From Bacteroidales bacterium (lineage in GTDB: Bacteria > Bacteroidota > Bacteroidia > Bacteroidales > Lentimicrobiaceae), in NCBI GenBank assembly GCA_024636955.1, contig JAGXGB010000005.1, forward strand, positions 1 to 45,270: DNA of 45,270 bases. The letters are read 5' to 3'. The notes under the pieces were generated by a model, which searched no databases, was not told the origin of the DNA, and saw only the letters and a program-made list of their open reading frames with translations. Positions 1 to 45,270 of the stretch are shown one piece after another (position 1 is the stretch's first letter; every line of letters starts with the position of its first letter). The translations under genes and the position numbers were made by a program.

Positions 1-1176
1 ACCTTTGATAACCTCCAGGTAGCATTACGGGTATACGGCCATCAGAAACCCTACCCTCCGGCTGATTGCAGTGATACTAAACTTGAGGTGCCCTTTGGTC
101 CCGATAATTTCAATTTGGTTAAAAATAAGATTCAGGGAATTGTACCTAAAGGTACCACTCCTTTGGCATATGCTTTATCGCAAACTGCTGATGACTTCCC
201 TGAGTGCAGTGATTGCAGGAATATAGTTATTCTTATTACTGATGGTATTGAAGAATGTGGTGGTGATCCATGTGAAGTTTCTATTGCACTTCAAAAAAGA
301 AAAGTGGTAATGAAACCTTTTATTATAGGAATAGGCAGGGATTTCAAGGAGGCATTTGATTGCGTTGGTACATATTATGATGCCAGTAGTGAAACACTAT
401 TCCAAAAGGCACTGCATACCGTTATTTCTCATGCATTGAGTGCTACAACGCTGCAGGTTAACCTTCTTGACTCAGAAGGAAAACCCCTTGAGACAAATGT
501 TAACATGACCTTTTATGATCGATCATCAGGTAAAATAAAGTACAACCTGATGCATACCTTAAATACACATGGGATTCCTGATACCTTACTCATTGATTAT
601 CAGCCAACATACGATATTGTTGTAAACACGGTTCCTCCAGTAAAAATTGATAGTGTTACCCTTGAAACTGGCCGGCATGTTACTGTTTCAGTACCGGCAC
701 CACAAGGATATCTTAATCTCCGAATAGGAAATAATGAAAGGATAGTAAAGAACTTACAGGCAATTGTCAGGCAGAAAGGTAACCCGGAGACCCTGAATGT
801 GCAAAGTTTCGGTGATGTTAAAAAATACCTGTGTGGTTCATACGACCTCGAGATATTAACACTACCCAGACTAATTATGAATGATGTTGTGATTATGCAA
901 AGTAAAATCACAGCAGTTGATATACCCTTACCTGGAATTGCCGTCATTAAAAAAAGTGTAAAAGGATTTGGTAGCCTGTATGTTATACAAAATGGAATTC
1001 TAGAATGGGTTTATGATCTAAGAGAAAACCAGTTAAATGAAAACCTTGTTCTACAACCCGGAAATTACAAAATTGTATTCCGGTCAGCCCAAACTGATAA
1101 GTCGCTTTACACACTTGATTATGATTTTTCAATATTTCCAGGCGGAACTACTAATGTTAACCTATTTGCATACTGA
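1..1176 (+). CDS. VWA-domain protein, 5' end outside the window
   Basis: The reading frame is open from base 1, so the gene starts upstream; the GTG at 88 is internal. What remains is the C-terminal part of a von Willebrand factor A domain: a GTTPLAYAL segment matching the MIDAS threonine region and ILITDGIEECGGDPC matching the MIDAS aspartate strand. The first MIDAS motif (DxSxS) must lie before base 1. About 250 residues of beta-rich sequence without a recognised domain follow, suggesting extracytoplasmic Ig-like modules. Cysteines at the tip of the TDG loop could form disulfides. It ends 44 bp before the transketolase gene on the same strand. Specific function unknown. Confidence 0.75.
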   Translation, partial: TFDNLQVALRVYGHQKPYPPADCSDTKLEVPFGPDNFNLVKNKIQGIVPKGTTPLAYALSQTADDFPECSDCRNIVILITDGIEECGGDPCEVSIALQKRKVVMKPFIIGIGRDFKEAFDCVGTYYDASSETLFQKALHTVISHALSATTLQVNLLDSEGKPLETNVNMTFYDRSSGKIKYNLMHTLNTHGIPDTLLIDYQPTYDIVVNTVPPVKIDSVTLETGRHVTVSVPAPQGYLNLRIGNNERIVKNLQAIVRQKGNPETLNVQSFGDVKKYLCGSYDLEILTLPRLIMNDVVIMQSKITAVDIPLPGIAVIKKSVKGFGSLYVIQNGILEWVYDLRENQLNENLVLQPGNYKIVFRSAQTDKSLYTLDYDFSIFPGGTTNVNLFAY

Positions 1177-1220
1177 CAATTTATAAGCATCACAACATTT
1201 ATTTCATAGAAACACATAGC

Positions 1221-2177
1221 ATGAAAGAGTATAAGTTTAACGATAAGAAAGATACCCGTTCAGGATTTGGACAGGCTTTATTAGAGCTTGGGAGAAGTAA
1301 CCCATTAGTTGTTGCCTTATGTGCTGACCTAACCGGTTCACTTAAGATGGATGCTTTTGAAAAAGAATTCCCTGATAGGTTCTTTCAAACCGGTATTGCT
1401 GAAGCAAATATGATGGGAATAGCTGCAGGGCTGGCAATTGGCGGTAAAATCCCCTTTACCGGAACTTTTGCAAATTTCTCAACAGGCCGTGTTTATGATC
1501 AAATCAGGCAATCAATAGCCTATAGCAATAAGAACGTTAAAATTTGTGCATCACATGCGGGGCTCACACTCGGTGAAGATGGAGCTACCCACCAGATACT
1601 GGAAGATACCGGTATGATGAGAATGTTACCAAATATGGTAGTAATTAACCCTTGTGATTACAATCAAACAAGGCTGGCAACGCTTGCAATCGCTGATTAT
1701 GAAGGTCCGGTTTACTTACGATTTGGCCGTCCCAAAGTACCTAATTTCACTCCTGAGGACTACCCTTTTGAAATCGGAAAGGCAATTGTTTTGAATGAAG
1801 GAAGTGATGTTTCAATATTTGCTACCGGTCATTTAGTATGGGAGGCTATTCGTGCAGGTCAAATTTTAGCAGAAAAAGGAATAGAAGCTGATATTATTAA
1901 TATCCATACAATTAAACCGCTTGATGTTGAAGCTATCCTGAATTCAGTTGGTAAAACAAAATGCGCAGTAACAGCTGAAGAACATCAAATTAATGGCGGA
2001 TTAGGAGACTGTGTAAGCCAGGTTCTTTCACTTCATAACCCTGCTCCTCTTGAAATGGTTGCTGTTATGGACAAGTTCGGCGAAAGTGGAACTCCTGAGC
2101 AACTTATGGTAAAATATGGGCTTTCAGCTGAAAATATAGTTGAAAAAGTGTTAAAGGTGATTGAAAGGAAAGGATAG
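1221..2177 (+). CDS. Transketolase, C-terminal half (split enzyme)
   Basis: At 318 residues this corresponds to the pyrimidine-binding and C-terminal domains of transketolase. The motif GIAEANMMGIAAGLA carries the glutamate that activates the thiamine diphosphate aminopyrimidine, and HAGLTLGEDGATHQ plus YLRFGRPKVP are typical of the family. In the split form, an N-terminal subunit of roughly 280 residues binds the diphosphate; the pair moves two-carbon ketol units in the pentose phosphate pathway. The partner is usually directly upstream, but here the upstream neighbour is a VWA protein, so the N-terminal half is before the window or elsewhere. Family assignment is firm; sugar specificity and partner are not visible. 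Confidence 0.9.
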   Translation: MKEYKFNDKKDTRSGFGQALLELGRSNPLVVALCADLTGSLKMDAFEKEFPDRFFQTGIAEANMMGIAAGLAIGGKIPFTGTFANFSTGRVYDQIRQSIAYSNKNVKICASHAGLTLGEDGATHQILEDTGMMRMLPNMVVINPCDYNQTRLATLAIADYEGPVYLRFGRPKVPNFTPEDYPFEIGKAIVLNEGSDVSIFATGHLVWEAIRAGQILAEKGIEADIINIHTIKPLDVEAILNSVGKTKCAVTAEEHQINGGLGDCVSQVLSLHNPAPLEMVAVMDKFGESGTPEQLMVKYGLSAENIVEKVLKVIERKG

Positions 2178-2248
2178 AATTCAGCAAACCAAATCAGTTT
2201 CTTAGGAAGTATAGAATTGGGGTAGCTGTCAATTTAATTTACATCGCA

Positions 2249-2938
2249 CTAACCAATTTTACTGATAGTCTCAAGCATTGGCACATTCAGCAAATGGATT
2301 TGGTTCCCATCAACAGTTATGATTCCCTCATCCTTAAAGGTTTTTAAAGCCCTAACAACACTTTCTTTAGTCATACCACACATATCAGCCATGTCCTGGC
2401 GTGAGAGACAAGAAGTAAAAGGATTCTTCTTATAAACTATCTGCGAAAGCCTCAGCAAGGTTTCAGCAACTCGTCCGGGTATTTGCTTTTGTGTTAAGTT
2501 GGTTAGTTGCCGGCATAGGTCAATGGTTTGATTACTTATTTTCGCGATAAACTCATTAGCGAATTCATGATTACTCCTGACTAATTCCTGGAAAACATCA
2601 GTTGCTACAAGGCAAACAGTAGTTTCCTCGCAGGCAATAGCAGTAAAATGGTGTCTTTTATCAATATATGCACCTGGTGCAAATATATACTCAACCGGGC
2701 GCACGAAGCCAATAATGATTTTTTTATCATCCTCTCCTTCAACAAAGCATTTCACCAAACCCGAAGTCACACAAACAAAGTCATGGCAGGGTGAACCTTG
2801 CTTAAAAATGATCTCCCCATGTGAGTAATGCATACCTACGCGGGCATCATTAACTTTGCTAAGTTCAGTATCATTTAAGCCGGAAAAGATGTCAGCTCTG
2901 TTTTTGCAACTAATACAGTGTGTGGATATTACCTTCAT
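2249..2938 (-). CDS. Crp/Fnr-family transcriptional regulator
   Basis: 229 residues: N-terminal cyclic-nucleotide-like beta-barrel (about 25-120), dimer helix, then a Crp-type winged helix with HTH at about 179-201. The recognition helix has Glu192 and Arg196 at the positions that read TGA in CRP/FNR sites. Cysteines include Cys8-x-x-Cys11 and Cys51, Cys56 and Cys103, so an oxygen- or redox-sensing cofactor is possible, but the exact FNR four-cysteine pattern is not present. It is divergent from the cytochrome locus, and a perfect TTGAT-N4-ATCAA palindrome lies 21 bp upstream of its start, suggesting autoregulation and control of the cytochromes (inference). Ligand unknown. Confidence 0.9.
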   Translation of the reverse strand: MKVISTHCISCKNRADIFSGLNDTELSKVNDARVGMHYSHGEIIFKQGSPCHDFVCVTSGLVKCFVEGEDDKKIIIGFVRPVEYIFAPGAYIDKRHHFTAIACEETTVCLVATDVFQELVRSNHEFANEFIAKISNQTIDLCRQLTNLTQKQIPGRVAETLLRLSQIVYKKNPFTSCLSRQDMADMCGMTKESVVRALKTFKDEGIITVDGNQIHLLNVPMLETISKIG

Positions 2939-2959
2939 GTTGTTTCAAATTAACTTCAA

Positions 2960-2977
2960 CGTTGATATAAATCAACG
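2960..2977. promoter_or_regulatory. FNR/CRP-type operator in the divergent promoter
   Basis: CGTTGAT-ATAA-ATCAACG is a perfect 18-bp palindrome containing TTGAT-N4-ATCAA, the E. coli FNR consensus. It lies between the Crp/Fnr gene and the first cytochrome gene, 103 bp before the latter's start. No exact TAnnTTTG box was found on either side of it, so I cannot place a transcription start. Confidence 0.75.
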
Positions 2978-3079
2978 GTCTTAATGCTATTTGTCTATAT
3001 TGGACTACAAAAATATCAATTTTCAGTTACATAGAGCTAACTATATAATTACTTTCTTTGATCAACAAAAAATAACCCA

Positions 3080-3472
3080 ATGATGAAACTATCTAATTGT
3101 AAAAAAGCAGCAAGAATGGCTTTCGCAGGAGTCATCCTAATGACCTTAGTATCAGCATGCGAATATGAATATGCTGAGTTCCCTGAACCAGTTCCCTCTG
3201 AAGTGGAAGTTAAATTTTCAACTGAAATTATTCCCATTTTCGTGAGCAGTTGCAATTCCAGCAGTTGTCATGGGACAGGTGCTGTTCCTCCAGACCTTAC
3301 ACCGGCAAATGCTTACAACAGTTTAATTGAATTGAGCCAGGTTGATACAGCAAATCCTGCCAATAGCATTCTTTATAAAAAGATGTCAACTGGTAGCATG
3401 GCACAATTTTCAACAGCTGCTCAGGCTCAGGCCGTTTTTGACTGGATCAGTCAGGGCGCAAAAAATAATTAA
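3080..3472 (+). CDS. Monoheme c-type lipoprotein with a CX4CH site
   Basis: 130 residues. A signal peptide ends in the lipobox LVSAC with Cys27 as the lipidated residue, so the protein should be membrane-anchored. A single candidate heme site, CNSSSCH (residues 58-64), has four rather than two residues between the cysteines. The surrounding pattern (IIPIFVSSC...CHG, then a short helical tail ending FDWISQGA) resembles the small cytochrome c-like domains common in Bacteroidota and Planctomycetes lipoproteins. Met102 or Met107 could be the distal ligand. A second ATG three bases downstream is an equally possible start. It is the first gene of the cytochrome locus, followed after 22 bp by the DUF5777 gene. 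Likely role: electron transfer near the outer membrane (inference). Confidence 0.8.
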   Translation: MMKLSNCKKAARMAFAGVILMTLVSACEYEYAEFPEPVPSEVEVKFSTEIIPIFVSSCNSSSCHGTGAVPPDLTPANAYNSLIELSQVDTANPANSILYKKMSTGSMAQFSTAAQAQAVFDWISQGAKNN

Positions 3473-3494
3473 TTTGTAAAAAAACACTGATACA

Positions 3495-4409
3495 ATGAAA
3501 AAAATATACAGGTTACAAGGCATAGTTGTCATATTATTGGCGTCTTTACTTATTACAAGCAATGCTTCAGCCCAAGAGAACGATTCAATTGCTGAAGCGC
3601 CACAGAAAGAACGTCCTGCACGTCCGGCATTTGAAAGTGGGTTGGTATTTGATAACGCAACTTCCACAATTCAACCATCTAATACCCTGGAGATGGTAAT
3701 TCAGCACAGATTTGGAACCATGGACAATGGAATATCTGATGTGTTTGGTATAATGGCTCCTTCTACTATTAGACTTGGTTTTAATTATAGTATACTTGAT
3801 AACCTGATGATTGGTATAGGCTCATCCAATAACCACAAAATGCAGGATATTCAACTCAAATGCAATATACTGCAGCAAACTCGCTCAAATTCTATTCCCC
3901 TTACTATATCATTATATGAAGTGATTGGTATTGATGCTATGGCTGAAACAAAATGGGGACCTGATTATAAGTTCGCTAACAGGCTGTCTTATTTCAGTCA
4001 GGTAATATTTGCAAGGAGATTTAATGACAATTTCTCATTCCAGGTTGCTCCTTCATTCGCTCATTATAATGCGCACATAGTTGACACTCTTGATCATGAT
4101 AGAATTGCTATTTCATTTGCAGGTAGGTATAAATTCTCTCCACAGAGCTCTATAATTATAGGAGGTGATTTCCCTTTGAAGATACAATCTATTTCTGAAC
4201 AGAACGAGGCTGTAAATGAAGGAATCGAAAATATTAAACCTAATATTTCAATAGGATTGGAAGTATCAACAAGTACACATGCTTTCCATATATACCTCGG
4301 CTCTTCAAGGTTAATACAGCCACAGGAAAACATTATGTTTAATGAGAATGATTTCTTTGATGGAACAATATTCCTGGGCATGAATATTACACGTTTGTGG
4401 GGTTTCTAA
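3495..4409 (+). CDS. DUF5777-family outer-membrane beta-barrel protein
   Basis: 304 residues with a signal peptide (cleavage after ASAQ, about residue 26). The segment STIQPSNTLEMVIQHRFGT, followed by alternating amphipathic strands and an aromatic C-terminus ending in Trp-Gly-Phe, matches the DUF5777 barrel family of Bacteroidota, which often sits beside c-type cytochromes. A terminal phenylalanine is typical of proteins inserted by the BAM machinery. Lying between a cytochrome lipoprotein and a heptaheme cytochrome, it could be the barrel of a porin-cytochrome conduit or a pore for a substrate (inference). The family has no established biochemical role. Confidence 0.8.
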   Translation: MKKIYRLQGIVVILLASLLITSNASAQENDSIAEAPQKERPARPAFESGLVFDNATSTIQPSNTLEMVIQHRFGTMDNGISDVFGIMAPSTIRLGFNYSILDNLMIGIGSSNNHKMQDIQLKCNILQQTRSNSIPLTISLYEVIGIDAMAETKWGPDYKFANRLSYFSQVIFARRFNDNFSFQVAPSFAHYNAHIVDTLDHDRIAISFAGRYKFSPQSSIIIGGDFPLKIQSISEQNEAVNEGIENIKPNISIGLEVSTSTHAFHIYLGSSRLIQPQENIMFNENDFFDGTIFLGMNITRLWGF

Positions 4410-4475
4410 TAATTAAGGAGAGCTAATTCAAAAACTTTCCTTAATTTAACTAATAATTTTTTAAGTTTACTGATA

Positions 4476-5459
4476 ATGATTAAAAGATTCAAAAACGGAA
4501 AGCAGTATATAGTATCAGCCATTACCATAGTTCTACTAGGGTTTGGTTTGATATCTTCAGCTTTTTCTGATGAAACTACAATACCGCTCTCTGATGAAAC
4601 TCAAAAGTGTTTAAGTTGTCATGGTGGTGCTCACTATACGTTGAGTGACACAACATCAGGTGACGAGGCAAGACTCACTATGTACAGGGAATTACGTGTA
4701 GATGCAGCGTCTTTCGCTGATGGAACTCACGGGAAGTTTAAATGTACTGATTGTCACTCATCAGATTATGAGATTACTCCTCATCCGATAAGCGTTAAGT
4801 TTGAAAGCAATTACGCCTGTATGGACTGCCATGGTGGTGATGAAGCTTATGCTAGTTTCAATTTTGAGACAATCGAAGAAGAGTACAATGAAAGCGTGCA
4901 TGCGAAGGTGTTAGGTGCAGAATTCACTTGTTGGAGCTGCCACAATCCTCATTATTATAAGCTTTCAAGAAATATCTCCGTTGTTGAGAGAGTGGCTACT
5001 GATAATGAAATGTGTTTGCAGTGTCATGGAAATGAAATTAAATTCAGTGACCTAAGTGAAGATGAATTGCCTAACCTTATTAGTAAACACGACTGGTTAC
5101 CAAATCAGGCTCTACATTTCAATAAAGTAAGATGCATTGACTGCCATGCTAAACAGAATGATAGTATTATGGTAGCGCATCTTATTCAAGGTGGCGATAA
5201 AGCAGTTAAGAATTGTGTTGAGTGCCATTCTACTAACTCAATTTTGATGGCTTCATTATACAAACATGAAGTGTCGCAACAAAGGGATGAAAGAGGCTTC
5301 TACAATAGTATTATAATGAATGAGGCATACCTTATTAGCGCAAACCGCAATTATTATCTTAATATTGCAAGTATAGTACTATTCGGTTTAACACTATTTG
5401 CAATAGCTATACATGCCTATTATAGAACTCGTAAAAATCATGCAGATGTCAGAGAATAA
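4476..5459 (+). CDS. Membrane-anchored heptaheme cytochrome c
   Basis: 327 residues. An uncleaved or signal helix lies at about 11-30 and a C-terminal transmembrane helix at about 293-315, followed by a basic tail. Seven canonical CxxCH sites begin at residues 45, 90, 115, 152, 180, 220 and 247, with extra histidines for bis-His ligation. The heme domain should be periplasmic, anchored to the inner membrane. The gene overlaps the downstream cytochrome b gene, a strong sign of a two-subunit complex. By analogy with Cbc-type and other quinol dehydrogenases, the b subunit would oxidise menaquinol and this subunit would receive the electrons. A direct donor, such as a sulfur or nitrogen compound, is an alternative. 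Confidence 0.9.
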   Translation: MIKRFKNGKQYIVSAITIVLLGFGLISSAFSDETTIPLSDETQKCLSCHGGAHYTLSDTTSGDEARLTMYRELRVDAASFADGTHGKFKCTDCHSSDYEITPHPISVKFESNYACMDCHGGDEAYASFNFETIEEEYNESVHAKVLGAEFTCWSCHNPHYYKLSRNISVVERVATDNEMCLQCHGNEIKFSDLSEDELPNLISKHDWLPNQALHFNKVRCIDCHAKQNDSIMVAHLIQGGDKAVKNCVECHSTNSILMASLYKHEVSQQRDERGFYNSIIMNEAYLISANRNYYLNIASIVLFGLTLFAIAIHAYYRTRKNHADVRE

Positions 5460-6069
5460 AGTATATTTATATCCGGTTTGGGTTAGATTTTGGCATGCTT
5501 CAAATGCTATACTATGCCTTCTATTAATATTTACAGGTGTTAGTATGCAATATGCCAGCCTTGAATCACCTTTGATGTCTTTTGCTTTGGCAGTTTCCAT
5601 GCATAACATAAGTGGAATTCTATTAACAATATTCTACCTTGTTTTTATTATTGGAAATTTAACAACGTGGAATGGGAAATATTATAGACAAAGGATTGCG
5701 GGTTTTGGAAAAGAGGTCATAAAACAAATGAGATATTATTCTTACGGAATGTTTGTTGGAGAGCCTGCTCCTTTCAAGATTAATAAAACCCGCAAGTTTA
5801 ACCCAATACAAAAGATGACCTATATAGCAGTGATGTACGTGCTCATGCCTTTTATTTTCATAACCGGTTGGGCATTGTTATTCCCTGAGATTATTGTAAC
5901 AAGGTTGTTTCACTTTGGCGGAATTACTTTAACAAGCCTTTTCCATGCAGTGTTAGGCTTTTTCGTATCGCTTTTTTTAATAATACACATATATTTTTGC
6001 ACTGTTGGTCATACTCCAACTTCTAATTTCAAGAGTATGGTTGACGGGTATCACGAAACACACAACTAA
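5446..6069 (+). CDS. Cytochrome b561-type membrane subunit
   Basis: About 208 residues with four hydrophobic helices. The start VYLYPVWVRFWHASNAILC is typical of the di-heme cytochrome b/b561 family (thiosulfate reductase, hydrogenase and formate dehydrogenase b subunits). Candidate heme b ligands are the His of RFWH, the His of SMHNISG and those of the last helix (SLFHAVLG, LIIHIYF). In-frame ATGs lie at 5413, 5440 and 5446; 5446 is preferred because it starts just before the conserved motif and limits the overlap with the upstream stop to 14 bp. Translation is probably coupled to the heptaheme gene. Likely quinone-interacting anchor of that complex. Confidence 0.85.
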   Translation: MSENKVYLYPVWVRFWHASNAILCLLLIFTGVSMQYASLESPLMSFALAVSMHNISGILLTIFYLVFIIGNLTTWNGKYYRQRIAGFGKEVIKQMRYYSYGMFVGEPAPFKINKTRKFNPIQKMTYIAVMYVLMPFIFITGWALLFPEIIVTRLFHFGGITLTSLFHAVLGFFVSLFLIIHIYFCTVGHTPTSNFKSMVDGYHETHN

Positions 6070-6099
6070 TCAATTACACACACTAAACAAAAATTACTT

Positions 6100-7428
6100 A
6101 TGAAAAGAAAAAGTTTTTTATTAATCTTAGCAGCAGGATTCATGATGGCGGGAAGTCTCATGTCAGGTTGTACTAAAGAAGGACCAGCAGGTAAAGATGG
6201 AGTAAATGGAACAAATGGAGCAGATGGAACAGCCGGTCTTGATGGAACAGCTACCTGTATTGAGTGCCACAGTCCTGAAGGCATCGAAAAAGCTGCTGTT
6301 GAATATCAGATGTCAAAGCACAGCTATGGCGGTGCAGCTTTTGAAGAAGCTGGAAGAGCAGGTTGCGATCCTTGTCACGTATCATTAGGATTCCTTGATG
6401 TTGTTGAAAATAATACACCAGCAACTTTTACACTTAATGAAGCAACCGGTAAGTATGTAAACAATTATGAAGCTGCTCCGCACGCTTTATTTGGTGCAAT
6501 TGACTGCAGAACTTGCCACAACGAAATACACGCAACATACACTGCAGGTGATTTATCACTTACAACAGTAGCTCCAGTAGATCTTACTATGTGGGGTGGT
6601 TTGAAAACTGCTGATGTAGCTGCCGATGGTGGAATGGGTAACCTTTGTATCAAATGTCATCAACCACGTCCTGTTACTAGCTTCACTACAAGTAATGCAA
6701 TTGATTACGCAGCACTTGCTTCTAATCCTACAGGAATGGCCTATGATCCAACCCCTGGTGCTACTAATTTAGTTAGACCTAGTTACAGAACAGGCGTTCA
6801 CTATGCAACTCAGGCTGTTACTTATACTGGTGTAGGCGGTGTTGAATTCCCAGGAACTGCATACAATAATTCTATCCACTCTTCAATTGCTTCTTGTCAG
6901 GATTGCCATATGGCTCCAATGCAAGGAACATCAGGTGGACATAGTTTCTTCGCAAAGGGTAATTTCAACGGTTGTAATGCTGAAGGTTGTCACAATGGTG
7001 TTGACGCTTCATCAGCAAGCTTCTGGACTGGCCCACGTAGTGATATTAAAGCTAAACTTGATGCACTTGCAGCTGCCCTCAATATTGATGGGGTTGAATT
7101 CATGAGCAGGAATCCTGATGCAGAGCATAATTTATGGGCAGCTAGCACAACCAACATGTATGATGGTTATTTAAACCTTTACGATCCGATCACCAATCCT
7201 GAGGGAATGGCTAATAATCCAAATGGTATTTTCCGTAACCCAGCTCCTTCAAATTCATGGAGTGCTGATCAGAAAGCTATAAACGCTGCTTTACCAGCTC
7301 TCTCTATGACAAATGCACAATTAGGTGCAATTATTAACTTCCAGTTAGTACTTAGAGACTATAGCCTAGGAATTCATAACTACAAGTATACTAAAGCTTT
7401 ATTAGAGAACTCAATTGCTGCTCTCTAA
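6100..7428 (+). CDS. Multiheme c-type lipoprotein with collagen-like stalk
   Basis: 442 residues. The signal peptide ends in lipobox LMSGC (Cys24). Directly after it, glycines at 28, 31, 34, 37, 40, 43, 46 and 49 form eight Gly-X-Y triplets, a short collagen-like segment. Heme sites: CIECH 53-57, CDPCH 89-93, CRTCH 136-140, CIKCH 183-187, CQDCH 266-270 and a non-canonical CNAEGCH (CX4CH) at 292-298, six in total. The last 140 residues have no cysteine pairs and may be a separate domain. The anchor plus stalk suggests a protein held away from a membrane, perhaps at the cell surface. Gly-X-Y may trimerise it. A terminator follows. Likely terminal or near-terminal electron carrier of the locus (inference). 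Confidence 0.85.
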   Translation: MKRKSFLLILAAGFMMAGSLMSGCTKEGPAGKDGVNGTNGADGTAGLDGTATCIECHSPEGIEKAAVEYQMSKHSYGGAAFEEAGRAGCDPCHVSLGFLDVVENNTPATFTLNEATGKYVNNYEAAPHALFGAIDCRTCHNEIHATYTAGDLSLTTVAPVDLTMWGGLKTADVAADGGMGNLCIKCHQPRPVTSFTTSNAIDYAALASNPTGMAYDPTPGATNLVRPSYRTGVHYATQAVTYTGVGGVEFPGTAYNNSIHSSIASCQDCHMAPMQGTSGGHSFFAKGNFNGCNAEGCHNGVDASSASFWTGPRSDIKAKLDALAAALNIDGVEFMSRNPDAEHNLWAASTTNMYDGYLNLYDPITNPEGMANNPNGIFRNPAPSNSWSADQKAINAALPALSMTNAQLGAIINFQLVLRDYSLGIHNYKYTKALLENSIAAL

Positions 7429-7452
7429 TATTTGACGTAATACATAAGATCG

Positions 7453-7487
7453 AAAGCCGTTGCAATTATGCAGCGGCTTTTGTTTTT
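7453..7487 (+). terminator. Rho-independent terminator after the stalked cytochrome
   Basis: An 11-bp stem (7453-7463 with 7470-7480, one G-T pair) and a 6-nt loop are followed by TGTTTTT. It lies 25 bp past the stop codon and closes the 3080-7428 transcription unit. Confidence 0.8.
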
Positions 7488-7621
7488 ATTAGAAATCATT
7501 GAATCATGATTGTTGGATTAACATCAGTATGGCAGCAAAACCATCACAAGACTAATACATAGACGTTGCAATATATATGTGTATTCTGAAGTTATTGTGG
7601 AAATTCGTTTAACAACTTTTG

Positions 7622-7629
7622 TACTTTTG
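7622..7629 (+). promoter_or_regulatory. Sigma-ABfr -7 box (TACTTTTG)
   Basis: Exact match to the Bacteroidota -7 consensus TAnnTTTG, 17 bp before the ATG at 7647. The preceding terminator supports an independent promoter. The 7488-7621 stretch is otherwise featureless AT-rich spacer. Confidence 0.6.
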
Positions 7630-7646
7630 CGGTAAAATATCTTCAC

Positions 7647-8342
7647 ATGAAACTTACCCTATCTATTATTTTTCTATTATTAAACTCTTTGCTCTCACAA
7701 TCGCAGCCTATTATTTACCACCTTGGCCTTCAAGGGGGTGCTAGTATACCAATATTAGACTTTTCATCTTCCGATCTGCAGAAAGGAAGTTTTGCCCTCA
7801 CAGGCTTCACTACATCAGCAGATGCTAAGGTTATTTTTAATAATACTCTGGGTGGTTTTATTCAGGCTGGTATTCAGTTGTTACCTGTTGATGTAGGGCC
7901 TTTGGGGTATGAAAAGGTGAAAGCAGATCCTTTTCTTCAGGATCTTTACATACGCAGCGATCCTTTTAAAATAATTCATTTACTTGCTGGCCCTGTTTAC
8001 CAGATTCCACTATGGAAATCATTTATTTTTGAAGGACAGGTTGGTGCTGGGGTCTTTTTGAGCAGCACACCTTATCAATTATATAAGCCGAGTTTTTTCT
8101 TCATGGGACCTCCCTATTATGAGATCACACCATCACAGGATGTTAGTTTTGCATACAGTGCTTCTATTAAAGCAATTTACGACCTTACACCATGCTATCA
8201 GATAGCCCTTTCAAGTCAGATCATGAATTCAAAGGCATCATTTGATTTTGAAAGCTCTACAAGGGTAAGAACTGATATCAGAAACATAAGCTTATTGAAT
8301 ATTTCTTTATCACTAATTCTTAAATTACCGACTGGTAAATGA
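7647..8342 (+). CDS. Putative outer-membrane beta-barrel protein, unknown function
   Basis: 231 residues with a signal peptide (about 1-20, ending LLSQSQ). The mature part alternates hydrophobic and polar residues in short strands (HLGLQGGASIPIL, IIHLLAGPVYQIPL, FIFEGQVGAGVFL), as in small 8-10-strand outer-membrane barrels, and the last strand (LLNISLSLILKL) is amphipathic. There is no heme motif. It has its own promoter and sits between two cytochrome units, so a role in the same pathway is possible but unsupported. I do not recognise a specific family. Confidence 0.6.
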   Translation: MKLTLSIIFLLLNSLLSQSQPIIYHLGLQGGASIPILDFSSSDLQKGSFALTGFTTSADAKVIFNNTLGGFIQAGIQLLPVDVGPLGYEKVKADPFLQDLYIRSDPFKIIHLLAGPVYQIPLWKSFIFEGQVGAGVFLSSTPYQLYKPSFFFMGPPYYEITPSQDVSFAYSASIKAIYDLTPCYQIALSSQIMNSKASFDFESSTRVRTDIRNISLLNISLSLILKLPTGK

Positions 8343-8384
8343 CAGTTTTATGCAGTATAAATAGCTACTGCTTTTCAGGAGCAT

Positions 8385-8398
8385 ATGATTTATATCAA
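8385..8398. promoter_or_regulatory. FNR-like site upstream of the soluble cytochrome c
   Basis: ATGAT-TTAT-ATCAA matches TTGAT-N4-ATCAA at nine of ten positions. It lies 66 bp upstream of a -7 box and 130 bp upstream of the cytochrome c gene. Together with the perfect site at 2960 it suggests that one Crp/Fnr protein controls both units. Confidence 0.45.
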
Positions 8399-8463
8399 TT
8401 GAAGTAATCAAATAAAACAATTGTTGTCTTGAAATTCAGCGTATTAATGATTGGATATAATGC

Positions 8464-8471
8464 TATCTTTG
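8464..8471 (+). promoter_or_regulatory. Sigma-ABfr -7 box (TATCTTTG)
   Basis: Exact TAnnTTTG match, 57 bp before the cytochrome c start, giving a leader of roughly 50 nt. I see no convincing -33 TTTG at the usual distance, which would fit a promoter that needs an activator such as the nearby FNR-like site. Confidence 0.55.
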
Positions 8472-8527
8472 TGATTGACAATAGTAAATTATAAATCAAA
8501 TCTAAAATTGCTTTAAATTTAAACAAC

Positions 8528-8941
8528 ATGAGAAAATCAGTAAAACTTATTACTATTCTTTCAATAGCCATGATTTTTAGTGCAGCCAACATGGCTTTTG
8601 CTCAGAAAGAAGCTGGACCTTGGACAATCCCCGCGAAATACAAAACAATGAAAAGTACTGTTAAGGTAACTGATCCTACAGTAACTTCAGTTGGTAAGGA
8701 TATGTATAATAAGCATTGCAAATCATGCCATGGTACAAAAGGCCTTGGTGATGGTCCAAAAGCTGCCATGATGAAAACCCAATTGCCATCTTTTGCAAGT
8801 AAAGCATTCCAAGCTCAAACAGAAGGTGAAATCTACTACCAGTCAATTATAGGTCGTGATGAAATGCCAAACTTTGAAAAGAAAATTGCAGATGAAGAAG
8901 ACAGGTGGGCTGTTGTACAATATGTTCGTACACTAAAATAG
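8528..8941 (+). CDS. Small soluble cytochrome c (class I, monoheme)
   Basis: 137 residues with a signal peptide cleaved near AFAQ (about residue 26), leaving a periplasmic protein of about 110 residues. One CKSCH heme site at 64-68 is followed by the GTKGLGDGP loop usual in class I cytochromes; Met113 in DEMPNFEKK is the likely distal ligand, and the C-terminal helix DEEDRWAVVQYVRTL is also characteristic. It probably shuttles electrons between the inner-membrane multiheme proteins and the lipoprotein cytochromes. It is a single-gene unit with its own promoter, an FNR-like site and a strong terminator. Confidence 0.92.
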   Translation: MRKSVKLITILSIAMIFSAANMAFAQKEAGPWTIPAKYKTMKSTVKVTDPTVTSVGKDMYNKHCKSCHGTKGLGDGPKAAMMKTQLPSFASKAFQAQTEGEIYYQSIIGRDEMPNFEKKIADEEDRWAVVQYVRTLK

Positions 8942-8959
8942 TTAATAACAGAATAAAAA

Positions 8960-8993
8960 GGGTGCCTGATTTAGACCAGGCGCCTTTTTTTTT
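8960..8993 (+). terminator. Rho-independent terminator after cytochrome c
   Basis: The stem GGTGCCTG/CAGGCGCC (one T-G pair) with loop ATTTAGAC is followed by nine T residues. It lies 18 bp after the stop codon. Confidence 0.88.
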
Positions 8994-9012
8994 AACATAC
9001 AATTCGAGTCCG

Positions 9013-9078
9013 TTTCCCACACAGTTCGATTTTATTTCACACACAGTTCAATTTTATTTTACACACACTTCAAAAAAT
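9013..9078 (+). repeat. 22-bp tandem repeat upstream of the NapC-like gene
   Basis: Two units (9013-9034 and 9035-9056), both of form TTTCnCACACAGTTCnATTTTA, differ at two positions. A third, degraded unit (TTTTACACACACTTCAAAA...) runs into the ATG at 9077. The leader of the NapC-like mRNA would contain these units. No TAnnTTTG box is visible here. Confidence 0.7.
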
Positions 9079-10576
9079 GAAACTGCCAAAATCAATTTAC
9101 AATTGGATAAGTATTACCGGCTTTATTCTTGCAATTAACAGTCTGATAATTATCCTGGTTTTATTCCTTTTTTCATTGTTTTCAGAAGAAAGCAATGCCT
9201 ATTTGGGATTATTTATTTACATTATTGTGCCCGGGGTAATGGTTTTGGGTCTTTTGTTGATTCCTATTGGTATGTTAATACAGAGGAGAAAGAAAGATCC
9301 TGCACCTGAAACTGCCGGTAAATGGCCGGTATTGGATCTAAATCAGAAGTTCCAGAGAAGTGCACTTATCAGGGTTTCTGTCATTACAGTAATATTACTT
9401 ATTATCTCTTCAGTTGGTAGTTATCAGGCATTCCATTATAGTGAATCAGTAGAATTTTGTGGTACATTGTGCCATGAAGTAATGGAGCCTGAATATGTAA
9501 CATATCAGCACTCAGCTCATGCAAAAGTGAAATGTGTTGACTGCCATGTTGGTGAAGGAGCTGGTTGGTATGTTAAATCAAAATTATCAGGATTGTACCA
9601 GGTATATTCAGTAACTTTCAATAAATACGCCAGGCCTATAGAAACTCCACTACATAATTTGCGTCCGGCAAGTGAAACATGCGAAAAATGCCATTGGCCT
9701 GAAAAATTCTATTCTCGGAAACTTAGAACCCAGCGCTCTTACCTTGCTGATTCAAGTAACACAGAATGGGATATATCATTACTTATGAAAATAGGGCCGG
9801 AACATAGCGCTCATGGTTTGGCTGAAGGTATACACTGGCATATCAACAAGGACTATAAAATTGAATATGTTGCAAGCACAAATGACAGGGAATCTATTCC
9901 ATGGGTTAAACTAACCAATGTCAAAACTGGTGAAGTTAAAATATATATGGATGAAGAAAACCCAATTGACGATGCTGCAATCGATACACTTGAAAGAAGA
10001 TCAATGGATTGCATGGATTGTCACAACCGACCATCACATATATACAAATCAGCTCCTGATTTTATTGATCATGCGCTAACATCAGGGAATATACCATCAG
10101 ATATTCCATACATCAAATTTGCTGCAATGGAAGCCTTGAAAGTACCATATGAAACAAAGGCAAACGCTCATAAAGAAATATATACTACCATTGTTGGTTT
10201 TTACAAGGATGAACACCCTGATATCTATTTAAAGGAGTTTACTAAAATACAGAAAGCTATCAAGACTATCCAGGGCGAATATGACAAAAACGTATTTCCT
10301 TACATGAAAGCTGATGCCAGCAGATATCTTAATCACATTGGACATCTCGAATCACAGGGATGCTTCAGGTGTCACTCTGACAGGCACAAAACAGAAACAG
10401 GAGAAGTAATTTCAAAAACTTGCGAAAACTGTCATAGTATCCTGGCCCAAGGGTTTGCAAACGAAACCGCTAAAGTGCCATTAACTAATACTATGGAATT
10501 CGTTCACCCTGTTGATATAAGGGATACATGGAAGACTGCTATGTGTTCAGACTGCCATAAGACTTTATACGAATAG
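9077..10576 (+). CDS. NapC/NirT-like membrane heptaheme cytochrome c
   Basis: 499 residues. Three hydrophobic helices (about 11-33, 42-68, 97-118) precede a large periplasmic heme domain. Heme sites: CGTLCH 128-133 (three residues between cysteines), CVDCH 153, CEKCH 202, CMDCH 312, CFRCH 429, CENCH 449 and CSDCH 490. FCGTLCHEVMEPEY resembles heme 1 of the NapC/NrfH family, where a nearby Met can ligate the iron and quinol is oxidised; this longer variant recalls NapC-like proteins of Geobacter-type metal reducers. Likely a menaquinol dehydrogenase passing electrons to periplasmic carriers. No nrfA or napA is beside it, so the acceptor is not a classic nitrite or nitrate reductase encoded here. 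Confidence 0.88.
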   Translation: MKLPKSIYNWISITGFILAINSLIIILVLFLFSLFSEESNAYLGLFIYIIVPGVMVLGLLLIPIGMLIQRRKKDPAPETAGKWPVLDLNQKFQRSALIRVSVITVILLIISSVGSYQAFHYSESVEFCGTLCHEVMEPEYVTYQHSAHAKVKCVDCHVGEGAGWYVKSKLSGLYQVYSVTFNKYARPIETPLHNLRPASETCEKCHWPEKFYSRKLRTQRSYLADSSNTEWDISLLMKIGPEHSAHGLAEGIHWHINKDYKIEYVASTNDRESIPWVKLTNVKTGEVKIYMDEENPIDDAAIDTLERRSMDCMDCHNRPSHIYKSAPDFIDHALTSGNIPSDIPYIKFAAMEALKVPYETKANAHKEIYTTIVGFYKDEHPDIYLKEFTKIQKAIKTIQGEYDKNVFPYMKADASRYLNHIGHLESQGCFRCHSDRHKTETGEVISKTCENCHSILAQGFANETAKVPLTNTMEFVHPVDIRDTWKTAMCSDCHKTLYE

Positions 10577-10597
10577 GGCTAACGCTTTTCTTAAAGC

Positions 10598-10642
10598 TTC
10601 AAATAAAAACAGTCGCCCATCAAGCGACTGTTTTTATTTGAA
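10598..10642. terminator. Long perfect hairpin terminator
   Basis: A 19-bp perfect stem (10598-10616 with 10624-10642) surrounds a 7-nt loop. The arms carry A/T tracts, so it reads as a terminator on both strands: CAGTCGC...GCGACTG then TTTTTATTTG. It follows the NapC-like gene by 21 bp. Confidence 0.85.
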
Positions 10643-10745
10643 ACCAACACAAAGAGATATCTGGTTTATCATAATTCACTTCTTGATTGTAGGTACCTTT
10701 AATTAATTCAAACCATAAACAGTAGCAATAAAGGAGTTGATTTAA

Positions 10746-10787
10746 GTTTGAATTAAAAGTAAACAGCCCCCTGATAGGAGGCTGTTT
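10746..10787 (-). terminator. Terminator downstream of rho
   Basis: On the minus strand AAACAGCCTCC pairs with GGGGGCTGTTT (one mismatch, 10761-10787) and is followed by TTACTTTTAATT. It lies 71 bp past the rho stop. Confidence 0.65.
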
Positions 10788-10857
10788 GGATTTAAATTGT
10801 AATTATTTAAACGAAATTTAAATCTTATTGCATAACTTTTAAATGGTTGAAAAAGCT

Positions 10858-12954
10858 TTATCCATTCATTGAAATAAGGAACTCCTCATTGCTTTGAGTG
10901 TATTTCATCTTATCCTTTAGGAATTCCATTGCTTCTAACGGGTTCATATCAGCAAGATGATTCCTTAACACCCAGATGCGTTGTAGTGTTTCTTTGTCAA
11001 GCAGCAAGTCTTCACGACGAGTACTTGAGGCAACAATATCAATTGCAGGATATATACGCTTATTGGAGAGTTTCCTATCAAGCTGCAACTCCATATTACC
11101 TGTTCCCTTGAACTCTTCAAAGATTACTTCATCCATTTTTGACCCAGTGTCAATTAAGGCTGTTGCTATGATAGTAAGTGAACCTCCATTCTCTATCTGG
11201 CGAGCTGCTCCAAAGAAACGTTTTGGTTTCTGCAGGGCATTTGCTTCAACACCTCCTGATAATACCTTACCTGATGCAGGAGATACAGTATTATAAGCAC
11301 GAGCTAACCTTGTTATTGAGTCTAATAATATCACAACATCATGACCGCATTCAGTCATGCGTTTGGCTTTTTCCAGTACAATATTTGCAATTTTAACATG
11401 TCGCTCAGCAGGTTCATCAAAGGTTGATGCTATAACCTCAGCTTTAACACTACGAGCCATATCAGTAACTTCCTCAGGTCTTTCATCTATCAAAAGGACT
11501 ATCAGGTAGGCTTCAGGGTGATTTGCTGCAATTGCATTTGCAATTTCTTTAAGCAACACCGTCTTTCCTGTCTTAGGCTGGGCAACAATCAGTCCACGCT
11601 GACCTTTCCCAATGGGAGCAAACAAATCAATTACCCTGGTAGATAAATTAGAACCCGGGTGGCCAGTGAGCCTGAATTTCTTTTCGGGAAATAAAGGTGT
11701 CAAGTAGTCAAAAGGAATTCTGTCTCTTACTTCATCCGGTGTTCTTCCGTTAATTAATTCTACCTTGATAAGGGGGAAATATTTCTCTCCATCTTTAGGT
11801 GGACGAATTGTACCTCTCACAGTATCGCCTGTTTTTAAGCCAAAGAGCTTTATTTGCGACTGTGACACATAAACATCATCAGGTGAATTAAGATAGTGAT
11901 AATCCGATGATCTTAGAAAACCGTAACCATCAGGCATAATTTCAAGCACGCCATCACTGGAGATAAATCCATCAAACTCCCATGTATATTCATCCCGCTT
12001 CTTTTCTTGCCTTTCAGGCCTGTCAGTTCTCTCTGGAAATCTTTGTCGTGGGTTAGGATACTCTCTGTTAAACCTCTCTGTTGGCCTATACGGTTCAGGA
12101 TCGGTAGGTTTGTCAACAGGTGTTGAAGGCTGGTCGGTTGATTGAGGTGAAACAGATGATTCAATATTTTGTGCCTCATTCCTTAACTCAGGTGACTTTT
12201 CAACTATAGGTTCATCAATGATAGGTTCATCAATAGGTGCGTTACTTAAGAGCAGAGCTTCTGTATCAATATGATCGGATTTTGAAGAAGATATTATTTC
12301 TGATGGCTGTCCGTTACTTCTTTCTTGTGAAAAAGAATTTTGGGATTCGTTGCCTTGTACTTCTTCAGATGTGCCTTCTTTTGGTGTACGATCAACATTT
12401 TCCCTTACAGGTCTTCCTCTTTTAGGCTTTGGTGTTCTTACTTCTGATTTAGCAGGTCTATTTTCTGGTTTAGCAGGCCTGTTATCAGCACCAGTAGGCC
12501 TATTATCTGCTCTAACCGCTTTTTCATCTAATTTATCAGAATCGTCTGTTTTTTGAGGCTGCCTGTTTTCATAATTTTTTTGCACTGGTTTTTGAGCAGC
12601 TTCATTCGTAACTAAATCTTTATTAACTTCTTCTTTGGCAGTGTTGTTACCTTTACCTTGGCTAACTGAAGGATTGGAAGAAGCAATAGGATCTCCTTTT
12701 GCAGGTTTACTATTTTGAGGTGTTCTTGGTTTATTAAATCTTTCGTCAGGAATTCTTTGTCTTTTGAACTTATTCTCCCTGTTTGCTTTTTCTTTGTCGA
12801 GCATTTCTTTGGAAGGATTTAATGCCTGATAATCAAGGATTTGATATATCAGATCTTGCTTTTTCATCGCGTCATACTTAGGAATGTTTAGTCCACGAGC
12901 GATGTCTTTTAGCTCCTCGAGAAGCTTGTTGTTAAGCTCTATGATATCGTACAT
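10858..12954 (-). CDS. rho: Transcription termination factor Rho with long disordered insert
   Basis: 698 residues against about 420 in E. coli. Residues 1-45 are the Rho N-terminal helical domain. About 46-322 is an insert rich in Asn, Pro, Glu, Lys and Arg, with repeated NRP motifs ([19 protein letters not shown] at 151-169) and an AT-hook-like PKRGRP around 177-182. The RNA-binding cold-shock-like domain runs from about 323 to 398. The hexameric RNA/DNA translocase follows, with Walker A AQPKTGKT at 458-465, Walker B VILLD at 541-545 and the Q/R-loop region SGGVEANAL. Long disordered inserts are known in Bacteroidota Rho and are reported to drive condensate formation in Bacteroides. A -7 box about 140 bp upstream implies a long leader, which would fit autogenous control. 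Confidence 0.97.
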
Positions 12955-13092
12955 AAATATTAATTAGTGTTTTGTAATCAGAAATTGATCAGAGTATAAG
13001 GTGTATGTCTATATCGCACTCCAGTTAATGCTGGTACTACTTTTAAAGCGAGATTGAAATAATGAGAGTGGATTGAACTATTTAAGAAGTTG

Positions 13093-13100
13093 CAAATATA
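13093..13100 (-). promoter_or_regulatory. Sigma-ABfr -7 box for rho (TATATTTG)
   Basis: An exact TAnnTTTG on the minus strand gives rho a leader of about 130 nt. The 12955-13269 region between rho and gcvT otherwise holds only AT-rich sequence and the divergent gcvT promoter; I see no further gene or repeat in it. Confidence 0.5.
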
Positions 13101-13234
13101 ATGTTTTTTTATTCTTCCTTTATATTTTCTTTTCAATTAACTAAAAAAAATGCTCCCACTTTCAATAAGGAATAAAAGAACAAAATGTTCAGTAATTTTT
13201 CCTGAATTTTAGAAATTGTTTTCTAAAAACTGCG

Positions 13235-13242
13235 TAGGTTTG
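13235..13242 (+). promoter_or_regulatory. Sigma-ABfr -7 box for gcvT (TAGGTTTG)
   Basis: Exact TAnnTTTG match, 28 bp before the chosen gcvT ATG at 13270. It argues against the alternative upstream TTG start at 13216, which would lie before the transcript start. Confidence 0.6.
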
Positions 13243-13269
13243 CTCAAATATTTAAAACATTTTAGACAG

Positions 13270-14364
13270 ATGAAATACACTGCATTCACAAAAATCCACG
13301 AAGGGCTTGGCGCAAAGATGGTTCCTTTTGCCGGCTTCTATATGCCTGTACAATATGAAGGTCTTCTCATTGAACACGAAACTGTGAGAAAAGGATTAGG
13401 TGTTTTTGACGTTTCCCATATGGGACAAATATGGGTTAAAGGTCCAAAAGCCCTTGACCTTATACAATGGATTAGCTCAAATGATGCTTCAAAGCTTACT
13501 AACGGCAAAGTACAGTATAGCTGTTTCCCTAATAATGAAGGTGGTATTGTTGATGATTTCCTTACTTACCGAATTGATGAAGAAACTTATTTGTTAGTTG
13601 TAAATGCTTCCAATACTGAGAAAGACTGGAACTGGATTAACTCACAGAATAAATTTGGTGCAGAACTTTATAATGCTTCTGATGAGATCTCACAATTAGC
13701 CATTCAAGGGCCTCTGGCACTTAAAGCAATGCAAAAACTTACAAGCACTCCCATTCTTGATATGGAATATTACACATTTAAGAAGCTGGATTTTGCAGGA
13801 GTAAAGGATGTAATTCTTTCTATTAATGGATATACAGGCGCTGGCGGTTGTGAAATTTATTTTGCTAATGAAGATGCTGAAACAATTTGGAAAGCAGTGT
13901 TCGAAGCCGGTGCAGAGTTTGAAATAAAGCCTATAGGATTAGGTGCAAGAGATACTTTGCGCCTTGAAATGGGATTTTGTTTGTATGGTAACGATTTAAA
14001 TGACAACACCTCACCTATTGAGGCAGGATTGGGTTGGATTACCAAATTCACTGACACCAAGGATTTCGTTAACAAAGCTGAACTGCTTAAACAAAAAACT
14101 GAAGGTGTAAGCCGCAAATTAGTAGGTTTTGAGATGATAGATAAAGGCATTCCGCGTCAGCATTATCCAATTATGGACAATGAAGGCAATTCAATTGGTG
14201 AAGTAACTTCAGGCACTCAATCACCATCCCTTAAGATAGCGATAGGAATGGGTTATGTAAAGCCTGAATATACAAAACCGGGCACTGAAATATTTATCAA
14301 CATTCGCGATAAAGCTTTGAAAGCTACAGTTGTAAAACTACCATTCTTAAAAGATAATAACTAA
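13270..14364 (+). CDS. gcvT: Glycine cleavage system T protein (aminomethyltransferase)
   Basis: 364 residues when started at ATG 13270 ([17 protein letters not shown]), the usual length. GcvT transfers the aminomethyl group from lipoyl-H protein to tetrahydrofolate, releasing ammonia and forming methylene-THF. Family landmarks are [25 protein letters not shown], the [10 protein letters not shown] segment and [19 protein letters not shown] in the folate-binding part. An upstream TTG at 13216 would add 18 residues but lies before the -7 box. gcvH and gcvP are not in the window, as is common in Bacteroidota where the system is scattered. Confidence 0.95.
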
Positions 14365-14371
14365 CAAACCA

Positions 14372-14400
14372 TAACCGGATACCTTAACCGTATCCGGTTA
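14372..14400 (+). terminator. Perfect hairpin between gcvT and comB
   Basis: An 11-bp perfect stem (TAACCGGATAC with GTATCCGGTTA) surrounds a 7-nt loop, 8 bp after the gcvT stop. No T-run follows, so termination may be partial, or the hairpin may protect the gcvT 3' end while reading through to comB. Confidence 0.5.
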
Positions 14401-14426
14401 CTTCGCTACCTTCAAAAAAAACTGCC

Positions 14427-15167
14427 ATGCCTCAAATAGAAACTTGTTATTCACCGGCATTGTATCCCTTTCGTACAAATACTGACGATACTATCACAGT
14501 TGTTATAGATGTACTGCGGGCGACAACTTCATTCTGCACTGCTTTTAACTATGGAGTTGAAGCAATAATTCCCGTTGATTCCATTGAGAAAGCATTGAAA
14601 CACAAGCAGGACAATCAACTGGTTGCTGCTGAAGAAGATGGACTTAAGCCTGATTTTGCCGATTACGGTAATTCCGCCTTCGACTTTATGGACGACAACC
14701 TGATGGGGAAAACCATATATTATACAACCACCAATGGCACAAAAGCCATAAACATGGCAGCTGAAAAAGGTATGGTAGCTATAGCCTCTTTTTTAAACAT
14801 CTCTTCAATTTCAAACTGGCTAATTAGCCAAAACAAGAACGTTGTACTGTTATGTGCTGGCTGGAAAAACACATATTGTATTGAGGATTCTTTGTGTGCC
14901 GGAGCAATTGCCATGCAAATATTATCCAATCCAAATTTTGAATCCTCAGGTGACTCTACAATAACTGCCATAGACCTTTGGGACACCTGGTCTTTAAACC
15001 CTGCTGATCTTGTTCGGAAATCCTCTCACTATAAGAGGTTAAGATCTTTAGGTTATGAGAACATTTTAAATTACTCATTACATATTGACCGGGCAAAGTG
15101 TATACCCGTACTCATTGATCATCAAATCATTGATCTCGCAAAATCTGATCACAACAAATCTGTTTAA
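14427..15167 (+). CDS. comB: ComB-family 2-phosphosulfolactate phosphatase
   Basis: 246 residues. The family signatures are visible: VIDVLRATT at 27-35, TTTNGTKA at 100-107 and CIEDSLCAGA at 151-160, the acidic residues of which bind Mg2+. ComB removes phosphate from 2-phosphosulfolactate in archaeal coenzyme M synthesis. Many bacteria carry homologues without the rest of that pathway, and none of it is seen here, so the substrate may differ. The next gene follows almost directly (ATGs at 15171 and 15183), so the two are probably cotranscribed. Confidence 0.85.
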   Translation: MPQIETCYSPALYPFRTNTDDTITVVIDVLRATTSFCTAFNYGVEAIIPVDSIEKALKHKQDNQLVAAEEDGLKPDFADYGNSAFDFMDDNLMGKTIYYTTTNGTKAINMAAEKGMVAIASFLNISSISNWLISQNKNVVLLCAGWKNTYCIEDSLCAGAIAMQILSNPNFESSGDSTITAIDLWDTWSLNPADLVRKSSHYKRLRSLGYENILNYSLHIDRAKCIPVLIDHQIIDLAKSDHNKSV

Positions 15168-15182
15168 TTTATGTTACCAAGT

Positions 15183-17237
15183 ATGAAAAAAATTATTGTC
15201 GCAATTATTGTGCTGACACTAACTTCAACATCCTGCAATCAAATGGCTGAACCTGAAGAAAAAAAAGATGATTTTAAATACCTTCTCGAGCAATTTGCCG
15301 ACCTTAAAATAATGCGTTACCAGGTTCCCGGATTTGACGAGCTCACTTTAAAGCAAAAAGAACTAATCTATTACCTTAGCCAGGCAGCATTGGCTGGTCG
15401 CGATATTCTCTTTGATCAGAATTTTAAATATAATCTGGCTATAAGAAGAACTCTTGAGAATATACTAAATAACTATAAAGGTAACAGGAATAACGAGGAT
15501 TTCAACAAACTCCTCACCTACACCAAAAGAGTATGGTTCAGCAATGGAATACACCACCATTATTCAAAAGATAAGTTCATTCCTGAGTTCAGCCCTGAAT
15601 ATTTTGCCGAAGTAGTCAGGAGTACTCCTGGTGACTCCTTCCCTATTCAAAACGGACAATCGATTGACGATTTCATTAATGAGATTACTCCTATAATATT
15701 TGACCCCAACATTGCTCCAAAAGGAATAAGCCAGGAAGCAGGAAAAGACCTCGTTACCTATTCAGCAACCAACTTCTATGAAGGTGTTACAGAAGAGGAA
15801 GTACTTGCCTATTACGATGGTGTGAAAAAGAGAATTATTTCAAATGGTGGTGATACACTTATTTCATTGGGACTGAACTCAAAAGTCATTAAACAGGATG
15901 GCAATGTAACTGAGTTGGTATATAAAAAAGGTGGACTCTACACAGAAGCAATTGAACAGATAATTTTCTGGTTAGACAAAGCTGCAACAGTTGCTGAAAA
16001 CCAACATCAGGAGCAGGTTATAAGGAAGCTTATTGAATACTATGAAACCGGCAATCTCACAACCTGGGATCAATATAATGTATTGTGGGTAAAAGATCTT
16101 GATTCTCAAGTAGATTTTGTAAATGGGTTTATTGAAAATTATGGCGATCCGCTTGGTTTAAAATCCACCTGGGAAAGTGTAGTTAACTTTAAAGATATCC
16201 AGGCCACAAAAAGAGCTGAAATTATCAGTTCAAACGCGCAATGGTTCGAAGATAATTCACCTGTTAATCCCATATTCAGAAAAAAAGAGGTTAAAGGTGT
16301 ATCAGCAAAAGTAATTACCGCAGCACAATTAGGTGGCGATTGTTATCCAAGCACACCTATTGGAATAAATTTACCTAATGCCGATTGGATACGTAAAGAG
16401 CATGGCTCAAAATCAGTAACTATTGAGAATGTCACCTATGCATATGAACAGGCCTCACTTGGTAATGGAATGCTTGAAGAGTTCGCTGCCTCTGATCAGG
16501 AAATAGAATGGGCACGCGAGTATGGTCCATTGGCTGGCAATTTGCATACTGACTTGCATGAATGCCTCGGTCATGGGTCAGGACAGTTACTGCCAGGCAC
16601 CAAAGGTGATGCGTTAAAAAACTACGGCTCTCCACTTGAGGAAGCAAGGGCTGATTTGTTTGCTCTATATTATATTGCAGACCCTAAAATGAAGGAAATT
16701 GGCTTGTTCGACAAGGAAGAAGTTTACAAAGCTGAATATAATACGTATATCCGTAATGGATTACTAACACAGCTAACCAGGATACAACCGGGTAAAACAA
16801 TTGAACAGGCTCACATGCGAAGTAGGCAACTCATTGCTTCATGGTGTTTTGAAAATGGCAAACCGCTCAATATCATTTCCCTTGAAGTAAAGGATGGTAA
16901 AACGTACACAATAATCAATGATTATAAAGGATTGCGAGATCTTTTTGGCAAACTGCTTGCTGAGATTCAAAGAATAAAATCGGAAGGTGATTACGAAGCA
17001 GGCAAGAAACTGGTTGAAAAATATGCTGTAAATATTGACCAGAATTTGCATAAAGAGGTACTTGAACGTTTTGCCATACTCAACATAGCACCCTATGGCG
17101 GATTCATCAATCCTGTGTTTGTACCGGAGATGAAGGACAATAAAATAGTGAATGTGAAAGTCACATACCCTGATGATTATTCTCAGCAAATGCTTGACTA
17201 CTCAAAAAACCACTCTTTTTTACCAACATACAACTGA
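15183..17237 (+). CDS. Peptidase M49 (dipeptidyl-peptidase III-like) lipoprotein
   Basis: 684 residues from ATG 15183; an ATG at 15171 adds four residues but gives a less typical signal peptide. The start MKKIIVAIIVLTLTSTSC ends in a lipobox (Cys18), so the protein is probably membrane-anchored in the periplasm. The zinc site is HECLGH (about 459-464), the HExxxH motif unique to M49, followed about 30 residues later by EEARAD, matching the second motif EECRAE. The enzyme removes dipeptides from the N-terminus of short peptides. Lipidated forms are typical of Bacteroidota and may serve peptide scavenging. It follows comB by 15 bp. Confidence 0.9.
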   Translation: MKKIIVAIIVLTLTSTSCNQMAEPEEKKDDFKYLLEQFADLKIMRYQVPGFDELTLKQKELIYYLSQAALAGRDILFDQNFKYNLAIRRTLENILNNYKGNRNNEDFNKLLTYTKRVWFSNGIHHHYSKDKFIPEFSPEYFAEVVRSTPGDSFPIQNGQSIDDFINEITPIIFDPNIAPKGISQEAGKDLVTYSATNFYEGVTEEEVLAYYDGVKKRIISNGGDTLISLGLNSKVIKQDGNVTELVYKKGGLYTEAIEQIIFWLDKAATVAENQHQEQVIRKLIEYYETGNLTTWDQYNVLWVKDLDSQVDFVNGFIENYGDPLGLKSTWESVVNFKDIQATKRAEIISSNAQWFEDNSPVNPIFRKKEVKGVSAKVITAAQLGGDCYPSTPIGINLPNADWIRKEHGSKSVTIENVTYAYEQASLGNGMLEEFAASDQEIEWAREYGPLAGNLHTDLHECLGHGSGQLLPGTKGDALKNYGSPLEEARADLFALYYIADPKMKEIGLFDKEEVYKAEYNTYIRNGLLTQLTRIQPGKTIEQAHMRSRQLIASWCFENGKPLNIISLEVKDGKTYTIINDYKGLRDLFGKLLAEIQRIKSEGDYEAGKKLVEKYAVNIDQNLHKEVLERFAILNIAPYGGFINPVFVPEMKDNKIVNVKVTYPDDYSQQMLDYSKNHSFLPTYN

Positions 17238-17261
17238 TAATTTTAATTTCGAGTCATAATA

Positions 17262-17381
17262 ATTGTTATTAGGTCTTAAAGTTGTTCAATCGTACTGCTT
17301 TAATAAATGTGGTTAAGGCTTAAGTCGGTTCAAACTTCTTGCTTTACTGGATGTTATTAAGGCTTAAATTCTTCTACTTTT
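17262..17381 (+). repeat. 44-45-bp degenerate tandem repeat before the hemerythrin gene
   Basis: Unit 1 (17262-17306), unit 2 (17307-17350) and a partial unit 3 (17351-17381) share the pattern ATGTTATTAAGGCTTAA, then GTTCAAnCnTnnTGCTTTA. Identity is partial (about 65-75 percent by eye). The repeat fills almost the whole gap between the M49 peptidase stop and the hemerythrin ATG. Confidence 0.6.
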
Positions 17382-18095
17382 ATGGAATTCCCCCGATTAA
17401 TTAAGCCTGATTCAAAGGCATCAGATATCATTGAGCACAACCCGCTGCTGCTTCTACTGTTTGAACATTTGAAAATACCATTGGGGATTCATGAAAAAAC
17501 AGTAGAACAGCTTTGTACTGAACATACTATAGAGCTTAAGCTTTTCCTTGTAATTGCCAACCTTTTTAATGGGTTTAATCCTAATCCTTCAGAAGTAGAA
17601 TCGCTGAATGATATCCGGTTAATAATTTCGTATCTCGAAAATAACCATAAGCACTACACCACTGAAAAGTTCCCACTCTTAACTTCATACATAAGTGAGA
17701 TCTCCTCACTGAATTCACATCCAGAAATTGAGTTACTTAAACGCTTCTTTGACGAATACCTTGATGAAGTTTTTGAGCATCTGAAGTATGAAAACACAAT
17801 TGTTTTCCCTTATGTACTAAAGCTGGCTTATCAAAAGACAGGTGAAACTAACACAACCGGAAACAAGTATTCTATGGCTGATTATCGAGGACATCATGAT
17901 GACATTGAAGAAAAGCTCACCGACCTTAAAAATCTGTTAATCAGGTACCTTCCCCCCGATAAGGATATGCAGGTGCGGCGAAAACTAATACTTACACTCA
18001 ATGAACTTGAATTTGACCTACACATTCATAGCCTGATTGAAGAGTCAGTTCTAATTCCAATCGTTGAGAAACTTGAGCAAATAAATCTTAGATAA
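17382..18095 (+). CDS. Hemerythrin/RIC-like di-iron protein
   Basis: 237 residues. The N-terminal 60 resemble the ScdA_N segment of RIC/YtfE proteins (ASDIIEHNPLLLLLFEHLKI) but lack its usual double cysteine. The hemerythrin-like four-helix part carries candidate di-iron ligands: His89/His91, His133-x3-Glu137, His171/His172, and His216 with Glu220/Glu221. RIC proteins repair iron-sulfur clusters after nitric oxide or oxidative damage. Separated by 3 bp from a LuxR-type regulator, it is almost certainly cotranscribed with it, so it could act as an O2 or NO sensor or iron donor for that regulator (inference). Confidence 0.8.
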   Translation: MEFPRLIKPDSKASDIIEHNPLLLLLFEHLKIPLGIHEKTVEQLCTEHTIELKLFLVIANLFNGFNPNPSEVESLNDIRLIISYLENNHKHYTTEKFPLLTSYISEISSLNSHPEIELLKRFFDEYLDEVFEHLKYENTIVFPYVLKLAYQKTGETNTTGNKYSMADYRGHHDDIEEKLTDLKNLLIRYLPPDKDMQVRRKLILTLNELEFDLHIHSLIEESVLIPIVEKLEQINLR

Positions 18096-18098
18096 ATC

Positions 18099-18701
18099 AT
18101 GGACAGCAATAAGCAAATAATTGCCATTGTTGGGCCATCTCAGTTAATTCAATATGGCTTAACTGATATCATCAGAGAACATCTGCCGGGGTTCCATATT
18201 TACAATTTTAAGGACATTCAAATGTTTGAAAATGGAACAAGGCATCTTAAACCAGCTGCTGTTATTATTGATGCTTCTATAGCTGATTCGGGAATTAAGG
18301 CAATAAATTCCTTAAAAAAGGAAAATGCCAATTGTTCCTGGATCTTACTCCAGTATCAATACGTCAGCGCATCTTTGATCAGTCAATTTGATGAGCTCAT
18401 TACCATTGAGCAAAATCCTGTAGAGATTGCTTCCTTAATTAACAAGTCAATGGGGAAAATGAAAGATCTTCCAAATGAAGTTAAAACTGATAACCTGAGT
18501 GAGCGTGAAACTGATGTACTCAAATTACTGGTAACCGGATTCTCAGCTAAAGAAATAGCTGACCGGCTTAATATCAGTGTGAACACCGTGATATCTCATC
18601 GCAAGAATATTTCAATAAAAACAGGCATTAAATCATTAGCCGGACTAACAATATACGCTGTCGCAAACAAGATTATTACAATGGATAGTCTTCAAAAATA
18701 A
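18099..18701 (+). CDS. LuxR/NarL-type regulator with degenerate receiver
   Basis: 200 residues. The C-terminal HTH (about 130-195) is a clear GerE/LuxR domain: LSERETDVLKLLVTGFSAKEIA then LNISVNTVISHRKNI. The N-terminal part has a receiver-like fold and an aspartate in VIIDAS at the phosphorylation position, but strand 1 reads IIAIVGPSQ, lacking the acidic pair that binds Mg2+, so conventional phosphorylation is doubtful. Its input may be protein contact instead, and the adjacent hemerythrin is the obvious candidate. No sensor kinase is nearby. The unit ends in a bidirectional terminator. Confidence 0.85.
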   Translation: MDSNKQIIAIVGPSQLIQYGLTDIIREHLPGFHIYNFKDIQMFENGTRHLKPAAVIIDASIADSGIKAINSLKKENANCSWILLQYQYVSASLISQFDELITIEQNPVEIASLINKSMGKMKDLPNEVKTDNLSERETDVLKLLVTGFSAKEIADRLNISVNTVISHRKNISIKTGIKSLAGLTIYAVANKIITMDSLQK

Positions 18702-18703
18702 GA

Positions 18704-18727
18704 GAAGCGTCACAAATATGACGCTTC
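18704..18727. terminator. Bidirectional terminator between convergent genes
   Basis: A 9-bp perfect stem GAAGCGTCA/TGACGCTTC with loop CAAATA occupies the 33-bp gap between the convergent LuxR and copper-protein genes. No strong T-run is present. Confidence 0.6.
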
Positions 18728-18734
18728 CTATAAA

Positions 18735-19064
18735 TTATGCTGCCATTTTGCGGCATTCTTCAGCACACCTGTAGCACGCTTCTGAACATTTCTTACAATG
18801 ATCATGATCATGCATTCCACACTCACGTCCGCAATCTTCACAAATTTCGGCACATAAGCTGCAAACTCTGGCAGCATACTCTTCACCTTTAGCCATGAAT
18901 GATGCAGCCAAACGGCAAATTTCAGCACAATACATATCAAGTTCAATGCATCGTGCCATAGCTTTTACATTCTCTTCCTTCAAGCATGCTGTTGCGCAGT
19001 GATCACACTCTGTTGCACAATCGTAACAAGCCTTGATACAACTCTGATATTTTTCGTGACTCAT
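18735..19064 (-). CDS. Four-helix-bundle copper-storage-like protein (Csp, DUF326)
   Basis: 109 residues with 19 cysteines, most in CxxC and CxxxC spacings along helices (9, 13, 16, 20, 23, 27, 39, 46, 50, 68, 71, 75, 78, 82, 90, 93, 97, 100, 104), and an HDHDH cluster at about 84-89. This is the pattern of Csp proteins, in which cysteines lining a four-helix bundle bind many Cu(I) ions. There is no signal peptide, as in the cytosolic Csp3 type. It lies at the end of a metal-resistance region (CDF exporter and ars operon). Other thiophilic metals, including As(III), cannot be excluded. Confidence 0.85.
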   Translation of the reverse strand: MSHEKYQSCIKACYDCATECDHCATACLKEENVKAMARCIELDMYCAEICRLAASFMAKGEEYAARVCSLCAEICEDCGRECGMHDHDHCKKCSEACYRCAEECRKMAA

Positions 19065-19209
19065 AATGCTTTATTTTTTCTTATTCCGTCAGATATGCTG
19101 TTGCCCATCTTCAGTTAATGATGTCGCCCATTAAAAAATCAACGCATCGTTTTCAGCATTGTTCAGCAGCAAAAATGACATGTAGGAATGACAACTATCA
19201 TAAGGCCTA

Positions 19210-19241
19210 TTCACAGGATAAATTCTCCTGTGAAATTTTTT
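19210..19241. terminator. Hairpin between CDF and copper-protein genes
   Basis: A 9-bp perfect stem TTCACAGGA/TCCTGTGAA with loop TAAATTC is followed on the plus strand by ATTTTTT. Both neighbouring genes are on the minus strand, where an A/T tract precedes rather than follows the stem, so its role as the CDF terminator is uncertain. Confidence 0.4.
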
Positions 19242-19258
19242 AAAAAAAGTCAACACCT

Positions 19259-20161
19259 TTAATCACAAATGATAAGAAACTCACAATCACTACTTTCAAT
19301 GTTATCCTCAAACTCAAGTGTTACATGTGAGATGCCATTTGCACCGGTTATCTTTCTGATAGCCTGTTTGAGTTCAATGAGTTTTTCATTTGGAATATTC
19401 TTCTCTGTTACAACATGAAGTGTCATGATGTTTTGTTCCCCATCAAGCGACCACAAATGAAAATCATGAAGGCCTATTACATCAGGGATGTTATGTATTT
19501 GTGATAGCATGAAATTAACATTAATATTCTGAGGCACCTCCTGCATTAATACTTTGAAGGTATTTCTTATGTTCTTGTATACATTTGATAAAACCCATAT
19601 TGTAATTCCAATTGATAATAAAGGATCAAGCCATGGCGCGTCAACAAACATCATAACTATACTCACCACTAGTACCGCTATCCAACCAAATACATCCTCC
19701 AATAAGTGAATTGAAACAGCTTTTTCACTGAACGATTTACCCCCATGCATGCGGTAAGCAGCAAACCCATTAACAGCAATGCCCAGGAAGGCAAATAACA
19801 TCATTCCCTGAGCATCTGCTTGCTGAGGTTCAAACAATCTGATGATACTCTCCCTTAAAATAAAGAATGAGCTGACAATCAGAACAACTGATATGATGAT
19901 GGCCCCGAGCAGCGAAAATCTCTTGTAACCATATGAGTAGTATTCATCCCGCCTCTGTTTCGATTTCTTTTGGAGAAACCATGCAATACCAAGTGAGATG
20001 CTATCTCCAAAATCATGTACAGCGTCAGATAATATGGCAATACTGTTTGTGTACAACCCACCAATTAACTCAATTATTGCAAACACCAGGTTCAGGAAAA
20101 ATGCCAGTCGCATATTACCTGTTGCTTTGTCGGGAGCATGATGATGGTGATGATCTGCCAT
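19259..20161 (-). CDS. CDF-family cation exporter (CzcD-like)
   Basis: 300 residues. A His-rich N-terminus (MADHHHHHAPD) precedes six predicted transmembrane helices and a cytoplasmic C-terminal domain of about 90 residues. The zinc-transport site motifs are LSDAVHDFGDS in helix 2 and HLLEDVFGW in helix 5, giving the His/Asp tetrad of Zn2+-type CDF transporters. It exports Zn2+, and perhaps Co2+ or Cd2+, by proton exchange. It lies 245 bp beyond acr3 on the same strand, but that gap suggests a separate promoter. The 20162-20405 spacer contains no gene I can support. Confidence 0.92.
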   Translation of the reverse strand: MADHHHHHAPDKATGNMRLAFFLNLVFAIIELIGGLYTNSIAILSDAVHDFGDSISLGIAWFLQKKSKQRRDEYYSYGYKRFSLLGAIIISVVLIVSSFFILRESIIRLFEPQQADAQGMMLFAFLGIAVNGFAAYRMHGGKSFSEKAVSIHLLEDVFGWIAVLVVSIVMMFVDAPWLDPLLSIGITIWVLSNVYKNIRNTFKVLMQEVPQNINVNFMLSQIHNIPDVIGLHDFHLWSLDGEQNIMTLHVVTEKNIPNEKLIELKQAIRKITGANGISHVTLEFEDNIESSDCEFLIICD

Positions 20162-20405
20162 AATATTTTATTGCAACAATTAGTCGATAAAATTAGCAAA
20201 ATAACCTGTATTGATCTTTGACCGTAAGAACAAATCACAAAACAACAAGTGCTGTGACTATGTTTCTTCTTCTATGAAAAGATTGATCAGAATAGGTACA
20301 TCGGAATAAACCTCAGACTATAAATGAAACGCAATGCAGTATGCACCATATTAAATCTATTTTTCTATATCATTAAACAGAGGTTAAAAGAGTACCGTAC
20401 CTAAA

Positions 20406-21458
20406 CTAAGCAGGTACAAGAAACCACTTTCGCTTGAAATAAAAAGCAACATTAACCAGTGCAATCATTACAGGCACCTCAACCAACGGGCCTATTACAG
20501 CAGCAAAAGCTTCACCCGAGTTTATTCCAAAGATTGCAATTGCCACTGCAATGGCAAGTTCAAAGTTATTGCTCGCGGCAGTGAATGACAGTGTTGTCGA
20601 TTGTTCATAATTTGCACCTGCCATTTTGCTCATGAAGAATGATGCCACAAACATTACCACAAAATAAATTCCCAGAGGTATCGCTATTCTTACAACATCA
20701 AAAGGAATACGCACAATAAGATCACCTTTTAGCGAGAACATCACAAAGATTGTAAACAACAAGGCAATTAAGGTAAGAGGACTTATTTTTGGAATGAACT
20801 TCCGATGGTACCAATCTTTGTCTTTTACTCTGATCAGTATAAACCTTGTAAGGAAACCGGCAGCAAAAGGAATCCCCAGATATATCATCACACTTTCGGC
20901 TATCTGACCAATTGTTATCTGTGCAACCTTGTCATTAACAGGAAGCCCAAACCACCCAGGCAAAACTGCTATAAAGAAATAGGCATAAACAGAAAAGAAC
21001 AGCACCTGGAAAATTGAATTGAATGCAACCAATCCTGCTGCGTATTGTGTATCACCTTTAGCCAGATCATTCCACACAATTACCATTGCAATGCAACGTG
21101 CCAAACCAATCAGTATGAGCCCATACATATAGTCTACGTTAAACTGCAAGAAGATTACTGCAAGAATAAACATAAGCACAGGTCCAATCACCCAGTTCTG
21201 GATCAATGACAAACCCAAAATCTTTGTGTTTCTGAACACATCCCCCAGCTCTTCATATTTCACCTTTGCAAGAGGCGGGTACATCATAACTATGAGTCCT
21301 ATTGCAATAGGAATGTTTGTGGTTCCGGATGAGAGGCTGTTCCAAAATCCCGAGACATCAGGACTTAAATAACCAATCAGGATTCCTGCGAACATTGCGA
21401 GGAAAATCCACAAGGTCAAATACCTGTCTAAAAATTTCAACCGCGGTTTTGATGGCAT
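20406..21458 (-). CDS. acr3: Arsenite efflux permease, ACR3 family
   Basis: 350 residues with about ten hydrophobic helices. The segment [19 protein letters not shown] holds the conserved helix-4 cysteine required for As(III) transport in ACR3 proteins, and [15 protein letters not shown] is the second family signature. It extrudes arsenite using the proton motive force. It is the last gene of arsR-arsC-arsM-acr3, 55 bp after arsM. It belongs to ACR3 (BASS superfamily) rather than the unrelated ArsB family. Confidence 0.95.
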
Positions 21459-21513
21459 ATATCAGAAATGTTTATTGATTACTGAATAATGTTATCTAAT
21501 TCATGAAATAAGG

Positions 21514-22332
21514 TTATGGCTTGTATGCTGTAACTGTAATACTAAATAACCCAGCACCATTGGTTTTATATTCTTCAGTTTCCTTTTCATCCAGATAATT
21601 TGCCAAAATTTCGTCAGGAATTCTTATCTGTTTTGATTTACGGATGGTTATCCCTGTAAAACTGAGCTCTTCAATTATATTGATATACTCATTCCATTCA
21701 ACAGCACCTGATACACATCCTGCGTACATTTCAGCATCTCGCAGTATAGTCTCGGGCAAATTACCATTAACCACTACATCTGATACACTGAAATGACCTC
21801 CCGGCTTCAATACACGCAGTATTTCAGAAAAGGCTTTGCGCTTGTCGGGCACCAGGTTTAAAACACAATTGGACACAACAACGTCAATAACATCATTATC
21901 AATAGGCATTTCTTCAATGTCACCCTTTACAAACTCAACATTGGTATAACCAAGCTTTGTTGCATTTGCAACTGCTTTAGATAACATCTCTTCCGTAAAA
22001 TCTATGCCGGTTACTTTACCGGTTTCTCCAACAATAGCCCTGGCAACAAAACAATCATTACCAGCTCCACTGCCAAGATCGAGAACATGTTGTCCTATTT
22101 TTATATCAGCATAATCAGTCGGAATTCCACATCCTAAGCCCAGATCAGCATCTGCATTGTACCCTTCAACTTGTTCGTAGCTATCACTAAAAACAGTGTA
22201 GTCTTCAGTGGAGCAGCACCCCCCTGACCCGCAGCAGGATGATTCATTTCTACCTTTATCTTGTTTGGCAATCTGACCGTATTTTGATCTTACAATTTCT
22301 TTGAGCTCTTCAGCCTTTATATTCTCTTTCAT
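21514..22332 (-). CDS. arsM: Arsenite S-adenosylmethionine methyltransferase
   Basis: 272 residues. A Rossmann methyltransferase core with the SAM motif VLDLGSGAGNDC (83-94). Three cysteines at 68 (GLGCGIP), 156 (VSNCVLNL) and 206 (YAGCVSG) match the conserved As(III)-binding set of ArsM. An extra Cys cluster CCGSGGCC at 33-40 lies in the N-terminal extension. It methylates arsenite to volatile or less retained forms. It lies between arsC and acr3, so As(III) formed by ArsC can be either methylated or exported. Confidence 0.95.
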   Translation of the reverse strand: MKENIKAEELKEIVRSKYGQIAKQDKGRNESSCCGSGGCCSTEDYTVFSDSYEQVEGYNADADLGLGCGIPTDYADIKIGQHVLDLGSGAGNDCFVARAIVGETGKVTGIDFTEEMLSKAVANATKLGYTNVEFVKGDIEEMPIDNDVIDVVVSNCVLNLVPDKRKAFSEILRVLKPGGHFSVSDVVVNGNLPETILRDAEMYAGCVSGAVEWNEYINIIEELSFTGITIRKSKQIRIPDEILANYLDEKETEEYKTNGAGLFSITVTAYKP

Positions 22333-22372
22333 AATTGTGCATTTAATGTGTTGTTGTGAAGTTATATGAACT

Positions 22373-22798
22373 TCATAATTCTGCTTTTAATGTGTTGTTG
22401 TATAGCTTTAAGAATGATTGTTTAATTTCATCCCGCACCCTGATATATTCGCTGTCAATAAATTCTGTGGAACCGGTAGCTTTTGAAGGATCATCAAATC
22501 CCACATGCAATCTGGTTTTGACTTTGCCAGGGAAGAATGGGCAAGCTTCATTAGCCTGATCACAAACAGTAATTACATAATCCCAGTCGGTTCCAAGGCA
22601 TTGATCAACCTGGTCGGAAGTGTGACCGCTAATATCTACGCCTATTTGCTGCATTACTTCCACTGCTTTTCTGTTCAATTCGCCTGATGCTTCTGTACCG
22701 GCAGAATAAACTTCCAGTCGGTTGTCAAATGATTGAAGAAAGCCATGAGCCATCTGGCTCCTACAGCTATTGCCTGTACAAAGAATGAGTATTTTCAT
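22373..22798 (-). CDS. arsC: Arsenate reductase, thioredoxin-coupled LMW-phosphatase type
   Basis: 141 residues from the ATG at 22798; a longer frame begins at 22861 but would overlap arsR and add 21 non-conserved residues. The CX5R catalytic loop is CTGNSCR (7-13), and the resolving cysteines are Cys79 and Cys86 in CDQANEACP, the arrangement of Staphylococcus aureus ArsC. It reduces arsenate to arsenite with electrons from thioredoxin. The start follows the arsR stop after 1 bp, so translation is probably coupled. Confidence 0.95.
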   Translation of the reverse strand: MKILILCTGNSCRSQMAHGFLQSFDNRLEVYSAGTEASGELNRKAVEVMQQIGVDISGHTSDQVDQCLGTDWDYVITVCDQANEACPFFPGKVKTRLHVGFDDPSKATGSTEFIDSEYIRVRDEIKQSFLKLYNNTLKAEL

Positions 22799-22799
22799 G

Positions 22800-23138
22800 T
22801 TATTGATGATTTGTGTTACAGTTAATTTCTGATGACCTAACCGGTTCAAAAAAAGTCTCAAAAGTTTCCAGGTACTTTTGAATAGAGGATGTGCATAGGC
22901 AGTAATTGATCTTTAACCCGTCAATCTCACCATGTATCAAGCCCACATCGCGCAATGCCTTTAAATGTTGGGAGACAGTAGTGCGGCTAAGAGGAAGATA
23001 ATCAGAGATGTCACCTGAAATACATCCTGGTGTTTTTGATAGATATTCAAGTATTGCAAGCCGTGCAGGATGTGAAATTGCCTTAGCAAATACCGACAAC
23101 TCCTGCAGGTTATTATCAAATTTCTGTGATTTATTCAT
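22800..23138 (-). CDS. arsR: ArsR-family repressor
   Basis: 112 residues. The winged helix includes ISDYLPLSRTTVSQHLKALRDVGLI. The classic helix-5 ELCVCDL arsenic motif of E. coli ArsR is absent (here YLPLS). Cys39, Cys80, Cys82 and Cys107 remain as candidate As(III) ligands, so sensing probably uses a different triad. It should bind the inverted repeat just upstream and repress arsRCM-acr3 until arsenite binds. First gene of the operon. Confidence 0.92.
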   Translation of the reverse strand: MNKSQKFDNNLQELSVFAKAISHPARLAILEYLSKTPGCISGDISDYLPLSRTTVSQHLKALRDVGLIHGEIDGLKINYCLCTSSIQKYLETFETFFEPVRSSEINCNTNHQ

Positions 23139-23149
23139 GACCTAATATT

Positions 23150-23173
23150 TAATGTCGCAAACATACGACATTA
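23150..23173 (-). promoter_or_regulatory. ArsR-type operator enclosing the -7 box
   Basis: TAATGTCG and CGACATTA form a perfect 8-bp inverted repeat around an 8-bp centre. On the minus strand that centre (23158-23165) is TATGTTTG, an exact TAnnTTTG -7 element. A dimer bound here would cover the promoter core. The arsR ATG is 12 bp downstream of the operator. Confidence 0.8.
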
Positions 23174-23246
23174 ATCATTAGTTTTTACATTTTGGTGAAA
23201 TTTTTTCTTTTCCTGCATATCCAAAACGGCAACTTTGTTTACCTTA

Positions 23247-24341
23247 TTAAAAAACCTGATAACCTATAATCAAGGAGAGATAGTCGGCAACATGTCTGTG
23301 TGCTTTTAGTCCAATGCCGGTTGAAAACTTATCATTCCAACTATAAGAGAGCGTATATTTCTGATAAAGCGGATCATTTGGATTGTATGGTGCATAAAGG
23401 TAAACCGCTATTGACTGGCTAAATGTAAATCGGCCTAATAGAAACTCATGTCCGCCATACAGAGCAGCTTTCTTATGGTCGGTATCAATGGCGGGGTCAC
23501 GCATAATTTCTTCCTTGTCTGATTCATCCCACTCAAACTCAGCCCCTGCTGTAAGTGCGCTTAGTCGCCCAACACGGTAACTACCGTGAGCGGTTATACC
23601 ACCAATAAAGTACTTTGTAAATTCTGAGTGATTCAATTGTTTGCCTGTTCCAAAAAGAAACAACCTACCTGTATATCTTTGATCATCCTCCATAACATAC
23701 TTTTCAGAAGTGTATTTTTGCAGATTGAAAGCTTTTGGCTTGTAATCATAACTTAATGCAATGGATGGCCAGTTGATACCTTTGTTTGGCTCTTTCAGTC
23801 CGCCATTAGAGAGGTGATTGTAGATAATTGTTAACCCCACATTAGATTTCTCACTTACCCTGAAATTCAACGTTGTGCCCAGATGCAGCGGGAAAGATAA
23901 ATTAGTACTGTACGATAAATTATAAGGGTTAGACTGCTCGTCATAAGGCTTTGTTAAATAAGCAACTCCTAAAGCTGCTTTGAGTGAAAAGAACCAGCTT
24001 TTCCAACCCCCAAAAACAGGTTCAATGAAAAAGTTTACCAGGTATCCATTCCCAAGTATCTCTGGCTTATCGAAATTCCATAAGCCTATTGCAAACCCTC
24101 TTCTGGGGTAACAATTGCATGATTCCCAGGCCTTTTTACTTGTCAACTGACTTACCAGCGATAACTCAAGTCCCTTGGGGTATGCTTTACCAATGTCCTT
24201 TATGTCCTTAGAATGAATTATAACAGAACCGTAATGAACACGAGCGTTATAATAAAAAATATTGCCAGATGGTTCTTCCTGTGAGATCACAATATTAAAT
24301 GGCAGTACAATTAAAATCAAGAGACTAAACGAAGATTTCAT
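23247..24341 (-). CDS. PagL-like acyloxyacyl hydrolase, outer-membrane barrel
   Basis: 364 residues with a signal peptide (about 1-20, ending VIS-Q). The region TIIYNHLSNGGLKEPNKGIN (171-190) matches the PagL/acyloxyacyl hydrolase active-site segment with His176 and Ser178. In Pseudomonas PagL the triad is His126-Ser128-Glu140; the Glu position corresponds here to Asn190. It is about twice the length of classical PagL, with a further C-terminal barrel-like half. It may remove an acyl chain from lipid A, or may have lost that activity. It is transcribed divergently from a short plus-strand ORF, from promoters that nearly touch. Confidence 0.75.
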   Translation of the reverse strand: MKSSFSLLILIVLPFNIVISQEEPSGNIFYYNARVHYGSVIIHSKDIKDIGKAYPKGLELSLVSQLTSKKAWESCNCYPRRGFAIGLWNFDKPEILGNGYLVNFFIEPVFGGWKSWFFSLKAALGVAYLTKPYDEQSNPYNLSYSTNLSFPLHLGTTLNFRVSEKSNVGLTIIYNHLSNGGLKEPNKGINWPSIALSYDYKPKAFNLQKYTSEKYVMEDDQRYTGRLFLFGTGKQLNHSEFTKYFIGGITAHGSYRVGRLSALTAGAEFEWDESDKEEIMRDPAIDTDHKKAALYGGHEFLLGRFTFSQSIAVYLYAPYNPNDPLYQKYTLSYSWNDKFSTGIGLKAHRHVADYLSLIIGYQVF

Positions 24342-24380
24342 AGGATACTAACAAATAATTTCTTCTAAGTTTTATAGTAT

Positions 24381-24388
24381 CAAATCTA
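24381..24388 (-). promoter_or_regulatory. Sigma-ABfr -7 box for the PagL-like gene (TAGATTTG)
   Basis: Exact TAnnTTTG on the minus strand, 39 bp before the PagL-like ATG. Two bases separate it from an oppositely directed -7 box at 24391. Confidence 0.6.
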
Positions 24389-24390
24389 AG

Positions 24391-24398
24391 TACTTTTG
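24391..24398 (+). promoter_or_regulatory. Sigma-ABfr -7 box for a short ORF (TACTTTTG)
   Basis: Exact TAnnTTTG on the plus strand, 18 bp before the ATG at 24417. RNA polymerase could not occupy this and the 24381 box at the same time. Confidence 0.55.
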
Positions 24399-24416
24399 CC
24401 AAAATTTTCTGCTGAA

Positions 24417-24482
24417 ATGAAAACTATATTAGGCTTTGGTTTTATAATAATTGCTGTGTTCTTTATCTTTAAGGAGTGGTAA
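24417..24482 (+). CDS. Possible 21-residue membrane peptide
   Basis: ATG to TAA encodes 21 residues: MKTILGFGF, a run of aliphatic and phenylalanine residues, then FKEW. This is one hydrophobic helix with a positive N-terminus, as in many small bacterial membrane proteins. An exact -7 box lies 18 bp upstream, giving a short leader as expected in this phylum. Nothing else on the plus strand up to 24604 looks coding; the next gene ends convergently at 24605. Homology is unknown to me, and a chance ORF remains possible. Confidence 0.4.
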   Translation: MKTILGFGFIIIAVFFIFKEW

Positions 24483-24604
24483 TAGTATCCATGCGTATCT
24501 GGAATGCCAACACTTGCATCACTTACCAAACCACTTTCAGAGGACTATATGATGATTCTCTCACCTGGTATGACATTACTCAAATGGCTTACCAAAACAC
24601 CATC

Positions 24605-27037
24605 TTAGAACTCCACAATAATCCCAATACTTGGAAGTACAGTTCCGGAAGTACTTGCAACTTGCTTCAGTTGATATCGCATAGGATCATTTTCCACTAC
24701 TTTTCTTGCACCGTCCTCATCAGTTTCAACAACTATGAAAGGTTGCTCTATTGATTGTAAATTGTAGGCATTCTGAATATCAGCATATAATGTAAGTGAC
24801 CACCTATCAAAGAAATACTCCTTGTCAATTCTGATATCCAACTGATGAAAAGCCTCGAGTCGCTCGGTATTAAATTTGTTATAGTCAAGATATCCTCTTG
24901 GCTGTATATTGTATGCTTCAATTACTGAAGAACGATAAAGGTCGTACGGTGTATAAGGTGAACCGCCAACAAACCTCCACTTCAGACCAATGTACCAATC
25001 ATTTTTGAAATCCCTTGAAAGCGTTAGGTTTAGTATATGCCTGTTATCCCATGAGGAAGAAATATAGTTTCCTTCTTTTGATTCAAATTCACTGCGAACA
25101 TAGGTGTAGGAAGCAATCAGGTCGAAGGTATTCATCAGGCTTTCACGCACATAAGTTTCAAAACCAAAAGCTCTTCCTGAACCAGTTGATGTAACTTCCT
25201 CATTTCCAAAAATACCAAAATCACCACCTTTGTTAGCCAATGATATTGAATCAGTAACTGATACCGGATAATCACTGTATCGTTTATAAAAACCTTCAAT
25301 TGTTATTTTCGAGCTTTCCACACGTCTGTATTCCAGACCCACAACATAGTGATCAGCCTGAATGTATTTCAAATTATTAAGCTTATTCATCAACTCCCCT
25401 TCATTTGACCTGTATCCAAGTGTAGTATATGCAGGCTGTTGCAAGAAGCGCCCGGTGTTCATGTTGATGAAGAACTTACTGTTTAGCGCGTATGCAGCAG
25501 AAAGCCGTGGCGACCAGTTTTTCAGGAGGTTCTTGAATTCCCGGGAGTAATTATTAGCATCGAATCTCGAACCAAATGAAAGTATCAGTCGATTGGTTAG
25601 AAAGCCCCTGCTGATCTGCCCAAACAGGTTCCACTTAAACAAATCAAGTTCTGAACCAAATTGAAGAGTCCTTAAAGTGTCATCAACCCTTGGTATAAAC
25701 ACTCTTTGAAAAGTTGTTGTATTGTATTTGGCATATTCAAGTCCTGCTCCTCTGATTATTTTGAAACCATAATATTGGCCTGAATTTTCGAACCTTAGTT
25801 TGTTCTCAATTTCCTGTGATAAATAATTCTGGATAAAAGGCTTTGTTTTATCGTTATCCTCATGCTTGTACGATTCATTGTTTAGCATGTTGCGACTAAA
25901 AACCCAGGTATCGAATGAATGCTTCCTGTAGTGCTTATATACAGCGCCCATGGCATAGTTCCACTGTTCAAAAACAGGAAGGTAGTTCAATATGTACTGT
26001 TGTCCCTCATCAGGATTCTCAAGTCCGGTGTTCAGGTTAAACTGGTCAATGGCACCAATACCCAGAACTGTTAATTCGTTTTTCTGGTCGAAGCGGGTTT
26101 TTACTTTAAATTGGAAATCGTTGTATGTAGGGAGGAATGGCAAGCCAATAATGTCAAATAGGAATTTCAAATACGACCTTCGCGCTGAAAACAGAAAAGT
26201 AGTTCTATCTGAAAGCGGCCCGTTGAATGCAAGTGAGAGATCAGTGGCACCTAAAGCCCCTTTAGTTATTATACGTTCCTGGTTACCATCAATCTGCTTC
26301 ATATCAAGTATCGAGCTGAGCGCATTGCCTCTGTTAGCAGGAAATGCACCAGAGTAAAAGTCTATTTCCCTGATGAAGTCAATGTTTATCATCCCAACAG
26401 GCCCTCCTGATGCTCCCTGAGTTGCAAAATGATTTAGATTAGGTATTTCTATCCCGTCAAGATAGAATTTATTCTCACTGGGGCCTCCCCCACGCACTAT
26501 AACATCATTACGAAATGAAACAGTTGAGGCAACCCCGGGTAATGCCTGTATAACTTTACTTACATCACGGTTTCCACCCGGACTTCGTTCAAGGTCCCTG
26601 ATACCAAGCGTACGCATTGATACTGGGCTTTCCTCAGTCTTGCGAAAAGGAGATGCCTTAACAATAACCTGCTCAAGCTCAATGCTTGACTCAACCATCG
26701 GTATTTCTATAAAACGCACCCTGGCGTTTGTGACCATTATATCCTCACTAATGAAACTTTCAAATCCTACAGATGTAGCTGCAATTTTAATAAACCCCGG
26801 TTTAAGACCTGAGATTACGAAATTCCCGGCAGTATCTGAGGTTGTTCCTATGGTTGTACCATACACTATAAGATTAGTAAAAGGAAGCGGGTCATTGCTA
26901 TTGGCGTCATATACGCGACCCTTGATTACGGCATTTCCGGTGGTACCTTGTGATAATGCTGCAAGCGGACAAAAAGCAAGAATTAAAAGTAAATATCTAA
27001 GCACGTTGTTTAATTTTTGTAAGGAAAATATAAACAA
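24605..27037 (-). CDS. TonB-dependent receptor with CarboxypepD_reg domain
   Basis: About 800 residues. A signal sequence (RYLLLILAFCPLAALSQG) is followed by a carboxypeptidase-regulatory-like beta-sandwich (VIKGRVYDANSNDPLPFTN), a plug domain (VSKVIQALPGVAS, VIVRGGGPSENKFYLDGIE) and a 22-strand-type barrel ending in IGIIVEF. No ATG exists in frame between the upstream stop and the signal peptide; TTG at 27037 or GTG at 27004 must serve as start, the latter giving a standard signal peptide. No SusD-like partner is adjacent, so it is more likely a metal-chelate or small-ligand receptor than a glycan-uptake SusC. Ligand unknown. Confidence 0.9.
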   Translation of the reverse strand: MFIFSLQKLNNVLRYLLLILAFCPLAALSQGTTGNAVIKGRVYDANSNDPLPFTNLIVYGTTIGTTSDTAGNFVISGLKPGFIKIAATSVGFESFISEDIMVTNARVRFIEIPMVESSIELEQVIVKASPFRKTEESPVSMRTLGIRDLERSPGGNRDVSKVIQALPGVASTVSFRNDVIVRGGGPSENKFYLDGIEIPNLNHFATQGASGGPVGMINIDFIREIDFYSGAFPANRGNALSSILDMKQIDGNQERIITKGALGATDLSLAFNGPLSDRTTFLFSARRSYLKFLFDIIGLPFLPTYNDFQFKVKTRFDQKNELTVLGIGAIDQFNLNTGLENPDEGQQYILNYLPVFEQWNYAMGAVYKHYRKHSFDTWVFSRNMLNNESYKHEDNDKTKPFIQNYLSQEIENKLRFENSGQYYGFKIIRGAGLEYAKYNTTTFQRVFIPRVDDTLRTLQFGSELDLFKWNLFGQISRGFLTNRLILSFGSRFDANNYSREFKNLLKNWSPRLSAAYALNSKFFINMNTGRFLQQPAYTTLGYRSNEGELMNKLNNLKYIQADHYVVGLEYRRVESSKITIEGFYKRYSDYPVSVTDSISLANKGGDFGIFGNEEVTSTGSGRAFGFETYVRESLMNTFDLIASYTYVRSEFESKEGNYISSSWDNRHILNLTLSRDFKNDWYIGLKWRFVGGSPYTPYDLYRSSVIEAYNIQPRGYLDYNKFNTERLEAFHQLDIRIDKEYFFDRWSLTLYADIQNAYNLQSIEQPFIVVETDEDGARKVVENDPMRYQLKQVASTSGTVLPSIGIIVEF

Positions 27038-27215
27038 AAGAAGACTACAATAGTTCAGTAAAACTCTAACCTTATTAAGCTGATTTTTATCTAAGCAAAA
27101 TTCGACATTTAAACGATAAGATCACACCATTAACATATGGTTTGCGACCGCACGTGCAAGACTAAAATCAATTTAAGAAATCCAATAAAGATCCATTAAG
27201 ATCACAAACAATTCA

Positions 27216-27290
27216 TTAGCGTTATTTAAGCGTTGTCTAAGCGTAAAAAGACGCTTATATGACGCTTATAAGACGCTTAAAAGACGCTTA
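27216..27290. repeat. Seven-block 11-bp phased repeat with inverted halves
   Basis: AGCGT begins at 27218, 27229 and 27240, and its reverse complement ACGCT at 27251, 27262, 27273 and 27284: seven blocks in exact 11-bp register, most within TAAGCGT or GACGCTTA. The halves can fold as a hairpin (27227-27268; two 7-bp stems, a 4x4 internal loop and a 6-nt loop). It lies in the 348-bp gap between the TonB receptor (upstream side) and the miaA 3' end. The rest of that gap shows no gene. Confidence 0.85.
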
Positions 27291-27385
27291 TGATGGGAAT
27301 GGATCTTCAATCGTTTATGACAATAAAGGGTACGGCTGATTAAATTCATAACCAGTTAAGATAAGAGGTTTTTAAAAACACTAGT

Positions 27386-28306
27386 TTACAAGAGACCCGA
27401 ACTTTTTAGATCAGTTACAATTGAATCTACCACTACATCGGCATCATTTGGCAGCCACTTTATGATAATCCCCCTGTTCTCCATGCGCCTGAACCAGGTC
27501 ATTTGGCGCTTAGCAAATTGATGAATGGCCGTGTTTAATTTGCTGAACAGCTCGTTAGAGGTAAGTAGGCCTTCGAGATGCATTGACACATACTTATATT
27601 CCAAACCATAGTAATAAAGCGTTGAGAAAGGAACGCCCTGTTCAACAAGCTGCTTTACTTCTTTGATCAACCCTCCTTCAAGGCGCTCTTTAAGCCTGGT
27701 AGTGATTCTATCTCTGATAATTTCACGTGGTGTGTGAATTCCGTATATGAAAGGTGTTGATGGTTTATTGTCATATTGCCTTCCCTTTTGCTTATCCCTT
27801 GTCATGGCAATTTCAATTGCCATGATTAATCTTTCCCGATCAGTAAAATCAGTGGTGTTATGGGGAACTTTATATGATTCAAGCAACTTCACTAATTCTT
27901 CAGTCGGCAGTTGTTCCAACTCTTCCCTTGCACCTTCGTTGCTTTTTGCTTCCTTAAGATCATACAAACCAAGGGCAGTCTCTATATACATCCCGCTACC
28001 GCCGCAAACAATGGGAAAATTATTTCTTGTTGTAATATCTTGTACAGCTTTATTAAAATCAGTCTGGTATCTGAAGATATCGTATCTGTCGCCAGCTTCA
28101 GCAATGTCAATGAGATGGTAATTGATTAAAGTGTGCTCAACAATATAATCAACCAGGTCTTTACCGGTGCCTATATCCATGCCTTTATACACTTGCCTGG
28201 AATCAGCCGAAATGATCTCCCCTCCTATCCTTGCTGCCAGCAAAGCTGCTTTGCGTGTTTTACCGGAAGCAGTTGGTCCAAGAATCACTATTAGCGGTTT
28301 ACTCAT
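27386..28306 (-). CDS. miaA: tRNA dimethylallyltransferase
   Basis: 306 residues. P-loop GPTASGKT at 10-17, then SADSRQVYKGMDIGTGK, the tRNA/DMAPP-binding signature, and a C-terminal RQMTWFRR motif. It adds the isopentenyl group to N6 of A37 in tRNAs reading UNN codons. Its ATG overlaps the stop of the upstream glycosyltransferase by 4 bp, so the two are translationally coupled. Confidence 0.96.
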   Translation of the reverse strand: MSKPLIVILGPTASGKTRKAALLAARIGGEIISADSRQVYKGMDIGTGKDLVDYIVEHTLINYHLIDIAEAGDRYDIFRYQTDFNKAVQDITTRNNFPIVCGGSGMYIETALGLYDLKEAKSNEGAREELEQLPTEELVKLLESYKVPHNTTDFTDRERLIMAIEIAMTRDKQKGRQYDNKPSTPFIYGIHTPREIIRDRITTRLKERLEGGLIKEVKQLVEQGVPFSTLYYYGLEYKYVSMHLEGLLTSNELFSKLNTAIHQFAKRQMTWFRRMENRGIIIKWLPNDADVVVDSIVTDLKSSGLL

Positions 28307-29547
28307 ACAGTACCATATAGATTTTGCATTCTTCTTTCATTTACAAACATCAAATCCCTGATGATGTTAAGGCTCGCTATTGGAGCCCCTTCAAAACCAT
28401 GAGTCAGCATCTGATCAATTGCATCTTGTAATTCGGTCGAGGGTACTATATTATTGATGAGAAAAGAAGCAAGTTTCTGCTCCTCTGTACCATGAATATC
28501 ATTGTTTGAATCCTTCAGAAACTGTAATATTCTCAATCCATCCACCTTTTGAGTGGCAGCTTTTATAAATGAAGCTTCATCCCTGCAGTTAGTCCGCAAT
28601 GGCTTCCATAGTTCGCTGATTTCAGTTTTGAAGCACTTACTCAGGAAATCATCCATTGGGGTGTTGGTATCTTGCTTGAAAAGGATAGGAAACAGGTCAA
28701 ATGTTGCCTTGATATCAAGGAATAGATCTTGAGCATAAACAGGATAACTGTCCCAATTGCCTGTGGCACCTTTTATCATAGCTGGGCCTGTACCAAAATA
28801 CACCCTATTAGAAAACCTCGATGCAGGATAAATTACTTCATCACAATCAATGATAATTTTCCCCGCTTTGCTTAATTTCTGGACGAAGTAGAAGTCTTCG
28901 CCGCTCATCTTGGGAGTTAACCCCCTGACTTTTCTGTACATAGAGCCTTTACATGCCATACCCGAGCCTATTGCTGAAAAGCTGTAGGGATTTTCAATAA
29001 GCAGCATATTAAGGGCATAGTTCCTCATGTAGAGTTCATATCGTAATATACACCGATCAGCAAGTACTTCTCCTGTAAGGGGATGGTAATAAGGAACCGA
29101 CAAGCCTGAAGCAGCAGGGAATCTCTCAAATGCATCTGCTACAGCACTGAAATAGTCAGAAGTATAGAATGTATCGGCATCAATGCTTACAATAATATCA
29201 TCATCACCGGCTTTTGAAGAAGCCAGGTCCATGGCTGTCTTACGTGCCCATCCTACTCCATGATTACCGCCAATCCAGCCATTGCCTTTGGTACTCCTAT
29301 CAATTACTGTGATCCTTTTGTCTTCAAGAGATTCGAGATAATCAATGGCAAGTTTATTATTGTGGCATATTGAGACTTTATCTTCAATTTCATGCCATTC
29401 GTTGGGCTGATTAACACATACTATTAGCTCAAAATCAACATCTTCCTGCTCAAGGACGTTGCTGATTACTACCGGCAGGTTCTCCAATTCATTCAAAACG
29501 GGTAAGGCCGCGTAAACTTTAACCCTTTTATTACTGTTTATACTCAA
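28303..29547 (-). CDS. Family 2 glycosyltransferase
   Basis: 414 residues, GT-A fold. KVYAALPVLNELENLP opens the nucleotide-sugar fold, the metal-binding DxD is DAD at 123-125 (SIDADTFY), and SGEDFYFVQKL is the acceptor-side acidic motif. There are no transmembrane helices. A C-terminal stretch of about 130 residues has no recognised domain. The donor and acceptor sugars cannot be told from sequence. It is cotranscribed with miaA. The start is 43 bp from the divergent aromatic hydroxylase, with a -7 box in between. Confidence 0.85.
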   Translation of the reverse strand: MSINSNKRVKVYAALPVLNELENLPVVISNVLEQEDVDFELIVCVNQPNEWHEIEDKVSICHNNKLAIDYLESLEDKRITVIDRSTKGNGWIGGNHGVGWARKTAMDLASSKAGDDDIIVSIDADTFYTSDYFSAVADAFERFPAASGLSVPYYHPLTGEVLADRCILRYELYMRNYALNMLLIENPYSFSAIGSGMACKGSMYRKVRGLTPKMSGEDFYFVQKLSKAGKIIIDCDEVIYPASRFSNRVYFGTGPAMIKGATGNWDSYPVYAQDLFLDIKATFDLFPILFKQDTNTPMDDFLSKCFKTEISELWKPLRTNCRDEASFIKAATQKVDGLRILQFLKDSNNDIHGTEEQKLASFLINNIVPSTELQDAIDQMLTHGFEGAPIASLNIIRDLMFVNERRMQNLYGTV

Positions 29548-29570
29548 CCCTTATCTTTTTTATGAGGGAG

Positions 29571-29578
29571 CAAATTTA
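29571..29578 (-). promoter_or_regulatory. Sigma-ABfr -7 box for the GT2-miaA unit (TAAATTTG)
   Basis: Exact TAnnTTTG on the minus strand, 23 bp before the glycosyltransferase ATG. On the plus strand TATCTTTT at 29552-29559 is a one-mismatch -7 candidate for the divergent hydroxylase, so the two promoters overlap in a 43-bp gap. Confidence 0.5.
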
Positions 29579-29590
29579 ACACATCCTGCT

Positions 29591-31363
29591 ATGGAAATGA
29601 ATGAAGTTCTTGATAAACTGCCCGCTCACTTAATGAGTCTTGTAATTGAGCAGCCCTACAATGAATATACCTCACGTGATCATGCAGTTTGGCGTTACGT
29701 AATGCGGCAAAACGTGCGCTTCCTTTCACGGGTAGCACATGGTTCATACGTTGACGGACTAAAAAAAACAGGTATCAGCATTGATACCATCCCTCATATG
29801 TATGGCATGAACCGCATTTTGAAAGAAATTGGATGGGCAGCTGTAGCAGTAGACGGATTCATTCCTCCATCAGCTTTTATGGAATTTCAGGCATACAGGG
29901 TACTGGTTATTGCAGCTGATATTCGCCCTACCGATCAAATTGAATATACCCCTGCACCTGATATAATACACGAGGCTGCCGGCCATGCTCCAATTATTGC
30001 TGATGAAGAGTATTCAGAATACCTACAGTTTTTCGGGAAGATTGGTTCTAAAGCATTCTCTTCAGCGAGGGATTATGAACTTTACGAAGCTGTCAGGCAC
30101 CTTTCAATCCTCAAAGCCGACCCATATTCAGCTAAAGGTGAGATAGATGCTGCGGAAAAGACTCTTGCTCATATAGATTCCACCATGGGGGAGCCTTCAG
30201 AAATGTCATTGATTCGGAACCTGCACTGGTGGACAGTTGAATATGGACTCATTGGCGATCTGAACTCACCGAAAATTTACGGTGCCGGGCTGTTATCGTC
30301 AATTGGCGAAAGCTATAACTGCATGCAACCTCATATTAAGAAACTACCTTACTCAATAGAGGCTGCTCATTTTAATTTTGATATCACCACCCAGCAACCT
30401 CAGCTGTTTGTAACACCCGATTTCAAAACCTTATCAGATGTGTTGAATGAGTTTGCTGATGGCATGGCATTGCGCAAAGGAGGTAAGAGCGCAGTAATGA
30501 AAGCAGAAAATTCAAAAAATACCGGAACAGTAGTGCTTGATTCAGGATTGCAAATATCCGGTACGTTCAACGACTCAGTTTTTGATGGCGATGAAGTTGT
30601 CTACCTCCGAACAAACAGCGCCACTGCCCTTGCATACGATGACAAAGAGCTTCCGGGACATGGGAAATCATATCATACTGAAGGATATGGCACACCGGTT
30701 GGTAACATCGTAAACAGCAACAAACCCGTGTATTTAATGACAGAAGTTGAACTTGAAGAAGCCGGCATTATTGAAGGAAAAGATGTTCAAATTGAATTTG
30801 TAACAGGGCTTAAAGTAAAAGGACATCTCACCACTATAAGGAAACCCGAAGGCATGAACTTGATTTTCACTCTACAAAATTGCACGGTAACTTATCTTGA
30901 CAAGAAACTCTTTATGCCTTCATGGGGTACTTATGACATGGCAACAGGTAGCAAAGTAGTATCAGCTTTTTCGGGGCCTGCTGATCCGGGTGCATTCAAC
31001 CTTTCGTATAAGGCGCCTGCTGAAACAACGCATAAAATAGTGTATTCTGACAGCGATAAGATCGTGCATAAGCTTTATCAGAAAGTAAGGGATATTCGAT
31101 TCCAGAACACCACGCCAACTGCAGCGGACGTTTCTGATTTGCAGAACATCTGGACAACTATAAAAGATAAATACAGCTCAGAGTGGCTACTCATGGTTGA
31201 AATGCTTGAGCTACTTGAAAGTAATACAGGAACAAATCCATTCTCAAAGGAGATCCATAAAAGGCTTGCTCATATACAGAACACTGATAAGAAGTTAAGC
31301 AAACTTATTTCTGATGGACTGGCGTTACTAAGCGAAACGCCTGTTATCTCTGACGCGCTTTAA
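29591..31363 (+). CDS. phhA: Aromatic amino acid (phenylalanine) hydroxylase, long form
   Basis: 590 residues. The pterin-dependent hydroxylase core is clear: the iron ligands His127 and His132 in PDIIHEAAGHAP and Glu217 in HWWTVEYGL. It converts phenylalanine to tyrosine with O2 and a tetrahydropterin. Residues about 300-590 form an extra domain not present in the roughly 280-residue proteobacterial enzyme: beta-rich to about 450, then helical. The long form is known in Bacteroidota, and the extension has no established role. It feeds the hmgA-hpd-fahA operon, which converges on it from the right. Confidence 0.9.
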   Translation: MEMNEVLDKLPAHLMSLVIEQPYNEYTSRDHAVWRYVMRQNVRFLSRVAHGSYVDGLKKTGISIDTIPHMYGMNRILKEIGWAAVAVDGFIPPSAFMEFQAYRVLVIAADIRPTDQIEYTPAPDIIHEAAGHAPIIADEEYSEYLQFFGKIGSKAFSSARDYELYEAVRHLSILKADPYSAKGEIDAAEKTLAHIDSTMGEPSEMSLIRNLHWWTVEYGLIGDLNSPKIYGAGLLSSIGESYNCMQPHIKKLPYSIEAAHFNFDITTQQPQLFVTPDFKTLSDVLNEFADGMALRKGGKSAVMKAENSKNTGTVVLDSGLQISGTFNDSVFDGDEVVYLRTNSATALAYDDKELPGHGKSYHTEGYGTPVGNIVNSNKPVYLMTEVELEEAGIIEGKDVQIEFVTGLKVKGHLTTIRKPEGMNLIFTLQNCTVTYLDKKLFMPSWGTYDMATGSKVVSAFSGPADPGAFNLSYKAPAETTHKIVYSDSDKIVHKLYQKVRDIRFQNTTPTAADVSDLQNIWTTIKDKYSSEWLLMVEMLELLESNTGTNPFSKEIHKRLAHIQNTDKKLSKLISDGLALLSETPVISDAL

Positions 31364-31408
31364 GTGGTTAAATACTAAAGACTCCTGTTATATTTGAATT
31401 GAGTTAAA

Positions 31409-32314
31409 CTAAGCTTTCGCAATTGGAATAAAGCATGCATTCAAAGCTTCCTGCCTCATCTTCTTTGTAAGTAAGTTCTTAATGATCTTGTGAAGCAGCT
31501 TTTGCTTTTCTGTAATTGAAAGTCCGAGGCTATCATCAAGCTTGGCTATTTCAGGAAGAAGCATGGCTGAATTTATTTGCTCAATTGATGGCAGCATCTC
31601 TGATGAGCCCAGCACTCCAAGGTCATTACCGGTTAGGATTTCACTTGTCCGTATGTGTTGGGGAAGCATATCCACACCAATAACCGGTTTATTAAGCGGT
31701 TTAGCCACTTCAAACAAAGCACTACCATTAGCCCTAACATAGTATTCACCTCCCATACGCCCAACCAGGTCAACTAATGTTGGGTCTATACTATTTGATG
31801 ATGTTAGTACACTTTCTTCCACATGTACCATCAGTACTTCACATATAACAAGGTTTGCAGCGCCACCACCGGTTCCGGTTTCAATGATATCCCTTACCTT
31901 ACACTCCCATTGAACTGGCGATTCAAGAACCCGTAATGGTCTTATGTTTTCTGAATTGACCATTGTGAAACCTGCCTTCTCGAACTCATTAACGCCCTTA
32001 GGAAATTCTGCACTTGCCAGGCTGATTTGCTCAACCATATTGTAGGTTACGGCATTAATGCAAACTTCAGGAACAAGCTTAAGGTTTTCAAATGTGTCTT
32101 TTGTAGTGTTATTCCTTGCTCTCCTTGCAGGGGAAAATATGATAGTACTGGGATTCACGCCAAACGCATTGAAAAAGCTGAAAGGCGACAAGTTAGGCAC
32201 TCCATCAGCATCAACAGTGCTTGCCAATGCTATGGGCCTGGGAGCAATTCCACCCAATATCAAACGGTGAAGTTCATTTTGCCCTATTACGGAAGCATCA
32301 AATGTTTTGTGCAT
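31409..32314 (-). CDS. Flavin reductase-like (DIM6/NTAB) FMN-binding protein
   Basis: 301 residues from ATG 32314, which follows the fahA stop by 1 bp; the longer frame starting at 32353 would lie inside fahA. The FMN-binding split barrel shows LGGIAPRPIALASTVDADGVPNLSP and SPFSFFNAFG. It is the last gene of the homogentisate operon. Homologues accompany this pathway in other Bacteroidota. It could supply reduced flavin or reduce an aromatic intermediate, but no reaction in the known pathway needs it. Confidence 0.85.
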   Translation of the reverse strand: MHKTFDASVIGQNELHRLILGGIAPRPIALASTVDADGVPNLSPFSFFNAFGVNPSTIIFSPARRARNNTTKDTFENLKLVPEVCINAVTYNMVEQISLASAEFPKGVNEFEKAGFTMVNSENIRPLRVLESPVQWECKVRDIIETGTGGGAANLVICEVLMVHVEESVLTSSNSIDPTLVDLVGRMGGEYYVRANGSALFEVAKPLNKPVIGVDMLPQHIRTSEILTGNDLGVLGSSEMLPSIEQINSAMLLPEIAKLDDSLGLSITEKQKLLHKIIKNLLTKKMRQEALNACFIPIAKA

Positions 32315-32315
32315 A

Positions 32316-33590
32316 TTATTTAGCAGGTAGAATTGTGGTTTCGCATTCACCAAAGCCTACCCTTGCTCCCTCCTTTGAAGCATAGCCCCGCATTATTATA
32401 GTATCGTAGTCTTCAATAAATGCACGTTCTGTATCACCAACCTTCAATTTGTTTTTGCCACGCCATGTCAACTCCAGCAATGAACCATAAGAACCGGGTG
32501 TTGGTCCGCTTATAGTGCCTGAAGCGTAAAGGTCGCCTATGTTGATGTTGCACCCGTTTACGGTATGATGTGCCAGTTGCTGGCTAATATTCCAGTACAT
32601 GTACTTAAAATTGGTTGCAGCAACCAATGAGGGTTCTGATTCCTGAGGTTTAATGTAAACTTCAAGGTTAATGTCAAAGTTGTGAAGTCCGTCAGTTTTA
32701 AGATAATCAAGCACTTCTGGCTCTTGCACCGGACCTTTCGTCCTGTAAGGTTCAAGCGCTTCGAGGGTAACAATCCACGGGGAAACTACAGAGCCGAAGT
32801 TCTTTGAAAGAAATGGCCCTAATGGCACATATTCCCATGATTGTATATCGCGTGCCGATAGGTCATTAAAAAGGAGAAAACCGAAAATATAATCTTCAGC
32901 TTTATCAACTGGTACTGAACTTCCCAGTTCAGTGTTTTGCCCAACCACAAAGGCAAGTTCCAACTCAAAGTCAAACATCCGTGTTGCACTGAATACAGGA
33001 GTATCTTGACCGGCAGGCAATATCTGACCTTTTGGCCTGTGAATAGGTGTACCGGAAATAACAATTGATGAAGCCCTGCCATGGTATCCAACAGGCAGAT
33101 GGCGCCAGTTAGGTAATAACGGATTTTGAGGATCTCTGAACATGCTGCCAACATTACCTGCATGTTCAATGCTTGAATAGAAGTCAGTGTAATCAGTAAC
33201 CTTAACAGGCAATTGCATCTTAACACTCTCAGCTGATATCAGATACTTCCGGGAGAAGGCTTCTTTATCGCTGACCTCATCAGTGTTTTCTTCAAATAAC
33301 TGTGTGATTCTGCTTCTTACGCCTGAGGTTATTTTTTTACCAATTCCAATGAATGCATTAAGGTTGGGCGAGTTAAATAATCCATCAAGGTCATGATTGA
33401 AGGAATCAAAGTAACCATCTCTTTGTAAAGCATAGAGGTTAATTACCTTGTCGCCAATACGACTTACTGCCACTATTGAATGATCAGGCAATTCAGCAAT
33501 ACCAAAAGGTATGTTGTATATTGTAAAATCTGTGTCGTTCTCAGTTTTCAACCACGAGCTTAACTGAGTTGTTTTAGGTTCACTTTTCAT
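32316..33590 (-). CDS. fahA: Fumarylacetoacetase
   Basis: 424 residues, normal for the family. The N-terminal SH3-like domain is followed by the catalytic FAH fold with the metal-binding FDFELELAFVVG segment and GYHGRASSIVISG. It hydrolyses fumarylacetoacetate to fumarate and acetoacetate, the last step of tyrosine catabolism. Its ATG overlaps the stop of the HPPD gene by 1 bp. No maleylacetoacetate isomerase gene is in the operon. Confidence 0.96.
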   Translation of the reverse strand: MKSEPKTTQLSSWLKTENDTDFTIYNIPFGIAELPDHSIVAVSRIGDKVINLYALQRDGYFDSFNHDLDGLFNSPNLNAFIGIGKKITSGVRSRITQLFEENTDEVSDKEAFSRKYLISAESVKMQLPVKVTDYTDFYSSIEHAGNVGSMFRDPQNPLLPNWRHLPVGYHGRASSIVISGTPIHRPKGQILPAGQDTPVFSATRMFDFELELAFVVGQNTELGSSVPVDKAEDYIFGFLLFNDLSARDIQSWEYVPLGPFLSKNFGSVVSPWIVTLEALEPYRTKGPVQEPEVLDYLKTDGLHNFDINLEVYIKPQESEPSLVAATNFKYMYWNISQQLAHHTVNGCNINIGDLYASGTISGPTPGSYGSLLELTWRGKNKLKVGDTERAFIEDYDTIIMRGYASKEGARVGFGECETTILPAK

Positions 33591-34690
33591 TATAAGGTAC
33601 CTCTCTTACCTTGTTCCAGTTCAATTGCTTCAAACAAAGCCTTAAAATTACCTTTACCAAATGACTTGGCGCCTTTGCGCTGAATAATCTCAAAGAAAAG
33701 CGTGGGGCGGTCAACCAATGGTTTTGTAAATATCTGAAGCAAGTATCCTTCTTCATCCCTGTCAACAAGGATGCCTAATTTTTTCAAGCTGTCTACAGTT
33801 TCATCAATCTCACCAACCCTTTCTTTCACCACCTCATAGTAATCATCGGGAATTTCAAGGAAGTCAATTCCTCTATCTTTTAGCGTAGTAACTGTTTGAA
33901 GAATATCATCAGTTTCAAGGGCAATGTGTTGTACACCGCTGGTGCCGTAAAAGTCAAGATACTCCTCTACCTGTGATTTCTTGGCACCTTCTGCGGGTTC
34001 ATTGATAGGGAATTTAATTCTTTCATTCCCATTGCTCATCACTTTGCTCATTAAGGCAGTGAACTCAGTTGAGATATCTTTATCGTCGAAGCTTATAAGC
34101 TGATTAAAGCCCATTACTTCAGCATAGAAATCAACCCATTTGTTCATCTCACCCCAGCCTACGTTACCTACCATGTGATCAACGTACTTCAATCCTGTAG
34201 GCTCTGTTTTGTAGCTCGTTTCCCATGGAATGTAGCCTGGTAAAAAGACTCCGTTGTAGTTTTTCCGTTCAACAAAAACATGCACTGTTTCACCATATAT
34301 TCTTATTCCGGAGGTAATTACTTCGCCGTTATCGTCAGCAGTTGTAGTAGGTGCCATGTATGAATCTGCACCACGACTTGTAGTTTCTTCCCATGCTTTT
34401 GTAGCGTCATCAACCCATAGAGCAATTACCTTAACCCCATCACCGTGTTTCATCGCATGACGGCTAATTTCATTTTCGCCATTAAGGGAAGAAGTCAGCA
34501 CTAACCTGATTTTACCTTGTTGCAGAACGTATGATGACCTGTCAGATAGTCCGGTTTCAAGTCCTGCAAACGCAAGAGGCTGAAAGCCAAAAGCAGTTTG
34601 GTAAAAGAAGGCAGCCTGCTTTGAATTGCCTACATAAAATTCAATATAATCCGTTCCTTTTAGTGGAAGGAAATCAATTGTTTCTTTCAT
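33590..34690 (-). CDS. hppD: 4-hydroxyphenylpyruvate dioxygenase
   Basis: 366 residues with two vicinal-oxygen-chelate domains. The Fe(II) ligands are His172 (KYVDHMVGNV), His255 (GVQHIALETDD) and Glu334 (LFFEIIQRKG). It converts 4-hydroxyphenylpyruvate and O2 to homogentisate and CO2. Second gene of the operon, 40 bp after hmgA and overlapping fahA. Confidence 0.97.
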   Translation of the reverse strand: MKETIDFLPLKGTDYIEFYVGNSKQAAFFYQTAFGFQPLAFAGLETGLSDRSSYVLQQGKIRLVLTSSLNGENEISRHAMKHGDGVKVIALWVDDATKAWEETTSRGADSYMAPTTTADDNGEVITSGIRIYGETVHVFVERKNYNGVFLPGYIPWETSYKTEPTGLKYVDHMVGNVGWGEMNKWVDFYAEVMGFNQLISFDDKDISTEFTALMSKVMSNGNERIKFPINEPAEGAKKSQVEEYLDFYGTSGVQHIALETDDILQTVTTLKDRGIDFLEIPDDYYEVVKERVGEIDETVDSLKKLGILVDRDEEGYLLQIFTKPLVDRPTLFFEIIQRKGAKSFGKGNFKALFEAIELEQGKRGTL

Positions 34691-34730
34691 AATTGAAATG
34701 CTTTATAATTGGATCATACAAATTAATCAA

Positions 34731-35888
34731 TTAGTCAATCCAGGATTTAAAATAATCAGGATCTTCAATATCTAGGGCCGCTTTAGTGAGCCATAATGGC
34801 CTGAAGGTATCTATCATAACAGCCAGTTCTTTTGTTTCACGGGCACCCAGGCTTTTTTCAACTGTGCCGGGGTGTGGTCCATGCGGAATGCCAATTGGAT
34901 GCAAGGTAATCTGACCTCGGTCAACATGACTACGGCTCATAAAATCACCATCTACATAATACAGTACTTCGTCAGAATCAACATTGCTGTGATTGTAAGG
35001 TACCGGAATTGACAGAGGATGGTAATCATACATGCGTGGCACAAATGCACAGGTAACGAAGTTATGTGCTTCAAAACTCTGATGCACTGGAGGGGGCTGA
35101 TGAATTCTGCCGGTTATAGGTTCAAAATCATGGATTGAAAGGGCGTACGGATATAAGTAACCGTCCCAGCCAACAACATCAAAAGGATGATTTGCATAAT
35201 GATACGGGAAAAGTTGGTCTTCCTTCTTGATCATAACCAGAAAATCACCCTGTTCATCATGAGTTGTCAAATCCTGTGGCTTTCTTATATCACGCTCATA
35301 ATATGGAGCATGTGCCTCCAGCTGACCATACTTGTTAACATACTTTTTCGGGAAGCGGATGTGGGAGAACGACTCCACAATTAGAAGTCTGTTGTTTTCT
35401 GACTCAAAGTCAAGCTTGTAGATAGTTCCTCTGGGGATTATCAGATGGTCGCCATAAGAAAAAGGCAAGCTGCCGTACATAGTTTCAAGTACACCACTTC
35501 CTTCATGAATAAATATCATTTCAGCAGCCTGGCTGTTTTTAAAGAAATAATCACTGATTCCTTTACCCGGGGCTGCCAGCGAGATATATAGATCATTGTT
35601 AATGAGCACAGGTACCCTGCTCTTAAGATAATCGGTTTCAGGCTTTACTTTAAATCCCTGAAAGCTCCTGTGTTGCATATTATTCTGAATAGCAACTACA
35701 GGTTTCACATTTACCGGTGGGTCAATGGCAAGCACCCTGGTTGGAGGGTTAATATGGTAGGTTATGGAATAAACATCAGAAAAACCTTCTGTTGAAACAA
35801 GTTGCTCAGCAAACAAATTGCCATCCGGCTTGCGGAATTGAGTATGTCTTTTTGGAGGAATATCCCCCAATGTATGGTAATGCGGCAT
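34731..35888 (-). CDS. hmgA: Homogentisate 1,2-dioxygenase
   Basis: 385 residues, shorter than the roughly 430 of human or Pseudomonas enzymes and of the Bacteroidota type. The cupin core has candidate Fe(II) ligands His300 and Glu307 (PYNHSNVDSDE) and His336 (GIPHGPHPG). The spacing between the first His and the acid is one residue longer than in the human enzyme, so Asp306 is an alternative ligand. It opens the ring of homogentisate to maleylacetoacetate. First gene of the operon; no TAnnTTTG box is visible in the 100-bp gap before it, which instead holds a duplicated pcm 3' end. Confidence 0.92.
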   Translation of the reverse strand: MPHYHTLGDIPPKRHTQFRKPDGNLFAEQLVSTEGFSDVYSITYHINPPTRVLAIDPPVNVKPVVAIQNNMQHRSFQGFKVKPETDYLKSRVPVLINNDLYISLAAPGKGISDYFFKNSQAAEMIFIHEGSGVLETMYGSLPFSYGDHLIIPRGTIYKLDFESENNRLLIVESFSHIRFPKKYVNKYGQLEAHAPYYERDIRKPQDLTTHDEQGDFLVMIKKEDQLFPYHYANHPFDVVGWDGYLYPYALSIHDFEPITGRIHQPPPVHQSFEAHNFVTCAFVPRMYDYHPLSIPVPYNHSNVDSDEVLYYVDGDFMSRSHVDRGQITLHPIGIPHGPHPGTVEKSLGARETKELAVMIDTFRPLWLTKAALDIEDPDYFKSWID

Positions 35889-35962
35889 GGCGTGTACAAT
35901 TTAGTAGAATATGCACTTCGCTGCAATAACAACCTATGGCAATAATTGTTTAAAGTTTCCGG

Positions 35963-36023
35963 CTCTTAACACCATGCAATGGAACAAACTATCGACTCTT
36001 ATCACCCAATAATGGAACAAACT
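35963..36023 (-). repeat. 33-bp tandem duplication of the pcm 3' end
   Basis: Two 28-bp blocks (35963-35990 and 35996-36023), 33 bp apart, share CTCTTAnCACC and AATGGAACAAACT. Read on the minus strand, the first copy encodes the pcm C-terminus FVPLLGDKSR and stop TAG. The second copy follows in the same frame and would encode FVPLHGVKSRKL then TAA. Confidence 0.8.
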
Positions 36024-36645
36024 TGAATATGCCGTGTTGGGTAATATTGGTTGACCCGTCTTCATTTTTAACAATCAGGGTCATTACCTGATAATCATTC
36101 TCATTTAACGGAATAACCATTTTACCGCCCGGTTTGAGCTGATCAATAAGAGGTTGTGGTATAAGCGGGGCCCCGGCAGTTACCAAAATTCGATCGAATG
36201 GCGCAAATGCCTGAAGACCATTATACCCATCGCCGAAATGCACTTTTACAATACACCCAATTTTTGGAAGCATTTCCTTTGCTTTAACATACAAAGGTCG
36301 CTGACGTTCAATCGAATAAACCTTGCCACCCATATTGAATAGGATAGCAGCCTGATAGCCTGAACCGGTGCCAACCTCCAAAATCTTATCACCTTTTCTT
36401 AAATCGAGTAACTCAGTCTGGAAAGCAACTGTATAGGGTTGAGAAATTGTTTGCCCCTCACCAATTGGGAAAGCCTTGTCTTCATAGGCATATTCCAGAA
36501 AGCCTGAGTCAAAGAAATAATGCCTCGGGACTGATTCTATGGCAGTTAGAACACGTTCATCTCTTATCCCCTTTGACTTGACAGTGGTAACGAGTTTCTT
36601 TCGTAATCCTTTATGTTTGAATGTATCAATAAGATTTGTGTTCAT
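35989..36645 (-). CDS. pcm: Protein-L-isoaspartate O-methyltransferase
   Basis: 218 residues from ATG 36645 (MNTNLIDTFKHKG); the frame is open to 36759, but the extra 38 residues are not conserved and overlap the divergent gene. The SAM motif I is ILEVGTGSGYQAA, preceded by GEGQTISQPYTVA, the family signature. It methylates isoaspartyl residues in damaged proteins to allow repair. It ends in FVPLLGDKSR-TAG, immediately followed in frame by a second, diverged copy of the same codons. Confidence 0.95.
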   Translation of the reverse strand: MNTNLIDTFKHKGLRKKLVTTVKSKGIRDERVLTAIESVPRHYFFDSGFLEYAYEDKAFPIGEGQTISQPYTVAFQTELLDLRKGDKILEVGTGSGYQAAILFNMGGKVYSIERQRPLYVKAKEMLPKIGCIVKVHFGDGYNGLQAFAPFDRILVTAGAPLIPQPLIDQLKPGGKMVIPLNENDYQVMTLIVKNEDGSTNITQHGIFKFVPLLGDKSR

Positions 36646-36726
36646 CCTAAAAAGCCTATTATAATGTGGTGCTAAATTACTAATTTCGCCCTGTAGAAAA
36701 ACAAACTTAAACTTAAAACGCTTGTT

Positions 36727-37713
36727 ATGCTCAAAATCGGTGTTGTTGGAGCTGGCCACTTAGGCAAGATTCACATTAAATGTATTAAGCAAATTGAAAA
36801 ATATCAGCTAACAGGTTTTTATGACGTAGACCCTGAAAATGCTGCAAAGGTTTCTAAGGAATTTGATATTAAGTCGTTTGATTCAATTGATGAATTGATA
36901 GATGAAGTTGTTGTAATAGATATTGTAACTCCTACCCTGTCGCATTTTGACAATGCCTATAGTGCATTGCGTAAGTTCAAACATGTTTTTATTGAGAAAC
37001 CTATTGTTACTACACCCCAGCAGGCATTGGAATTGATACAGATTGCCGACGAGGCCAATGTTAAAGTGCAGGTGGGTCATGTTGAGAGATTTAATCCTGC
37101 TTTTATAGCAGCATCAAAGTTTATTGATCAACCTTTATTTATTGAAACACACAGGTTGGCACAATTCAATCCCCGTGGCACTGATGTACCTGTGATACTT
37201 GATCTGATGATCCACGATCTGGATATAGTACTGAGTATCGTAAAGTCAGGTATTCATAAAATAAGTGCAAGTGGTGTTTCAGTTGTAAGTGACACCCCTG
37301 ATATTGCCAACGCACGTATAGAATTCGATAATGGTTGTGTAGCTAATCTCACAGCAAGCCGCATTTCAATGAAAAACATGCGGAAAACAAGGATTTTCCA
37401 GCGCGATGCATACATTTCAGTTGATTTTCTCGATAAAAAAACTGAAATAATTCGCATGACTGAAAATATTAACCACGACGATCCATTTGCTATGGTACTG
37501 GATTTGGGGGTAAACAAGAACCCAAAACAGATTATTATGGAGAAACCTGAAGTACTTCCTTCAAACGCCATATTAACTGAACTTGAAAGCTTTGCAGATG
37601 CCATTATACACAATACAGTTCCTCCTGTAACAATAACTGATGGGTATCAGGCACTCGACCTTGCATACCGCATAATTGAGAAAATGGAAGACGCTGCAAA
37701 CCTCGCTGTATAA
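36727..37713 (+). CDS. Gfo/Idh/MocA-family NAD(P)-dependent oxidoreductase
   Basis: 328 residues. An N-terminal Rossmann fold with GAGHLG (8-13) is followed by FIEKPI with the conserved lysine, GHVERFNPA, and DLMIHDLDI with the His/Asp of the C-terminal catalytic domain. Enzymes of this family oxidise or reduce sugars, often nucleotide-linked. The GHVERFNPA/HDLDI pattern is typical of UDP-N-acetylglucosamine-related oxidoreductases, but the substrate is not certain. It is divergent from pcm and upstream of a surface-polysaccharide pair. Confidence 0.85.
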   Translation: MLKIGVVGAGHLGKIHIKCIKQIEKYQLTGFYDVDPENAAKVSKEFDIKSFDSIDELIDEVVVIDIVTPTLSHFDNAYSALRKFKHVFIEKPIVTTPQQALELIQIADEANVKVQVGHVERFNPAFIAASKFIDQPLFIETHRLAQFNPRGTDVPVILDLMIHDLDIVLSIVKSGIHKISASGVSVVSDTPDIANARIEFDNGCVANLTASRISMKNMRKTRIFQRDAYISVDFLDKKTEIIRMTENINHDDPFAMVLDLGVNKNPKQIIMEKPEVLPSNAILTELESFADAIIHNTVPPVTITDGYQALDLAYRIIEKMEDAANLAV

Positions 37714-37809
37714 TTTCCATTCATTGGTTAAAATTTGTTAAAAATTAAGCAATAAAAAGAATCCGTAGCCGTTGATTCTACACGGTTACTTTATGATATA
37801 AATTACAGT

Positions 37810-38709
37810 ATGACCTTCATTACTCCTAAAGCTTATATTTCAGTAATAACCTTCATTTCCGCATTAATACTACTTTCAGGTTGCGAACCAAAAGATGACC
37901 CAAATCTGGTGCCGTCTTATCTCCATATTGAAAAAATGGATCTTGTTGCTGATTTCTCGCAAGGAAGTGCATCATCAAACATTAGCGATGCCTGGGTTTA
38001 CATTGATGACCAATTTATAGGTTCCTTTGAATTGCCTGCTACTATTCCCATTTTAACTCAGGGCAAACAAAATCTGATGATAAGGGCAGGTATTAAACTA
38101 AATGGAATAGGATCAACTAGAAGCGCCTATCCATTCTTTACAGAGATAAAACGAGAGGTCAATTTTATTCGTGATAGTGTGATCACCCTCAACGATGTAT
38201 TCGTAAATTATCACAACAATACAGTCTTTCCTTGGATGGAGAATTTTGAACTTGCGGGATTCTCAATCGATACCACATCAAAAAGCACCGTTAACATTTC
38301 AAAAACTAATGATCCATCAATGATCTTCCCGGGTTACGGCGGCTCATGGGCAGGATTCGTGCAACTAACAGCCGATTCTTCCGTCTTTGAAGCTAGCACT
38401 AAAGAGAAATTCACATTCCCCGGAAACGGCAGTTCAATTTTTCTTGAGATGGATTATAAGATAAACCACCCTTTGGTTGTTGGGGTTTTTTATACTTCAT
38501 CAGGAATGTGGGTGCAGAGGCCTTTGATAGTACTTAATGAAACTGATGTGTGGAAGAAAGTATATGTGAACCTTTCAGTACCTAAATACGACACACCGAA
38601 TGCAACAGATTTTCAGATATTCATCGGTGCTCAAAAAGAATCAACTACTAACGATGCAATTTTCCTTTTTGACAATTTAAAACTTGTCCATTTTAATACT
38701 TCTAAATGA
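37810..38709 (+). CDS. Lipoprotein of unknown function
   Basis: 299 residues. The signal peptide ends in lipobox LLSGC (Cys25), followed by an acidic EPKDD that favours surface or outer-membrane placement in Bacteroidota. The mature part is beta-rich; its first half, SDAWVYIDDQFIGSFELPATIPIL, resembles a PEGA-like carbohydrate-associated fold, and the second half could be a jelly-roll. The stop overlaps the start of the sugar-phosphate transferase by 4 bp, so it is probably linked to surface polysaccharide export or attachment (inference). No family recognised. Confidence 0.75.
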   Translation: MTFITPKAYISVITFISALILLSGCEPKDDPNLVPSYLHIEKMDLVADFSQGSASSNISDAWVYIDDQFIGSFELPATIPILTQGKQNLMIRAGIKLNGIGSTRSAYPFFTEIKREVNFIRDSVITLNDVFVNYHNNTVFPWMENFELAGFSIDTTSKSTVNISKTNDPSMIFPGYGGSWAGFVQLTADSSVFEASTKEKFTFPGNGSSIFLEMDYKINHPLVVGVFYTSSGMWVQRPLIVLNETDVWKKVYVNLSVPKYDTPNATDFQIFIGAQKESTTNDAIFLFDNLKLVHFNTSK

Positions 38710-40124
38710 ACAGAAAATTACAAGTAGCGCGATATGTTTTTGCAGATTTGTTCTCTGCTGTTTTGGCATGGGCTACTTTCTTCACATACAGGAAGTATGC
38801 AGCTGATCCAAACATATTTGACTACCCGGAAGTAATATATAATGACAAAAACCTGCTTTACGGTCTAATCTTCATTCCTTTGTTCTGGTTATGCCTTTAC
38901 ATTATGATGGGCACATACCGCAGGATTTATCGGAAGGCCAGGCTTAAGGAGCTAGGACAAACATTGCTCATTACGATTATTGGCGTTATTATATTGTTCT
39001 TTACCCTCATAATTGACGATATGATTACGGAGTATCGTCATTATTATGATTCAATTCTCGTTCTTTTCTTGTGTCACTTTATTCCAACCTACACTTTCAG
39101 GCTTATCCTAACTTCAATAACAACCTACAAGATTCATAATAAAATATTAGGCTTCAACACTATAATAGTAGGCAGTAATGGTAATGCAATAGGTATTTAT
39201 AATGAGATTGAGAATCAAGAGAAATCAAGCGGAAATCATTTTATTGGATTCGTAAATGCAGCTCCATACAAGGATTATAAGCTTGAGCAGTTCCTACCTC
39301 ACCTTGGTCACATCAATCAGCTAAAACGGATAATTATGGAACATAACGTAGAGGAGGTTATTATAGCGACAGAAAGATCGGAGGTTAAAACAATTGAGCA
39401 AATTATTACTGAAGTTGAAAGCACCAATGTGATCATCAAGGTAATTCCTGACATGCAGGATTATCTTTTAGGCACCATTCACTCAACTTCAATATTTCAT
39501 ACACCTCTCCTGGAGATCTCTCCTGACTTAATGCCGGCATGGCAACAATCGTTAAAGCGACTAATGGATATTTTTGTATCTATCATTGCCATGATAATCC
39601 TGCTTCCGGCATATATTGGAGTTGCCATTGGCATAAAACTAACATCCCGCGGTCCGGTACTTTACCGCCAGAAACGAATTGGTGTGCATGGAAAACCATT
39701 CACAATGATCAAATTCAGAAGTATGTATTGCGATGCAGAAAAGAATGGGATACCACAATTATCTTCCAAATACGATCCCCGAATTACATCCTTCGGATTA
39801 TTTCTGCGAAAAGTGAGGCTTGATGAAATTCCTCAATTCTGGTCTGTATTGATAGGTGATATGTCTTTAGTAGGCCCTCGCCCTGAGCGTGAATTCTTTA
39901 TCAATAAAATAGTAGAGCGGGCCCCACATTACCGCCTTCTGCAAAAAGTAAAACCGGGCATCACTTCATGGGGCCAGGTTAAGTATGGTTATGCTGAAAA
40001 CGTTGAAGAAATGGTTGAACGACTTAAGTTCGATATTCTTTACATTGAAAACATGTCGCTGGCTATGGACCTCAAAATCCTGATCTATACCGTGCTTATC
40101 GTGCTTCAGGGAAGAGGTAAGTGA
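38706..40124 (+). CDS. Undecaprenyl-phosphate sugar-phosphate transferase (WbaP/WcaJ-like)
   Basis: 472 residues. Four or five N-terminal transmembrane helices, a CoA-binding-like Rossmann segment (NTIIVGSNGNAIGIYNEI), one more helix, then the catalytic Bac_transf domain from about 280: KRLMDIFVSIIAM, SRGPVLYRQKRIG, FTMIKFRSM, RKVRLDEIPQFWSVLIGDMS and LVGPRPE. It transfers a sugar-1-phosphate from a nucleotide sugar to undecaprenyl phosphate, starting an O-unit or exopolysaccharide repeat. Coupled to the preceding lipoprotein by an ATGA overlap. The rest of the polysaccharide cluster is not here, so this initiating enzyme is detached. Confidence 0.92.
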   Translation: MNRKLQVARYVFADLFSAVLAWATFFTYRKYAADPNIFDYPEVIYNDKNLLYGLIFIPLFWLCLYIMMGTYRRIYRKARLKELGQTLLITIIGVIILFFTLIIDDMITEYRHYYDSILVLFLCHFIPTYTFRLILTSITTYKIHNKILGFNTIIVGSNGNAIGIYNEIENQEKSSGNHFIGFVNAAPYKDYKLEQFLPHLGHINQLKRIIMEHNVEEVIIATERSEVKTIEQIITEVESTNVIIKVIPDMQDYLLGTIHSTSIFHTPLLEISPDLMPAWQQSLKRLMDIFVSIIAMIILLPAYIGVAIGIKLTSRGPVLYRQKRIGVHGKPFTMIKFRSMYCDAEKNGIPQLSSKYDPRITSFGLFLRKVRLDEIPQFWSVLIGDMSLVGPRPEREFFINKIVERAPHYRLLQKVKPGITSWGQVKYGYAENVEEMVERLKFDILYIENMSLAMDLKILIYTVLIVLQGRGK

Positions 40125-40203
40125 TTCACTTTACAATTTTGATGAAGGAATTGTTACTTCAACCAGGTAGCTTTTTAATAGCAAGGTAATTCTAAAACAA
40201 TCA

Positions 40204-40788
40204 CTAAATAGTCCCGTTTTCAATGCGCTGAACAATGATCTCAATATCGCGGTCTCTGCCTTGCGGATCATACTGCTCTTTAAGGTTGTAGCCAAATAAA
40301 CGGCTTAAGTTCTGCCAGAAGAACGCTACAAAGGTTCCTCGCAGTTCTTTAACAATATGGTAAGTTGGATCGCCTGTTTCCCTGTCAACCAGCTTTAGCA
40401 GAATATGCCCCTGGGAAACAGTAAGAGCTTTTAATTCAGTGCCAAATTGTTCCTTTAGCTCATTTTCAGCCCTTCTGTAAAGTTTCTTTTGCTCCTTCTC
40501 CGATAGTCCCACCATCATAGCATCAAACTCTCTAAGTTTAATACCGGCAAGCCTGGCATAAGGGTAGACTTTTTTAACGTTACGGACCAATCTTTCATAC
40601 TTACGCTGGTCAGCCGGAGAGCGGTATATTGCATACCCTTTTATGTTAACTTCAGGTAAGTCCATCATAGGGATAGTGTCCCCATCGCTAATAATGGCTT
40701 TGTAAACAAGTATGTTACTTGTTGATTGCGCCATAGCGGGCGAAACAAGTATTAGCGTTAATATCAGACTATACAGCAAACGGGTCAT
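40204..40788 (-). CDS. DUF4294-family protein, exported
   Basis: 194 residues with a signal peptide (about 1-20, SPAMAQ). The segments LPEVNIKGYAIYRSPADQRKY, VYPYARLAGIKL and LVDRETGDPTYHIVKELRG plus AFFWQNLSRLFGYNLKEQYDP are the DUF4294 signature, a family largely restricted to Bacteroidota. Its function is unknown. It is a single gene with no clear partner, downstream of the polysaccharide pair on the opposite strand. Confidence 0.88.
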   Translation of the reverse strand: MTRLLYSLILTLILVSPAMAQSTSNILVYKAIISDGDTIPMMDLPEVNIKGYAIYRSPADQRKYERLVRNVKKVYPYARLAGIKLREFDAMMVGLSEKEQKKLYRRAENELKEQFGTELKALTVSQGHILLKLVDRETGDPTYHIVKELRGTFVAFFWQNLSRLFGYNLKEQYDPQGRDRDIEIIVQRIENGTI

Positions 40789-40910
40789 TCAACCGATCAT
40801 TTTATATGCAATATTAACAAAAAGAATGCCACTATATTGTTTTAGCTAACAGCTTTATTAACTGTCATTTAGCTTAAGATGATGAGTCTTCCTGATTTTT
40901 GTAAAAAATA

Positions 40911-41020
40911 GTGAATCAAACAACTCTTAATCGTGTATCAAGCAACTCTTAATAGTGTTTCAGGCAACTCTAAATCGTGTATCAGGCAACTCTAAATGGT
41001 ATTTCAGGCAACTCTAAGTT
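40911..41020. repeat. Five exact-length 22-bp repeats overlapping the clpX 3' end
   Basis: Units at 40911, 40933, 40955, 40977 and 40999 follow the pattern GTGTATCAGGCAACTCTAAATC with one to four differences each, and no length variation. On the minus strand every unit carries AGAGTTG(C/T)(C/T)TGA, which in clpX itself encodes the last residues Arg-Val-Ala and the TGA stop. The last unit therefore overlaps the coding end (41004-41020). Confidence 0.92.
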
Positions 41021-42233
41021 TTGATTTGCTGATTTTGCTTAGCTTCTGTTCAGCGTAATTTAGAGTGAGTTTGAACTCTTTCACACTCTGATCTGATGGC
41101 AATTCAAACATTGCATCAGTAAGTATAGTTTCCATAATCGATCTGAGGCCGCGGGCACCAAGTTTAAACTCAATAGCTTTGTTTACTATAAAATCAAAAA
41201 CAGGCTCAGAGATGGTTAATTTTATTCCATCAAGCTCAAATAACTGTGTAAACTGCTTAACTATGGCGTTTTTAGGTTCAGTAAGGATCCTTCTCAATGC
41301 AGCCTCGTCAAGCGGACTCAAGTATGTAACCACAGGCATACGTCCAACCAACTCAGGGATCAAGCCGAAGCTCTTTAAATCCTGCGGCGCAATGTATTGA
41401 AGCAGGTTATTCTTATCAATTTCCTGGTCCTTTGCAGCTACATATCCCATAATGTTAGCCTGTATTCTTGATGCGATCTTTTTCTCAATCCCATCAAAAG
41501 CTCCGCCGGCAATAAACAGGACGTTTTGAGTGTTAATCTGGATCATTCTCTGCTCAGGATGTTTTCTACCACCTTGAGGAGGAACATTAACCACAGCACC
41601 TTCAAGTAATTTCAACAGAGCTTGCTGAACGCCTTCACCTGATACATCCCTGGTAATTGACGGGTTATCGCTTTTTCTGGCAATTTTATCAATTTCATCA
41701 ATAAACACTATTCCTTTTTCAGCAGCAGCCACATCATAATCAGCAGCCTGCAGCAATCTCGAAAGTATGCTTTCAACGTCTTCTCCTACATAGCCTGCTT
41801 CAGTTAAAACTGTAGCATCAGCAATGCAAAAAGGAACATTCAGTAATTTAGCAATAGTGCGGGCTAACAAGGTTTTCCCTGTTCCGGTTGCCCCAATCAG
41901 TATAAGATTTGATTTTTCAATCTCAACATCTTCATTACGCGATGGTGGCTGATTGATTCTCTTGAAATGATTATAAACTGCTACCGCAAGTATTTTCTTT
42001 GCATCATCCTGTCCAATCACATACTGATCAAGGTATGCCTTGATCTCAGCCGGCTTGTGGAGTTTAATTTTAGAAAAATCCTTATCCCTGGTTGCTTTTG
42101 ATTCCTCACGAATGATATCTTCTGCTTGTTCAACACAGTAATTGCAGATATGTGCGTCAAGTCCTGAGATCAACATATTTGTTTCACTGCGTGGTCTTCC
42201 ACAAAAGGAACATCTTTCTTCTTTTTTTGGCAT
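41004..42233 (-). CDS. clpX: ClpXP protease ATPase subunit
   Basis: 409 residues. Zinc-binding N-domain with Cys8, Cys11, Cys30 and Cys33. AAA+ core with Walker A GATGTGKT (114-121), pore loop GYVGED, Walker B VFIDEID and the RKH loop GGRKHPEQ. The ClpP-docking IGF-type loop appears as IMGY. It unfolds substrates and feeds them to ClpP. Encoded in the usual order tig-clpP-clpX, 62 bp after clpP. Its last codons lie inside a 22-bp tandem repeat that extends past the stop. Confidence 0.98.
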
Positions 42234-42295
42234 AATTACAACTTATTAATAATCAAAACCATCAGGGTTTCTTTTATACTCTCCCTAATAATCTT

Positions 42296-42970
42296 TTAAA
42301 CTCTTCCTTTGAACAGCACTTCATCTATCATGCCATACTCTTTAGCTTCCTCAGCGGTCATCCAGTAATCGCGGTCTGAATCTTTCTCAATTCTTTTGTA
42401 AGGTTGACCTGAGTGATCAGCAATGATATCGTAAAGTTCCTTCTTTAATTTCACAATTTCACGCACAGTAATCTCTATATCTGATGCTTGTCCCTGTGCA
42501 CCACCCATTGGCTGGTGAATAAGAATTCGTGAATGCTTCAAGGCTGTACGTTTTCCTTTAGTACCGGCACAAAGCAGCACTGCGCCCATTGATGCTGCCA
42601 TACCTGTACAGATAGTAGCAACATCAGGAGTAATGTATTGCATGGTATCATAGATACCTAAACCTGCATACACACTTCCTCCCGGTGTGTTCAAATAGAT
42701 TTGAATGTCCTTTTTGGCATCCACTGATTCAAGGAATAACAATTGTGCCTGAATGATATTGGCAACATAATCATCAACCGGAACACCCAAAAATATGATC
42801 CTGTCCATCATAAGGCGTGAAAACACATCCATTGTAGCGATATTTAACTGGCGCTCTTCAATAATGGTAGGTGAAATATACCCTGATACTGCAGATTGAT
42901 ACTTGCGAAGTGTTGTGCCGCTTATGCCCAAATGCTTGGTTGCATACTTGCTAAATTCATTATGATCCAT
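42296..42970 (-). CDS. clpP: ClpP protease subunit
   Basis: 224 residues. Catalytic triad Ser127 (GMAASMGA), His152 (ILIHQPMGG) and Asp197 (EKDSDRD). An N-terminal extension of about 30 residues may be a propeptide. It forms the tetradecameric protease chamber used by ClpX. It lies 7 bp after the trigger factor gene and is clearly cotranscribed. Confidence 0.97.
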
Positions 42971-42977
42971 GATTTTT

Positions 42978-44330
42978 TTATTTAGTAGAAGCTAATTTAA
43001 CAAACTCCTCATAACTTAAGTTTTCCTGCTTAGGCTGAACTTTTTCTTTTATTAAATCAATCAATTTCTTTTCAAAAAGCTGATTGCGGATTCTTCCGGC
43101 ATCCTCTTTATTCTTCATGAAAGAGTCGGCAATGCTGTCAATACGTGCCTTCATTTCGTCATCCATTTCTCCTGAACCGGGTCGGCGGAAGTATCCTCTG
43201 AATACGTCTTTAACTTCCTCTTCTGATACACCAATGTTATGCTCTGTAACCAATTTGTTTTCAATTAATTGCCAACGCAATGAGCGGCCGTAACCTTCAT
43301 AATCGCGTTCAACATCTTCCGCTGTTAGCTTTTCAGGATTGGTTTCAACCAGCCATCTTTTAACAAATTCATCAGGCAATGTTATATTTGCTGCGCTAAT
43401 TATAGCTTCAAGCGCATCATTAAAGAATTTACGGTCTGACTCAGTGCCAAAAGATTGAGATGCTTCTTTCTTGATTCGTGCAAGCATTTCTTCCTCAGTT
43501 TTTATTTCCTCTCCAGGGAAAATCTTCTCAAAAAACTCCTCATTTAGCTCAGCAGGATTCATCCGGCTGATTGTTGCAACCGTAAAGTTAAAGGAAGAAT
43601 TGATATCTTCTGCAGCTTCAGGCTCAATACCCAACATTGTGGCTTTATCAGTGTTGTTTTCTGTAATTTCAGATGGCTTGATGGTAATGGTTGATCCAAC
43701 CTGTAATCCAACAAATGACTTAACAACTGCCTCGTCTTTAAGTAAAGCAGTGTTAATAATACCTGAAGTCTTCAGTCCTTCAGCCTTAACTGAACCATCT
43801 TTATTTAATTCAACGAAATCCCCATTTACAACATCATTTTTTTCAACAGTTTCAACTTCTGACATTTCGCCTTGTTTCTGACGAATATCTGCCAGATAGT
43901 CAGTTGCCATCTTGTCAGATGCTTCTACATTGTAATATGGAATGTTTAATTCGGGTGAAAGGGTCACTTCAAAAGTGGGAGCCATTGCAAGGTCAAAATA
44001 AAAGCTCATATCACCTGCTTCAGCGAAATCAACCTGGTCAGTCTTTTCAGTATTTGCAAGTGGATTACCAAGCAGTTGAAGGTCATTTTCCCTGATATAA
44101 TTATCAAGGGCATCACTTAGTAATTTATTGATTTCATCAGCCGTAGCTGCCTGACCATACATCTTTTTTGTTAGTCCAAAAGGCACTTTACCGGGCCTGA
44201 AACCAGGCATTTGTGCTTTTCTTTGATAGTCTTTTAAAACCTTGGTTACGTTATCCTGATAGTCAGCGTTAGTGAGGTCAATTTTTAATGTAGCTGTAAG
44301 ATCGCCTGTTTTCTGAAGTTCAATATTCAT
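42978..44330 (-). CDS. tig: Trigger factor
   Basis: 450 residues. The ribosome-docking signature is GFRPGKVPF (43-51). The middle domain (about 160-240) aligns with the FKBP position but is poorly conserved, with [16 protein letters not shown] in place of the usual GDxVxxDFxG pattern, so prolyl isomerase activity may be weak or absent. The C-terminal helical arms form the chaperone cradle. It binds nascent chains at the ribosome exit. First gene of tig-clpP-clpX with a -7 box 61 bp upstream. Confidence 0.93.
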
Positions 44331-44391
44331 ACTAAATTTATAAAGTTTGCAGTTACTGAATTAAACATAATTAATATTGTGATATATTTTG

Positions 44392-44399
44392 CAAAGATA
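44392..44399 (-). promoter_or_regulatory. Sigma-ABfr -7 box for tig-clpP-clpX (TATCTTTG)
   Basis: Exact TAnnTTTG on the minus strand in the 86-bp gap between DUF4342 and tig, giving a leader of roughly 55 nt. Confidence 0.6.
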
Positions 44400-44416
44400 A
44401 TCAATAATTTATGCCG

Positions 44417-44656
44417 TTATACCCCGTCTTTGCGAACAACTTCAATGGTAAAGTTAGCGGCCAACGCAGCTAATGCGCCAACAGCAGCAAGCACTGGAGC
44501 AAAAACAGCACCAATTACACCAATGGTGACGGGGATTTCAAGGTAAATTTTACCCTCTTCGTTTTTTATTATTATCCGGCTTATATTGCCTTCGTGGAAT
44601 AACCGCTTGATCTGTGCAAGCAATTCTTCGCCTTTTACTTTAAATTCTTCGTTCAT
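44417..44656 (-). CDS. DUF4342 small membrane-associated protein
   Basis: 79 residues. KVKGEELLAQIKRLFHEGNI, then SRIIIKNEEGKIYLEIPVTIG and a hydrophobic Ala/Val segment (VIGAVFAPVLAAVGALAAL), match the DUF4342 pattern found in Bacteroidota and Firmicutes. The single hydrophobic hairpin suggests membrane association. Function unknown. It is transcribed in the same direction as tig, 86 bp upstream, probably as its own unit. Confidence 0.85.
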   Translation of the reverse strand: MNEEFKVKGEELLAQIKRLFHEGNISRIIIKNEEGKIYLEIPVTIGVIGAVFAPVLAAVGALAALAANFTIEVVRKDGV

Positions 44657-44810
44657 GACATACTTATTTTAAAAGTTTCTAATAAGGTCTAATCAATTAT
44701 TGTGCAAATTTGGATGAGATTCAAATCTCTTTTTAAAAAGTGCATTCCATCGATAAAAAAAGCAGCGCCGAACCGACGATGCCTTTTCTTCAAACCATAT
44801 TTATTATAGA

Positions 44811-45004
44811 AGGTATCTCCTCCACAAGTCCTGATAAGGTATCTGATTTAAAAGTCCTGAGGTGTCTAATTAAAAAGCCTTAGGTGTCTAATAAAAAGTC
44901 CTGAGGTTTCTGATTAAAAGTCCTGAGGTGACCAAATAAAAAAGTCCTGATGAGGTTTCTGTTTAACTAGCACTGATGAGGTGTCTATTACACAAGTCCT
45001 GATG
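44811..45004. repeat. Eight-unit tandem repeat (22-27 bp) overlapping the V-ATPase K gene 3' end
   Basis: Units start at 44811, 44837, 44860, 44882, 44904, 44926, 44953 and 44979 and follow AGGTGTCTAATTAAAAGTCCTGATG. Lengths are 26, 23, 22, 22, 22, 27, 26 and 26 bp. The last unit covers the final codons of the K subunit gene (stop at 44988-44990). On the minus strand most units repeat CAGGACTT, which there encodes part of Ser-Gly-Leu. It fills most of the 331-bp gap before DUF4342; 44657-44810 holds nothing else I can support. Confidence 0.9.
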
Positions 45005-45270
45005 AAATAAGGAACGTTGCAGCAAAAGCAATAATAGCATAAAGTTCTGGAAAAACTGCCAGTACCATGGTTTTACCAAAAACATCATAACCTGATGCAA
45101 TTGATGATATACCATTAGCACACACCCTACCTTGAACAATAGCTGATATCAAAGCAACTGTTCCAAGTGCAAGTCCGGCAGCCAAAATTGCCATTCCCTG
45201 GAGAACAGTCATACTTGATGAAATTACACCTGAATTATTTATAATAAAAAATCCGGCAAAACCATAAAGG
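44988..45270 (-). CDS. ntpK: V-type ATP synthase subunit K, 5' end outside the window
   Basis: The frame is open to the window edge: residues before the ATG at 45212 (LYGFAGFFIINNSGVISSS) continue the protein, so only the last 94 or so residues are seen. The content is a proteolipid hairpin: GMAILAAGLALGTVALISAIVQGRVCANGI and KTMVLAVFPELYAIIAFAATFLI. The glutamate in FPELYAI is the ion-carrying carboxylate of the rotor ring. The pattern fits the V/A-type K subunit rather than F-type AtpE. Other V-ATPase subunits should lie beyond 45270. The final residues, SSGLV, are encoded within a tandem repeat unit. Confidence 0.85.
   Translation of the reverse strand, partial: LYGFAGFFIINNSGVISSSMTVLQGMAILAAGLALGTVALISAIVQGRVCANGISSIASGYDVFGKTMVLAVFPELYAIIAFAATFLISSGLV

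Follow-up and report, generated by a model that had tools for sequence, protein, structure and literature searches.

A co-conserved cytochrome and DUF5777 gene cluster of Bacteroidales as a candidate module for outward electron transfer

The window analyzed here, a 45,270-nt stretch of DNA from a Bacteroidales bacterium of the Lentimicrobiaceae (GCA_024636955.1, contig JAGXGB010000005.1), carries between positions 3080 and 10576 a set of cytochrome genes for which outward electron transfer is the best reading and, in our view, a fairly probable one. Comparison across the order supports a co-conserved electron-transfer module made of quinol dehydrogenases, a periplasmic cytochrome, lipoprotein cytochromes and an outer-membrane barrel. 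The gene set is more than a chance association because dozens of the order's genomes contain it.

Gene content and recurrence across the order

The features of the cluster and its flanking promoter region are as follows.

2249..2938, minus strand: Crp/Fnr regulator, divergent (Pfam HTH_Crp_2 and cNMP_binding)
2962..2975, no strand assigned: perfect FNR-type box TTGATATAAATCAA in the divergent promoter region
3080..3472, plus strand: LIC, monoheme c-type cytochrome lipoprotein, LIC11213-like (CX4CH; lipobox LVSAC found by eye)
3495..4409, plus strand: DUF5777 outer-membrane beta-barrel (PF19089, 3.9e-71)
4476..5459, plus strand: HEPTA, heptaheme c-type cytochrome with an N-terminal signal and a C-terminal membrane helix (seven CX2CH)
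5413..6069, plus strand: b561-type membrane subunit (PF01292, 4e-25); the ORF overlaps HEPTA and its start is possibly at 5431 or later
6100..7428, plus strand: HEXA, hexaheme lipoprotein with a collagen-like Gly-X-Y start (six motifs; OcwA/OmhA/NrfA-like profile)
7647..8342, plus strand: ORF, the putative second barrel of the earlier note, lineage-specific and without a Pfam or NCBIfam match
8385..8398, no strand assigned: FNR-like box with one mismatch, upstream of c1
8528..8941, plus strand: c1, periplasmic monoheme class-I cytochrome c (PF00034, 1.5e-11)
9077..10576, plus strand: ImcH-type quinol dehydrogenase (N-terminal part with three helices; one CX3CH and six CX2CH motifs; PF03264, 3e-12)

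All cluster genes are intact open reading frames, and the five cytochromes together contain 22 CXnCH motifs (1+7+6+1+7), in agreement with the roughly 22 hemes in five cytochrome genes claimed in the earlier note. Pfam and NCBIfam matches back four of the five cytochromes as well as the b561 subunit, the DUF5777 protein and the adjoining Crp/Fnr regulator, so these assignments from the same note also stand.

A HEPTA gene was found in 65 of the 295 genomes of the order Bacteroidales. DUF5777 co-occurs with it in 64 of these 65 genomes and HEXA in 55, and within 9 kb of HEPTA the 65 loci hold genes for b561 (61), DUF5777 (58), LIC (57), Crp/Fnr (47), HEXA (46), c1 (46, sometimes in two copies) and the ImcH-type protein (19). 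The co-conservation anticipated for DUF5777 with the b561/heptaheme pair, and for the Gly-X-Y cytochrome, was thus observed. HEXA is absent from 10 of the HEPTA genomes, and 17 genomes carry HEXA without HEPTA; among the 13 of these 17 that were fetched, DUF5777 lies in the HEXA locus in seven. L075 and L081-L088 were left out of the order counts; L003 and L004, judged by length to be the same contigs as L015 and L016, were not counted either. The Fisher tests applied to co-occurrence ignore relatedness among the genomes.

The quinol module around the outer core was surveyed in 66 loci, two of them from a single genome (G407) and excluding L079, where the heptaheme gene is broken. It includes NrfD-type genes in 15 loci, ImcH-type genes in 19 and both in four, while 36 have neither, some because contigs end. 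HEPTA-like proteins with 19 and 26 hemes adjoin HEXA and DUF5777 in two loci (L143 and L146), and in another family of the phylum HEXA is accompanied by a longer form of HEPTA and by either ImcH-type or b561 partners, DUF5777 not adjoining. Genes for ResB/CcsA cytochrome maturation are present in 17 of the 66 loci. A 485-aa neighbor family shared by L008-L010 is an alpha-L-fucosidase. A soluble terminal reductase or oxidase was found neither among the 20 recurring neighbor families analyzed with Pfam nor among the other named recurring families.

The earlier note had placed two barrels in one system. This holds for DUF5777, which accompanies HEPTA in nearly every genome, and fails for the second putative barrel: the ORF at 7647..8342 has a homologue in one other species, is present in two of 65 loci counting the window, and matches nothing in Pfam or NCBIfam at an E-value of 1. 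The two-barrel idea was rejected, and this ORF is probably not a core part of the system.

Quinol dehydrogenases and the hexaheme lipoprotein

Judged by its layout, the HEPTA/b561 pair appears to be a split CbcL-like quinol dehydrogenase. HEPTA has hydrophobic segments at residues 12-30 and 294-312, and the b561 subunit has four hydrophobic segments and matches PRK15006 with 188 bits, below the cut-off of 204. Both the pair and CbcL combine c-type hemes with a b-type membrane domain, and HEPTA and b561 are joined on one chain in three relatives (L060, L068 and L075). CbcL, MtrH and MtoC, compared here by description, are single polypeptides in which a multiheme domain is attached to the b-type membrane domain, whereas the window encodes two proteins in two genes, and CbcL has nine hemes against the seven of HEPTA.

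The protein encoded at 9077..10576, described earlier as NapC-like, has the anatomy of ImcH. It is 499 aa long with hydrophobic segments at 16-34, 44-62 and 96-114; its first heme motif is a CX3CH (CGTLCH) followed by six CX2CH, and its NapC/NirT domain (PF03264) spans residues 95-206. In the published description (PMC6295460), the Geobacter ImcH group is characterized by a length of 495-519 aa, three N-terminal membrane helices, and a CX3CH by the helices in addition to six CX2CH motifs. ImcH is also similar to NapC/NirT in the region of its third helix and first hemes, as is the window protein. ImcH-type genes occur in 43 of the 65 HEPTA genomes and in none of 15 HEPTA-negative genomes.

HEXA is a candidate terminal cytochrome of the OcwA/OmhA type. 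A lipobox is present, and the protein may be exposed on the cell surface. A profile built from 50 selected homologues matched OcwA (6i5b, 1.1e-16) and OmhA (6qvm, 2.1e-14; PDB entries named in PMC12203936), the surface metal reductases of the Gram-positive Thermincola and Carboxydothermus, which are the closest solved structures by profile. The relationship covers the C-terminal NrfA-like heme core and helices. OcwA has nine hemes and OmhA 11, compared with six in HEXA, which belongs to a Gram-negative host and is a lipoprotein that starts with a collagen-like stretch. Cys24, the six CXnCH motifs (five CX2CH and one CX4CH) and H234 are found in all 50 homologues, and residue 235 is His in 27 and Tyr in 23 of them; positions 234/235 align with a His-His pair of OmhA, a motif that in OcwA/OmhA-like cytochromes sits over a heme with open coordination, while the OcwA alignment starts just past the pair. 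This alignment consists of the window protein and 49 of 64 listed homologues, the omitted sequences being eight 4-heme proteins, L075 (8 hemes), L030 (5 hemes), the partial L010, L037, the second L043 copy, and L005 and L011, which are close to L006. Because the AlphaFold2 model of HEXA (pLDDT 37) is too poor for a fold search, its family assignment rests on profiles. The description of the cluster as resembling metal reducers in logic and not in sequence must be corrected for three of its parts, namely the protein with ImcH anatomy, the CbcL-like pair with its natural fusions, and the OcwA/OmhA-like hexaheme protein.

The HEXA profiles also match octaheme nitrite reductase and NrfA. The earlier statement that the cluster has no terminal reductase is therefore only partly right, since HEXA is distantly related both to OcwA/OmhA and to the NrfA/octaheme reductases. 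A soluble HEXA substrate is possible because the protein has only six hemes and because OcwA reduces nitrite slowly and also reacts with and reduces hydroxylamine (PMC6703420). The cluster might then be a periplasmic or surface reductase system in which HEXA, fed by the ImcH-type protein and HEPTA/b561, reduces nitrite, hydroxylamine or some other compound in the manner of NrfA and the octaheme enzymes, with the barrel admitting the substrate; the resemblance of the DUF5777 model to the small channels KdgM, NanC and Tsx would suit such a role. We nevertheless consider this unlikely. A strong NrfA-family match lies elsewhere in the genome (C76, 1.7e-173), likely to be an NrfHA because this 492-aa frame adjoins a 211-aa four-heme frame; all six HEXA motifs end in CH, the NrfA-type CXXCK being absent from them; and several quinol modules together with a lipoprotein stalk would be unusual for an enzyme of this kind.

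LIC and DUF5777 at the outer membrane

LIC has a single heme motif and matches the NCBIfam family LIC11213_lipo (3.9e-13) and Cytochrome_CBB3 (0.065), both below cut-off. For DUF5777, an AlphaFold2 model of medium confidence (pLDDT 62, pTM 0.63) predicts a narrow barrel of 12 strands, and KdgM, OmpG, NanC, FapF and Tsx are among its first 50 Foldseek matches. In its logic the cluster is the same as MtrCAB and other porin-cytochrome complexes, with a quinol dehydrogenase, a periplasmic carrier, an outer-membrane barrel and a lipoprotein cytochrome. However, an MtrA-type decaheme protein is absent from the window cluster, and an MtrAB-type role for DUF5777 as an MtrB-like sheath is unlikely because it models with only 12 strands. 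A search for MtrB-type porins gave a single match to MtrB_PioB (PF11854) over cut-off, in one of the 65 genomes.

In a phylogenetic tree, 62 of 63 cluster-type DUF5777 proteins form their own clade with support of 1.0. One other sequence falls inside it (L130), and this one adjoins an NrfD-type module. In other lineages, the partner of DUF5777 is either a small cytochrome or a Rieske protein. Four loci from another family of the phylum (f34) have, between HEXA and a 13-heme HEPTA, a fused one-heme/putative-barrel protein that occupies the place of LIC and DUF5777. All four fused proteins have an N-terminal heme motif in the context RP-x-YSILQ-x-x-GTKCxxCH, and their size and aromatic C-terminus suggest that they are barrels. 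By profile comparison they do not resemble DUF5777 (hhalign probability 6); none of the four rose above noise in NCBIfam, and the two tried in Pfam gave no match. One heme combined with a barrel at the outer membrane is also the layout of Cyc2. Cyc2 differs in being one chain, as are the four f34 relatives, where the window has two genes, in having 16 strands against the 12 predicted for DUF5777, and in oxidizing iron; its motif AXPXFAR[Q/K][T/Y] preceding the heme site (PMC8406198) is absent from LIC and from the four f34 proteins.

A possible, still tentative, interpretation is that LIC and DUF5777 together make up a split cytochrome-porin, a new outer-membrane device widespread in Bacteroidota in which a narrow barrel would work with a lipoprotein cytochrome c (elsewhere a Rieske protein) in place of a wide porin around a multiheme wire. 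The present cluster would be this device adapted to the anaerobic respiration of extracellular acceptors, with an OcwA-like cytochrome at the surface.

Regulation, direction of electron flow and significance

In FNR-type regulators a 4Fe-4S cluster is bound by four conserved cysteines, and the FNR consensus is TTGAT-N4-ATCAA. In the 50 cluster-adjacent regulators, window included, Cys8, Cys11 and Cys109 are invariant and a further Cys is found at position 56 in 33; the three invariant residues are candidate oxygen-sensing Fe-S ligands. The box at 2962..2975 is the sole perfect FNR match in the window. The second box, at 8385..8398, is weak evidence because chance alone would give the window about five sites if one mismatch is allowed. 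Of 60 loci, the window among them, 34 have a box matching nine or ten of ten bases upstream of the leading gene of the cluster, versus 11 of 308 control genes; this count omits L012, L013, L075, L081-L088, loci with DUF5777 opposite HEPTA and those with less than 250 bases upstream. Without L005, L006, L008, L009 and L011, which have no identifier from the order set, it is 29 of 55, 16 of them perfect. When box patterns were compared, the FNR form was observed at 34 of 64 loci versus 2.35 expected and TTGTGA-N6-TCACAA at two of 64 versus 0.05 expected, with two further patterns near expectation at these loci. The cluster thus appears to be anaerobically induced.

In the scheme that best fits the gene content, co-conservation, family relationships and FNR box, the cluster would be a respiratory module induced under anaerobic conditions. 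At the inner membrane, quinol would be oxidized by two dehydrogenases, the ImcH-type protein and HEPTA/b561, which would hand the electrons to the small periplasmic cytochrome c1. From c1 they would reach an outer-membrane station where LIC, in contact with DUF5777, may act as a split counterpart of a fused cytochrome-porin, and also HEXA, which would reduce an extracellular acceptor such as Fe(III) or Mn(IV) oxides, electrodes, humics or a redox partner. The direction of flow, the exposure of HEXA at the surface, the contact between LIC and DUF5777 and the nature of the acceptor and the quinone are inferred.

The same chain could be imagined to run inward or in both directions, taking electrons from dissolved Fe(II), reduced minerals, Fe(0) or partner cells to the quinone pool. 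CbcL/MtrH/MtoC-type proteins occur in Fe(II) oxidizers as well as Fe(III) reducers (PMC6295460), and iron oxidation is the function of Cyc2 (PMC8406198), the fused cytochrome-porin whose layout resembles that of the f34 proteins. On the other hand, PMC6295460 places ImcH homologues only in Fe(III) reducers, ImcH-type genes are common in HEPTA genomes, and FNR-type control fits anaerobic respiration, making inward flow improbable. Least probable is an aerobic or microaerobic branch in which c1, a class-I cytochrome, and LIC supply cytochrome c oxidase with electrons: other contigs of the genome carry a COX1 gene and two more genes of the COX1 family, but an oxidase is absent from the recurring neighbor families tested, and both the FNR box and the membrane-bound multiheme proteins suggest anaerobiosis.

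The literature searched, which covered few subscription papers, yielded no account of this set of genes; within the same coverage, text searches returned no paper on DUF5777, and none for Bacteroidetes with YceI, cytochrome c, outer membrane and beta-barrel. An anode-enriched Bacteroidetes MAG has an uncharacterized seven-gene cluster of cytochromes and one barrel that was proposed to function in extracellular electron transfer (PMC8258643); it has six multiheme genes compared with three here. Metal-reducing Bacteroidota (Labilibaculum) have been isolated, and the authors state that the responsible genes need study (PMC5760507). The cluster provides a concrete, widely conserved candidate with named parts for such activity and may help explain metal reduction by some Bacteroidota. 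Because it links inner-membrane enzymes resembling ImcH and CbcL with an OcwA-like lipoprotein by way of a non-MtrAB outer-membrane part, it makes the crossing of electrons through the Bacteroidota outer membrane directly testable, with a small barrel and a one-electron protein as a testable new route.

Composition and conservation of the cluster

An earlier note described this locus as a putative new electron-transfer chain with a DUF5777 barrel, a second putative barrel, no terminal reductase and about 22 c-type hemes. All the genes it listed were found, and 22 CXnCH motifs were counted in five c-type cytochromes carrying 1, 7, 6, 1 and 7 hemes. The other members are a DUF5777 barrel, a b561-type subunit, ORF 7647–8342, which has no family match in Pfam or NCBIfam, and a divergent Crp/Fnr gene. 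From the ORF coordinates, 22 bases separate LIC from DUF5777, 66 separate DUF5777 from HEPTA and 30 separate b561 from HEXA; the b561 ORF overlaps HEPTA, and the last three genes (ORF 7647–8342, c1 and the ImcH-type gene) are set apart by gaps of 218, 185 and 135 bases. Conservation was scored within 9 kb of HEPTA in 66 fetched Bacteroidales loci, 65 of which have the standard heptaheme gene, and in a subset of 41 with enough flank.

Cluster genes and their occurrence near HEPTA (heptaheme cytochrome, 4476–5459): all loci; loci with enough flank
b561, b-type subunit, 5413–6069: 61/65; 39/41
DUF5777, outer-membrane barrel, 3495–4409: 58/65; 38/41
LIC, monoheme lipoprotein cytochrome, 3080–3472: 57/65; 38/41
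Crp/Fnr regulator, 2249–2938, minus strand: 47/65; 32/41
HEXA, hexaheme lipoprotein, 6100–7428: 46/65; 33/41
c1, class-I cytochrome c, 8528–8941: 46/65; 28/41
ImcH-type heptaheme protein, 9077–10576: 19/65; 14/41
Putative barrel 2, ORF 7647–8342: 2/65; 1/41

The proposed co-conservation of DUF5777 with the b561/HEPTA pair and the Gly-X-Y cytochrome (HEXA) is thus borne out (58, 61 and 46 of 65 HEPTA loci), and the putative second barrel drops out of the system as a local addition because of its near absence from these loci. Profile searches detected HEPTA in 65/295 genomes of the order, own genome counted (threshold E 1e-20), and DUF5777 and HEXA in 116 and 72 of the same genomes. HEPTA genomes contain DUF5777 in 64/65 cases (Fisher ∼3e-31) and HEXA in 55/65 (Fisher ∼5e-34), both values being uncorrected for relatedness. 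Across the phylum 48/395 genomes match HEPTA at E 0.001; the strong matches, own genome aside, are G066 and another family, f34, with a 13-heme homologue in each of eight fetched f34 loci.

Variable quinol-side modules

The ImcH-type protein (499 aa) has three N-terminal hydrophobic segments, an adjoining CX3CH and then six CX2CH, matching the anatomy described for ImcH (PMC6295460). It was found in 43/65 HEPTA genomes and 0/15 HEPTA-negative ones, and is therefore often encoded elsewhere in the genome when not adjoining HEPTA. HEPTA ends in a C-terminal helix with b561 next, and the two form a single protein in three loci (L060, L068, L075); the pair has the plan of CbcL split in two, with seven c-hemes in HEPTA versus nine in CbcL. 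DsrO-like iron-sulfur protein and NrfD genes occur in 15/66 loci, and in L143 and L146 HEPTA-like proteins with 19 to 26 hemes adjoin HEXA and DUF5777. Large HEPTA-similar proteins (583–1968 aa, 12–26 heme motifs) were also seen at L009 12275–15076, L083 5891–8698, L053 3796–6558 and in L146, the L009 protein (933 aa) having a b-type membrane domain at its C-terminal end. The inner-membrane modules thus vary around a constant trio of LIC, DUF5777 and HEXA, as would be expected if these three formed the outer-membrane station.

The DUF5777 barrel and its counterparts

The DUF5777 structure was predicted with medium confidence (AF2, pLDDT 62) to have 12 strands, and its nearest structures include, among the Foldseek matches listed, KdgM, OmpG, NanC, FapF and Tsx. 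The Mtr barrel is described as having 26 strands (PMC8406198), and a barrel as modeled here could not sheathe a multiheme wire in that way. MtrB_PioB scored above its cut-off in 1/65 genomes. DUF5777 itself occurs in 115/296 genomes of the phylum, and no paper was found under that name. A LIC-type cytochrome adjoins it on the same strand in 16 of 20 longer loci hand-picked among these 115 genomes (one, L130, also has an NrfD-type module), and on either strand in 24/30 short loci, partly the same places. In the remaining four longer loci (L121, L122, L131 and L134) a Rieske 2Fe-2S protein stands beside DUF5777 in place of the small cytochrome. Neighbors of ∼190 aa were YceI in 6/6 tested, and YceI was present in both Rieske-type loci tested (L121, L134). 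In the tree, 62/63 DUF5777 proteins from this cluster group in one clade (support 1.0), which leaves out L073 and takes in L130. Contig C81 of the own genome (L089 1–1977, minus strand) carries a second LIC-LIC-DUF5777 set outside this clade, with two-heme and one-heme cytochromes and no heptaheme partner on the stretch up to the contig edge that ends it.

In four f34 loci the gene order is HEXA, a 394–431-aa protein, a Rieske-type protein (tested for L082; the others share its sequence cluster), a small one-heme protein, 13-heme HEPTA, and either b561 or an ImcH-type protein as partner.

Fused one-heme/putative-barrel proteins of f34, between HEXA and the Rieske-type protein
L082 12065–13360
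L084 6537–7736
L085 6528–7712
L087 6278–7546

Each has a single CXXCH directly past the signal, in the context RP-x-YSILQ-x-x-GTKCxxCHV, and an aromatic final residue. The layout, with its putative barrel, is that of Cyc2, in which an outer-membrane barrel is described as carrying a one-heme domain on the same chain (PMC8406198), but the Cyc2 motif is absent. The f34 protein occupies the place of LIC and DUF5777, and hhalign detected no similarity between it and DUF5777. Most simply, LIC and DUF5777 would be a two-protein equivalent of this single chain.

Regulation and the proposed role of HEXA

The divergent promoter region contains TTGATATAAATCAA (2962–2975), the window's only perfect TTGAT-N4-ATCAA. 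In the 300 bases preceding the first cluster gene, an FNR-type box with 9 or 10 of 10 bases was found in 34/60 loci, window counted (20 perfect), or 29/55 for order loci only (16 perfect), compared with 11/308 other genes of the same loci (0 perfect). The regulator's Cys8, Cys11 and Cys109 are kept in 50/50 cluster-adjacent regulators, window counted, and Cys56 in 33/50. Together, the boxes and cysteines argue for anaerobic induction of the cluster, and we infer that the adjoining Crp/Fnr product itself binds the box.

In 50 selected HEXA homologues the lipobox Cys24 and the six heme sites are all kept, as are Gly28, Gly43 and Gly46 in the collagen-like start. A profile built from these 50 matched OcwA (6i5b, 1.1e-16) and OmhA (6qvm, 2.1e-14; both entries named in PMC12203936), then octaheme nitrite reductase and NrfA. 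OcwA is described as having open heme sites beneath His-His motifs (PMC6703420). His234 is present in 50/50 homologues, and the next residue is His in 27 and Tyr in 23; the OmhA His-His aligns with this pair, and the OcwA alignment begins just past it. H74, H144, H281 and H426 do not vary, and 49/50 homologues have His at position 260; judged from the alignment, a distal His could therefore be available to each of the five remaining hemes.

The main rival reading is that HEXA reduces a soluble compound. To check for a known reductase or oxidase accompanying the cluster, one member from each of 20 recurring neighbor families was searched in Pfam. The families comprised a sensor kinase, a redoxin, hydrolases, TonB receptors, an integrase, and proteins of metabolism and housekeeping; two gave no match. 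No soluble terminal reductase or oxidase appeared among these or the ResB/CcsA, DsrO and NrfD families. A strong NrfA-family match lies on a different contig of the own genome, which also has one COX1 oxidase gene and two further COX1-family genes; the latter (C52:11972–13306 and C72:6189–7493, reading frames 772 and 743 aa long) may encode nitric oxide reductases of the quinol type. At 20406–22861 of the window, genes resembling an arsenite exporter, an arsenite methyltransferase and an arsenate reductase were seen in tandem by eye in ORF translations.

Cultured Labilibaculum reduces Fe(III), and one strain Mn(IV) too; according to its authors, the underlying genes have yet to be studied (PMC5760507). 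In an anode-enriched Bacteroidetes genome the same role was proposed for six multiheme genes clustered with one barrel gene (PMC8258643), compared here by description only. The best reading of the present cluster is outward anaerobic respiration, with HEXA as the candidate terminal cytochrome.
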